Source: Verrucomicrobiota bacterium
GTDB lineage: Bacteria > Verrucomicrobiota > Verrucomicrobiia > Opitutales > UBA2995
Direction of reading: 5' to 3'
DNA length: 46,686 nucleotides
Assembly (NCBI GenBank): GCA_027622555.1
Contig: JAQBYJ010000034.1
Span: forward strand, 1-46,686
Positions within the stretch are counted from its first letter, which is position 1; every line of letters starts with the position of its first letter. The notes beneath the pieces are model-generated. The model was not told the DNA's origin. It worked only from the letters and a program-made list of their open reading frames with translations, and did not search any database. The translations under genes were made by a program, and so were the position numbers. This document shows, piece after piece, positions 1 through 46,686 of this stretch.

Positions 1-184
1 ATCCCAGCATGATCTAGGTATCCCATTCCAAATGCTCGTCAATCACCGTGCCAAATAAAAATACCGTGATTCCCTTATATGAGCTGGTGAAAAAACTTTG
101 TGTAAGGTATTGTTTTACCTCAAAAACAGATTATTCGGAAAAATCAGTCCAAATCTCAGTTTCTAAAAAGCATTGGGAATAGAA

Positions 185-931
185 CTAGTTTTTAACCGCT
201 AACCAAAATCTGCATTCGTCAGAAAACCGTCGAACGACATACCCCTCGTTTCCCAATTCCTGCCGAAGGTAAGTTTCAATCGAAACAAAACCTTCCTCTT
301 TTAAGAATAATTCCGTCTGCTCTTCACTCGTAGAATGAATATACATTAATCCGAGTTCAGTCGATTCAAGGACATCTCCAAAATCTACTTTCCGATTATC
401 TTGTTTTCCGGATTTCCAAGCGATTTCCTCCAGCGTCCAATGATCCTTTTGATTCGAAAACTTTCGATCATGACCAGTGAAGATATAGGTCCCGTCTTTT
501 TTTAAAACTCGATGAATTTCTTTTAAGGCTTTGCGTCGTTCGATCTCACCCGGAATCATGAAAAATCCATTGAATCCGAAAATTACCCCATCGAAGTAAT
601 TGTCAGGCCACGGTAAAGCCCGAGCATCCGCTTGGCGAAATGCAATTCGGGATTGTTTGCTATCCCCAATCAATTGAGCGGACTCAATCATGGCCGCTGA
701 GAAATCGACGGCTTCTACCTGGCCAAACCCTTCCGCTTCCAACCCAAAGGCTATCCTCCCCGTGCCACAACCTAGATCCAATAAATGATCGTTCTTTGAG
801 AATCGATTATTAAAAAGTGTTCTTTCAGAATTCCAAAGTCCGACACGGTGGCCTTCACGGACATAATGAGAAACGACCAATTCGCTCTCAAAATAGGCCT
901 TTGCGATCTTTTCAACAGGATTCTCAGCCAT
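185..931 (-). CDS. Class I SAM-dependent methyltransferase
   Basis: A soluble protein of 248 residues with the class I S-adenosylmethionine methyltransferase fold. Motif I LDLGCGTG lies at about residues 51-58, and the acidic ribose-binding position follows at VDFS (about 75-78). The middle part 'VIFGFNGFFMIPG' corresponds to motif IV, followed by the HRVLKKDG stretch typical of the Methyltransf_11/25 group. I chose the ATG at 931 because GAGG sits 9 bases upstream; the frame stays open 15 codons further, but that part lies outside the conserved fold. The substrate cannot be read from the sequence. It is divergent from the bL21 gene, with about 75 bases between the starts. The call of methyltransferase is secure; the target is unknown. 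Confidence 0.85.
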   Translation of the reverse strand: MAENPVEKIAKAYFESELVVSHYVREGHRVGLWNSERTLFNNRFSKNDHLLDLGCGTGRIAFGLEAEGFGQVEAVDFSAAMIESAQLIGDSKQSRIAFRQADARALPWPDNYFDGVIFGFNGFFMIPGEIERRKALKEIHRVLKKDGTYIFTGHDRKFSNQKDHWTLEEIAWKSGKQDNRKVDFGDVLESTELGLMYIHSTSEEQTELFLKEEGFVSIETYLRQELGNEGYVVRRFSDECRFWLAVKN

Positions 932-1005
932 ACATTTCGTCCTCAGAAGGAGATTTAATATTTCCTGGAAAAACACTTGATTTTTCGTGAAGGAAATGGA
1001 GTCTT

Positions 1006-1338
1006 ATGCGTTTTTTCAAAATGAAAGCAACCATACGCACACAAGGCAGACAGTTCACTGTAACGGAGGGCGACATCCTCATGGTGAACCGGTATTGCGA
1101 TACCGAAGCCGGATCTGATGTCGAGATCAATGAAGTTTTAGCTGTCGGCGAAGGAGAAAACGCCGTTTTCGGCACACCACTCGTAGAAGGAGCTTCTGTT
1201 TCCGCGAAGGTACTTGAAAACAAACGCGGCAAGAAGGTCATCGCTTACAAGAAAAAGCGTCGTCAAGGCTACGAAAGAAAACGCGGCCACCGCCAGGAAA
1301 TTTCCGTAATTAAGATTGAATCCATCAAATCTGCTTAA
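1006..1338 (+). CDS. rplU: 50S ribosomal protein bL21
   Basis: Large-subunit protein bL21, which binds 23S rRNA. The family core is visible: an N-terminal '[12 protein letters not shown]' strand, '[11 protein letters not shown]', '[33 protein letters not shown]' (the lysine/arginine-rich rRNA-binding part, positions about 66-98) and the usual 'ISVIKIES' ending. The start at 1006 is preceded by GGAG at 998-1001. An ATG five codons later (1021) would give the more usual 105-residue protein starting MKATIRTQ, but has no Shine-Dalgarno sequence at a normal distance. The stop is two bases from the bL27 start, the near-universal rplU-rpmA pair. Very secure identification; start uncertain by five codons. 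Confidence 0.96.
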
Positions 1339-1340
1339 AC

Positions 1341-1592
1341 ATGGCTCACAAAAAAGGACAATCAACCTCCAGAAACGGTCGCGACAGCAAGCCTAAGATG
1401 CTTGGTGTTAAGAAGTATGACGGAGAAACAGTACTCGCTGGCAATATCATCATGCGTCAACGAGGAACAAAATACCATCCAGGCCAAAACATGGGTCTCG
1501 GTCGGGATTTCACACTATTTGCCTTGAAAGATGGCAAAGTGAAGTTCGACAAAGCTCATCGTAAAATAAGTATTATAACTGAGGCTGCCTAA
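1341..1592 (+). CDS. rpmA: 50S ribosomal protein bL27
   Basis: Ribosomal protein bL27, whose N-terminal tail reaches the peptidyl transferase centre. The 83 residues carry the whole family signature: MAHKKGQ start, '[19 protein letters not shown]', '[23 protein letters not shown]' and '[12 protein letters not shown]'. No extra N-terminal cleavage peptide of the Firmicutes type is present, so the protein is used as translated. It begins two bases after rplU and is followed by a strong intrinsic terminator at 1617-1645, so rplU-rpmA form a complete two-gene operon. Confidence 0.98.
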
Positions 1593-1616
1593 AGCTTTCA
1601 GTCTGACACTTTCAAA

Positions 1617-1645
1617 AACCCGTGACTAACGTCACGGGTTTTTTT
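1617..1645 (+). terminator. Intrinsic terminator after rplU-rpmA
   Basis: A perfect 10-bp stem, AACCCGTGAC (1617-1626) with GTCACGGGTT (1631-1640), a four-base TAAC loop and a run of T from 1639 to 1645. This is a textbook rho-independent terminator 25 bases after the rpmA stop. The next ATG (1647) is only one base beyond the T-run. Confidence 0.95.
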
Positions 1646-1646
1646 C

Positions 1647-2021
1647 ATGTCAGAACGTCTATCCAGCCTGAATCAGCAGAAACAACTTATTGAGCAACAT
1701 CTCCGTTGGTTGGAGCTTGAGATTGCAAAAGAATCTGGTCAATCAGCTGATACGTCTAGTGTAGTTCGCCCAATTGAAAATCTGCCCCCCCCTACTGAGA
1801 CTATCCCTTTCCCAGCTGTTAAAACTCCCGCAGTCGCACTGGAAACAGAAGAAGGAGAAGTGAAGGTTGAGCAAATTGCTGATAAAATCATTTCCCAATA
1901 CGGACAATACTCAACAAGCAGGGAAATGGACCCCAAACTCGCCCTGGTCCTATTCTTTGGCGGAATACTTGGATTTATGGCTTTGGCAATTTTTCTCTTT
2001 TATTGGTTCGGTTACCGTTAG
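1647..2021 (+). CDS. Small C-terminally membrane-anchored protein, unknown function
   Basis: A 124-residue protein I cannot assign to a family. Residues 1-30 look like a short amphipathic helix or coiled coil ('LSSLNQQKQLIEQHLRWLEL'). Residues 40-70 are proline-rich and acidic, and 98-121 form one hydrophobic membrane span followed by FGYR, so the protein is probably tail-anchored with its bulk in the cytoplasm. The frame has a stop at 1623 and no other start before 1647, so the ATG directly after the rpmA terminator is the only full-length choice. That leaves almost no 5' leader unless transcription reads through. Composition and codon use match the neighbours. Confidence 0.6.
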   Translation: MSERLSSLNQQKQLIEQHLRWLELEIAKESGQSADTSSVVRPIENLPPPTETIPFPAVKTPAVALETEEGEVKVEQIADKIISQYGQYSTSREMDPKLALVLFFGGILGFMALAIFLFYWFGYR

Positions 2022-2023
2022 GT

Positions 2024-3067
2024 TTATAACCATACCTTCTTACTTCCGTTGGTCCAGGAGTCCCAAACGGCCTGACTAAACCTCATATATCGAACACCTG
2101 TTTCGAAGTTCGTCAGCGTGACAGGTTTTCCATCTCGAATAGACCTGACAAAATCTTCCTCAACCCGCCATTCATCGCGCTCGTTCTCAGGTATTTCAAC
2201 TGCCTCATACTTATTGCTGTTGGTTGCCGAAAACCAAAGCTTACCCGCCGAAAGATCCAACCAAAGTGATCCATTGGAGCCCGATATCCTAACTTCACTA
2301 CGTTGCACGCTCGAACTTACACCCGAGAACAAGTAGGTTGCCTTAAATCCCTGAGGGAAACGTGCCATCACGGAAAGATTATCTGGAATCAAAACTGTCC
2401 GGTGCTGACCGGTTTCGGCATCTTTACGAGCCATGGTCCCGATCAACCCATCGGCGATAACCCATTCCGGATCTGTTTCAACCCATCGAATGAGTGCTTC
2501 GTGCATTATCCCCGAAAACAAGGTGTTCACGCCACTCTTCTCGTGATCAAGTCTCCAACTAAAAGGTCCTGCTGGATCGGCCAAAATCCCATTACTGAAT
2601 TCGACGACGACTTCATACAATAGCCCCAGAAATCCTTCTTCAATCATCCGCAGGATTGTTTTATCAAAATTCAGCGAAAAGGGTGAAGGTACAAGCTGTG
2701 AAACCAGCTCTGGATATTGCCTTGAAACAGCGAGCATTTCCTCTGCTTCTTTCAAATTGCGAGCCATTCGTGCTTCAGTAAGCACATGTTTCCCTGACCG
2801 AAGGGCAGCGATCGTAGCCTCTGCATGCATATTGGGCCAAGTACCAATCATCACGGCATCAACCTCTGGATCTTCGATAACTTCTCGCCAATCAGCAGCA
2901 ACTTTTGCGATGCCAAATTTGTCAGCCACTTTTTGGGAGGATTCCAAAGATCGATTACAAACAGAAACTACATCAACACCATCAATAGCCTGAAAACCAG
3001 GAATATGTCGTGAACGGGTATTTCCACCGGCACCAATGATGCCGATTCTTAAAGGAGAGTTAGCCAT
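2024..3067 (-). CDS. Gfo/Idh/MocA-family oxidoreductase
   Basis: A 347-residue cytosolic NAD(P)-dependent oxidoreductase. Residues 7-19 form the Rossmann nucleotide-binding turn (RIGIIGAGGNTRS). 'VDAVMIGTWPNMHAEATIAALRSGKHVLTEARMARN' (about 70-104) is the family's second signature. The C-terminal half (about 130-345) has the usual alpha/beta substrate domain. In most members the second signature contains E-K-P, whose lysine takes part in catalysis; here it reads E98-A99-R100. The start overlaps the end of the DUF167 gene by 8 bases, making it the last gene of the scpB-pheA-DUF167 minus-strand run. Substrate unknown, probably a sugar or inositol derivative. Confidence 0.85.
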   Translation of the reverse strand: MANSPLRIGIIGAGGNTRSRHIPGFQAIDGVDVVSVCNRSLESSQKVADKFGIAKVAADWREVIEDPEVDAVMIGTWPNMHAEATIAALRSGKHVLTEARMARNLKEAEEMLAVSRQYPELVSQLVPSPFSLNFDKTILRMIEEGFLGLLYEVVVEFSNGILADPAGPFSWRLDHEKSGVNTLFSGIMHEALIRWVETDPEWVIADGLIGTMARKDAETGQHRTVLIPDNLSVMARFPQGFKATYLFSGVSSSVQRSEVRISGSNGSLWLDLSAGKLWFSATNSNKYEAVEIPENERDEWRVEEDFVRSIRDGKPVTLTNFETGVRYMRFSQAVWDSWTNGSKKVWL

Positions 3068-3347
3068 GAATATCTTTTATTTTAAGGAGAACTATAACTT
3101 CAGACCTGGTTAGGCCGATAATTCGAATTCGTTTTTGCGGGGAAAATTGGCCGGACTCCAGCACAATTTGTTTTCGCTCAATTTTAAGCACCGCACTGAG
3201 GAATGTTATAAGAGCTTTATTAGCTTTGCCATCTTCTGGAACTGCTTGGAGGCGAATCTTTAATGAGGTTCCGAGCCATCCTCCTATTTCCGACTTAGAG
3301 GCGTTGGGAACGACTTTGATTGCTAAGACGCAATCACTGGACTTCAT
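3060..3347 (-). CDS. DUF167 / YggU-family protein
   Basis: A 95-residue protein of the YggU/DUF167 family (small alpha/beta fold, function unsettled). The hallmark parts are 'KVVPNASKSEIGGW' (about 11-24), 'LKIRLQAVPEDGKANKALI' (about 29-47) and 'LSAVLKIERKQIVLESGQFSPQKRIRIIGL'. It overlaps pheA by four bases (ATGA, 3344-3347) at its start and the downstream oxidoreductase by eight bases at its end, so translation of the three is probably coupled. Confidence 0.88.
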   Translation of the reverse strand: MKSSDCVLAIKVVPNASKSEIGGWLGTSLKIRLQAVPEDGKANKALITFLSAVLKIERKQIVLESGQFSPQKRIRIIGLTRSEVIVLLKIKDIHG

Positions 3348-4426
3348 GGCTCATTCGGATAACTACCTAGCCACTTTACAATCGGGCAAATCTTTTCCAG
3401 TTCCTCGATAGCTTCCTTAACGGGCTCATCCGTAATGTGGCCTATTACGTCGACAAAGAACCAATACTCCCAGGCTTTGATCCTTGAAGGACGGGATTCG
3501 ATTTTAACCAAATTGATTCCTCGGCGGCTGAAGGGTTCCAGGCATTGTTGCAACGCACCTGGTTTGTCGGGAATTGAAAGAACCAGGCTGGTTTTATCTT
3601 TCCCATCACCGACCCGGTCAATGGATTCACTATTGCGACCAATTACTAAAAACCGGGTCACATTGTTGTTCATGTCCTGAATACTCTCGCCGATAATCGG
3701 AACTTCGTGTTCCACGGCAGCAAGGGCACTTGCAATCGCCGCAGCTCCCTCTTCCTTGTCAGCGATTTTAACCGCCTCGGCCGTTGAAGACACATCAATG
3801 GTTTCCGCTTGAGGAACATGGCGTCGCAACCAACCGCGGCACTGCGCGATTGCTTGGTCTTTGGAATAAACTTTTCTCACATCCTCTAGTTTCGAATGTG
3901 AAATCAAATTGTGTTTAATCGGAAGAAATATCTGGGCTACAATTTTTAGATCGGAGCCCACAAGAATATCAAAGGAGTGCAATGAGTGAAAAACGACTCC
4001 TTCTGCGGAGTTTTCGATAGGAATAACACCGTAGTCAGCCTCCCCTTTGTCCACCTCTGCAAATACGTCATTGATAGATGCCATGGGACGATACTCCATA
4101 CTATCACCAAATTGTTTGACGGCGGCCTGGTGCGTGAAAGTTGCCTTTGGTCCCAGGAAAGCAATACGGATCGATCGTTGAAGCGCATAATTCCCTGAGA
4201 TGATTTCACGATAAATACCCTTGAGGGCATCATTCCCAATGGGTCCTTCATTCAAAGCAATCACTTTTTCAAACACTTCCGCCTCACGCTTGGCATCAAA
4301 GACCGGTTTCCCGGAAGCCGCCTTTTCCTTACCGATTTCAGCGGCAATAGAAGTACGCTCATTAATGAGCCGAATAATCTCTCGATCAAGACTATCAATG
4401 CGTTTCCTATGTTCTTCCAGGCTCAT
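3344..4426 (-). CDS. pheA: Bifunctional chorismate mutase / prephenate dehydratase (P-protein)
   Basis: Makes phenylpyruvate from chorismate in two steps on the way to phenylalanine. Residues 1-85 are an AroQ-type chorismate mutase helix bundle ('LDREIIRLINERTSIAAEIG'). Residues 87-265 are the prephenate dehydratase, with the catalytic TRF motif at 257-259. Residues 279-355 are an ACT regulatory domain with GALQ (290-293) and ESRPSR (310-315), the elements that bind phenylalanine for feedback inhibition. The length of 360 matches the family. It starts 13 bases after the scpB stop and overlaps the DUF167 start by four bases, so it sits in the middle of a four-gene transcript. Confidence 0.96.
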   Translation of the reverse strand: MSLEEHRKRIDSLDREIIRLINERTSIAAEIGKEKAASGKPVFDAKREAEVFEKVIALNEGPIGNDALKGIYREIISGNYALQRSIRIAFLGPKATFTHQAAVKQFGDSMEYRPMASINDVFAEVDKGEADYGVIPIENSAEGVVFHSLHSFDILVGSDLKIVAQIFLPIKHNLISHSKLEDVRKVYSKDQAIAQCRGWLRRHVPQAETIDVSSTAEAVKIADKEEGAAAIASALAAVEHEVPIIGESIQDMNNNVTRFLVIGRNSESIDRVGDGKDKTSLVLSIPDKPGALQQCLEPFSRRGINLVKIESRPSRIKAWEYWFFVDVIGHITDEPVKEAIEELEKICPIVKWLGSYPNEP

Positions 4427-4439
4427 TTAACAGGGTAAA

Positions 4440-5390
4440 TTATTCACCAACAGGTTTGTTGTCTTCATCAACTTCTTCAATCACAACTTCGTCAGAAGTG
4501 TCATTTTCGACTTCGACCTGGTCGATCGTGCTCTCATTAAGTTCCACGTCATCGCCAACTTTTTTCGCTGCAACTTCGTAAATAGGATCATCAGGTGAAT
4601 GGAGGTCCAATTCATCCTGATCAACCTCAGTAGCAATTTTAGCAGCTTGGTATTCTACATCTTCGTCATCATTGGAAGGCAAACCTACGTCTGAATCGCT
4701 GAGGTGATCTGGCTCCTGGGCCTTTTTTATCCAATCATCGAGCTGCATTGGAGAAAGTACATCCGTACTGGGCAGTTCGTCCAAACTGGTAATCCCAGTG
4801 AATTCGAGAAATTTATCCGTAGTGCCATACTGAACAGGACGTCCAGGTAACTCTGCTCTACCGATTACATAAACCAATTCGTACTCAACCAGTTTCTGAA
4901 GCGAACTATCCACAGCCACACCACGTATCGACTCCATTTCGGAACGAGTTACCGGCTGCCTATAGGCAATAATTGCCATAGTTTCCATCGCAGCCTGACT
5001 GAGACGCATAGGCTTAGGGTCCTCCCTCAGTAATCGCACCCAAAAACCAAGGCCCGACTTCACCACAAGCCGAAAACCCAAATTGGTTTCCTGTATTTCA
5101 TAAACAGCGTCACTTTCGGCGAGTTCGGAAGAAATAGTCGAAAAAGCCTCCCGAATCTGCGTGCTGGTAATAAGGGCTGGAACTTCATCCAACAGCTCGA
5201 CAGGAAATGGCAAATGCGTTTCCAAAACGGATTCTCCATCTTCAGGCAATTTAACCCGAATTTTTTCTGCCTGATCGTGAAAACGGGAGATCACAGCCTG
5301 TATATCTTTAATACTCAAAGGTTCTGAAGTGGAGAAAAGTAGCGCCTCCAATACTTTGCACAAATTGAACTGAGTTGAGACTTCGGTCAT
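4440..5390 (-). CDS. scpB: Segregation and condensation protein B, with acidic C-terminal extension
   Basis: ScpB, which with ScpA and SMC forms the bacterial condensin complex acting on the chromosome. Two winged-helix parts are visible: residues about 8-100 ('LCKVLEALLFSTSEPLSIKDI') and about 100-190, including 'LSQAAMETMAIIAYRQPVTRSEMESIRG', 'LVEYELVYVIGRAELPGRPVQYGTTDKFLEFTGI'. The family core ends near residue 200. The last 100 or so residues are strongly acidic and low in complexity (many D, E, V), an extension not part of the usual protein. No scpA is in view. First gene of the scpB-pheA-DUF167-oxidoreductase run and divergent from ilvD. Confidence 0.92.
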   Translation of the reverse strand: MTEVSTQFNLCKVLEALLFSTSEPLSIKDIQAVISRFHDQAEKIRVKLPEDGESVLETHLPFPVELLDEVPALITSTQIREAFSTISSELAESDAVYEIQETNLGFRLVVKSGLGFWVRLLREDPKPMRLSQAAMETMAIIAYRQPVTRSEMESIRGVAVDSSLQKLVEYELVYVIGRAELPGRPVQYGTTDKFLEFTGITSLDELPSTDVLSPMQLDDWIKKAQEPDHLSDSDVGLPSNDDEDVEYQAAKIATEVDQDELDLHSPDDPIYEVAAKKVGDDVELNESTIDQVEVENDTSDEVVIEEVDEDNKPVGE

Positions 5391-5521
5391 AATCCTTGCA
5401 AACAGCTGTTTGCTGTCGCCTTTTAGGTTGTAGTTTAAAATTAAATTTTCGAAAGTGCCGATTCGTAAAGACTGCCATTTCGCAGGTCAAAAGCATTTCA
5501 AACCCAAACGTATTACAAGCT

Positions 5522-7222
5522 TTGAATCACTCTAGTTCAGATCCAAAAAACCGTCCATTCTCATCCATAGTCGTTGATGGCAATCATCGCGCACCTAATC
5601 GTTCCATGCTGAGAGCAGTTGGATTTGGTGATGAAGATTTCAAAAAACCTCAGGTAGCCATCGCATCAACCTGGAGCATGGTTACCCCCTGCAACATGCA
5701 TATCAACCTATTGGCCAAGGAATCGGTCCGTGGTGCTGACGATGCTGGAGGGAAAGGCGTAGAATTTAACACCATCACCGTTTCCGACGGAATTTCCATG
5801 GGAACCAAGGGCATGCGGTATTCCCTCGTGTCACGGGAAGTCATCGCCGATTCCATTGAAACCGTTGTATGCGCCGAAGGAATGGATGGATTGGTTGCCA
5901 TTGGTGGTTGCGACAAAAACATGCCCGGATGCATGATGGCCATTGCACGTATGAATCGTCCGGCCGTATTTGTCTATGGTGGCACGATCATGCCGGGTAT
6001 TCACAAGGAACAACCCATAGACATAGTAAGTATCTTTGAAGCTGTTGGAAAACATGCCCGAGGTGAGATCGACGATGCCGAGCTCAAACAGATCGAGTGC
6101 AACGCCATCCCTGGGCCTGGATCATGCGGAGGCATGTACACAGCAAATACCATGGCATCAGCGATTGAAGCTCTGGGAATGAGTTTGCCGAATAGCTCGG
6201 CGCAGGCAGCTATTTCAGACGCCAAGAAAATGGACTCCTATGACGCGGGAGTCGCCGTACTCAATTTGATTAAAAAGGACATCAAGCCCCGTGACATCCT
6301 CACAAGAAAAGCGTTTGAAAATGCCATCGTCACCTGTATTGCTCTTGGTGGTTCAACCAATTTGGTACTGCATCTTTTAGCTATCGCTCACTCCGCGGAA
6401 GTGGATCTGAGTCTGGACGATTTTAAAGAAATCGGGGAACGCGTTCCCCTACTCTGCGATGTTAAACCGTTTGGTCGCGTCACCATGTCGGAGCTAATCA
6501 AAATTGGTGGTATCCGTCCGTTAATGAAAATGCTACTTGATCGCGGCATGCTACACGGCGACTGCCTCACCGTTTCCGGGCTTACCATGGCGGAAACCTT
6601 AGCCGACGTCGCACCGTATCCTGAAGGACAAGACATTGTTCGCGACTGGGATAATCCCATTAAGCCCCAAAGCCATTTGCGCATTCTCAAAGGCAATCTC
6701 GCTCCAACAGGGGCGGTAGGGAAAATCACGGGTAAAGAAGGTCTCTATTTTAAAGGAACCGCAAAGGTGTACGAAGGCGAAGAAGCTGCCCTGGACGGAA
6801 TATTGAAGGGCGATGTGGTTAAAGGAAATATCGTCGTCATCCGTAATGAAGGTCCCGTAGGAGGACCTGGCATGCGAGAAATGCTTTCCCCTACTTCAGC
6901 GGTTGCAGGTCGTGGCCTTATCATGGATGTCGCACTCATTACCGATGGCCGTTTTTCAGGTGGAAGCCACGGATTTGATGTCGGCCACATAACCCCGGAG
7001 GCCGCCTTGGGAGGTCCGATTGGTGTGGTAAAAAATGGAGATGAAATCGAAATCGATGCCGTAAAAAACACCATTCAACTTCTCATCTCAGATGAAGAAC
7101 TTGAGAATCGTATGGGAAACTTTCAGCCATCTGGCTCACCAGTCAAACGAGGCGTTCTTGCAAAATACGCGAAGACAGTGACTTCAGCCTCTTTAGGTGC
7201 AGTTACCGATAAAGGTCTGTAA
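5522..7222 (+). CDS. ilvD: Dihydroxy-acid dehydratase
   Basis: Iron-sulfur enzyme that dehydrates 2,3-dihydroxy-acids in isoleucine and valine synthesis. With the start chosen here the protein has 566 residues, the normal size, and three conserved cysteines at 57 (TPCNMH), 130 (GGCDKNMPG) and 201 ([12 protein letters not shown]) for the cluster; the C-terminal '[20 protein letters not shown]' signature is intact. The frame stays open to a TTG at 5396, but that extension is not family-like. No in-frame ATG exists before 5606, which already lies in the conserved core. The TTG at 5522, giving [15 protein letters not shown], fits the known N-terminus although no Shine-Dalgarno sequence precedes it. 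Divergent from scpB. Confidence 0.94.
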
Positions 7223-7261
7223 TCAATACTTCGAGACATTACTTTTTTACCTAATTTATTT

Positions 7262-8833
7262 ATGAGCTGGTCTCGATTTAAACAGTATTACTATAACAAT
7301 CCGGACATTGGTTTTGCGATGGACATTAGCCGGATGAATTTCGGCGATGATTTCCTTCCAACTATGGAACCGGCGATCCTGGAAGCATACCAGGCGATGG
7401 AAGCTTTGGAAAAAGGGGCAATCGCAAATCCCGATGAAAATCGGATGGTCGGACACTACTGGCTACGAGCTCCAGAACTTGCACCCACAAAGGAAATTTC
7501 AAATGAAATCAGTGAAACGCTTGAATCCATAAAATCTTATGTGAAAAAGATTCACCGGGGCGAAATCGAAGGCCAAACCGGTTCCTTTCAAAACTGTCTG
7601 ATTATTGGAATCGGCGGATCTGCATTGGGTCCACAATTTGTTGCTCAAGCACTAGGAGAACCTGAAGGCGATCAACTCGCACTTTACTTTTTTGACAATA
7701 CCGACCCTGACGGTATCGACAGAACATTGGCGACTCTCAGTTCTGAATTAGGGGAAACCCTGTGTGTCGTAATCTCAAAATCTGGCGGTACCCCAGAAAC
7801 CAGAAACGGGATGTTGGAAGCCCAACGAGCATACGAGGAATCGGACCTTGATTTTTCAAAGCACGCAATAGCCATTACGGGTGAGGGATCAAAACTCGAT
7901 GCGGTTGCCACTGAAGAAGGATGGCTTAAACGGTTTCCCATGTGGGATTGGGTCGGCGGAAGAACGAGTGAATTGGCGGCCGTAGGATTGATTCCCGCGG
8001 CATTACAAGGTATTGATATTGATAAGTTCCTTTCAGGTGCAAAAACCATGGACGCCTTAACACGCAGTACTGAGACCGCAAACAATCCAGCCGCTCTTCT
8101 CGCCTTGATGTGGTTCTATGCAACTGATGGAAAAGGGAACAAAGACATGGTCATTCTTCCTTACAAAGATCGCCTCCAATTGTTTTCAAAATACCTGCAA
8201 CAATTGATCATGGAGTCCCTTGGCAAAGAATTTGATCTAAAGGGAAATGTCGTGAACCAAGGTATTGCCGTTTACGGAAACAAAGGCTCTACCGACCAGC
8301 ACGCTTATATCCAGCAGCTCCGCGAAGGAGTTCATAATTTCTTTGTGACATTTATTGAAGTGCTCAAAGACCGCGATCAACCCGAACTGGAGGTAGAGGA
8401 AGGCATCACCGCGGGCGATTACTTAAAGGGATTTCTACTCGGAACTCGATCAGCACTTCACGAGAATGGTCGCCAATCTATATCGATCACTGTCAACGAA
8501 ATCAATCCATTCACTGTGGGAATGCTCATCGCCCTCTACGAACGTGCAGTTGGATTGTACGCTTCTTTGGTCGGTGTAAATGCCTATCATCAGCCTGGAG
8601 TTGAAGCCGGTAAAAAAGCAGCTGTTGGAATTCTCGAACTTCAAAAGTCAGTTGTAGGCTTTCTAGACTCCAAACATGGAAACACTTTCAATGTAGAAGA
8701 AATCGCTGAAGCGATCAATCAAAGCGATCAAGCTGAGCTAATCTACAAGATTTTGGAACATATTGCAGCCAATCCCTCGCGCGGTATTCAACAAACCGGC
8801 TTTGGAGTTGAATCGAAATTCGGGCTTACCTAA
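7262..8833 (+). CDS. pgi: Glucose-6-phosphate isomerase
   Basis: Interconverts glucose 6-phosphate and fructose 6-phosphate. The 523 residues contain two SIS subdomains. The first begins with '[17 protein letters not shown]' (about 118-134), and the phosphate-binding '[15 protein letters not shown]' follows near 172-186. Further conserved parts are '[15 protein letters not shown]' and '[16 protein letters not shown]', with '[12 protein letters not shown]' towards the end. The sequence is of the shorter bacterial class rather than the 550-residue enterobacterial class. It begins 39 bases after ilvD on the same strand and could be co-transcribed, though no functional link is obvious. Confidence 0.95.
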
Positions 8834-8857
8834 TTTACCGGATTACTATTAATCCTC

Positions 8858-9655
8858 ATGAATATAACCCTACTGCTGCGAATCATTACTTTGGTGGCAG
8901 TAGTAACTTCCGGGTTCCTGTTCTTCCAGATTAGAACCCAAAAGGAACGTTTGGCTGACAATCTCAATCAATCGAGAATAGCACTACAGGATAAACTTAA
9001 AGAATCTGCTGCATTACAATCTCGCGTTACCAAAGCGGAGGCGGCGAGCGGTGAACTTAATAAACTAAGGGAAGAAGCTGAGATCGTTACCGGAGGTCTC
9101 AAAGATCAGTTGGAAGACTTATCGCAAAAAGCAAACGAAGAAAAGCTGGCCCGCGTACGATCGGAAAGCGAAAACATAAGACTCAACGAAGCAAACAGGG
9201 ATCTTCAAAGAGAAATCAATAGGCTGAAAGGATCCATTCCTCCACAGAATTGGCGCGAACAACTCAACATTTTGCAGTCAAGAGCTCTCGAGCTGGAAGC
9301 CGAAAACGCGACTCTCAAAAACTCACTGCCCTCGAATCCTCAAACTTCAACCTCTAGGGAAAGTCCGACTCGACCGACTCAAAATCCTGCAATACAGAAC
9401 CAAACTCCCGTTGGAGAAGTCATACGAATCGGACCCGATGGTTCATTTGCCATTATCAGTTACGGTCGTAAATCGGGTGCAGCCGAAGGCCAAACACTCA
9501 CCATTCACCGAAATCAACAAACGGTTGCCTTGCTCAAGCTTACTCAAATCACAAATGATTTCAGTATTGCCCAGATACTTTCCTCTACTAACACTGGTAA
9601 AAGTTTAAGTGTTCCGGATATTCAAATCGGAGATAAGGCTCACTTGGAATTGTAA
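8858..9655 (+). CDS. Membrane-anchored coiled-coil protein, unknown function
   Basis: A 265-residue protein not assigned to a named family. Residues 5-25 are a hydrophobic N-terminal anchor. About 28-160 is a long heptad-like coiled coil rich in E, K, L and Q, followed by a P/T/S/Q-rich linker (about 155-185). A compact C-terminal domain then runs to the end ('VIRIGPDGSFAIISYGRKSGAAEGQTLTI...IQIGDKAHLEL'), which has the strand pattern of a small beta-barrel such as those in FlgT or MreC-like proteins. It probably sits in the inner membrane with the barrel in the periplasm. It is followed eight bases later by a small lipoprotein gene, so the two may work together at the envelope. Confidence 0.65.
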   Translation: MNITLLLRIITLVAVVTSGFLFFQIRTQKERLADNLNQSRIALQDKLKESAALQSRVTKAEAASGELNKLREEAEIVTGGLKDQLEDLSQKANEEKLARVRSESENIRLNEANRDLQREINRLKGSIPPQNWREQLNILQSRALELEAENATLKNSLPSNPQTSTSRESPTRPTQNPAIQNQTPVGEVIRIGPDGSFAIISYGRKSGAAEGQTLTIHRNQQTVALLKLTQITNDFSIAQILSSTNTGKSLSVPDIQIGDKAHLEL

Positions 9656-9663
9656 TCAGAATC

Positions 9664-9825
9664 ATGAAAATTGTTCGCATCATCTTAGCAATCATCGTCA
9701 CTTCAACCGGACTCATTATGTTAACTGGTTGTAAGGAAAAAAGCCCTTACGATACTTCCATCCCCTGGAGTCGTCCGGCGGACTGGGAAAATCAATTACC
9801 AGGTGTAGGAAATCCTGGCGCTTGA
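9664..9825 (+). CDS. Small lipoprotein with PWSRPADWE tail
   Basis: A 53-residue protein. Residues 1-19 are a typical lipoprotein signal peptide, and the lipobox is L20-T21-G22-C23, so the mature, lipid-attached peptide would be only 31 residues. That peptide contains 'SIPWSRPADWENQLPG'. A short lipoprotein ending with PWxRPAxWE is, as far as I recall, a recurring type in Opitutae-like genomes, but its function is not known to me. It lies 8 bases after the coiled-coil protein and 10 bases before rsmI, inside a plus-strand gene run. The lysine-rich start, clean lipobox and fit between neighbours make it very likely real. Confidence 0.75.
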   Translation: MKIVRIILAIIVTSTGLIMLTGCKEKSPYDTSIPWSRPADWENQLPGVGNPGA

Positions 9826-9835
9826 TTGGCCGACT

Positions 9836-10552
9836 ATGACCCAGAGTGAAGGGAATGAACTCCCATTGGCTTCTGGCCTGTATCTGGTAGCTACTCCAAT
9901 CGGCAATTTGGGAGACATTTCAAAAAGAGCCCTTGAAATACTCAAGCGGTGCGATCTGATTGCATGCGAAGATACGAGGACTTCAGGGAAACTGCTCAAA
10001 CACTTTGAGATAAAGAAGCCTCTCATCAGCTACCACGAGCATAACGAAATTCATCAAGCTTCTGTGCTCGCCGATAAAATCGATGCAGGATCCTCAATCG
10101 CGCTGATTTCAGACGCAGGCACCCCAGCTGTTAGCGATCCAGGATTCCGGCTTGTCCGGGAATGCCGTAAGCGCAACTTAAACGTTTCGCCTATTCCGGG
10201 TCCATCTGCCGCGTTGGCGGCCCTGTCTGTATCCGGCCTTCCCTCCGACTCCTTTACTTATGTTGGATTTCTACCTGCGAAGTCCGCAGCGAGAAAACGT
10301 TTTTTCAATGAGATAAAGGACACTTCCAGAACTCATATTGTTTTCGAATCCAATCACAGGATTCTCAAGTTTCTAAATGACTTCCTGGAAATACTCGGAC
10401 CCGACCACGTTCTTTGTGTGGCTCGTGAGTTGACTAAATTGCACGAAACCATTTTTACCGGACCAGCGGTTGAAGTTATCGAATCCGTTAAACAACGATC
10501 TACAAAGGGTGAGTTTGTCGTGGTTATAGCTCCACGGAGCTTTGATCTTTAG
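9836..10552 (+). CDS. rsmI: 16S rRNA (cytidine-1402-2'-O)-methyltransferase
   Basis: Methylates the 2'-hydroxyl of C1402 in the decoding centre of 16S rRNA using SAM. The 238 residues show the family motifs in order: 'GLYLVATPIGNLGDIS' (about 14-29), 'CEDTRTSGKLLKHF' (about 45-58), 'ISYHEHNE', 'LISDAGTPAVSDPGFRLV' and 'PIPGPSAALAALSVSGLPSDSFTYVGFLP'. The C-terminal helical part is somewhat short, ending 'KGEFVVVIAPRS'. The gene is followed two bases later by the Ppx/GppA gene. Confidence 0.95.
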   Translation: MTQSEGNELPLASGLYLVATPIGNLGDISKRALEILKRCDLIACEDTRTSGKLLKHFEIKKPLISYHEHNEIHQASVLADKIDAGSSIALISDAGTPAVSDPGFRLVRECRKRNLNVSPIPGPSAALAALSVSGLPSDSFTYVGFLPAKSAARKRFFNEIKDTSRTHIVFESNHRILKFLNDFLEILGPDHVLCVARELTKLHETIFTGPAVEVIESVKQRSTKGEFVVVIAPRSFDL

Positions 10553-10554
10553 CT

Positions 10555-11502
10555 ATGAACATCCCTTTTGGAACAAGAGCTGCGGCTCTCGATATTGGCA
10601 GTAACACCTTAAAAATGTTGGTCGTTGAAAAGACCCCAGACGGATTAAAAGCAATTGCTCAAAGAACCAGTGAAACACGAATCAGCCAGGGAATCAGCAA
10701 AGCCACTCCGGAATTGTCTGAGGAAAGCATGGTCAGGGCGGTAAAAGTTGTCGGCGAGTTGTATCGCGAAATGCAGGAACATAATCCTGCCTTTACACGA
10801 ATCGTGGCAACCAGTGCGGTGAGAGATGCGAGTAATCGCTCCGAATTTCAAGCCAGGATCCTGGCAGAAACAGGACATGCCGTTGACGTTATTTCTGGAG
10901 AGGAAGAAGCAACATTGATTGGCCGAGGGGTTCTCACAGATCAAGCTCTAGGAAATCAAAAGGAAATCATGATTTTTGATATGGGTGGCGGTAGCGTGGA
11001 ATGCATCTACCTGAAGAATCGTCAAATCCAAGTCGCCAAGAGTTTGCCTCTCGGTGGCGTCCGACTCCTTGAGCACCACGTCACAAATTCTACTTTAGCA
11101 CTAACTGAGTCAGAAAAACAAAGCGTCATTGATTCCGTTCATAAACAAGTCGCCGGCCTGGATATAGAACTCGAAGACGCTTCAAAGGCCTTAGTGGTTG
11201 GGGCTGGTGGCACTTATGTGGCCTGTAGAGCCATATTAGCTAACCGCCATGGAAATTCGCTGGAAGACAGCAGTCCCTATCTAACTTTGAATGACCTTCA
11301 ATCGATTTTCGATGAGGCTTCGAGTTATAACCTGGAAGAAAGACTCAGGATGCCGAAATTGCCGCCCAACCGGGCAGATGTATTTCCGGTGACGCTTTTA
11401 GCCTTGATAACGCTTGGACGATGGGCCGGAGTTTCACAGTTTTACCATTGCTACCACAGCCTGAGATACGGGGTTGCCGACATATTACTCGAAGACGCTT
11501 AA
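10555..11502 (+). CDS. Ppx/GppA-family phosphatase
   Basis: An exopolyphosphatase/guanosine-pentaphosphatase family enzyme of 315 residues. It has the actin-like ATPase-fold motifs 'ALDIGSNTLKMLVVE' (about 11-25), 'SGEEEATLIGRGVL' (about 119-132), 'IFDMGGGSVECIYL' (about 141-154) and 'SLPLGGVRLLE'. It is the short form, without the C-terminal HD domain of E. coli Ppx, so whether it prefers polyphosphate or pppGpp cannot be told. It starts two bases after rsmI and is probably translated with it. Confidence 0.88.
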   Translation: MNIPFGTRAAALDIGSNTLKMLVVEKTPDGLKAIAQRTSETRISQGISKATPELSEESMVRAVKVVGELYREMQEHNPAFTRIVATSAVRDASNRSEFQARILAETGHAVDVISGEEEATLIGRGVLTDQALGNQKEIMIFDMGGGSVECIYLKNRQIQVAKSLPLGGVRLLEHHVTNSTLALTESEKQSVIDSVHKQVAGLDIELEDASKALVVGAGGTYVACRAILANRHGNSLEDSSPYLTLNDLQSIFDEASSYNLEERLRMPKLPPNRADVFPVTLLALITLGRWAGVSQFYHCYHSLRYGVADILLEDA

Positions 11503-11594
11503 AAAGCAGACAACGCCTTTGCACTTCAGTAGTTGTTTAAATGTAACCTTGCGTTTCTGAGAAAGGTTCATTCGCTTTCTTCGACTTTAATACC

Positions 11595-12017
11595 ATGACT
11601 ATTCTGGAAAAGAGAGACCGCATTATTGAAGAGATGTCTTTATTCGACGACTCCTACGAACGGTTTGCTTATGTAATAGAAAAAGGGAAAAAAGCTGAGA
11701 ACTTGCCTGAAGAATTCAGGACTGAGGCATTTCGCATCGAAGGATGCATGTCCAACTTGTGGTTGATTCCAGAATTTAAAGACGGACTCTGCTACTACCG
11801 ATCCGATTCAGATTCACCGATTACCCGCGGTGTCACCCATCTCCTTTGTGGTTTGTACAGCGGACACTCACCTGAAGATATTTTGAGTGTTGATCCTGTG
11901 TTTTTGTCTGAAGTTGGGATTACTCAACATTTGTCCAGCAACCGGAGAAATGGATTAGCCAATGTAACCTCAAAGATCCTTGGCTACGCAGAATTTCAAA
12001 AATCAAAATCTGCCTAA
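11595..12017 (+). CDS. sufE: SufE-family sulfur acceptor
   Basis: SufE/CsdE-type protein that takes persulfide sulfur from a cysteine desulfurase and passes it on. The 140 residues carry the acceptor cysteine at C51 in 'FRIEGCMSNLW' and the family stretches 'DSDSPITRGVTHLLCGLYSGHSPEDIL' and 'LSSNRRNGLANV'. It stands alone: no sufS, sufBCD or csdA is near. The TcdA homologue at 16185, which in E. coli (csdL) is adjacent to csdE, is about 4 kb away. Preceded by 92 bases without a gene. Confidence 0.92.
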   Translation: MTILEKRDRIIEEMSLFDDSYERFAYVIEKGKKAENLPEEFRTEAFRIEGCMSNLWLIPEFKDGLCYYRSDSDSPITRGVTHLLCGLYSGHSPEDILSVDPVFLSEVGITQHLSSNRRNGLANVTSKILGYAEFQKSKSA

Positions 12018-12030
12018 GCCGGGGTTAACG

Positions 12031-14535
12031 CTAATTTTCCTCTGAATTTTCCGCGGCACCATTGGATATATTAATAATATCCGAATCAGAAGCCATGGGA
12101 TTAACAGGTGTATAAATCGGGCCTTTCACATAGAGTTCTAACCAACGCTCCATTTCCCAAAGCATATGCTCAATAGACTTATCTCCGCGAACAGTATGAC
12201 CTTCGTTGGTAAATATTACCAACCTGGAAGAATGACCAAGTCCATTAAGCGCCTGGAATAGACGTTCACTTTGTAAAGTAAATGTCCCGGGATTTTCGTC
12301 TTTCTCACCGTGTAATAACAAAAGGGGTTCGTTGATTCCGCTTGCTGCCAAGAAAGGAGACATGCTCAAGTATGAGCGTGGCGCTTGCCATAGATTCCGT
12401 TCTTCAGATTGAAATCCAAACGGAGTCAATGTTCGATTAAAAGCACCACTTCGAGCAATTCCTGCGCAAAACAAGTCGGTATGAGCCAATAAGTTGGCAG
12501 TCATAAATGCCCCATAGCTGTGTCCGCCAATGGCGATAGCCCCGTTTTCGCTAATCCCCTCATCAACCAATTCATTAACAAGGGCTTCGGCCGAATCAAT
12601 CAATTGAGCAATGAAGCTATCGTTCGGGTCTCCCCTTTTATGTCTAACAATTGGTATAGCCGGATCATCCACTACGGCATATCCTTTAAGCGCCCAAATA
12701 ACGGGTTGATTCCAACGACCATCCACAAACTGGTTGGAAGAATTAGATACCTGGCTGGCGTTGGATGCATTTTGATAAGCCCGGGGGTATGCCCATACCA
12801 GCGTTGGGAGCGGACCATCCCGTTCTATATCGTACCCGGGAGGTAAGAATAAATTGGCAGTTAATGCTACCCCATCCTCTCGTTTATAGCGCAATTGCTT
12901 GCGACCAACGGCTTCGAGCATCGGATAAGAATTCTTTTCGTGTGTCGACTGCACATGAAATTTATCCTTAGGATTCCACAAAAAGTAATTGGGTGGCATA
13001 TGAACCGATTCCCTGCTTACCAACAATTCAACTTTATCAGCATCCAAAACGGTAATGACGTTTTCGTAGAAAGTGTCCCCGGATCGGAACAGGCGTTTCT
13101 TGCGTTTTGTAGTGAGATTGAATTTATCTAGAAAAGGTCGGTCCCCTACCAAGGATGCGCCGTCGCCTGATAAAAAAGCATGGTCCCCCGAGGAGTCGGT
13201 TGTAAGTACTGGAAACCCGAACTGATTGTATGAAAATAATGGCAAGCCCGGATACCGATAACGATCCCCCAATTCGTAATGCAACAGGCGGCGATGAGCA
13301 GCAGTCGGATCAGAAGGATTGAATGCTAACAAACTCAGCTTTCGATCAACCCAATCCCAGGAAATTAATAACGCCCTATCCTCTTGGTCCCACAATATAT
13401 TGCCAAAACGATTTCCTATCGCAGCTATCAATTCAGGTGCATCAGTGAAAGGAGCTTCATGGCTGTAAATATGTTCTCGAACCTTTGCTGCCTGATAGGG
13501 ATTTCCACCATCTTGTGCCTCAACCCAAACCAAAGTGGCAGGCTTGTCAGAGCGCCATTGAAATTCACGTGCGCCCCGGCGAACGGATCCGCCACCATAA
13601 GGTAAATATTCAGCCAGAGGAGAAGAAGCTGCCACCTGAATCTCTCCGTTACGTAGGTCCCAAATCTCAACATCGTAGGCAAATTGCTCCTGGTTCACCA
13701 AGTATGACCAGGGTTTAACAAGTCGTTCAACCATCAGGTAATTTCCATCGGGAGACTCCCTAAAATATCGATATATTCCAGGCTCACCAATGGGCTCCTC
13801 ACTTCCATCCAAACCGATTCTAACCACCTGCGATTCGAAAAAGTATTCGAACAATTCAACATCATTCTGATTCCTCAAAACGCCTTGATGAGTTTGAGCA
13901 GGGAGGGCTTCATCCCCGGTCTCACGAACAAGCACAGTTTCAGGAAACTCCGCAGGCAGCGGTCGTGGACCCAGATCACCCGGAACCGTTTTTACCAAAA
14001 TGGAATGGCTATCGCTTGCCCAATAAATCATGTGATCCATTCCCGCGTGAATGGGTAACTCGCTTAAGTTAGTTGTCTTTCCTGTTTCGGCCTTTACGTA
14101 CCATAATTCAGTTCTCGACTCTCTCTCGAGCAACAATGCCAATCCATCTCCATTGGGTGACCACTGAACTTGAAGAATAATGGGTGAATCCGCGAATCCA
14201 TCAGGATGAATCTCAACTCCGGAGTAAATATCAACTATTGAGAAACTTTGCGCATACAAGCGTCTACTCCTTGCCCGCGTTTCGGCATACATATAAAAAC
14301 CGGCTAATTCAAGTTCTTCTCTGGCCAGGTATTTCATCGAGACTTGATTCTCCATATCAAGCTTCACCAGTCGCCTCCTGGTTGGGTCAGGACTAAAGAA
14401 CGGCATCCAAGGTTGCTGAATAATATCCGAAATTTCCTTAGACGGGCTCCGAAAATCAATCTCCGGGTTTACGGAAGCTGAGAATGCGCCGCTAAAGGTC
14501 AGTGAAATACAGAAAATCAGCAGTTGTCGAAACAT
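12031..14535 (-). CDS. Secreted S9-family prolyl oligopeptidase
   Basis: An exported serine peptidase of 834 residues. Residues 1-20 are a signal peptide. About 30-540 are an N-terminal beta-propeller of the type that gates the active site (repeated W/D-rich strands such as 'QVQWSPNGDGLALLLE'). The C-terminal alpha/beta-hydrolase has the nucleophile S673 in GGHSYGA, probable acid D746 in 'HGEKDENPG' and H780 in 'NEGHTV'. The family cleaves short peptides, often after proline or from the N-terminus; the exact specificity is not readable. It converges with sufE, whose stop is 14 bases away. Confidence 0.9.
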   Translation of the reverse strand: MFRQLLIFCISLTFSGAFSASVNPEIDFRSPSKEISDIIQQPWMPFFSPDPTRRRLVKLDMENQVSMKYLAREELELAGFYMYAETRARSRRLYAQSFSIVDIYSGVEIHPDGFADSPIILQVQWSPNGDGLALLLERESRTELWYVKAETGKTTNLSELPIHAGMDHMIYWASDSHSILVKTVPGDLGPRPLPAEFPETVLVRETGDEALPAQTHQGVLRNQNDVELFEYFFESQVVRIGLDGSEEPIGEPGIYRYFRESPDGNYLMVERLVKPWSYLVNQEQFAYDVEIWDLRNGEIQVAASSPLAEYLPYGGGSVRRGAREFQWRSDKPATLVWVEAQDGGNPYQAAKVREHIYSHEAPFTDAPELIAAIGNRFGNILWDQEDRALLISWDWVDRKLSLLAFNPSDPTAAHRRLLHYELGDRYRYPGLPLFSYNQFGFPVLTTDSSGDHAFLSGDGASLVGDRPFLDKFNLTTKRKKRLFRSGDTFYENVITVLDADKVELLVSRESVHMPPNYFLWNPKDKFHVQSTHEKNSYPMLEAVGRKQLRYKREDGVALTANLFLPPGYDIERDGPLPTLVWAYPRAYQNASNASQVSNSSNQFVDGRWNQPVIWALKGYAVVDDPAIPIVRHKRGDPNDSFIAQLIDSAEALVNELVDEGISENGAIAIGGHSYGAFMTANLLAHTDLFCAGIARSGAFNRTLTPFGFQSEERNLWQAPRSYLSMSPFLAASGINEPLLLLHGEKDENPGTFTLQSERLFQALNGLGHSSRLVIFTNEGHTVRGDKSIEHMLWEMERWLELYVKGPIYTPVNPMASDSDIINISNGAAENSEEN

Positions 14536-14619
14536 AGAGTAAAATATTCTTTCGTCTAATCAGATTCTAATTTGATCAATATATTCCGATTTAGGCCAGT
14601 CTTTGATTAACCTACTTAA

Positions 14620-15996
14620 CTATTCTTCTTCCAATTCCGGGGATTTCAACGCACGGGGGATGACCTCCAAAATGGGAGCTTCACCAATAGCTTTCTTGGA
14701 TAATTCAATAGGTAATTCCTGCAGTTTACGTGCGGAAACCAGGACACGCGTTTCCAGGTTGTTGACCGCTTTATTGTAGTTTTCCACAGCCGACCTCAGT
14801 CCTTTCCCTACAGCGGCCCAGTTGGTGGCAACATCAGATACACGCTCATAAATCTCTTTTCCAAGCTTACTTATTTCACGCGATTGCAAGGCGAGGTTCT
14901 CCTGACGCCAGCCGTAAGCCACCACCTTTAGCAAAGCGATCAACGTGGTGGGTGTAGCCAGAATAACTTTGTTTTGAACACCCTCATCAATGAGACCTGG
15001 CTCAACTTCTAAAGCAGCGCTGAAATAACTTTCACCCGGTAGAAACAGAACAACAAACTCGGGAGTATTTTCAAATTGTTCCCAATACGCTCTACTCCCC
15101 AGATCCTTGATATGCGCCCGAATATGCCGGGCGTGATCTTTCATCCGGGCATTTTTATCTTCCTTATTGTCCGCTTCCAATGCAGCGAGAAACCCTTCGA
15201 GAGGTGCCTTTGCATCAATAATGATCTTCTTGTCACCTGGCAGGTTTACGATCATGTCCGGTCGGGCTCGCGACCCGTCTTCCCGGTTTGAGCTTTGCTG
15301 CTGGTCGAAATCGCAGTGTTCCAGCATGCCGGCCAGCTCTACCACCTTCTTTAACTGAATTTCTCCCCAACTTCCACGCACACGAGGAGTATTCAGCGCT
15401 CGAGAAAGATTCACGGTTTCAGTTCGCAAACGAATCTGACCCTCAGCAAGGGAAATTACCTGTTCTTTTAACGCTTCGTAAGTTCCAACCCGTGCTTTTT
15501 CGATTTCTCCAACTTTTTCGCCAAATTGTTTAAGTGACTCATTAATTGGTTTAAGCAACGATTCGATGGCCTGCTTTCGTTGGTCCAATTCCCCCTTGGA
15601 CTTCACCTGTTGAGTGTTCAGATGTTCTTTCGCGAGCTCGAGAAATGATTGGTTGTTCCGTTTAAGGGCGTCTCCTGACAAAGCCTTGAACACATCCGAA
15701 AACCGTTTTTCCAAATCCTCGAAGACCTGTTCCTTTTCTAGATGACTTTTTCGTTCACCTTCCAAACGTGTTTCAAGCGTAGTTGCTTCCGTCTTGGCTA
15801 CATTCAGTTTCTCAAGCAAGGCCTGTTGTTCACCCTTAAGCGTATCAAATGCAAAATTAAGCTTTTCAAACTCTTCTTCCTTAAGTCGGACACGCTCAGC
15901 CAGGAGTAGTTTGTCAGAGCGTAGTATTAAATAAATAACGACACCACTCAACAGAACACCCGCGATAAATGCAGTTACCGGTAGCAGCCAGTCCAT
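14620..15996 (-). CDS. rmuC: DNA recombination protein RmuC homologue
   Basis: RmuC-family protein of 458 residues, linked in E. coli to limiting DNA inversions. Residues 4-25 form an N-terminal membrane anchor, about 30-190 are coiled coil, and about 195-400 are the restriction-endonuclease-like core with 'VRGSWGEIQLKKVVELAGMLEHCDF', 'ARPDMIVNLPGDKKIIIDAKAPLEGF' (the D...DAK nuclease-like motif) and 'FVVLFLPGESYFSAAL'. I use the ATG at 15996; a TTG two codons earlier at 16002 is equally possible. No Shine-Dalgarno sequence is visible. Separated by 84 bases from the S9 peptidase downstream. Confidence 0.93.
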   Translation of the reverse strand: MDWLLPVTAFIAGVLLSGVVIYLILRSDKLLLAERVRLKEEEFEKLNFAFDTLKGEQQALLEKLNVAKTEATTLETRLEGERKSHLEKEQVFEDLEKRFSDVFKALSGDALKRNNQSFLELAKEHLNTQQVKSKGELDQRKQAIESLLKPINESLKQFGEKVGEIEKARVGTYEALKEQVISLAEGQIRLRTETVNLSRALNTPRVRGSWGEIQLKKVVELAGMLEHCDFDQQQSSNREDGSRARPDMIVNLPGDKKIIIDAKAPLEGFLAALEADNKEDKNARMKDHARHIRAHIKDLGSRAYWEQFENTPEFVVLFLPGESYFSAALEVEPGLIDEGVQNKVILATPTTLIALLKVVAYGWRQENLALQSREISKLGKEIYERVSDVATNWAAVGKGLRSAVENYNKAVNNLETRVLVSARKLQELPIELSKKAIGEAPILEVIPRALKSPELEEE

Positions 15997-16184
15997 AAGC
16001 AAAAAACTATCAGCAGAGCCTTTTGCTTTGTAAACTTTAAATACCTATTTCCGAACAAAGGCTATCTCTTCGCTTAAAAGCTCCAAGGTTTTGATATTTG
16101 AAAAAGATACTACTAAGTGGTCCACTCAAAATTGTTTTGCCAATAACTGATTCTCTCATGATTAAAACTTAAAAACTAACTGGA

Positions 16185-16967
16185 ATGGAAAACACTAAGG
16201 AACGCTTTGGTGGCATAGAGAGGCTATACGGGAAGGCACAAGCAAGAGTTCTGGCGAACGCCCATATAGCTATTGTTGGCATTGGTGGGGTTGGTTCCTG
16301 GACAGCTGAAGCCCTCGCCAGATCTGGAATTGGAAAACTTACCCTCATCGACATGGACGAGGTTTGTGTTACCAACACCAATCGGCAGGTACATGCGGAA
16401 ACCAATACCGTTGGTCTTATGAAGACTTCCGCGATGACGCGCAGAATCCAATCCATTCACCCCGAATGCGAGGTCATTGAAGAAAATCGGTTTTTTACCG
16501 AATCCACTGCCGATACGCTTCTGAATGGAAACTTTGATTGCGTGGTTGATGCGATAGATGACCGTAAAAATAAAAGTCTGTTACTCGCGCGCTGCAGATC
16601 TAGAAAGATTCCGGTGATCACTACTGGAGGTGCTGGCGGACTGAAAGATCCGACCAAGGTTCAAGTTGCAGACATCACAAAAGCATATAACGATCCCCTG
16701 CTGGCTGTCGTTCGAAGAATACTTCGCAAAGATTATGGTTTTTCCCGAAACCTAAAACGGTCGTGGGGAATTCCCTGCATCTTCTCCTCTGATATGCCTG
16801 TGTATCCAGACAACGAAGGGAATCTGTGTAGTAAGAAACCAGACAATGCAGAACTTAAGCTGGATTGTGACACGGGGTTCGGAACTGCAAGTTTTGTTAC
16901 CGGAACTTTTGGTTTTCAAGCTGCCGCCAAGGCTATTGAAATAGTCCTGCGAAAGGCAAACACCTAA
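16185..16967 (+). CDS. tcdA: tRNA threonylcarbamoyladenosine dehydratase (ThiF/E1 family)
   Basis: ATP-dependent enzyme that cyclises t6A at tRNA position 37 to ct6A. The 260 residues start with the family's 'RFGGIERLYG' and have the ATP loop GIGGVGS at 32-38, then 'LTLIDMDEVCVTNTNRQVHA', 'VVDAIDDRKNKSLLLA' and 'VITTGGAGGLKDPTKVQVADI'. The last part, 'GTASFVTGTFGFQAAAKAI', is typical of TcdA rather than of MoeB or ThiF, which have CxxC zinc pairs. It is divergent from rmuC over 188 bases. A SufE/CsdE relative, its sulfur-transfer partner in E. coli, is encoded at 11595. Confidence 0.92.
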   Translation: MENTKERFGGIERLYGKAQARVLANAHIAIVGIGGVGSWTAEALARSGIGKLTLIDMDEVCVTNTNRQVHAETNTVGLMKTSAMTRRIQSIHPECEVIEENRFFTESTADTLLNGNFDCVVDAIDDRKNKSLLLARCRSRKIPVITTGGAGGLKDPTKVQVADITKAYNDPLLAVVRRILRKDYGFSRNLKRSWGIPCIFSSDMPVYPDNEGNLCSKKPDNAELKLDCDTGFGTASFVTGTFGFQAAAKAIEIVLRKANT

Positions 16968-16975
16968 GAATTTAT

Positions 16976-16999
16976 AGGCAACGACTATTTATGTTGCCT
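16976..16999 (+). terminator. Possible terminator of tcdA
   Basis: A 7-bp stem, AGGCAAC (16976-16982) with GTTGCCT (16993-16999), ten-base loop, followed by GCTTTTC. It overlaps the last codons of the convergent tatD gene. The T-run is short, so this is a weak candidate. Confidence 0.35.
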
Positions 17000-17810
17000 G
17001 CTTTTCAACCCTGACTTCGCCGAACAAGTTCTCAAAGTTCTTCGCAACTTGAGCGGTGAATTGATCGAGAGGTTGACCAAGCAGTTTGGCCAAACCTTCA
17101 TAAACGGCTCCAATATTTCCAGGATGGTTGACAGCTTTACCTTCGCCATCTTCAGGCAATAGATATTCAGCTAACTCTTCTGGCAGCATTTGCGAGGGTC
17201 CGTCCGTTTCAACTAATATCCGCTCAATCGGAATGGTCTGGAAGGTAGCTTGGGCTTTCTGTTTGTGCTTCAATAAAAAATGGCCGCTAAAGGAAAAATA
17301 ACAACCGAGCTCGACAAGCTTAGGCACCACTTCAATTGAGCCGCTAAAGCTATGCAGCAAAACCCCGTTGGAAGGCAAAGGCTCCTCTTCAAGTATTTCC
17401 AGCATCTTGCCCCACGCATTTAAACAATGAATACTCGCTGGAACATTTTTTCGGGCGGCTAAGCGTAACTGTTTCTGGAATACTTCAATCTGATCATCGA
17501 AATCGTGGTGTTCAATCCGTCTATCCAATCCAATCTCACCAATGTATCCATGATAATGATCAATACAGTATTCAAGGTTTCCAAACCAATGCTGCGACCG
17601 GTTAAATATTCTCCATGGATGCACTCCAAAGGCGGGTTTCACAAAGGGAAACATTTCCGCAAGTTGACCAACCCCTTCCCAGTCACCTTCCTCGGTGCCA
17701 TTGACGACAATACGCTCGACCCCTAGTTTTGCATACACTTTTGACAAAGTCGCTAATACCGATTTCAGCCGGGGATCCTGCAGGTGTAAGTGACTGTCGT
17801 AAAGTGGCAC
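16989..17810 (-). CDS. TatD-family metal-dependent hydrolase
   Basis: A TIM-barrel amidohydrolase-like nuclease family member of 273 residues. The metal site begins with H7 and H9 in 'PLYDSHLHLQ', followed by 'AFGVHPW', 'GEIGLDRR' (with the bridging glutamate), 'IHCLNAWGKML', 'LLHSFSGS' and 'ILVETDGPSQML'. I place the start at the GTG at 17810 because GAGG lies 8 bases upstream and the TatD fold begins at once. The ATG at 17858 would add 16 residues without family match and has no Shine-Dalgarno sequence. TatD proteins have 3'-5' DNase activity in some species; the substrate here is unknown. Confidence 0.88.
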   Translation of the reverse strand: MPLYDSHLHLQDPRLKSVLATLSKVYAKLGVERIVVNGTEEGDWEGVGQLAEMFPFVKPAFGVHPWRIFNRSQHWFGNLEYCIDHYHGYIGEIGLDRRIEHHDFDDQIEVFQKQLRLAARKNVPASIHCLNAWGKMLEILEEEPLPSNGVLLHSFSGSIEVVPKLVELGCYFSFSGHFLLKHKQKAQATFQTIPIERILVETDGPSQMLPEELAEYLLPEDGEGKAVNHPGNIGAVYEGLAKLLGQPLDQFTAQVAKNFENLFGEVRVEKQAT

Positions 17811-17919
17811 GAATATATCCTCAATTAAGTAAAAGCTGACGGAAAGCTTTATTTTCATTTAATAATGAAACATCAATTTTCTTTGGACACCGTCTTATAA
17901 ATCTAAAACATCCTCCACA

Positions 17920-18768
17920 GTGTCAGATGTCCTATCACAGTTTCTTCCCAAAGGTTTTCAGCCAGAGGACGGTATATGTTTAATTGCAGGCAAAGAGTTA
18001 TACCCGGAGCTTATTGCACGACGTATGCGTTCATTGGGTGTTCGCACAACTTTGGTCGCTTACGAAGGTGAAACCCGCGATAGCCTTTACGAATCCTATC
18101 CTGAACAAGATCGCATTCGAATAAAAGTCGGCAAACTCGGCAAAATGCTGAAAACGCTGAAATCTTATAACGTAAGGTGGGCACTGATGGCCGGTCAAAT
18201 TACACCAGGGCGTTTGTTCAAAGGCTTATACCCGGATTTTAAGGCCGTCGCTTTGCTAGCCAAATTGAAGGAGAAAAACGCAGAGACAATCTTTACAGCC
18301 ATCTCCAACGAAATTGCTAACCTAGGCGTTGAGTTACTGGATGCACGAGCGTTTCTAGATGACCAATTGGCGAGCCCTGGCCCAATGACGCCGATTAAAA
18401 AAAAGGTGCGTCCAGAGTTCATCGAGCATGGGATTGAAATCGCCAAAGAAATTGCCCGCCTCGATATAGGCCAGGGGGTTGTCATCAGAAAAGGTACTGT
18501 AGTTGCGGTGGAAGCTTTCGAAGGCACGGATCGCATGTTGAAAAGAGCCGGTTCATTTCAAACCAATCAATTGGTCTTTATCAAAACTGTAAAACCCGGA
18601 CAGGACTACCGCTTTGATGTTCCGGTCTTCGGAATGCGTACTCTCGAGGTTATGAAAGAAGCAGACATTTTGCATGCCTACCTGGAAGCCCATAAGACGA
18701 TTATTCTCGAAAAGGAGAAGGTTCTCAAAACCGCATCTAAGTGGGGAATACAAATTGTAGGCTACTAG
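17920..18768 (+). CDS. lpxI: UDP-2,3-diacylglucosamine pyrophosphatase LpxI
   Basis: LpxI (DUF1009) hydrolyses UDP-2,3-diacylglucosamine to lipid X in lipid A synthesis and replaces LpxH in many bacteria. The 282 residues show both family parts: the N-terminal 'ICLIAGKELYPELIARRMRSLGVRTTLVA' domain and the C-terminal domain with 'DIGQGVVIRKGTVVAVEAFEGTDRMLKRAG' and 'DVPVFGMRTLEVMKEADILHAYLEAHKTIILEKEKVL'. The start is a GTG with no obvious Shine-Dalgarno sequence. It is divergent from tatD. Its presence shows an outer membrane with lipid A. Confidence 0.93.
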   Translation: MSDVLSQFLPKGFQPEDGICLIAGKELYPELIARRMRSLGVRTTLVAYEGETRDSLYESYPEQDRIRIKVGKLGKMLKTLKSYNVRWALMAGQITPGRLFKGLYPDFKAVALLAKLKEKNAETIFTAISNEIANLGVELLDARAFLDDQLASPGPMTPIKKKVRPEFIEHGIEIAKEIARLDIGQGVVIRKGTVVAVEAFEGTDRMLKRAGSFQTNQLVFIKTVKPGQDYRFDVPVFGMRTLEVMKEADILHAYLEAHKTIILEKEKVLKTASKWGIQIVGY

Positions 18769-19054
18769 GTAGCACTACTGCCGAAGAACCTCACTTGCTC
18801 CAATTAACAAGACGGCACTTCCTCCCCCTATTACTGGGAAAACCCAGATAATTCTCGTACCCCACCGGAATGATAGGCGAGGAAAGAAGTACCGCCTGCT
18901 GTTAAAGCACAGGTAAATCCCTGGCTTTGTTAAAAACACCTAACTAAGGGAAAAAAGTATTCGTCGAGGGTTATGAAGAACGATTCAGAATGATTCCTTC
19001 GCAGGTTTTTTACAAACGGAGCACCGGAAAGTCGGGGTTATGGTATCCGTACAG

Positions 19055-19074
19055 AAAAAAGCCCCCGAAGGGGC
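19055..19074 (-). terminator. Minus-strand intrinsic terminator
   Basis: Read on the minus strand, GCCCC-TTCG-GGGGC (19074-19061) is a very stable tetraloop hairpin followed at once by TTTTTT (19060-19055). On the plus strand it lacks a T-tract, so it serves a transcript running leftwards. It follows the stop at 19089 by 14 bases. Confidence 0.85.
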
Positions 19075-19088
19075 AATGTTGTATCCAC

Positions 19089-19187
19089 TTAAGTGGCGTA
19101 TGCTTCAGTTGCCTTGTGGCCTTTGATGATAAAGTGGGTGCTTTCCTCTAAAATTTTTGTCTTCCGATTTACGGCCTGACAGCCATT
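19089..19187 (-). pseudogene. Start-less 32-codon coding-like frame before the terminator
   Basis: On the minus strand a frame of 32 sense codons ends with TAA at 19091-19089, directly before a strong terminator. The translated end (including 'KILEESTHFIIKGHKATEAY') has a natural amino-acid mix and codon choice. The frame has no ATG, GTG or TTG after the upstream TGA (19190-19188). An ATG at 19186 lies one base out of frame and reads MAVRP then stop, so a single-base shift between them would give a protein of about 32 residues starting MAV. It may be a frameshifted small gene, a remnant, or part of a non-coding RNA. I recognise no homologue. Confidence 0.35.
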
Positions 19188-19392
19188 TCAAAGGGTCAAA
19201 CTCCCGTCATAAAGAACTAAAGGATTAAGGCGTTCGTTGCACTTCGTTCACAGCAGAATACGGTTATAAATCCTAGGTTTGGAAATCGGTCCGTCAACGG
19301 CGAATCGATGGTTTCTTAAGAATTTTACTTAGGATGCTTCTAAAAGAAATGAGTTGATCCTGTTGCAAGCTCACACTTAATGACAGCGCATC

Positions 19393-19533
19393 ATGGAGAA
19401 AGAGTCCCAACACGCTGATTCCCAGCAAGAAACCAATGAACCGACGAAGCTAAAGAAACCTTGGCCGATGCGTTGGGTCATTTTCTTTACTGTTATCTAC
19501 CTGGCTATTTATACCTATTGGAGGTTCAAATAA
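19393..19533 (+). CDS. 46-residue single-span membrane protein upstream of argA
   Basis: A short protein with a charged, hydrophilic N-terminal part (residues 1-22, rich in E, Q, K) and one membrane span at about 27-43 ('MRWVIFFTVIYLAIYTYW'), ending RFK. The stop is one base before the argA ATG. The argA Shine-Dalgarno sequence GGAGG (19520-19524) is inside its last codons, so the two are translationally coupled. No family recognised. The clear hydrophilic-then-span layout and the tight join to argA support a real gene. Confidence 0.6.
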   Translation: MEKESQHADSQQETNEPTKLKKPWPMRWVIFFTVIYLAIYTYWRFK

Positions 19534-19534
19534 G

Positions 19535-20845
19535 ATGGCTGATCTAACACCAGAACCCATTTCCGAAATAAAACCGAATGATTTGCGAGGCATTCTGAAA
19601 TACGTTCCCATGTTTCAGAACCAAACTTTTGTTATTTCGGTGGATGGTCGCATCGTTGAAGATCCGTTATTTAACAACCTGTTGCTCGATATTGCCGTCC
19701 TAAGAAACTTACATATCAAAATTATTCTGGTTTATGGAATTGGACGACCCTTGCGAAACCTGGCCAAGGAAAATCAAACCGTTATTTCAGATATGCACGG
19801 CACAGGAGTCGTGGATGATGAAACTTTGAAACTTGCAACCAAGGCAGCCGGAAACCTTTCGCATCACATTATGCAGGGTCTAACAAAAATGGGCATAAAG
19901 TGTGCGACTACCAATGCCGTTCGGGCAACACCCGTTGGGGTAATCAAAGGAGAGGATCAACTGAATTTAGGAAAAGTAGATAAAGTAGATAACGAGGCTC
20001 TCATGCAATTGTTAGGCAACCACATGGTACCCGTGATTTCACCTATCGCATTTGACCGGGATGGTGGCAGCTTGAGAATTGATTCTGATCATCTGGCTAC
20101 GGAGGTCGCCGTGGCAATTGCGGCATCGAAGATTTTATTCATAACTTCTCACAGCGGCTTAACTGTAAATGAAACCTTTTACCGGGCCCTTGAAACGGAA
20201 CAGTTGCGAAAGCTTTATAAAGAAAACGAATCAACACTTGATCCGGCTATACAAAGAAAATGCAAATACGCCTTGCGAGCACTCGATGGCGGAGTAGCGC
20301 GTGTTCACATTCTAGACGGCTTGGAAGCAGATAGCCTGCTCAATGAAATCTTTTCATCGGTAGGAGTCGGAACGCTTTTCTATAACCATGAATATCAAAA
20401 AATTCGGTGGGCCAGAGCGTCCGATGCGCAAAACCTTTTTGATCTGGCTCGCGATCCAACCGAGACAGAAGAACTTGCCAAACGCTCACTGCGTGAAATT
20501 GAAGAGCGGATTGACTCCTACTTTGTTTACGAAATTGATGGGTACATTCTCGGTTGCGGAAGTTTGGTTTCGTTTCCACATTCGAGCACCTTCGAAATTG
20601 CATCCCTTATAGTAAAGCAAACCCAGATTGGAAAAGGTCTCGGCCAAAAACTCGTCAAATTTGCTGAAGAAGAAGCCGTAAAAAAGGGAGGAACAAAACT
20701 AGTGGCGTTAAGTACCCAAACATTCGCGTTCTTTACCAAAAAATGCGGTTTCAAAGAAGGCACCATCAACGACCTTCCGTCTATTCGTGCGGAACAGTTG
20801 AAAACAAGCCAACGAAATTCAAAAGTCCTGGTTAAGCAATTATAG
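19535..20845 (+). CDS. argA: Amino-acid N-acetyltransferase (N-acetylglutamate synthase)
   Basis: First step of arginine synthesis, acetyl transfer from acetyl-CoA to glutamate. The 436 residues combine an amino-acid-kinase-like domain (about 10-285; 'FVISVDGRIVEDPLFNNLLLDIAVLRNLHIKIILVYG', 'VPVISPIAFDRDG', 'LRALDGGVARVHILDG') with a GNAT acetyltransferase domain (about 290-430; 'FEIASLIVKQTQIGKGLGQKLV' is the acetyl-CoA loop). This is the classical ArgA fusion, in which the kinase-like part usually binds arginine for feedback inhibition. GGAGG lies 10 bases before the ATG, within the preceding small membrane gene. No other arg gene is in the window. Confidence 0.94.
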   Translation: MADLTPEPISEIKPNDLRGILKYVPMFQNQTFVISVDGRIVEDPLFNNLLLDIAVLRNLHIKIILVYGIGRPLRNLAKENQTVISDMHGTGVVDDETLKLATKAAGNLSHHIMQGLTKMGIKCATTNAVRATPVGVIKGEDQLNLGKVDKVDNEALMQLLGNHMVPVISPIAFDRDGGSLRIDSDHLATEVAVAIAASKILFITSHSGLTVNETFYRALETEQLRKLYKENESTLDPAIQRKCKYALRALDGGVARVHILDGLEADSLLNEIFSSVGVGTLFYNHEYQKIRWARASDAQNLFDLARDPTETEELAKRSLREIEERIDSYFVYEIDGYILGCGSLVSFPHSSTFEIASLIVKQTQIGKGLGQKLVKFAEEEAVKKGGTKLVALSTQTFAFFTKKCGFKEGTINDLPSIRAEQLKTSQRNSKVLVKQL

Positions 20846-20928
20846 TAAGGGATTGATCGGCGATTCCTGTAACTTGAACCATATTCCCATCTCTACTCTG
20901 GCATACCCGTTAGCTGAAATAATCAGAC

Positions 20929-22347
20929 TTATCTTCCTTTTAGAACCCGCAAATATTCATTCAGTGGTTCTCCGAAAGATCCATTCGTAAACAGTAAAAC
21001 GAGTCGTTTCTTTGCGCCTTCCATCGAGATCAGTTCTTCAAACAATTCCTCTTTTGAATGGTATGCTTTCGCCGAAAGACAAACTGTCGAAAGTGATTCC
21101 ACCATCGCACCCGAATCAATCCGTTGTTCGTCCGTGTATGCTTCTCCGCGATGTACCGGAGCAATCAATACTCTGTCTGCGTAAGCGAGCGAACCCGTAA
21201 ATTCCTTTTGAAGCACCTTAGTGGCAGAAGTGTTACTCCGCGGCTCAAAAACAGCCACCACCTCACACTCATCGTAACAATTCTTATAAGACTCCAGGCA
21301 CAAACGAATCGCAGTTGGGTGGTGGGCAAAGTCTTCAATTACTTTAAGTTTATCAGAATCAAAAAGCACATCCTGTCGACGAGCGACCCCTTGGTAATCT
21401 GAAACGTTGGCAGCTTTTAAGAATGATCCGGGATTGCCTCGATCCGAAACAAACCCGGCTGCCAGAAGTGCCATCGCCGTATTCCGAGCATTGAAGATTC
21501 CGTTTAGCTTAGTTTCAAAGAATACAGTTTCTCCTGATTCCAATCGAATTGAAAAACGACTTCGACCAGGGGTTTCCTGGAAGTCTGATATAACAAAATC
21601 GTTTCCTTCGCCCAGCCCGACAAAGCGGACTGTGGTCCAACTGACCGGAAGTAATTCTCGAATCACCGGATCGTCACCATTCGCAAGAATCACACCATTA
21701 TCTGGAACAATACGTATAAGGTGATTAAATGTCCGCTTCACATCTGTGAGGTCACGAAAAATATCCGCATGATCAAACTCTACATTATTAATTACCAAGA
21801 CATCGGGCCGATAGTGAATAAACTTACTTCGCTTGTCAAAAAACGCGGAGTCGTATTCATCTCCCTCTAACACAAATGGACTGTTTTCAGCTCCCAATTC
21901 CGATCCAGAGGACAAGGAGTAAGGAACTCCACCAACAAGCCATCCTGGATTACTGCCCGCCTCTTTTAACAACCAGGCAGCCAACGCTGTTGTGGTCGTC
22001 TTTCCGTGAGTTCCGGTTATCACCACCCGCGGTCTTCCTTTCAGTAGCTTGCCTCCGATTATTTCAGGCAGACTCACAGTAGGATAACGCTTCGTCCGAA
22101 GCAAATACTCTACCTCAGGATTTCCTCGCGTAACCGCATTTCCGACCACAACTAGCTCAGGCTCAAACCATATTAAATTCTCTTCATCCCAGCCGTGAAA
22201 AATCTCGACACCAGCATCCCCTAAAACAGTGCTCATGGGAGGGTAAATCCCCGTATCCGAACCACCGACAACGTGGCCAGCGCGCTGCATCAACACAGCC
22301 ACATTACCCATCGCAGTACCACAGATGCCTAAGAAATAGATCCTCAT
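20929..22347 (-). CDS. mpl: UDP-N-acetylmuramate:L-Ala-gamma-D-Glu-meso-DAP ligase
   Basis: Recycles the murein tripeptide by joining it to UDP-MurNAc. The 472 residues have the Mur-ligase layout: N-terminal Rossmann part 'IYFLGICGTAMGNVAVLMQRAGHVVGGSD', ATP loop GTHGKTTTT at 112-120, 'LEGDEYDSAFFDKRSKFIHYRPDVLVINNVEFDHADIF', and the C-terminal 'EDFAHHPTAIRLCLES'. 'GDEYDSAFFDKRSKF' is the feature separating Mpl from MurC. It implies peptidoglycan with meso-diaminopimelate and active cell-wall recycling. Stands alone on the minus strand. Confidence 0.95.
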   Translation of the reverse strand: MRIYFLGICGTAMGNVAVLMQRAGHVVGGSDTGIYPPMSTVLGDAGVEIFHGWDEENLIWFEPELVVVGNAVTRGNPEVEYLLRTKRYPTVSLPEIIGGKLLKGRPRVVITGTHGKTTTTALAAWLLKEAGSNPGWLVGGVPYSLSSGSELGAENSPFVLEGDEYDSAFFDKRSKFIHYRPDVLVINNVEFDHADIFRDLTDVKRTFNHLIRIVPDNGVILANGDDPVIRELLPVSWTTVRFVGLGEGNDFVISDFQETPGRSRFSIRLESGETVFFETKLNGIFNARNTAMALLAAGFVSDRGNPGSFLKAANVSDYQGVARRQDVLFDSDKLKVIEDFAHHPTAIRLCLESYKNCYDECEVVAVFEPRSNTSATKVLQKEFTGSLAYADRVLIAPVHRGEAYTDEQRIDSGAMVESLSTVCLSAKAYHSKEELFEELISMEGAKKRLVLLFTNGSFGEPLNEYLRVLKGR

Positions 22348-22497
22348 TCAACTGCCAAGATCGCCATTTCAAAGGCAAAGAATCAAGAGTAGAGTTTGAG
22401 ATAGCCCACTAAGTGCAATTTAAGACTTAAGACTCCTCTAAAAAATACGATAATTCCAATTAGCTCCGATCATCTATATTCGATGACCTGGATTTTT

Positions 22498-22548
22498 AAG
22501 CTGACAGCTTGAGGATGGCATATCTCAATCAGTTTGATTATTGAGATA
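22498..22548 (+). promoter_or_regulatory. Inverted repeats just upstream of the arginine-phosphatase-like gene
   Basis: Two symmetrical sites. AAGCTG-A-CAGCTT spans 22498-22510. A perfect 9-bp inverted repeat, TATCTCAAT (22521-22529) and ATTGAGATA (22540-22548) with a ten-base spacer, ends two bases before the TTG start at 22551. The second could be an operator or an mRNA hairpin covering the ribosome-binding region. No clear -35/-10 pair was identified. Confidence 0.4.
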
Positions 22549-22550
22549 AG

Positions 22551-23048
22551 TTGAGCAAATCAGTGACAGGAACTTTATTATTTATTTGTACCGGAAACAC
22601 CTGCCGCAGTCCTATGGCGGAAAGGTTGGTGAAGCATGCACTCGAGGCTGAAGGTGCGCCACTGAAGGGTCTGGTTGTTCAATCAGCGGGGATTTCTGCA
22701 GGGAATGGTTATCCGGCCTCATCGAATTCTATAGCTGCATTAAAAAAAGTGGGGATAGATTTAAACGACCATTCTTCGAAACAGACCTCCGAATCTTTGT
22801 TGGAATCCGCCGATTTCATTTTTGGAATGACTAGCAGCCATTTGGATTCGGTGAACTATTACTTGGGTGAGGATGCTGAGGATAAAACGTTTCTGATGCG
22901 GGAGTTTATCGAAGGAACTCACGACAAAGAGATTTCCGATCCATTCGGAGGAAATTTCACTGAGTACGAAAACGCACGCGACTCAATGGTTGAAGCCATC
23001 CCGGGCTTAATCCAATTTCTAAAAACAAAATTCCCAAGCACAGAATGA
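22551..23048 (+). CDS. Low-molecular-weight phosphatase, YwlE-like protein-arginine phosphatase type
   Basis: A 165-residue phosphatase with the P-loop C13-TGNT-C18-R19-S20 and the general acid D130 in DPFGG. Ordinary low-molecular-weight tyrosine phosphatases have a bulky residue (CLGNICRS), whereas B. subtilis YwlE has a threonine after the nucleophile (CTGNTCRSP), known to favour phosphoarginine. This protein has exactly CTGNTCRSPMAE. The start is a TTG at 22551; a GTG at 22563 is a plausible alternative that removes four residues. It overlaps rpiB by four bases, the same pairing as ywlE-ywlF in Bacillus. No arginine kinase (McsB) is in view. Confidence 0.85.
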   Translation: MSKSVTGTLLFICTGNTCRSPMAERLVKHALEAEGAPLKGLVVQSAGISAGNGYPASSNSIAALKKVGIDLNDHSSKQTSESLLESADFIFGMTSSHLDSVNYYLGEDAEDKTFLMREFIEGTHDKEISDPFGGNFTEYENARDSMVEAIPGLIQFLKTKFPSTE

Positions 23049-23479
23049 AGATCAGCGTAGGAACCGACCACGGGGGTGTGGAGATTCGCCAGAAGATTGT
23101 AGATTTCCTGAAAAGCGAAGGGCACGAAGTGAACGACCATGGAGCCTTCAATGAACAATCGGTGGATTATCCAGATTACGCACAACTGGTCTGTCACGAC
23201 GTTGTAAGCAATGAGGCCCATTTCGGCGTGCTTATCTGCAAATCCGGCATTGGTATGAGCATTTGCGCAAATAAAGTTCCGGGTATTCGAGCAGCTCTAG
23301 TAGGCTATGACGAGGATGCCAGCATGACACGCCTGCACAATAACTCCAATGTGTTGGTACTTCCCGGGAAGCACACGACAGACGAGCAAGCTTATCATAG
23401 GATCAAAGCGTTCCTGGAAACCGAGTTCGAAGGAGGCCGTCATGCACGGAGAGTCGATAAAATGGAGCCACGATGCTAG
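23045..23479 (+). CDS. rpiB: Ribose-5-phosphate isomerase B
   Basis: Interconverts ribose 5-phosphate and ribulose 5-phosphate in the pentose phosphate pathway. The 144 residues have D8-H9 in 'GTDHGGVEIR', the catalytic cysteine C65 in 'GVLICKSGIGMSICANK', and 'IRAALVGYDEDASMTRLHNNSNVLVLPG'. The usual G-T after the cysteine is K-S here, a change near the active site that could alter sugar preference towards the LacAB-like side. The ATG overlaps the phosphatase stop by four bases. Confidence 0.93.
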   Translation: MKISVGTDHGGVEIRQKIVDFLKSEGHEVNDHGAFNEQSVDYPDYAQLVCHDVVSNEAHFGVLICKSGIGMSICANKVPGIRAALVGYDEDASMTRLHNNSNVLVLPGKHTTDEQAYHRIKAFLETEFEGGRHARRVDKMEPRC

Positions 23480-23573
23480 TTCCCATTTGAAGGCTTAAGA
23501 TGGAGCTATTCGGAAAGTAATATTATTTTAGAATTGAAACACACTCCAAGAAAACCATCTATTTCCCCACAAC

Positions 23574-24344
23574 ATGACTGTTTGTAAATCCAAGGTCCGG
23601 CTCTCGAACAAAGGTTTTACCTTGGTTGAGATGATCACCGTGATCACTATAATCGGGATTTTAGCGGCTCTACTGTTTCCAACTATCACTAGTTACCTCA
23701 GACGAGGACAACGCACACAATCTTTGAATAGCCTGAAACAAATTTCAGGGGCCTATTTCCAATACAGGTCTGACAATAACGGGCGAAACCTCCCTCTTCG
23801 TATTTCCAAAAACCCGGCTTCCGGCCAAGATGCTGTTTTCGAAATTAACAGCGTTTACCATATCGCCTACGAATTTGCGTGGCGTGGCTATCTTAACGAT
23901 GGGACCGTTTACCAAATCCCCACTGACCTGCACGTAGAACAACAAGGAGCATTTCCTCAATCGGTGGCTGAGCGAGATTCGACGGATGCGCCCTGGATTA
24001 TTACGCAAAGCTTTTCCAATGCCCCAATTAGCTTCGACCTGGTTGCGGGGCTCTCATCCAACGCGCCCTCTTCTACTCCAGTTGCATTGACTCGGGGCCT
24101 GGATCCCCAAACCGGTGAATGGAGCAGCGACGAAAGCGTATCTCCCTACGGTGCCGATGGAGGTCATATTGCGTTTCTCGATGGTCATGTTGAATGGTTC
24201 AACAATATTAGCGGAGAACTCACCAATCCGATCACCAGAAAACCGGCAAACTCTATTCTTCAATCCATCTCCCAAGGCGCACAGTTCTTTGGAGATCCTG
24301 ACAAAAGCCTACTTGAAGGCAAAGAAGGTGTTTCTGGAAATTAA
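23574..24344 (+). CDS. Type IV pilin-like / pseudopilin protein with H-X9-DG-type motif
   Basis: A 256-residue exported protein with a class III prepilin signal. G14|F15 is the prepilin peptidase cleavage site and E19 the conserved +5 glutamate in 'GFTLVEMITVITIIGILAALLFPTI', the membrane helix. The body ends with 'GGHIAFLDGHVEWFNN', the motif of planctomycete and verrucomicrobial pseudopilins (DUF1559-like group). Such proteins are abundant in PVC bacteria; their role, whether secretion or surface fibres, is mostly untested. No secretion-system genes are nearby, so it is an orphan. Confidence 0.85.
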   Translation: MTVCKSKVRLSNKGFTLVEMITVITIIGILAALLFPTITSYLRRGQRTQSLNSLKQISGAYFQYRSDNNGRNLPLRISKNPASGQDAVFEINSVYHIAYEFAWRGYLNDGTVYQIPTDLHVEQQGAFPQSVAERDSTDAPWIITQSFSNAPISFDLVAGLSSNAPSSTPVALTRGLDPQTGEWSSDESVSPYGADGGHIAFLDGHVEWFNNISGELTNPITRKPANSILQSISQGAQFFGDPDKSLLEGKEGVSGN

Positions 24345-24391
24345 TATTTCCATCACCGTTAAGAAACCCGGCGGCAAGCCTTACTACCATT

Positions 24392-26059
24392 ATGACTGAA
24401 CCTATCTATGTCATTGGCCACAAGAATCCCGATGCGGATTCAATCTGCTCAGCCATTGCTTATGCAGATTTCAAAAACAAAATTACCGAATCGAATAACT
24501 ATGTCGCAGCCCGATGCGGTAACTCAAATGCCCGGATAGATGTAATTCTTGATTACTTTAAGGCACCATTGCCGAAGTTCATCGGCGACCTAACCCCTCG
24601 ATTGAAGGACATTATGATCACAGATGTTCGATCAGTAAAACCGGGAGCAACGTGCATCGAGGCGCTGGAGGTGATCGATGAATTTGATGTTCGGGCTCTT
24701 CCTGTTCTTGAAGAAAACGGCCATGTCCATGGTTTGATTTCAATTTTTGAAATGGGAGAGTTTTTCGTACCAAAGATCCGTGAACCTCGCTCAATGCGTC
24801 GGGTGGTCACCTCTGTGAGAGCGATTATAAACGCAACCAATTCGGAAATTCTCAGCATCAATGAGCCTGATAAAGTGGAAGAGATGTTTGTACGCGTAGG
24901 GGCGATGGATATCCGGTCGTTTGGTAAATTTACTGACGATGAAAAAATCCTTCCTAAACATAGCATAATCGTGGTCGGAGATCGTTACGATATTCAGTCC
25001 AAGTCAATTTATAGCGGTGTTCGATTATTGGTTATAACAGGTGGTCTTGAGGTCGATCCAGAGATAGTCGAGCTGGCCAAAGAAAAGGGAGTTAACCTGA
25101 TCGTTAGTCCTTTCGATTCAGCTACCACTGCATGGACCATCCGATCGGCCACTTTGGTTGACGATATGATAGACACCAAAATCTCAAAGTTTAGTCCTGA
25201 GGAATTGGTCAAAGATATTCGACGCAGAACAGCCATGATTCATAACCCCATTTATTTTGTAATGGGAGATGGCGATAAGATGCTGGGAGTTTTCAGTAAA
25301 ACGGACCTTCTACGTCCCACCAAGACCAAGATCATTCTGGTCGATCACAATGAAGTTGGTCAAGCTGTACAAGGTGCATCGGAAGTTAATATCTTGGAAA
25401 TAATTGATCATCACCGCCTTGGAAATACACCCACTTCTCAACCCATTTTATTCATTAATGAACCGGTCGGATCCACCTGCACTATCGTAGCCGATCAATT
25501 CCAAAGATATGATAAAACGCCGTCACCGGAAATTGCGGGTATTATGATGTCAGGAATCATTTCCGATACCCTACACCTCAATAGTCCAACATCGACTCCA
25601 AAGGATAAACAAATCCTGGATTGGTTATCGTCCATTGCCGGTGTTGACTCAACAGAGCTATCTCAAGTTATTTTCAGTGCTGGCTCCATCATTGTGTCGA
25701 ACGAGCCGGAGGATGTTATAACGGCTGACCAAAAATTCTACAGCGACGACGAAATACGTTATTCGGTATCTCAAGTTGAAGAATTGGGAATGGAGAATTT
25801 TTGGGGAAAGAAGGAGACACTACTTGAAGCGTTGTTCGAATTTAGAAAAAAAGAGGATCTTTATATCGCCGCTTTATTGGTAACCGATATCAATTCCCAA
25901 AACTCCCTGCTACTCATTGCAGCAGAACACGAGTTTCTTGATCAGATTTCCTACCCGATTGTTGAGTCAAATTGTATTTTTGACCTACCAGGTATCGTTT
26001 CACGTAAAAAGCAGCTTATTCCCTACTTAACTGGAATATTGGAATCCTCGCCAAAATAA
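24392..26059 (+). CDS. Manganese-dependent inorganic pyrophosphatase with CBS and DRTGG domains
   Basis: A family II pyrophosphatase that hydrolyses PPi to phosphate. The 555 residues start with the metal motif 'IGHKNPDADS' (H10, D14, D16). A regulatory insert follows: one CBS part (about 68-125), a DRTGG-like region (about 150-240) and a second CBS part ('DIRRRTAMIHNPIYFVMGDGDKMLGVFSKTDLL'). The DHH catalytic half then resumes with 'IILVDHNEVGQ' and 'IIDHHRLG', ending in a DHHA2 domain. In clostridial relatives the CBS insert binds adenine nucleotides, so AMP/ADP inhibition and ATP or Ap4A activation are likely. Simple PPases lack the insert and have about 310 residues. Confidence 0.93.
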   Translation: MTEPIYVIGHKNPDADSICSAIAYADFKNKITESNNYVAARCGNSNARIDVILDYFKAPLPKFIGDLTPRLKDIMITDVRSVKPGATCIEALEVIDEFDVRALPVLEENGHVHGLISIFEMGEFFVPKIREPRSMRRVVTSVRAIINATNSEILSINEPDKVEEMFVRVGAMDIRSFGKFTDDEKILPKHSIIVVGDRYDIQSKSIYSGVRLLVITGGLEVDPEIVELAKEKGVNLIVSPFDSATTAWTIRSATLVDDMIDTKISKFSPEELVKDIRRRTAMIHNPIYFVMGDGDKMLGVFSKTDLLRPTKTKIILVDHNEVGQAVQGASEVNILEIIDHHRLGNTPTSQPILFINEPVGSTCTIVADQFQRYDKTPSPEIAGIMMSGIISDTLHLNSPTSTPKDKQILDWLSSIAGVDSTELSQVIFSAGSIIVSNEPEDVITADQKFYSDDEIRYSVSQVEELGMENFWGKKETLLEALFEFRKKEDLYIAALLVTDINSQNSLLLIAAEHEFLDQISYPIVESNCIFDLPGIVSRKKQLIPYLTGILESSPK

Positions 26060-26125
26060 CCCTTTGGAGAATGTCCAGGCTTCACAACTGCCTAAAGCAG
26101 GTAGTGATATTCCCCGAAACCTGCA

Positions 26126-27604
26126 TTAGGTTCCCCAAGGATTGTGCGTCTGCGATTCACCGAACAGCACTTTTTTGTACAAGTCGTCGTAATCCAAGGC
26201 CGCCAATTTCCAGGAAAAGTCCCGCATCATTCCATTTTTCTGAGTGGATTTAAAAAGCTCCTGATCCTCAAACAGCTTCACTGAGCGGCCTAAACCTTCT
26301 TTCAAACCGGCAGCGGTCGCTTTGAAAACGATACCTGTCCCACTACTGGAGTTGGCATCCACATCCACAACCGTATCAACCAGTCCGCCAACATTACTCA
26401 CCAAAGGCACTGTTCCATAACGTTGACTATACATTTGATTGAGTCCACACGGCTCAAATCTGGATGGCATCAGAAAGAAATCCGAACCCGCCTCGATCAA
26501 ATGACTTAGTGATTCATCATATTTAAAAGACACAAAGACTTTATCGGGTAATTGAGACTGAAGCTTCTTTAATCCTAGCTCCAATTTGGGATCACCGCTT
26601 CCCAAAATGATCAAACGCACATCATTATCTGCAAAAAAGGCTTTTTGTTTTAGAATAAAATCTACCCCTTTTTGATCGGTTAATCGGGAAACGGAGCCAT
26701 AGATGGGTACTCCCTCACCACCTTTAAGACCGGCTCGATTCAACAAAGCGGCTTTGTTGGCAGCCTTTCCTGCCATTTTTTTAACGGAATACGATTCGGC
26801 GATTAACGCATCCTTTTCCGGATTCCAGACGGTGGTATCGATTCCATTTAATATGGCATAAATGCCGTCATCACGGCGAGCAAGCACGCCCTCCAAGCCG
26901 CAGCCGAATTCGGGCAGCAACATTTCTTTGGCGTAGTGGGGACTTACGGTGGTAACCGCATCCGCAAAAAAGATTCCGCCTTTCAACAAATTCACCTGAC
27001 CATAAAACTCCAAACTTTCCATCCCATAAAACGGGTCCGGCAGATTGGTAAGAGCGAAAGATTTTTCAGGAAATACACCTTGAAAAGCCAAGTTATGAAT
27101 AGTCAGAACACTTCTGGCGCCGATCTGGGTTCCTTTTTGGGCTTCGGCAACTCGTGAGAATATAGGAACAAGCGCTGATTGCCAGTCATGACAATGAAGA
27201 ATATCGGCGTGAAAATTCTCCAGGACCAAAGTTTCGACTACAGCCTTGCAAAAAAAGATAAAGCGGGCATCGTTGTCGCTGTAATCACGGTCCTTGGGTC
27301 CGTAAGGATAGCTCCGGTCGTAGAACTCGTCTCGACCGACTAGAAACAGATCCAAGTGCTTTCCCAACTTTAGTTTATAAACCTCGCCAACCAGGACCTC
27401 ATCCCCGACCTTGATAGTAAGGGAATCCATTTTCTGAGCTTTTTTAAAAATATCCGACTCTTGGATAACACGATAAAGCGGCAGAAAAGTCACCACATCA
27501 TGGCCTTGATTTGCCGTGTGATGCGCAAGCGCACCCACTACATCTGCCAGGCCCCCGGTTTTAACAAAGGGGACCTGTTCACTGCTGATGTGAACTATTT
27601 TCAT
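26126..27604 (-). CDS. glgA: Glycogen synthase (ADP-glucose type)
   Basis: GT5-family glucosyltransferase that extends alpha-1,4-glucan from ADP-glucose. The 492 residues carry the N-terminal KTGGLADV (15-22, substrate lysine K15), 'HCHDWQSALVP', 'TIHNLAFQGVFP', 'ILNGIDTTVWNPEKD', 'VSRLTDQKGVDFI' and the C-terminal nucleotide motif 'PSRFEPCGLNQMYSQRYGTVP'. All are typical of bacterial GlgA. It converges with the pyrophosphatase gene, a fitting neighbour because ADP-glucose formation releases pyrophosphate. No glgC or glgB is in the window. Confidence 0.95.
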   Translation of the reverse strand: MKIVHISSEQVPFVKTGGLADVVGALAHHTANQGHDVVTFLPLYRVIQESDIFKKAQKMDSLTIKVGDEVLVGEVYKLKLGKHLDLFLVGRDEFYDRSYPYGPKDRDYSDNDARFIFFCKAVVETLVLENFHADILHCHDWQSALVPIFSRVAEAQKGTQIGARSVLTIHNLAFQGVFPEKSFALTNLPDPFYGMESLEFYGQVNLLKGGIFFADAVTTVSPHYAKEMLLPEFGCGLEGVLARRDDGIYAILNGIDTTVWNPEKDALIAESYSVKKMAGKAANKAALLNRAGLKGGEGVPIYGSVSRLTDQKGVDFILKQKAFFADNDVRLIILGSGDPKLELGLKKLQSQLPDKVFVSFKYDESLSHLIEAGSDFFLMPSRFEPCGLNQMYSQRYGTVPLVSNVGGLVDTVVDVDANSSSGTGIVFKATAAGLKEGLGRSVKLFEDQELFKSTQKNGMMRDFSWKLAALDYDDLYKKVLFGESQTHNPWGT

Positions 27605-27659
27605 GCACGATAAACTGAGTCATGAAAACTGGTTAGCCAAGCAAAAGCTCTATTAATTT

Positions 27660-30002
27660 ATGAAATTTAAAAAAGAAATATTAGAACTGTTAAGTTCTCC
27701 AGACTATGTCCCATTGCCAGCCAACTCGATTGCCAAGGCTCTGGGAATTGATAATCCATTATTAAGTAAGCAACTCGACGAATCGTTAGGTCGCTTACAT
27801 ACCCAGGGACAAATTGTTCGCATTAAGAAAGGTCGATTTTGCCTACCCACCGATGCTGACCTCATCAGTGGGATTATTCGTTTCAGACAAAATGGCAGCG
27901 CCATAGTAATACCTGAAACCACTCCAGGTGAAAAACGTCTCGATCCCTTACCGATCCGGGCAGAAGATACCGGGCTGGCCTTGAATGGCGATCGCGTCAT
28001 CGTTCGAAGAATGACCTCCCCAAAAAGATTATACGGTCGTGGTAAAGGGGGTCGACGACTCTCAAAAGAAAAAGAAACCACCGGAAAGGTGATCGAGATC
28101 GTCGAACGCAAAAATCCAAACATGGTTGGAACACTGCGCAAGGCTCAACATTTCTGGTATATCGTTCCTGATAACCCACTTATCCATAAGGATATCATTG
28201 TGGGAGCTCCTGAACAATCAGGCCTTAAACCACCACCCATTCTTGGCGACAAGGTTCTGGTAAAAATGGATTCCTGGACAGACCGCCACATGAGTCCCGA
28301 AGGCTCGATTATCGAAGTACTCGGCCAAACCTTCTCTCCGGGAGCGGAATATAAAGGTGTTTTGAGGAAATTTAACCTTGAACCCGAATTCCCTCAGGAG
28401 GTGCTGAATGAAGTCAGGAATCTTTCAACTTCCGTTCAGGATAAGGACCTGATTGGACGGGAGGATTTCACCAAACGCTTCACCTTCACTATCGATCCGG
28501 ATGATGCAAAAGACTTCGATGACGCTCTTTCGGTTGAATATTTAGATGCTGGAATAATAAGGATCGGCGTTCACATTGCTGATGTGGGTGCTTATGTAAA
28601 ACCTGGTACACGACTAGACGTAGAGGCAAAACAACGGGGAAATTCGACCTACCTGGTGGGCACCGTTATACCCATGCTTCCCGAGCAACTTTCAAACGGA
28701 CTCTGCAGTTTAAAAGAAGACGTTATCCGGCTTACCAAGAGCGTGCTTTTCACGTTTTCAGCTGACGCGAAAATACGAAAAGTAACTTATGCCAATTCTT
28801 ATATCCGCAGCCGAAAACGCTTAACCTACAGACAGGCCTTTACTTTGTTAAAGGAGGACAATCTACAGGCAGCCAGAGACCTTCCACTACCGCCCAAACA
28901 CCAAACTGGCTCCACGGGTAGAGCACTTAAAGATCTTCCAAATAACGACCTGAAAGAGCTTCAGGACGCTATTCGCTCGTGTTGGTCCATAGCACAGATA
29001 CTCAGGAAAATACGCTTTGAAAAAGGAAGCCTCGATCTCGATATGCCCGAGGTGAAGATCTATGTAAATGAGGAAGGGTTTGCTGACCGGATGGAACGAG
29101 TCGAGAATGATGAAAGCCATCAATTGATCGAAGAATTTATGTTGGCTGCAAACGATTCTGTAGCACGCGAATTAAGAAGGAATAATTTCCCGGCCATTTA
29201 CCGCGTCCATGAAAAACCGGACGCACAAAAACTCTACGATCTTTCAGAGACGATGCTAAGCTATGGCCTGCAAACGGGAGACCTCAATAGTAAGCGTGAG
29301 GTCGTAAAACTCCTCAAGGCCATCAAGTCACATGCATATGGATACACGCTTCGTATTCAGTTTCTCCGCTCGCTTCGCCAAGCATGCTACATGGCAGAAC
29401 CGCTGGGTCACTATGGATTGGATAAAAGTAATTATACCCATTTCACATCACCGATTCGCCGTTATTCTGATCTGCTAATTCACCGAATATTCGAAAACTA
29501 TCTAGTTAAATTTAAAGGCCAATCCGCCCTACGAGGAAATTCCAAGAGCTATAAACAATCCGAATTGGTAGGCATCGCTCAACACGTAACACAGACAGAA
29601 CAAAACAGCACTGAAGCAGAACGAGAATCCATAAAAATTAAACAGTTGGAGTTCTTTGAACGCGAAGTCGATAAGCAGGAAAAAACCATCTTTGATGCAG
29701 CAGTCCTTGAAATCAAAAACCACGGGTTGTTTGTGGAATTAAAGGAATCGTTGGTATTTGGCCTTCTTCCTACCTCAAGTTTGAAAGATGATCTTTACCA
29801 TGTTTCCAACGACGGCACGGAATTGTTTGGGCGCAAAACAAAAAAACGGATTCGGGTAGGAGAAACCGTGAAGGTGGTTGTAGCAAAGGTCGACAGATTC
29901 AAACGCTTGATAGATTTTAATCTCGCCAAAGTTGGCGGATCTAAAAAATCATCAAGGAAACGAAATTACAAACCTTCACGCAGAAGAGATAATCACAAAT
30001 AG
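27660..30002 (+). CDS. rnr: Ribonuclease R
   Basis: A 3'-5' exoribonuclease able to degrade structured RNA. The 780 residues show a winged-helix start (about 1-60), cold-shock-like OB domains (about 75-250) and the RNB catalytic domain with metal motif 'DPDDAKDFDDALSV' (about 278-291) and 'ADVGAYVKPGTRLDVEA', 'HYGLDKSNYTHFTSPIRRYSDLLIHRI'. An S1 domain (about 675-755) and a short lysine/arginine-rich tail complete the protein. The tail could help unwinding and ribosome contact. It is divergent from glgA and followed four bases later by the DUF5069 gene. Confidence 0.96.
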   Translation: MKFKKEILELLSSPDYVPLPANSIAKALGIDNPLLSKQLDESLGRLHTQGQIVRIKKGRFCLPTDADLISGIIRFRQNGSAIVIPETTPGEKRLDPLPIRAEDTGLALNGDRVIVRRMTSPKRLYGRGKGGRRLSKEKETTGKVIEIVERKNPNMVGTLRKAQHFWYIVPDNPLIHKDIIVGAPEQSGLKPPPILGDKVLVKMDSWTDRHMSPEGSIIEVLGQTFSPGAEYKGVLRKFNLEPEFPQEVLNEVRNLSTSVQDKDLIGREDFTKRFTFTIDPDDAKDFDDALSVEYLDAGIIRIGVHIADVGAYVKPGTRLDVEAKQRGNSTYLVGTVIPMLPEQLSNGLCSLKEDVIRLTKSVLFTFSADAKIRKVTYANSYIRSRKRLTYRQAFTLLKEDNLQAARDLPLPPKHQTGSTGRALKDLPNNDLKELQDAIRSCWSIAQILRKIRFEKGSLDLDMPEVKIYVNEEGFADRMERVENDESHQLIEEFMLAANDSVARELRRNNFPAIYRVHEKPDAQKLYDLSETMLSYGLQTGDLNSKREVVKLLKAIKSHAYGYTLRIQFLRSLRQACYMAEPLGHYGLDKSNYTHFTSPIRRYSDLLIHRIFENYLVKFKGQSALRGNSKSYKQSELVGIAQHVTQTEQNSTEAERESIKIKQLEFFEREVDKQEKTIFDAAVLEIKNHGLFVELKESLVFGLLPTSSLKDDLYHVSNDGTELFGRKTKKRIRVGETVKVVVAKVDRFKRLIDFNLAKVGGSKKSSRKRNYKPSRRRDNHK

Positions 30003-30006
30003 AATT

Positions 30007-30543
30007 ATGGACCATTATAACTTCCACCGCCGCTTAAAAGAAATCTGGCAAAAAGGTTATGACGACTACCAGGCAGGTGGCCGTGAACCCGGAGCTTACC
30101 TGGCCGATGAAGACCAAGCGTTCCTGAGTGAAATTGGCGCAAATCAACAGGACATTTACGATTTCACCGATGACTACATTCGTTACGGTGGGCCTGACTG
30201 GGAAAGCTTTTGGGCCATCCAATCCATTCGATTTAATTATTTTAAACTGGTTATGAAGAACCAACCGGGAACCTACATCCGGCCAAATAATGAGTACACT
30301 CCAAAAAGCGCCGAATTAAATGGCATCCGTTGGCTGCCAAGGATCATTGAAAAAGCTCAGCACAAACTCCGAGGCGAGCTGAACCCTGACGTCATGTATG
30401 GGTGTGGAGGTGATCGCCAATTCCTAGCAGACCATAACCTTCATCCAGCGGAATTCCTACAATTGGTTTGGCTAAACTACGATAATCCTGAAGCGATAGC
30501 TGCTTACCTTGAAGAAAACTCCCCTGCCCTTCAAAAAGTTTAG
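30007..30543 (+). CDS. DUF5069-family protein
   Basis: A 178-residue protein that I place in DUF5069, a family seen mostly in PVC bacteria with no known role. The second half is the recognisable part: 'NGIRWLPRIIEKAQHKLRGEL' followed by 'DRQFLADHNLHPAEFLQLVW' and 'EAIAAYLEENSP'. It looks soluble and mostly helical. I use the ATG at 30007; the frame is open further upstream but that part lies inside rnr. The close spacing (four bases) after rnr suggests co-transcription. Confidence 0.75.
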   Translation: MDHYNFHRRLKEIWQKGYDDYQAGGREPGAYLADEDQAFLSEIGANQQDIYDFTDDYIRYGGPDWESFWAIQSIRFNYFKLVMKNQPGTYIRPNNEYTPKSAELNGIRWLPRIIEKAQHKLRGELNPDVMYGCGGDRQFLADHNLHPAEFLQLVWLNYDNPEAIAAYLEENSPALQKV

Positions 30544-30633
30544 TTTCGCCAAGGAAGTAGCAAAAAGTATATTTCGCGGCTCGGTCTCATATCAAACTTG
30601 CCGACCATTGGTGAGTCATCTTTAGTCCCGGTT

Positions 30634-31113
30634 ATGGAAAAGGAAGTTTTGCCAGTCACAATCAAGGGCCTGATACCCACCAGCACCGGTGTGGCCGTAT
30701 TTCTGGGAACTGAAGACAAGACGTTTGTTATTTATATCGATCCAACGGTTGGGCAGTCGCTGTCGCTTGCAATCAACGACGTAAAGCGGAGCAGACCCCT
30801 CACTCATGATTTAATCACCCATATCCTCATGGGCTTGGAAGCCAAACTCGACCGTATCGTGATTAATGACGTGGATTCCGACAAATTTTTTGCCCGCCTT
30901 ATTCTAAATATGGAAAACGAGCTTGGGAAAAAAATCATCGAAATCGATGCACGCCCGAGTGACTCCCTGGTCCTGGCCGTACAAAACAAACGTCCAATTT
31001 ATGTTGCGAGGAAAGTATTCGATTCCGTCGAAGATATGACCACGGTTTTCGAAGACATTAAGAATCGAAAAGCCGAAGACAACGACGACGGGGACGCTGG
31101 CTCAGAGATCTGA
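30634..31113 (+). CDS. Bifunctional nuclease (BFN, DUF151) domain protein
   Basis: A 159-residue single-domain protein of the DUF151/BFN family, whose plant members have both DNase and RNase activity. Key parts are 'TGVAVFLGTEDKTFVIYIDPTVGQSL', 'RPLTHDLITHILMGLEAKLDRIVIND', 'FFARLILNM' and 'IDARPSDSLVLAV', the last being the family signature. The tail is acidic. The ATG at 30634 gives the common N-terminus (MEKEVLPVTIKGL); a TTG at 30598 would add 12 residues with no better ribosome-binding site. It sits between DUF5069 and dus in an RNA-related gene group. Confidence 0.85.
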   Translation: MEKEVLPVTIKGLIPTSTGVAVFLGTEDKTFVIYIDPTVGQSLSLAINDVKRSRPLTHDLITHILMGLEAKLDRIVINDVDSDKFFARLILNMENELGKKIIEIDARPSDSLVLAVQNKRPIYVARKVFDSVEDMTTVFEDIKNRKAEDNDDGDAGSEI

Positions 31114-31127
31114 GTAAATTCAAAAGT

Positions 31128-32207
31128 ATGCCACGTCCGCTGCCAGACCCGATTCTGAAAGACATTCCATGCACGGCTCTTGCGCCTATGCAGGACGTCA
31201 CAACCTGGGAATTCATGAAAGTGGTCGATCAATTTGGATCACCTGACTATTACTTCACGGAGTATTTCCGTGTACACGAGACATCGATCCTGGAGAAGCA
31301 CATACTCTATTCGATCACTGACAATCCAACCAGTCGACCGGTTTTTGCGCAATTGATTGGAGAAAACCTGGATTATATTGCCAGAACCGTAGAAGACCTG
31401 AGCAAGCACCCGGTCGCCGGAATCGACCTGAATCTTGGTTGTCCTGCTCCCAAGGTGTATAAAAAGAAGGTAGGCGGCGGTCTTCTTCGAGATCTCGACC
31501 ATGTAGATAAAATTTTTGGTCTTCTTCGTGAAATTTCACCTCACCGATTCACTGTGAAGTCACGCATCGGATTTGACGACACTCTACCTTTCGAAGGATT
31601 GATAGACCTTATCAATAAACACAACGTCGACCTCCTCAGCCTTCACGGCCGGACAGTGAAAGAAATGTACTGGGCCGACGTACACTATGACTATATCGCT
31701 CATGCAGTTGACAAAGCCAATTGCCCGGTGTTAGCCAATGGCAATATCACCAGTTACTTGAAGGCCGCTGAAGTCTTAAAAGATACCGGCTGTTTTGGGC
31801 TCATGGTTGGTCGATCCGCCATTCGCAACCCGTGGATTTTCAGGCAAATCCGGGAACACTTCACGGGCCAAGAAGTTTATCAACCTACCCTGGGTGATGT
31901 CTATGAATACGCACATCTATTAATTGAAACGCTTCGAAAGCCCAAAGTTCCTGAACAGAATTATGTAAACAAGCTCAAAAAGTTTTTCAATTTTATCGGC
32001 TTGAGCGTAGATCCTGACGGACACTTTCTTCACGAAATTCGTCGTGTTCGAAACTTCGAGGCGATGAACGATGTCCTGAAACGTCACCTGCTGGATCATG
32101 CGGATACCTCTTTTTCAAATGAACCCTATCCAGGCCTGGTTGCACGACCCAACCGCGAGACTCAAGTCAGACCCTTGAATGAAACGTTCAGCGTGAGGAG
32201 CAACTAG
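31128..32207 (+). CDS. tRNA-dihydrouridine synthase
   Basis: FMN enzyme that reduces uridine to dihydrouridine in tRNA D-loops. The 359 residues form a TIM barrel with 'ALAPMQDVTTWEFM' (about 17-30), 'VFAQLIGEN', 'IDLNLGCPAPKVYKKKVGGGLLRD' (with the catalytic cysteine), 'FTVKSRIGFDD', 'LSLHGRTVKEMYWADVHYD', 'CPVLANGNI' and 'GLMVGRSAIRNPWIF', followed by a helical tRNA-binding domain. Which Dus subfamily it belongs to cannot be decided by eye. It starts 14 bases after the BFN gene and converges with a DUF1080 gene. Confidence 0.93.
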   Translation: MPRPLPDPILKDIPCTALAPMQDVTTWEFMKVVDQFGSPDYYFTEYFRVHETSILEKHILYSITDNPTSRPVFAQLIGENLDYIARTVEDLSKHPVAGIDLNLGCPAPKVYKKKVGGGLLRDLDHVDKIFGLLREISPHRFTVKSRIGFDDTLPFEGLIDLINKHNVDLLSLHGRTVKEMYWADVHYDYIAHAVDKANCPVLANGNITSYLKAAEVLKDTGCFGLMVGRSAIRNPWIFRQIREHFTGQEVYQPTLGDVYEYAHLLIETLRKPKVPEQNYVNKLKKFFNFIGLSVDPDGHFLHEIRRVRNFEAMNDVLKRHLLDHADTSFSNEPYPGLVARPNRETQVRPLNETFSVRSN

Positions 32208-32230
32208 TTTGAGCCCTCCTTAGGAAAAAA

Positions 32231-32950
32231 CTAGTCTAACAGTTTTATCTTTATGTCCTGGTAATGAACCTCGCTGTCCGGATCGTGAGCTTGAAGAGCA
32301 ATGGTTCCATTGCCTAACACGCGACCTTCCATACCTTTGGGGCCTACCCAACCTTCAGGCTGGGTCCATTGAACGGTAGTTTTTCCATTCACCATTAATG
32401 TAACGGTGTCATCGATTACCGTGATGTGATAATCGAACCATTCACCATCAACGGATGGAGCTTTTTCCTGCCAAATTTGGGCACCAGCTTTATCCACACG
32501 AACCGTGAAAGGGGGCTCAGGTTTCATAGCCACATAGATATTCGCAATGGCATAAAGACTTCCCGTTTTCTTGGGATCTTTTTGAGAAGTATTGACCTGG
32601 CACTCGAATCCTTGAGTTGGCCAACCTTCATCCTGATACTTCGTATGGAAGTAAATCCCCGAATTTGCCTGCGGTGTGGTCTTAACACGAAGCTTCAACT
32701 CGAAATTCTTGAAATTGGCGTTACCGATTGAACCCGTATAAAACAAATGAGAGCGTCCGCCTTTCAAAACCAGGGTTTTATTCTTAACGGCATAAGAATC
32801 GGGATTCTCCTTGCTGGCAGTCCAACCACTGAGGTCTTTCCCATTAAAAAGGGAGATCCATTCTTCTTCGGACTTGTGTTGGTTTCCAAAGGAAAGGGAT
32901 CCAGTTATTAGGGTAAATAGAAAGAGTGAAGCCAGTTTTGAAATACGCAT
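32231..32950 (-). CDS. Secreted DUF1080 (3-keto-disaccharide hydrolase family) protein
   Basis: An exported protein of 239 residues. Residues 1-22 are a signal peptide, and the rest is one DUF1080 concanavalin-like domain: 'WISLFNGKDLSGWTA' opening, 'NFELKLRVKTTPQANSGIYFHTKY', 'GFECQVNTS', 'WFDYHITVIDDTVTLMVNGKTTVQW' and the closing 'GTIALQAHDPDSEVHYQDIKIKLLD'. Some members hydrolyse 3-keto glycosides. These secreted domains are very numerous in Verrucomicrobia and Planctomycetes. It is the single-domain counterpart of the C-terminal part of the fusion at 36252. Confidence 0.9.
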   Translation of the reverse strand: MRISKLASLFLFTLITGSLSFGNQHKSEEEWISLFNGKDLSGWTASKENPDSYAVKNKTLVLKGGRSHLFYTGSIGNANFKNFELKLRVKTTPQANSGIYFHTKYQDEGWPTQGFECQVNTSQKDPKKTGSLYAIANIYVAMKPEPPFTVRVDKAGAQIWQEKAPSVDGEWFDYHITVIDDTVTLMVNGKTTVQWTQPEGWVGPKGMEGRVLGNGTIALQAHDPDSEVHYQDIKIKLLD

Positions 32951-33026
32951 AATGAAGAGGTTTAAGAAAGGTCATTTCATTTTCCAATAGCAAAAACACT
33001 CATTTGCGCATTTGATTGTCCTGCAC

Positions 33027-33578
33027 ATGAGCAAAGCTATGATTCCAAACAAAAATCGTTTAGAATCCCTCAAGACACGACTGGGACTTCGGCCCCTGGG
33101 CGGAGAAGGCGGACTTTTCACTGAAGCATATGTTTCCAATCTAATGGTAGAAGCAACTGACGGACCTTCTCCAGCGAGCAACTGTATCTATTACGCATTA
33201 ACGAAAGATCAGCCACAAAATCACCTCCACCATTTAGTTTCTGACGATTATCATATTCTCATCGAAGGGGGTCCTGCCGATTATTACATTTTCCATCCGG
33301 AAGGAAAAGCGGAGTCTATCACCTTAGGCTGTGACCTGGAAGCAGGCCAAAAAATGGTGGTCGCAACACCTGCTAATTGCTGGAAGGCCATTCGATTGAA
33401 CCTTCACGCTAAATATGTTCTAATAGGATCCGTTGTTACACCTGCCTGGAACCCAAACCGTATAACGATTGGATCAGGACAATCCTTTATTGATACCTAC
33501 GTTGGTAAAGCAGATTGGGCGACGACGGAGTTTCTCCGGTCATTGATCGGGCCAAACTGGGAAGAAACACTCCGCTAA
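33027..33578 (+). CDS. Cupin-fold DUF985 protein
   Basis: A 183-residue cytosolic protein of the DUF985 (cupin_5) family. Signature stretches are 'LGLRPLGGEGGLFTEAYVS', 'NCIYYALTKDQPQNHLHHLVSDDYHILIEGGPADYYIFHPEG' (cupin strands with histidines able to bind metal), 'GQKMVVATPANCWKAIRL' and 'LIGSVVTPAW'. Function is undefined; some relatives have been proposed to act on nucleotide sugars. I use the ATG at 33027; a TTG five codons earlier or an ATG four codons later are possible. Its last four bases overlap the end of the convergent MFS gene. Confidence 0.82.
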   Translation: MSKAMIPNKNRLESLKTRLGLRPLGGEGGLFTEAYVSNLMVEATDGPSPASNCIYYALTKDQPQNHLHHLVSDDYHILIEGGPADYYIFHPEGKAESITLGCDLEAGQKMVVATPANCWKAIRLNLHAKYVLIGSVVTPAWNPNRITIGSGQSFIDTYVGKADWATTEFLRSLIGPNWEETLR

Positions 33579-34765
33579 ATTCTAGCCTTTGGCGATGGCA
33601 AAAACTGAGCAAACCCGAGAGAGACAAGCGCAACTGCAGCACCCGCGTAAAATATCACCTGGTAACCAAAATACTGCCAGGCAAGACCACCCAACAAAGG
33701 GGCGGCGACCGACGAAATATGGTTAAAAGTAACCCCCATAGATAAACTCGGTTTTAGTTCTTCAGGAGGCGCGATTTTATTGAGATAGGTCGTCAGGGCA
33801 ATCGCTCCGAAAAATACCAGGTTATCTAAACAATAAAGTACATATAACGTAGGACGATGGTCTATGGCTCCATAACCTACAAAAACGACAACCAATACAA
33901 TATAGCTTATGCTCATCATCATCCGCTCTCCAAATCGATCAATCAATCGGCCAAAAAAAGAACCGGTCAAGGTGATGAGCAATTGATTAATAAACACCAG
34001 GACCATGGTCGTTTGAATTTGCAGGCCGTGAATCTTGATCAAAGCGAAAATGGCAAAAGTGATGAATATTTGCTTTCGGCAGCCTTGTAAGAATTGAAGG
34101 GTATAGTACAGCCAATATTTTTTCCGAAGCAGGAAACTTCGATCAACAAAGGTTAACGGTTTGCGACTTGCACCAAAAATGGAGAAAGCCCCTACCAGAC
34201 AGGCAAAACCACCGATGATAAACAAACCATCGTAGCCGATATACGGATACGTAAAGTAGCACACCAAAATCATCAACAACCAGGCAAAACTCTCGACTGA
34301 ACGCAACTGACCGAGCGTCTTACCTTTGCCATGTTCACCTGAAAATTGAATACCCATGCTCTGGCTCAAAGGATGCCAGGCATGAAAGCCTATGCTCCAC
34401 ACCATCGAAAACAGTGTGAACATCATCACCGTTTCTACCTTAGAAAAAGCCGCCATCCCAACCGCCATGAAGATAAGACATATGGCCGCCGCCACTGGCG
34501 GAGACAGCGCAATCATAACCGCAAGGAACACGAAGTTCAGAAAACCAGGCACCTCGCGAAGCGCTTCCACAATTCCCAGTTCGATGGGTTCAATTCCCAG
34601 AACTTCAACAATGAAGTTATGTTGAATGGTTAACTGCACACCAAAGAATACTCCAACCGCCGCCGCAGCAACAGCCAGGCGTCGGAAATCGCTGTTCCAA
34701 CTTTGAATGGTGTGTCGGACGGGAAACATCCCGCGAATTAGGGATGAATCCTGAACATCATACAA
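33575..34765 (-). CDS. Major facilitator superfamily transporter
   Basis: An integral membrane carrier of 396 residues with about twelve hydrophobic spans. The inter-domain loop and MFS-like motifs are recognisable: 'FGRLIDRFGERMMM' near the start of the second half is the usual G-x-L-x-D-R-x-G-x-R loop 8-9 motif. The substrate is not readable. It lies among sugar-oxidation genes, so a sugar or organic acid is a reasonable guess only. The stop overlaps the convergent DUF985 gene by four bases; the CDGSH gene begins upstream on the same strand, separated by 17 bases. Confidence 0.85.
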   Translation of the reverse strand: MYDVQDSSLIRGMFPVRHTIQSWNSDFRRLAVAAAAVGVFFGVQLTIQHNFIVEVLGIEPIELGIVEALREVPGFLNFVFLAVMIALSPPVAAAICLIFMAVGMAAFSKVETVMMFTLFSMVWSIGFHAWHPLSQSMGIQFSGEHGKGKTLGQLRSVESFAWLLMILVCYFTYPYIGYDGLFIIGGFACLVGAFSIFGASRKPLTFVDRSFLLRKKYWLYYTLQFLQGCRKQIFITFAIFALIKIHGLQIQTTMVLVFINQLLITLTGSFFGRLIDRFGERMMMSISYIVLVVVFVGYGAIDHRPTLYVLYCLDNLVFFGAIALTTYLNKIAPPEELKPSLSMGVTFNHISSVAAPLLGGLAWQYFGYQVIFYAGAAVALVSLGFAQFLPSPKARI

Positions 34766-34782
34766 GCCATTCGATTCAACAA

Positions 34783-35052
34783 CTAGGAAACTTCTTTCCC
34801 GACCTGTTCGTCAGGTATTGATGAGTGGGATCCATCACAAAAAGGAGTCCTGTTAGTCGACTTACACTGGCAAAGATAGGCTGTTCCGTCCTTCTTCGCC
34901 GTGAAGGCTTCAGGTGCCAACCCACTACCTTTATGACCTCCATCACAAAAGGGCTGATTGGCTGACAATCCACAACTGCAAAAATAATAGGTTTTCCCAG
35001 ATTCGAGTTCAACGGCTTTGGGAGAGTTTGCTGCTACAATAGGTTTAGTCAT
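34783..35052 (-). CDS. Double CDGSH iron-sulfur protein
   Basis: An 89-residue protein with two CDGSH motifs: C-S-C-x(6)-P-F-C-D-G-G-H and C-Q-C-x(6)-P-F-C-D-G-S-H. Each can hold one [2Fe-2S] cluster through three cysteines and one histidine. This is the soluble two-cluster type related to mitochondrial CISD3. Such proteins handle electrons or clusters in the cytoplasm. I use the ATG at 35052 (MTKPIV...); 15 more upstream codons are open but hydrophobic and not family-like. It probably shares a transcript with the MFS gene. Confidence 0.9.
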   Translation of the reverse strand: MTKPIVAANSPKAVELESGKTYYFCSCGLSANQPFCDGGHKGSGLAPEAFTAKKDGTAYLCQCKSTNRTPFCDGSHSSIPDEQVGKEVS

Positions 35053-35253
35053 AATAAATATAGCTTGGAAAATTGGATCAGTTGATAAAAACACCATTCT
35101 CTATGGTTTCTATAAAATGTAAAGGACCTGGAACTATTTTATCCCACGGGAATTCTATTAATGGTTGCAAACTCTACCATTCATTTGAGGCCTTTAAACG
35201 CGGAGGATAATAATTCCGTTTACGCAGAAGGGAAAATAGGATTAATCCATAAG

Positions 35254-36192
35254 ATGAACTCAAAAGTCTCCACATTGATTACCCCACCTATTAAGTTTTT
35301 CCTGGCAATTGCCTTGGCCCAAAGTTTCTTTTTCTCCCACTCGCTTATCGCGCAGGACGATCTAAATCCTGTCATCAAGGTTATGAGTTTCAATATCCGT
35401 TATGGAACAGCGAAGGACGGAGATAACAGCTGGGCGTTCAGACAGGATTTGGTAGTCGAAACAATCCAGACATTCGACCCGGACCTTCTCGGCTTACAAG
35501 AGGTTCAAAAGTTTCAAGTTGATTACCTGAAAGAGCAGTTACCAGACTATGATTTTTACGGCGTAGGCAGAGATGATGGATTAGACAAAGGTGAATTTGC
35601 ACCTGTAATGTTTAAAAAAGATCGTTTTGAAGTGGTTCAATCGGGGCACTTTTGGCTAAGCGAAACTCCGGAAGTGGTAGGAAGTAAAAGCTGGGATGCA
35701 GCGCTTCCCCGAATTGCGACCTGGGTTTTACTCAGAGATAAAGAGGCTAAGTCCCTACAAATCATTTTTGGCAATACACACTTCGACCACAAAGGTGATA
35801 AAGCACGGCTTGAATCGGCCAAATTAATTCGGAGTCGAATCGATAAGGTGGTTCCGGATCTGCCGGTGATAGTTACCGGTGATTTTAATACACATGATGA
35901 ACTCGAGCCTTATGAAGCACTGGTCAGCTCTATTGGAAAATCCGGCGCAACATTAATTGACACTTACAGAGTTATCCATCCTGAGAAAGGAGACTTTGAA
36001 GGAACCTTTGGAGGCTTTAAAGGCAACCAGAACGGCAACCGTATTGATTGGGTAATAACAACCCAGGATGTAATGACACTAAACGCGACTATTAATCACA
36101 CAAATAACGACGGCAGGTACCCATCCGATCATTACCCGGTTGAGGCCGTAGTCCGAATCCGCAAATCAAGCTCATTTCAAACCAAGAATTGA
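35254..36192 (+). CDS. Secreted endonuclease/exonuclease/phosphatase-fold protein
   Basis: An exported protein of 312 residues. Residues 1-34 are a signal peptide (spanning 'FFLAIALAQSFFFSHSLIAQ'). The remainder is an EEP (DNase I-like) fold with the metal and catalytic motifs 'VMSFNIRYG', 'LLGLQEVQ', 'FGNTHFDHKG', 'VTGDFNTHDE', 'RIDWVI' and 'SDHYPVEAVV', all intact. Secreted members of this type act on nucleic acids or phosphodiesters and phospholipids. An ATG at 35161 would add 31 hydrophilic residues before the signal peptide, which is unlikely. It precedes the sugar dehydrogenase fusion by 59 bases and may be co-expressed. Confidence 0.9.
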   Translation: MNSKVSTLITPPIKFFLAIALAQSFFFSHSLIAQDDLNPVIKVMSFNIRYGTAKDGDNSWAFRQDLVVETIQTFDPDLLGLQEVQKFQVDYLKEQLPDYDFYGVGRDDGLDKGEFAPVMFKKDRFEVVQSGHFWLSETPEVVGSKSWDAALPRIATWVLLRDKEAKSLQIIFGNTHFDHKGDKARLESAKLIRSRIDKVVPDLPVIVTGDFNTHDELEPYEALVSSIGKSGATLIDTYRVIHPEKGDFEGTFGGFKGNQNGNRIDWVITTQDVMTLNATINHTNNDGRYPSDHYPVEAVVRIRKSSSFQTKN

Positions 36193-36251
36193 CGACCCCG
36201 CTTAACCAATTACGATAATCAACGATTTTTAATTCACACCCCTAATATTCT

Positions 36252-38327
36252 ATGAAAAACATCCTAATCTCATTTATTCTCCTAGCTTGCCTACCCGCAG
36301 CATCTTTCAGTCAAAATAGAATTGGCACAGGCGGAATGAAAGACCTCTACATTCAGTATTGCGCTGCCTGCCACGGACAGAACATGGAAGGCGGACAAGG
36401 TAGCTCGCTCATAGACGATGAATGGAAGAATGGCTCATCGGATGCAGAAATTGCCAATGTAATTCGAAATGGTATCCCCGATTTGGGCATGGTTCCCTGG
36501 AAAGACGTCCTCAGCGAAGAACAAATTCGCGGCCTAATTATTTTAATGCGGGAACAGAAACAACTCGCAGAAACGACGGGTATCCTGGAAAAAGTGAAAC
36601 CTTTGGGAGGTGTATTTTCCACGGATCACCACAATTTCAAACTAGAGAAAGTAGCGGAAACAGAAGGTGTCATCTGGTCGATCGCATTTCTACCTGACGA
36701 ATCCATTCTTTTCACTGAACGCAGCGGAACCCTCTGGCACCAAACAGACGGCAAAAAGATAGAGATTAAAGGGACACCCAAAGTTTTAGCCGTTAGCCAA
36801 GGTGGCCTACTAGAAGTAGCACCTCATCCAGACTATGCCAATAACGGATGGATTTACCTCTCATTTAGTGAAGATCTCGGGGCAAAGATTGATGGAAAAG
36901 TCGCTTCCATGACAGCTGTTGTTAGAGGTAAAATAAAAAACAATAAATGGGTGGAGGAAGAAGAAATCTTCAGAGCACCAAAAGAATTTCATACCACTAA
37001 AGGCGGACATTATGGCTCTCGTTTTGTGTTTAAGGACGAATACCTGTTTTTCAGTATTGGTGAACGTCAGGAAGGAGAACCGGCGCAGGATCTTACCGTA
37101 CCACATGGAAAAGTTCACCGCATCTATCAGGATGGCAGAATCCCTACAGGCAATCCGTTCTATAATACAAAAGGAGCTTATAAAAGTATTTGGACCTACG
37201 GAAACAGAAATCCTCAGGGCTTGGACATGAACCCGGTCACTGGGGATATCTGGGAAACAGAACACGGTCCACGCGGTGGAGATGAGCTCAATTTGATAAA
37301 ACCAGGAGTCAACTACGGTTGGCCGGTAATTACTTACGGCATGAACTACGATGGTTCTCCATGGACAGACAAAACCCACATGGATGGTATGGAACAACCG
37401 GTTCATTATTGGCTCCCTTCTATCGCGACCGGCGGCATCGATTTTTATGAAGGAGACAAATTTTCTCATTGGAAAAACAACCTCCTTGTCAGCGGAATGG
37501 CCTCCGAAGAAATTCAGCGCCTGGTCATCGAAGACGGAAAGGTGGTCCACCGGGAAACCATTCTAAAACAACAAGGGCGAGTGAGGGACATCGCATCAGG
37601 ACCTGACGGTATGATCTATGTTGCCTTAAATACTCGTAGCCCCGATCACGGAACACTCTTTCGCTTGGTGCCAACGCCAGAGCCCCGTTGGACAAGCCTC
37701 TTCAATGGGACTAACCTTAATGGATGGGAAGTACGAGATGGCACATCCACCGTCCTGGTTGACGACGGAGCGATGGTTGCTTTCCACCAGGGAACGACCG
37801 GACATTCCTACCTCACCACTAAAAAAACGTTCGGAGACTTTATCCTGGAACTCGACGTCAAGGTCATAGGTGACCTCAACTCTGGCATTTTGTTAAGAGG
37901 AGTGAGTGATCCAAGCTTCAAGAATGGCAAGGTACACGGCTATCAAATGGAAATCGATCAATCCGACAGAAAATGGACGGGGGGCATCTATGAAGAAATG
38001 GGGCGCGGCTGGCTGTATTCACTCGAAGGCAAAGAAGACGCACGCAAAGCTTACCGTCCCTCTGAATGGAATCATTACCGAATCGAGGCCATTGGAGATC
38101 ATTTCAGAATCTGGGTGAACGGCACCCCCACCCTCAATATGGTTGATAAGAAAACAGCCGAAGGCGTTATCGGTTTCCAAATACACAATTTGCCAAAAAA
38201 CGGTGGAGGCGGATCCGTATCTATTCGTAATGTCCGGATTATTGCCGACGAAGCAGGAAACCAGATTCAAGGCATAGCCATTCCAGAAGTCGCCGTTGAA
38301 GAAAAAACTTCAAAAAGCGGGGCTTAA
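36252..38327 (+). CDS. Periplasmic fusion: cytochrome c, PQQ-type sugar dehydrogenase, DUF1080
   Basis: A 691-residue exported three-part protein. Residues 1-20 are a signal peptide. About 28-95 form a class I cytochrome c, with heme motif C37-A-A-C40-H41 and probable axial M80. About 120-470 is a glucose/sorbosone dehydrogenase beta-propeller of the soluble PQQ type, with 'IWTYGNRNPQGLDMNPVTGDIWETEHGPRGGDELN' and 'GVNYGWPVITYG'. Residues 477-668 are a DUF1080 domain opening 'WTSLFNGTNLNGWEV'. It could oxidise a sugar, pass electrons through its own heme and cleave the oxidised glycoside. Its stop overlaps the ThuA-ankyrin start by one base. Confidence 0.92.
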   Translation: MKNILISFILLACLPAASFSQNRIGTGGMKDLYIQYCAACHGQNMEGGQGSSLIDDEWKNGSSDAEIANVIRNGIPDLGMVPWKDVLSEEQIRGLIILMREQKQLAETTGILEKVKPLGGVFSTDHHNFKLEKVAETEGVIWSIAFLPDESILFTERSGTLWHQTDGKKIEIKGTPKVLAVSQGGLLEVAPHPDYANNGWIYLSFSEDLGAKIDGKVASMTAVVRGKIKNNKWVEEEEIFRAPKEFHTTKGGHYGSRFVFKDEYLFFSIGERQEGEPAQDLTVPHGKVHRIYQDGRIPTGNPFYNTKGAYKSIWTYGNRNPQGLDMNPVTGDIWETEHGPRGGDELNLIKPGVNYGWPVITYGMNYDGSPWTDKTHMDGMEQPVHYWLPSIATGGIDFYEGDKFSHWKNNLLVSGMASEEIQRLVIEDGKVVHRETILKQQGRVRDIASGPDGMIYVALNTRSPDHGTLFRLVPTPEPRWTSLFNGTNLNGWEVRDGTSTVLVDDGAMVAFHQGTTGHSYLTTKKTFGDFILELDVKVIGDLNSGILLRGVSDPSFKNGKVHGYQMEIDQSDRKWTGGIYEEMGRGWLYSLEGKEDARKAYRPSEWNHYRIEAIGDHFRIWVNGTPTLNMVDKKTAEGVIGFQIHNLPKNGGGGSVSIRNVRIIADEAGNQIQGIAIPEVAVEEKTSKSGA

Positions 38328-39754
38328 TGCGGCGAATTTGGTCAAGGAAAGTTACGCTCATTTGGACGGCCTTGGTCTGTACTTTCAGCACGGCCTGCGC
38401 AGCAGAAGAAAAGAAAGTTCTGTTCCTAGCTGGTGAACCCAGCCACGGCTGGAATGCCCATGAATTTGTAGCAGGAAGTCAACTTCTGGCAGACTGTTTA
38501 AATCAAAGTGGCCTCGGAATTTCGGCCTCCGTAAGCGAAGGCTGGCCGAAAGATTCAAACCGATTAAAGGACATCTCAGCCATCGTGCTATACACAGATG
38601 GAGAAGACCTTCATGTTGCAAAGGGTCAAACCGAACTACTTGGAGCTCTACACGATTCAGGTATCGGATTTATTGTTCTTCACTACGCCCTCGAAGGAGC
38701 AGACCAAGAAATGAATGGGTTTTATCTTGATTCAATCGGAGGGTATTTTGAAGTCGATTGGTCGGTAAATCCACAATGGATGTTGGAAAACGTCACCTTG
38801 GCCGACCACCCGATTAACTCTGGGGTCAGCGCATTCCTGACAGAAGATGAATGGTATTTTCATATGCGATTCCGGGAAGACATGACTGGAATCACTCCCA
38901 TTTTGTCGACCTTGGCTACGGAGAAAGCTTTGGGCCAGGATGGTCCACGCTCCGGAAATCCAACTCTGCGGCAGGAACTACAAAACGGCGTGCCTCAGCA
39001 TTTGGCTTGGGCAACCGAAAATCCCGGAAAAGGCCGCGGCTTCGCACTTACTGGCGGAAATTTTCATCATAACTGGTCTCACGATGATTTTAGAAAACAG
39101 GTACTAAATGGGATCGCATGGACTGCCGGAGTTAAAATTCCCGAAACCGGAGTAGACTCCAAAGTATCCGGACTCATAAAATACCAGACCATAAGTGAGG
39201 CTATTGCTCGAAACGATTTGGAGGATGTAAAGCGACATTTAGAAAAAGACCCAAACACCGTAAACGAAATTGGTAAGAGTAGGATGACACCGCTTCATGA
39301 AGCGATTATGCGAAAGCGGCCCGAGGCAGCGCTGCTGTTACTCGCTGCTCATGCGGATCCAAATATAATTACTAGCCGAAGCCAGACAGCCATGCATCTG
39401 GCTATCGATCGCGATCTATTAAACGTTGCCGAAGCGATACTGGACGTTGGCGTAGATTTGAATGTTCGAGACAGTCAAGGGTGGACCGCTCTTCATTTAG
39501 CTGGTGCAAAGAACCGAAACTCAATAAGCAAATTACTTCTTGAAAATGGTGCCGATGTAACACGCCTGAGTGCAGCTGGAGGCACCCCACTCCACGAAGC
39601 AGCCGTTGGCGGCGATGCGGAATTAATCCACTTGTTATTAGATGCTGGAATTGATCCAAGCATCATTTCCGATCACAAAAAAACCGCACTCGACATTGCC
39701 AAAGAATACGAAAATGCGGTGGCTATAGAAATTCTTTCGAAGCTCTCTGAATAA
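38327..39754 (+). CDS. Secreted ThuA-domain protein with C-terminal ankyrin repeats
   Basis: A 475-residue exported protein. Residues 1-25 are a signal peptide ending ACA. About 29-265 is a ThuA-like glutamine-amidotransferase-fold domain ('KVLFLAGEPSHGWNAHEF', 'GIGFIVLHYALEGA', 'GRGFALTGGNFHHNWSHDDFRKQVLNGIAWTAG'). About 285-475 hold five or so ankyrin repeats ('TPLHEAIMRKRPEAALLLLAAHADPNI', 'TALHLAGAKNRNSISKLLLENGADVTR', 'TPLHEAAVGGDAELIHLLLDAGIDPSI'). ThuA takes part in 3-keto-sugar and trehalose use in rhizobia; ankyrin repeats mediate protein contact. The start overlaps the previous stop by one base, so the two genes are coupled. Confidence 0.9.
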   Translation: MRRIWSRKVTLIWTALVCTFSTACAAEEKKVLFLAGEPSHGWNAHEFVAGSQLLADCLNQSGLGISASVSEGWPKDSNRLKDISAIVLYTDGEDLHVAKGQTELLGALHDSGIGFIVLHYALEGADQEMNGFYLDSIGGYFEVDWSVNPQWMLENVTLADHPINSGVSAFLTEDEWYFHMRFREDMTGITPILSTLATEKALGQDGPRSGNPTLRQELQNGVPQHLAWATENPGKGRGFALTGGNFHHNWSHDDFRKQVLNGIAWTAGVKIPETGVDSKVSGLIKYQTISEAIARNDLEDVKRHLEKDPNTVNEIGKSRMTPLHEAIMRKRPEAALLLLAAHADPNIITSRSQTAMHLAIDRDLLNVAEAILDVGVDLNVRDSQGWTALHLAGAKNRNSISKLLLENGADVTRLSAAGGTPLHEAAVGGDAELIHLLLDAGIDPSIISDHKKTALDIAKEYENAVAIEILSKLSE

Positions 39755-39800
39755 TTATTCTTTCTGATCGGTTTGTTCCACATCTAACAAATCAAAAATT

Positions 39801-39980
39801 ATGATTGAAATAAAAGAAACAACTGAGATTTGCCCTCTATGCCCTCACTGCGAATCTGAAATCCGGACGATTTATTCTCAAAAGGTTAAGTCAGTATTCG
39901 GCGTTCGGTTTATCTACTATTGCGAAGATTGCAAAAAAGCATTGAGCATCTCACATCGCAAAGGATTCTGGATGGGTTAA
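39801..39980 (+). CDS. 59-residue zinc-ribbon protein
   Basis: A very short protein with two CxxC pairs: C14-P-H-C17 (with an extra C11) and C41-E-D-C44, separated by a beta-hairpin-like stretch 'IRTIYSQKVKSVFGVRFIYY'. That is the layout of a zinc ribbon. It ends 'HRKGFWMG'. Start is ATG at 39801, 46 bases after the ThuA-ankyrin stop. It is cytosolic and could bind nucleic acid or a partner protein, but no function is assigned. The regular cysteine spacing makes chance unlikely. Confidence 0.7.
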   Translation: MIEIKETTEICPLCPHCESEIRTIYSQKVKSVFGVRFIYYCEDCKKALSISHRKGFWMG

Positions 39981-39999
39981 CAGAGAAGAATCAAACAAC

Positions 40000-40680
40000 T
40001 TAGGAACTGCCATTAAGTTCATTTAGCTGATCTTCCAATTTCTTTCGCTCCATCTCAAGCTGAGTTTTATCCAAGTCGCGGGGAATATAGTAGAGTGCTG
40101 GAATCCGAACCGTTATTCTGGCAAACGGCTTGGGAACGATTAATTTATCCCAGGATTTTACACGCCAGGCACGATCAGCGTCACAGGAAAATAAACAGAG
40201 CGGTGCGCCAGACAATTGTGCCAGAACAATGGCACCTGCTTTGGCTTTATAGATCGGACCTTGAGACCCATCCGGTAAAATAAGAATTGAGCTTCGTTCT
40301 TTTTGAACCTCCCGAAAGAGACCGCGAAGCGCTTTACTTCCTCCACGATTGGAAGATCCGCGCACGACTCTAAGCTTGGCCCACTTGCCCAGCAAGTAAC
40401 CAAAGTTACCATCCTTCGACAGGCTCACCATTTGCGTCAGCCTAAACCCTTTTCGGGTTAAGTGTTTTTCAACAAAACGGGACAAGAAAAAAACACGATT
40501 ATGCCAAGCGCATAAAATCACCGGGTCAGTCCGCTCGAGTAATTCTTTGATCCGACCCTCTCCTTCCGAGAACCGGATTCGGTAAGTTGATGCAAGGAGC
40601 AAGGTAATACCCCGCAAAAGAACCGCTATGCAGTAAGCTTTTAGCGGAATGGGATTCTGGGCGGCCGTTTCGGTCGGCAT
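40000..40680 (-). CDS. DUF374 lysophospholipid acyltransferase-family protein
   Basis: A 226-residue membrane-associated acyltransferase. Residues about 13-33 are hydrophobic. The family's active-site features follow: 'VILCAWHNRVFFLSRF' (catalytic-histidine region), 'LSKDGNFGYLLGKWAKLRVVRGSSNRGGSKALRGL' and 'ILPDGSQGPIYKAKAGAIVLAQLSGAPL', the DUF374 substrate motif. Relatives transfer acyl chains to lipid A-like or phospholipid acceptors. It is the last gene of a four-gene minus-strand operon with a diiron protein, a fatty-acyl-AMP ligase and an acyl carrier protein, so an acyl-carrier-bound chain is its likely donor. Confidence 0.87.
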   Translation of the reverse strand: MPTETAAQNPIPLKAYCIAVLLRGITLLLASTYRIRFSEGEGRIKELLERTDPVILCAWHNRVFFLSRFVEKHLTRKGFRLTQMVSLSKDGNFGYLLGKWAKLRVVRGSSNRGGSKALRGLFREVQKERSSILILPDGSQGPIYKAKAGAIVLAQLSGAPLCLFSCDADRAWRVKSWDKLIVPKPFARITVRIPALYYIPRDLDKTQLEMERKKLEDQLNELNGSS

Positions 40681-40685
40681 TTGCT

Positions 40686-40910
40686 TTAGACGTTCACCTG
40701 TTTCAGCACGTCGCCTACCGTTTCCATTGCGGCGGCTTCTTCATCGGTAATCTCAATTTCTAAAGCCTCCTCCAACTCAAATAATAACTGTAAAGCCATA
40801 GGCGAATCGATACCTAAACCCGAAGCTAAATCTGTCTCTGGGGTTATTTCGCTGCGTTCCTTGCCTGTTAACTTGGTCAGGATATTGTATACAGTGTCTT
40901 CGTTACTCAT
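40686..40910 (-). CDS. Acyl carrier protein, dedicated
   Basis: A 74-residue acidic carrier protein. The phosphopantetheine attachment serine is S36 in 'GLGIDSPMALQLLFELEE', and the four-helix layout with 'EITDEEAAAMETVGDVLKQV' is complete. It differs from a housekeeping AcpP (D-S-L-D-x-V-E) by having D-S-P-M-A-L, typical of carriers devoted to side pathways. The gene lies between the fatty-acyl-AMP ligase (22 bases) and the DUF374 acyltransferase (5 bases). A phosphopantetheinyl transferase from elsewhere is needed to activate it. Confidence 0.93.
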   Translation of the reverse strand: MSNEDTVYNILTKLTGKERSEITPETDLASGLGIDSPMALQLLFELEEALEIEITDEEAAAMETVGDVLKQVNV

Positions 40911-40932
40911 GGGAATAAATAAAAATTTAAGA

Positions 40933-42681
40933 TCAATTCAAGCGATCGAGCTTACCCTGTAAATAGTCTTCTTTCAAAATGCCTCTCTGAATTTTTCCAC
41001 TCGTCGTTTTGGGCAATTGACCTCTTCGTATGAAAACCAAATCTGCTAATATAAGGCTCATCGAACGCCCAATTCGACTTCGAATCTTTTCATCCAGTTC
41101 TTTCATTTCCTCAAGATTGGTTATCGATGTCTCAACCACCAGCACCGGTTCTTCGCCATTGGTATTATCCAAAATGGAAAAAGCACCACTGCGCTCGGCG
41201 CCACCACGTCCACGAACTTCTTCCACCTGCCATTCAATATCATGGGGCATAATATTTTCGCCACGAATGATGAGGACTTCTTTTGCGCGACCTACCAAAT
41301 AAAGCTCACCATTCCGAATAAACCCCAGATCTCCAGTCTTCAACCAACCATCGGCCATCGTATCCTCAGTGGCCTCGACATCCCCATAATAACCGTCAAA
41401 AATGCTGGGGCCTTTAGCCTGAATCGCACCCAGCCTTCCTTCAGGTAATAAGGTAGTATCGTCGGATGCATCAACAACCCGAATAGACGTATCATGGATC
41501 GGGGTACCACAACATGCGACCGGCTCAATGGTTTGGCCTCCAGGTTCTTCATCCGGGGAAGAAACGCGAATTCCCCGCCCCGCTTGATCAAACGTAAGAC
41601 CAACCGTAGATTCCGCCATCCCGTAACTAGGCAAGAAATGTTCCGCCTTGAGTCCAGTTGGTTCCATCTTTTTCAAAAACGCTTCCATCGTATCCGGTCG
41701 AATCATTTCGGATCCAATGGAAAAACGTTTAGGTAAAGAAAGATCGATCCCTTCCAGTTGGGCATCTTTAATCCTTTCAACACAAAACTGATAACCGAAG
41801 GTTGGCGCTGGAGATATAAATTTTTTCCCTGAGCAGGCTTCCAACCACTTGATAGGACGCCCAAGAAATGTGGCAGGATTCATGAGAAGAATGTTCCAAC
41901 CGGCGGCTATTCCAAAAAACACTCCGATGAGCCCCATGTCATGATTTAAAGGCAACCAGGTTATAAAATTTTCGTTCCAATCCTCAGACTTTTTGCCGTA
42001 AGGCCCGCCACATGAAAAATCCAGACAAAACACATTATGTATGATCGCTCGGTGAGATATCATCACAGCTCTGGGTATTCCAGTAGACCCACTGGTGAAT
42101 TGCAAAAAAGCCATGTTCTCTACTCTTACTTTTTGGAAATCAGGAACAGATAAGGATTCGCGACTAAAAAGATCAGACGATGAAACACAGATAGATGTTA
42201 GAGAATCCATTTGTTTACCCTGAACAAATTCGACCAAGGCATCGTTGCTGATAATATGATTTGCAGATATTACCTTTCGAAAACGATCTAAGCGCAGGTG
42301 GAAATTGGACGAGGGGCCAAGTCCGCCGATGGGGGGCGCAATGGCCGCCGGATAGGCACCAAGGTAAACACATCCCAACCATAATTCCAGTAGCTCCCAG
42401 CTTGTGTGAAGCGAGATTAATACTCTATCGCCATGTTTGACCCCGCTCGAAGCCAAACAACCGGCTGCATGCTGTATTCTCGAAAATATTTCCGGGTAAA
42501 GACGCTTTTCAGCGGTCACTCCTTTGCGATCATAAACACTAATTCCCTTATCCGGATGTTTAACTGAGTTCTTTTGAAAAAGCTCCATTAATGTAACACC
42601 TGCGTATTCAGAAAGAATCGAGGAGTCCGCGCCTCGTATTAGAGATAGAGGAGAAGCTGAGGTGGAAGATTCGTTACTCAC
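40933..42681 (-). CDS. Fatty-acyl-AMP ligase (FAAL-like adenylating enzyme)
   Basis: An ANL-superfamily enzyme of 582 residues that activates a fatty acid with ATP. It has the AMP-binding loop 'FTSGSTGIPRAVMISHR' (about 195-211) and the FAAL-type stretch 'ITWLPLNHDMGLIGVFFGI', followed by 'NPATFLGRPIKWLEACSGKKFISPAPTFGYQFCVERI'. 'LPSYGMAESTVGLTF', 'GWLKTGDLGFIRNGELYLVGRAKEVLIIRGENIMPHDIE' and the catalytic lysine of 'PKTTSGKIQR' complete it. The 'LPLxHDMGLIG' and 'RPIKWL' elements are typical of ligases that pass acyl-AMP to a carrier protein rather than to CoA. It overlaps the diiron gene by four bases and the carrier gene follows, which supports that reading. Confidence 0.9.
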   Translation of the reverse strand: MSNESSTSASPLSLIRGADSSILSEYAGVTLMELFQKNSVKHPDKGISVYDRKGVTAEKRLYPEIFSRIQHAAGCLASSGVKHGDRVLISLHTSWELLELWLGCVYLGAYPAAIAPPIGGLGPSSNFHLRLDRFRKVISANHIISNDALVEFVQGKQMDSLTSICVSSSDLFSRESLSVPDFQKVRVENMAFLQFTSGSTGIPRAVMISHRAIIHNVFCLDFSCGGPYGKKSEDWNENFITWLPLNHDMGLIGVFFGIAAGWNILLMNPATFLGRPIKWLEACSGKKFISPAPTFGYQFCVERIKDAQLEGIDLSLPKRFSIGSEMIRPDTMEAFLKKMEPTGLKAEHFLPSYGMAESTVGLTFDQAGRGIRVSSPDEEPGGQTIEPVACCGTPIHDTSIRVVDASDDTTLLPEGRLGAIQAKGPSIFDGYYGDVEATEDTMADGWLKTGDLGFIRNGELYLVGRAKEVLIIRGENIMPHDIEWQVEEVRGRGGAERSGAFSILDNTNGEEPVLVVETSITNLEEMKELDEKIRSRIGRSMSLILADLVFIRRGQLPKTTSGKIQRGILKEDYLQGKLDRLN

Positions 42682-43514
42682 TGTCCTACTGCAACAATCA
42701 AGTCTTCGTCTTTAATCTTGATACCTTGCGTTGCCTTGCGGCCAGCCAGGATAGATTTCTCAAGACGACGTTTAGTCACGGTACTCACGGAATCGATGAT
42801 TTTATCACGATCCAAACCGATAGATATCAGTTCATTTTTCAAAGCATCCAAAATAGGTGCTACACCTTCAAGAACATGCAATCGACGTTTCTCCAAATGG
42901 GCGGCAAACTTTTCTGCTTCTTCCTCACCTTTCGTTTCGTGGATCTGTTTAAATCGATCGGACATGTAAACATGATTAAACCCGAGATGCCGGGCCTCGT
43001 CTTCCAGAATACCCGCACAGATATCACTCAAAACTGGATCAATATCGGCCTCCCGAAATTCATGACTCACCGTTTGTGCAACCGTTTCACTGACGAGAAC
43101 ACCAGTCAAACACTCTGCAGGTTCCTTAGAAATTATCCGGCTTTGGAATAAATACCCAGCCGGGAAACGGCGGATTGAAAGCGGCTCACGACCAATGCGA
43201 TGGTAGTATCGGGCAAACAGCTCTGTATGCCGAGCTTCGTCCACCGCCCAGGTGGTCAGAAACATCTGACCTTCAACTTCACTTCTATGACCAAGCACGG
43301 GAATCAGTCCCGAAACGCTATAAAGCGCGGACTGCTCTCCAGTGAGGACTGGAGTCAACACCTTAGCCAAATCATCCAGTTTTGATTTGCTAACATTGGG
43401 CAAAGCTTTCTTCCAATTGATTTCCTCAGCGGACCATTGTTTATCGATACCTTGATACCACAAACGCATCTGACGTTCGTTGCTTAGATCTGGCAGGACT
43501 TTATAAATATTCAT
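42678..43514 (-). CDS. R2-like ferritin-fold diiron protein
   Basis: A 278-residue soluble helical protein with a full set of diiron ligands in the order of ribonucleotide-reductase R2 and R2-like proteins: E60, E93-A-R-H96, E143 and E173-A-R-H176. The N-terminal 'RQMRLWYQGIDKQWSAEEINW' also resembles R2. It lacks the rest of R2 (no large-subunit-binding tail and no nrdA nearby). In an operon with a fatty-acyl-AMP ligase and an acyl carrier protein it is best read as an oxygenase or desaturase working on carrier-bound acyl chains. AurF/CmlI-like N-oxygenases are alternatives, but the extra histidine of those is not seen. First gene of the operon. Confidence 0.85.
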   Translation of the reverse strand: MNIYKVLPDLSNERQMRLWYQGIDKQWSAEEINWKKALPNVSKSKLDDLAKVLTPVLTGEQSALYSVSGLIPVLGHRSEVEGQMFLTTWAVDEARHTELFARYYHRIGREPLSIRRFPAGYLFQSRIISKEPAECLTGVLVSETVAQTVSHEFREADIDPVLSDICAGILEDEARHLGFNHVYMSDRFKQIHETKGEEEAEKFAAHLEKRRLHVLEGVAPILDALKNELISIGLDRDKIIDSVSTVTKRRLEKSILAGRKATQGIKIKDEDLIVAVGQ

Positions 43515-43759
43515 AAGGACAAGTGGGATTTTGCCTAAAACCTAGTCATTTACGCATTCGCTGGCAATCGAATCGAGGTTATTTTCTCAGTTAAAATTCT
43601 ATTCTGAATCAAAAATTTTCGGCAAAGATCAGTCTTCGGCGGAAACCCCACTGTAAGCTAATCATTGAGTTTCGGATTTTTACCACATTAACAACGGTCT
43701 TTTTGAGTCAATTATTTGGCTTACTTTTTGGAGGATAGTAGGCAGTATATAGTTAGAAA

Positions 43760-44923
43760 ATGAAAAGAAAACAACGACTCCACATTCTCAAAATCTCAGG
43801 CCTTTTGCTCGCCACCTCTGCAAACTCACTTTCCTCTCAAACTAATGAAAACCCAGGAAAACCGGATCTTCCTCAATACGACCAGGTAGTAACACTTGAA
43901 ACCACTTCCGAAACCTCGGCAAATGTTGAGTTTGGAGATCTAAATGGGGACGGAAATCTGGACATAATCCTGGCCAAAGGGCGACACTGGCCCCTCATCA
44001 ATCGTGTGCTCCTCGGGGATGGGAAAGGCAGCTTTTTAAAATCTTACGATTTAGGCCCGGAATCAAATCGTACTTATTCCAGTCGCTTAATAGACCTGGA
44101 TGGAGATAGCGACCTGGATGTCGTTGTCAGCAATGACCGCCCCGATCAAAATCTCGTCTATTTGAATGACGGATCCGGAAGCTTTAAAATGACTTCGGCA
44201 TTTGGAAACGATAATTGGCCCACGCGGAATGTTAACGTGGCCGATCTAAACGGCGATGGACTCCCGGATATCGTGGTAGCAAACCGCTACGGATCAAGTG
44301 GAGGCTTCAACTACATATGTGTTAATAACGGGAACGGTAAATTCGATTCTGAATGTATACCTTTTTCAGATTATCCTGCTACTACCATTGCACCCGCGGA
44401 CTTTAACAACGACGGACTGATGGACCTTTCAGTTCCTCATCGGAACGGAGGCCAAAGCTATGTCTTTATTCAGAACAAAAAGACACCACTCACATTTGAA
44501 AAAATTCCCTTCGGACCAAAGAACGCCACGATCCGGATGTCTCAAGCATGCGACTTGGACAATGATGGCAATATGGACATTGTGACCATCGATACACAAA
44601 GCGGTGTTATTATTTATTACCAAACAACAAGTGGATCGTTCATTCCTGGTAACCGACTCGGCGACCTTTCAATTAGTCCCTATGCGCTTACTGTGGCCGA
44701 CCTGAACCTGGACGGATCGGTAGATATAATAGTGGGCAACGTAAAAGCCCAATCAGTGGTTCAATTCAATAACGGCACAGGTAAGTCATTCACCCCCGTG
44801 AACTTTGGAGACAACGAAGGTAATGTTTACGGATTTGCAATTGGAGACCTCAACAAAGATGGCCGGTTGGATATCGCTGCGGCACGCTCGGGCGCTCCAA
44901 ATGTGGTTTATCTGGCGCGTTAA
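43760..44923 (+). CDS. Secreted seven-repeat FG-GAP/VCBS protein
   Basis: An exported protein of 387 residues with a signal peptide (about 1-26) and seven regularly spaced calcium-binding-type repeats of the form D-L-N-x-D-G-x-x-D-I. They begin at residues 60, 112, 162, 214, 265, 314 and 363, about 50 apart. This is the period of a seven-bladed beta-propeller of the integrin-alpha/VCBS type. Each acidic loop can bind calcium. No catalytic domain is attached, so a role in adhesion or polymer binding at the cell surface is possible. It stands alone, divergent from the diiron operon. Confidence 0.88.
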   Translation: MKRKQRLHILKISGLLLATSANSLSSQTNENPGKPDLPQYDQVVTLETTSETSANVEFGDLNGDGNLDIILAKGRHWPLINRVLLGDGKGSFLKSYDLGPESNRTYSSRLIDLDGDSDLDVVVSNDRPDQNLVYLNDGSGSFKMTSAFGNDNWPTRNVNVADLNGDGLPDIVVANRYGSSGGFNYICVNNGNGKFDSECIPFSDYPATTIAPADFNNDGLMDLSVPHRNGGQSYVFIQNKKTPLTFEKIPFGPKNATIRMSQACDLDNDGNMDIVTIDTQSGVIIYYQTTSGSFIPGNRLGDLSISPYALTVADLNLDGSVDIIVGNVKAQSVVQFNNGTGKSFTPVNFGDNEGNVYGFAIGDLNKDGRLDIAAARSGAPNVVYLAR

Positions 44924-45013
44924 TTGCCTAAAACTGGACCACCAATTGAAGCAAAGATATCCAACATGAATGCCCGTTCGAGAATCTTGGGAGCCATTTA
45001 ATCCAATCAGACA

Positions 45014-45553
45014 CTACTCTACTCGAATAAGTGGCCTGAGATTTTCTATCGAGGCTTTTCCAATTCCTGGAACCTTGAGAAGATCATCCACCTCGCCATA
45101 GGGTCGATTGTCTATGATGCGCTGAGCAAGCACAGGACCGATACCGGGAAGAAGCTCCAACTCAACTTGACTGGCCAGGTTGACATTTGTTTTCAAGAAT
45201 TCTTCAGGATCTGAGTCTCCCGATTTAATGAAAGATGAAGATAGGGTTTGAATCGCTTCTAAATCCTTTGGTGACGAAGCAGTTTCAATTCGTCTACTAG
45301 GCTTCTGACCCAATTGCTTTTTAAGTGCCTGATTCTCTGAAATAAGAGTCTGGTTTTGAGAGCGAAGTTTTTCGAGCTCCATCGTAAGCTTTTGCTTTTC
45401 AATTTCCAAATTACCAATCTGGATTGTTAGATCTTCTTGTTTCTTATCAAAAAGCAACATCACCGCCTTCAAACGATCATCGAGTTCCTCATTTGCGAAT
45501 GAATAACCGTGAAAACTTATACCAATAAGGAAATAAATAATGAAACGATGCAT
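45014..45553 (-). CDS. Exported ComEA-like helix-hairpin-helix protein with coiled coil
   Basis: A 179-residue protein with a signal peptide (1-20), a coiled coil (about 25-82, 'IEKQKLTMELEKLRSQNQTL') and a C-terminal ComEA-type double helix-hairpin-helix: 'LASQVELELLPGIGPVLAQRII' (about 126-147) and 'VPGIGKASIENLRPLI' (about 161-176). HhH pairs of this type bind double-stranded DNA, and in competent bacteria ComEA holds incoming DNA in the periplasm. The coiled-coil addition is not part of the standard protein. No other competence genes are nearby; the role in uptake is inference. Confidence 0.83.
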   Translation of the reverse strand: MHRFIIYFLIGISFHGYSFANEELDDRLKAVMLLFDKKQEDLTIQIGNLEIEKQKLTMELEKLRSQNQTLISENQALKKQLGQKPSRRIETASSPKDLEAIQTLSSSFIKSGDSDPEEFLKTNVNLASQVELELLPGIGPVLAQRIIDNRPYGEVDDLLKVPGIGKASIENLRPLIRVE

Positions 45554-45743
45554 ACTGTTACCGGTTAAAATTCGATCTATAAAAATGGATGATACTGGAA
45601 GCAGTGCTTACCCGTATTCTCCGATCATCTGAGCATTCCAAGGTATGACAATCTTAGGAATGAATGCAAAACATTTGCGCAATGAAGTGTCTTAGCCGTT
45701 GCCAAATATACTTTAAGCACCCAAGGTTCTTATATTCCTATCC

Positions 45744-46655
45744 ATGGGCGTACGTTATCTCATCCGATTAATAATACCGCTCAGTTCCTTGTCGCTAACG
45801 ACTGGGCTGATATTTCCTAGTCTCTTAATAGCACAGTCTCAAGAGGAAGCACTCAAATACAAAGTAGGTGAACAGGCTCGTGAAACAATTATTGCGAACG
45901 AGACAATCCGGGTAAATGACATTGAGAAACAATCAGACCAATTCTCAGAGGTAAAAAATACAATCCCTTCCATTTACGGATATCGAAAAGCCTCGATTAC
46001 TGCCCAAATCCAGGCTCTGCAAGATAACTGGAATAAGACCGGTGAATCATTTTTGTCGGAGGTGGAAAAGGTATTTGGGAAACGGGTATTTCGAAGTGTG
46101 GAAACCAATTCTGAAGCTTTCATAAAATTAATAGAAGGATTCCAGAAAAGAAACAAAGAATTTCCCATTACAGATTATTCGGCGAAACGCTGGGCCCGTG
46201 GAGAAGATAATAACGAACAATTACAGCTCCACATATCTGAATTTGAGACCTTCATGACTTCCTATTTTATAGTCAGCGAAATGGACTTCAGTTCCGATAG
46301 CTCCAAGCTTCCAAGCGTCGATATTATTACCGTAAATTCAAACGAAAATAAATTCTTGGCCGATTTAAGGAATCTCCAGTTGCCAAAAATTGCTCGGAGT
46401 CAGTTGTTACTGGAATCAAAGGCCAAAGAATTATTTCTAACAGAGAGCAAAACCCGAAACAAGTTAACCCGAACTTACTTGTCTGGATTCGTAACAACAA
46501 ATACCGAATATATGGAGAACCTGTCGATAGAGCGATGGGTAAGCGCCGAAGACAATCTGAAAACAGAAACGGTTTTTGAAAAAGGAGAAATCATTGTTTC
46601 TAAAGGGGACACTATTACTTGTAGGTCTCCTCATTATGAATTTACCGGATTTTGA
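45744..46655 (+). CDS. Exported protein resembling the 7TMR-HDED sensor domain, without 7TM or HD parts
   Basis: A 303-residue protein with a signal peptide or N-terminal anchor (about 8-32) and an otherwise hydrophilic, helical body. Three parts recall the extracellular HDED domain of PgpH-type cyclic-di-AMP phosphodiesterases: 'KYKVGEQARETIIANETIRVND' near residue 40, a long helical middle part, and 'ETVFEKGEIIVSKGDTIT' near the end. In full-length PgpH relatives these are followed by seven membrane spans and an HD domain; here the frame stops 10 residues later. It may be a true stand-alone domain, a degenerate gene, or a frameshifted copy whose remainder lies beyond the window. I rate the family assignment as moderate. 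Confidence 0.5.
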   Translation: MGVRYLIRLIIPLSSLSLTTGLIFPSLLIAQSQEEALKYKVGEQARETIIANETIRVNDIEKQSDQFSEVKNTIPSIYGYRKASITAQIQALQDNWNKTGESFLSEVEKVFGKRVFRSVETNSEAFIKLIEGFQKRNKEFPITDYSAKRWARGEDNNEQLQLHISEFETFMTSYFIVSEMDFSSDSSKLPSVDIITVNSNENKFLADLRNLQLPKIARSQLLLESKAKELFLTESKTRNKLTRTYLSGFVTTNTEYMENLSIERWVSAEDNLKTETVFEKGEIIVSKGDTITCRSPHYEFTGF

Positions 46656-46686
46656 GCACTTCCGAGAATGGGTCCAAACCACTCGT
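46636..46686 (+). CDS. Start of a further gene, cut by the window end
   Basis: An ATG at 46636, 20 bases inside the end of the preceding gene but in another frame, opens a frame (MNLPDFEHFREWVQTT...) that runs to the edge of the window. A weak AGGT lies 11 bases upstream. Only 17 codons can be seen, too few to name a family. Confidence 0.4.
   Translation, partial: MNLPDFEHFREWVQTTR

Follow-up and report, generated by a model that had tools for sequence, protein, structure and literature searches.

Positions 40000-43514 of the window, i.e. of the whole stretch of 46,686 nucleotides that was analysed, carry an operon of four intact ORFs on the minus strand with intergenic gaps of -4, 22 and 5 bases (Table 1); ORFs and gaps were recovered exactly as the original prediction had given them. 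The Pfam matches are AurF for the diiron protein (E 2.2e-9), AMP-binding for the ligase (E 1.3e-43), PP-binding for the carrier (E 5.7e-11) and DUF374 for the 226-aa acyltransferase (E 1.2e-14). The key residues had also been predicted to be intact, and indeed the diiron ligands, K563 of the ligase and the DUF374 motif are invariant in the aligned members, with S36 being present in the translation of the carrier. A scan for regulatory sites did not help to characterize the operon, as it gave 9 promoter-like sites vs 5.8 (sd 2.4) in shuffles and 11 terminator-like sites vs 4.8 (sd 1.9), all 11 of the latter lying inside the four genes.

Table 1. Genes of the operon and their positions in the window.
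Feature	Positions	Strand	Remarks
R2-like ferritin-fold diiron protein	42678..43514	-	278 aa, first gene; E60, E93, H96, E143, E173, H176
Fatty-acyl-AMP ligase (FAAL type)	40933..42681	-	582 aa, GTG start, 4-base overlap with the diiron gene
Separate acyl carrier protein	40686..40910	-	74 aa, S36 within GIDSP
DUF374 (LpxJ-type) acyltransferase	40000..40680	-	226 aa; W59, H60, D90, D137, W177, D178

Judged by sequence and predicted fold, the ligase is of the FAAL type, i.e. nearer to FAALs than to acyl-CoA ligases. It matches FAALs and FAAL-like adenylation domains at 4.4e-120 to 5.6e-66 vs from 5.6e-50 for 4-coumarate CoA ligases, the first 4-coumarate CoA ligase in the Foldseek search appears only at rank 39, and K563 is conserved in all 12 FAALs aligned. 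The score with the FAAL model is 354 bits, below its cut-off of 600. In the stretch past the YG-AE motif, which we read as the FAAL insertion, 3pbk, 7r7g and 3kxw are 10-11 residues longer than the ligase-family profile. Profile and fold matches thus bear out the FAAL assignment made originally, and the PP-binding match within an ORF of its own does the same for the separate carrier. By its sequence this carrier is distinct from the other carriers of the genome, the nearest of which shares 29% identity with it.

LpxJ, formerly DUF374, is a late acyltransferase of lipid A, and its essential residues in R. typhi comprise a Trp-His pair, three Asp and a second Trp (PMC6148475). All six are present in the operon protein, matched by order and motif, and the residues concerned (Table 1) are invariant in 7/7 DUF374 proteins, i.e. 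the motif is intact as predicted. The genome codes for LpxC and, besides the operon copy, contains another DUF374 protein and three LpxL-type proteins.

The diiron protein carries a 2-His/4-carboxylate ligand set on a ferritin fold, as found in R2lox. The six ligands are invariant in 6/6 aligned members and in 11/11 members of a wider alignment of 13 rows, two of which were set aside as being in the wrong frame (G482) or very diverged (G505, where Asp replaces E143). By sequence and predicted fold the protein belongs to a rare family, for which we know of no activity and whose closest relatives are R2lox, the top match by sequence, NCBIfam and fold, and the aldehyde-deformylating oxygenase (ADO), the second-best one. 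R2lox proper was rejected, as the best score with the NCBIfam R2lox model is 49.0 bits vs a curated cut-off of 194 and as both residues of the Val-Tyr ether cross-link, V72 and Y162 in G. kaustophilus (PMC6060897), are missing: Ala63 occupies the aligned position of the Val, and there is no Tyr across residues 128-142. ADO proper was rejected since the Pfam Ald_deCOase model gives 14 bits, under its cut-off of 28, despite a similar fold (Z 22.5).

The diiron protein shares its fold with RNR as well (Z 21.4 to 22.2 against several RNR chains). NrdB was rejected because no RNR small-subunit (beta) model was matched in the Pfam and NCBIfam listings and because Phe100 instead of a Tyr is found four residues past the first His ligand in 11/11 members counted, which we take to be the position of the NrdB radical Tyr; some RNR classes likewise lack this Tyr. 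Thus, with no cut-off of an NrdB or R2lox model being reached, the protein does not group with ordinary NrdB, in line with the original prediction. The Pfam AurF match lies above its cut-off, covers residues 84-195 and is seen in 6/6 members. The AurF site, however, comprises three His and four carboxylates, with an additional His placed four residues ahead of the final ExxH, and an AurF-type N-oxygenase was rejected as position 169 is Ile in 11/11 members counted. CylC-type dimetal halogenases are characterized by the motifs QExxH and HxxDExxH (PMC12101540), which are not found here, as position 92 is Asp, not Gln, in the same 11/11 members and position 169 lacks the His; this assignment was also rejected. 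Having DExxH, a fourth carboxylate and no third His, the diiron protein thus lies outside the CylC halogenase family. AurF, CylC and acyl-ACP desaturases are absent among the best 50 structural matches listed, which does not imply their exclusion.

Among 14 diiron loci with readable surroundings, taken from overlapping genome samples that include the window's own genome and barely cover phyla beyond Verrucomicrobiota and Planctomycetota, the ligase is found in 14/14, the carrier in 13/14 and DUF374 in 7/14. The conserved unit in these two phyla is thus the diiron-ligase-carrier triad, i.e. the search for the four families as neighbours confirmed a conserved neighbourhood. An acyltransferase as fixed last step, as originally proposed, is at odds with these data: DUF374 is present in 6/7 loci from Verrucomicrobiota and in 1/7 from Planctomycetota, so that one of the seven loci lacking it nearby belongs to Verrucomicrobiota. 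The gene order recurs in other genera with different flanking genes, and the arrangement is therefore not due to chance. All four families are kept in G505, very diverged and in a changed order; G719 has no carrier downstream of the FAAL, and G003 and G004 (same genus) contain neither the diiron gene nor a close FAAL. FAAL-like proteins without a diiron gene occur in 4/53 relatives with much lower scores. An apparent diiron-FAAL fusion in Planctomycetota (L027, L032) is an artefact, the long ORFs being wrong-frame extensions of the FAAL frame. In the Pfam-scanned flanks of the triads, where many ORFs have no assignment, neither PKS, NRPS or thioesterase genes nor biotin genes were identified. 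A single tblastn scan of viral contigs confirmed no relatives, phage records gave no match, and one plasmid record contains a relative with 24.5% identity. This record pointed to other R2-like proteins with comparable surroundings in haloarchaea and Streptomyces.

From the genes, their intact residues, the predicted folds and the conservation we infer a pathway, including its reactions, metal, electron donor, chain length and acceptor, in which the operon would be a module that oxidises a carrier-bound fatty-acyl chain and in which DUF374, where present, would deliver the product to lipid A or a related lipid; in our view the chances for and against this reading are evenly balanced. The FAAL would adenylate a free fatty acid and load it onto the carrier of the operon, at the phosphopantetheine arm of S36. 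The R2-like protein, supplied with electrons by a donor that the host encodes outside the operon, may then use its Fe/Fe or Mn/Fe two-metal site to activate O2 and oxidise a C-H bond of the bound chain, hydroxylation being the most likely outcome. Only where DUF374 is present would the LpxJ-type acyltransferase finally take the oxidised chain off the carrier and attach it to lipid A or a similar lipid of the envelope, a step that is not general as DUF374 is missing near 7/14 triads.

Acyl oxidation would be in line with the behaviour of R2lox and ADO, relatives of the diiron protein that both bind fatty ligands, and of BioE, which has a similar ligand set and oxidises acyl-ACP, and of an R2lox from Geobacillus that is reported as alkane monooxygenase (PMC10867098). 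Delivery to lipid A is supported by the six LpxJ-essential residues of DUF374 and by LpxC, and a functional unit by the maintenance of the triad across two phyla and the joint absence of diiron gene and close FAAL in G003 and G004. Arguments against the module are the carrier missing in G719, the low-scoring FAAL-like proteins without a diiron gene, the second DUF374 and the three LpxL-type proteins already present in the genome and, by analogy, the minor effects of deleting litE in the nearest described arrangement. Thus, of the earlier idea that an oxidised chain is attached to an envelope lipid, the FAAL, the carrier, the R2-like protein and a DUF374 with LpxJ residues stand, whereas the acyltransferase is not fixed and precedents exist. 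None of the three outcomes named in advance as refuting the idea was encountered.

The diiron protein may instead desaturate the carrier-bound chain like the soluble acyl-ACP desaturases, providing an unsaturated chain for lipid remodelling. The kind of ligands, the carrier-bound substrate and a weak Pfam FA_desaturase_2 match (E 0.0029, below cut-off) would agree with this, but that match is seen in 1/6 members only and R2lox and ADO fit far better by sequence and fold, so we regard desaturation as unlikely. BioE, an enzyme with 2 His/4 Glu that acts on acyl-ACP and is likened to ADO by its authors (PMC12915131), raises the idea of internal cleavage, which would yield a short dicarboxylic or aldehyde-ended acyl-carrier; ADO is the second-best relative of the operon protein, but with no biotin genes identified in the Pfam-scanned flanks we consider cleavage quite improbable. 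Chlorination of the bound chain, as by CylC and NocO, is highly improbable in our opinion: the FAAL-ACP-diiron logic is common to both and Pfam AurF matches 6/6 members, but D92 and I169 depart from the halogenase motifs and the fourth carboxylate, E143, is kept.

Two further explanations concern the fate of the product and the nature of the substrate. The product of the triad may be a free oxidised acid or a specialised metabolite, in which case DUF374 would be only loosely associated and would not carry out the delivery, as might be expected from the triads without DUF374 nearby and from the natural products served by CylA/CylB/CylC and the lit genes. This is rather unlikely given that G505 keeps DUF374 beside its reordered set and that PKS, NRPS and thioesterase are lacking among the flanking ORFs with a Pfam assignment. 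If the diiron protein did not act on acyl-carrier but oxidised something else, e.g. an alkane or alcohol, FAAL, carrier and acyltransferase would recycle fatty acids into lipids. Some R2lox genes do lie within alcohol/aldehyde dehydrogenase sets (Rhodococcus; Geobacillus, PMC10867098), but the FAAL, not DUF374, is the constant neighbour of the diiron gene, making such a substrate improbable.

Oxidation of the carrier-bound chain, the reading we prefer, may be extended: a separate family of R2-like oxygenases might act on carrier-held acyl chains and, in Opitutales, a second, specialised LpxJ might put the product on lipid A, which we put forward only tentatively. If true, this would assign acyl-ACP to R2-like oxidases as a defined substrate class and would open a route by which lipid A obtains oxidised chains. 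The natural substrate of R2lox has been called a 'long-standing question', and R2lox-type proteins bind fatty ligands while their substrates are hard to fix (PMC10867098). An R2-like enzyme paired with its own ligase and carrier points to a substrate accessible to synthesis and direct testing, and a possible destination of the modified chain is suggested by the LpxJ-type partner.

The combination had been thought to be without precedent, but CylA/CylB/CylC, litD-litE-litF and BioE are precedents. CylA/CylB/CylC, i.e. FAAL, ACP and ferritin-like diiron enzyme, resemble the triad, as do NocL/NocM/NocO, in that the chain loaded onto a carrier by a FAAL is then the target of a ferritin-like diiron enzyme (PMC12101540, PMC8406957); CylC, with QExxH and HxxDExxH, has 3 His/3 Glu, whereas the operon protein has DExxH, the fourth carboxylate and no third His. 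In the lipothrenin cluster of Streptomyces aureus litD (FAAL), litE and litF (ACP) are consecutive, litE coding for 326 aa annotated as 'ribonucleotide-diphosphate reductase', with no assigned role and only minor effects upon deletion (PMC10616846). According to the published gene table, FAAL, R2-annotated gene and carrier are adjacent as in the triad, but gene order and size of the R2-like protein differ, there are many extra genes and no DUF374 is listed. BioE is a diiron oxygenase of long-chain acyl-ACP that cleaves C7-C8 to give pimeloyl; it shares the 2-His/4-carboxylate ligands, but no FAAL or own carrier is mentioned in the available part of PMC12915131, and E68 and E140 are 72 residues apart vs 50 for E93 and E143 here, going by ligand numbers only. 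R2lox shares the six ligands of the operon protein (PMC6060897, PMC10867098) but has also the cross-link Val and Tyr. LpxJ and the operon acyltransferase have the Pfam family and the six essential residues in common, but an own FAAL and carrier are not described for LpxJ in the part of PMC6148475 available to us. Our literature searches on the combination found no work in which a FAAL, a carrier and an R2-like enzyme are dealt with together as one unit, and the accessible text of the FAAL review PMC11837247 does not mention diiron, CylC, ribonucleotide or lipothrenin. A similar load-then-oxidise logic has been described elsewhere for enzymes of other types, and the triad would extend the FAAL-ACP-diiron logic of the cyanobacterial halogenases by a 2-His/4-carboxylate branch.

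The four minus-strand genes of the original prediction are confirmed by ORFs, their spacing is indeed -4, 22 and 5 bases, and the diiron ligands, the ligase lysine and S36 of the carrier are all present. Pfam annotates the proteins as AurF, AMP-binding, PP-binding and DUF374. The draft genome measures 6.0 Mb in 238 contigs, and the window covers a whole contig stretch. The diiron family is rare, being found in 4 of 53 relatives (E <= 1e-8) and, at E <= 1e-15, in 3/387 genomes of the phylum sample, 7/372 of the order sample and 8/392 from Planctomycetota (the phylum of locus L007); all tallies include the query's own genome, and the samples overlap. Named relatives are MAGs with the titles Opitutaceae, Verrucomicrobia and Planctomycetota. 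Two genomes of the window's genus (G003, G004) have no diiron gene and no fatty-acyl-AMP ligase (FAAL) at E <= 1e-50. FAAL-like matches of diiron-less relatives (4/53; G009, G011, G014, G051) score 225-383 bits, whereas operon FAALs reach 895-922 bits.

Coordinates of the operon and of related loci
Feature	Location	Strand
R2-like diiron gene	window 42678-43514	-
FAAL	window 40933-42681	-
Carrier	window 40686-40910	-
DUF374	window 40000-40680	-
Dehydrogenase/ThuA-ankyrin gene pair	window 36252-39754	
Second DUF374 of the window genome	L042:1228-1869	
Diiron-gene piece, FAAL and carrier beside it (G463)	L032:1-300	
Second diiron-gene copy, partial (G463)	L031:3-371	
Streptomyces sp. NBC_00557 plasmid region	L066:4265-6912	
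Haloterrigena turkmenica plasmid region	L064:621-8033	
Haloferax mediterranei plasmid region	L069:4983-10605	

The search of related genomes bore out the predicted conservation of the neighbourhood: among loci whose surroundings extend past the diiron gene, a FAAL is a neighbour in 14/14 and a carrier in 13/14. The assignment of DUF374 to the operon held in part, i.e. it is present in 6/7 Verrucomicrobiota loci (G000, which is the window, G001, G002, L005, G379, G329 and G1055; FAAL and carrier 7/7 each), but in only 1/7 from Planctomycetota (L006, L007, G581, G482, G719, G463 and G505; FAAL 7/7, carrier 6/7). Thus, based on the counts per phylum, the core unit is the triad of diiron protein, FAAL and carrier, and it is only in Verrucomicrobiota that DUF374 often accompanies it. 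G002 and L008, whose contigs are equally long and give an identical match, were treated as one locus, and G005, G520 and the second G463 contig, all ending inside the diiron gene, were excluded. In G719 the place of the carrier after the FAAL is taken by a lyase-type gene, and the contig ends ~0.9 kb past the FAAL. Only a broken diiron-gene piece adjoins the FAAL in G463, where one contig begins with this piece, devoid of its middle, and another ends within a second copy; either decay or an assembly fault may account for this. The flanking genes vary from genus to genus: a ThuA-ankyrin gene (window, L008), a sulfatase-type ORF (G001), ketopantoate hydroxymethyltransferase (L005) or a HisA-type gene (G379, G329). 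In the window a cytochrome c/glucose-sorbosone dehydrogenase/3-keto-disaccharide hydrolase protein directly precedes the ThuA domain, which is joined to ankyrin repeats, and this pair also adjoins the operon in L008 (74-79% identity).

The diverged locus G505 has a carrier and, at low identity, the other three families: FAAL is 27% identical, DUF374 29% and the diiron protein, in which Asp replaces E143, 20.6%. The genes stand in the order FAAL-carrier-diiron, and DUF374 runs divergently. As the same four families occur here in another arrangement, G505 argues for a tie that takes in DUF374 as well. Excluding G505, diiron distances correlate with those of FAAL (r 0.94, 11 loci; reached by 0/5000 permutations) and DUF374 (r 0.88, 6 loci; 33/5000), values for which common descent by itself can suffice.

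Sequence searches with the diiron protein return R2-like ligand-binding oxidase (R2lox) first and aldehyde-deformylating oxygenase (ADO) second. For a structure model built from six sequences (mean pLDDT 79.3, pTM 0.80) the top match is M. tuberculosis R2lox (Z 24.3, rmsd 3.2, 266 residues), followed by ADO (Z 22.5) and several RNR small subunits (Z 21.4 to 22.2); these modelled margins are small, and residues distinguish the families better. The ligand set comprises two His and four carboxylates, and the AurF match spans residues 84-195 only. The CylC motifs QExxH and HxxDExxH (PMC12101540) are not matched, with D92 and I169 instead, and of the two residues cross-linked in R2lox, V72 and Y162 (PMC6060897), the former is replaced by A63 and the latter has no Tyr counterpart. 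The family fits neither CylC nor R2lox proper and is a separate branch near R2lox and ADO.

In a search with the FAAL profile, FAALs and FAAL-like adenylation domains of solved structure score between 4.4e-120 and 5.6e-66, and 4-coumarate CoA ligases start at 5.6e-50; with the structure model (pLDDT 81.2) the first 4-coumarate CoA ligase appears at Foldseek rank 39. The NCBIfam FAAL model scores 354 bits, below its cut-off of 600. Rejection of CoA by the ligase is predicted as likely. The closest other carrier of the genome is 29% identical and flanked by ORFs that by eye resemble ketosynthase and ketoreductase, as for AcpP. LpxJ, the former DUF374, attaches a secondary chain to lipid A, and its essential residues in R. 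typhi are W60, H61, D86, D132, W172 and D173 (PMC6148475); all six have counterparts in the operon DUF374 (W59, H60, D90, D137, W177, D178), invariant in 7/7 homologues. As the genome encodes, besides LpxC, a second DUF374 and three LpxL-type proteins, the operon copy looks like an additional, specialised enzyme. The second DUF374 has KSWNK at the place of SWD in the operon copy and its homologues, the replaced Asp being essential in R. typhi LpxJ (PMC6148475).

We propose that the FAAL would charge the carrier with a free fatty acid, the diiron protein would oxidise the carrier-bound chain and DUF374, in loci having it, would transfer the oxidised chain, which the original prediction had destined for an envelope lipid. 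By resemblance only, hydroxylation would be favoured over desaturation. Precedents are CylC and NocO, which work on ACP-bound chains (PMC12101540), and BioE, which oxidises acyl-ACP with a 2-His/4-Glu site (PMC12915131); Geobacillus R2lox was reported as alkane monooxygenase using crude recombinant enzyme and lysate (PMC10867098).

A haloarchaeal R2-like query led to nine plasmid regions from 8 of 34 species with plasmid-bearing records, and in 3/9 a FAAL or carrier adjoins the R2-like gene. On the Streptomyces sp. NBC_00557 plasmid the R2-like gene shares 4 bases with a FAAL-type gene, and the gene table, which is incomplete, lists no carrier beside it; condensation-domain, NRPS and tryptophan-halogenase genes lie in the vicinity. 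The Haloterrigena turkmenica and Haloferax mediterranei plasmids have a carrier near the R2-like gene. They also have an NADPH:quinone-oxidoreductase-type gene beside it and ketosynthase, holo-ACP synthase, malonyltransferase and FabG genes close by, and may be read as an archaeal ACP-based acyl pathway with an R2-like oxidase. The remaining six regions have no adjoining FAAL or carrier in the incomplete gene table, making these absences soft: S. goshikiensis (ketosynthase- and adenylate-forming genes ~3-6 kb off), H. alkaliphila, H. turkmenica pHTUR04, Halococcus, Halomarina (AMP-binding genes nearby, the one tested being CoA-ligase-type) and Rhodococcus (dehydrogenases, ferredoxin, CoA ligase). 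The association thus recurs, yet is not universal. The original prediction did not recognise the combination of genes, but comparable ones are on record: the lipothrenin gene table lists litD (FAAL), litE ('ribonucleotide-diphosphate reductase', 326 aa; deletion reported with minor effects) and litF (ACP) (PMC10616846), and the FAAL-ACP-diiron logic is already established in cyanobacteria (PMC12101540, PMC8406957).
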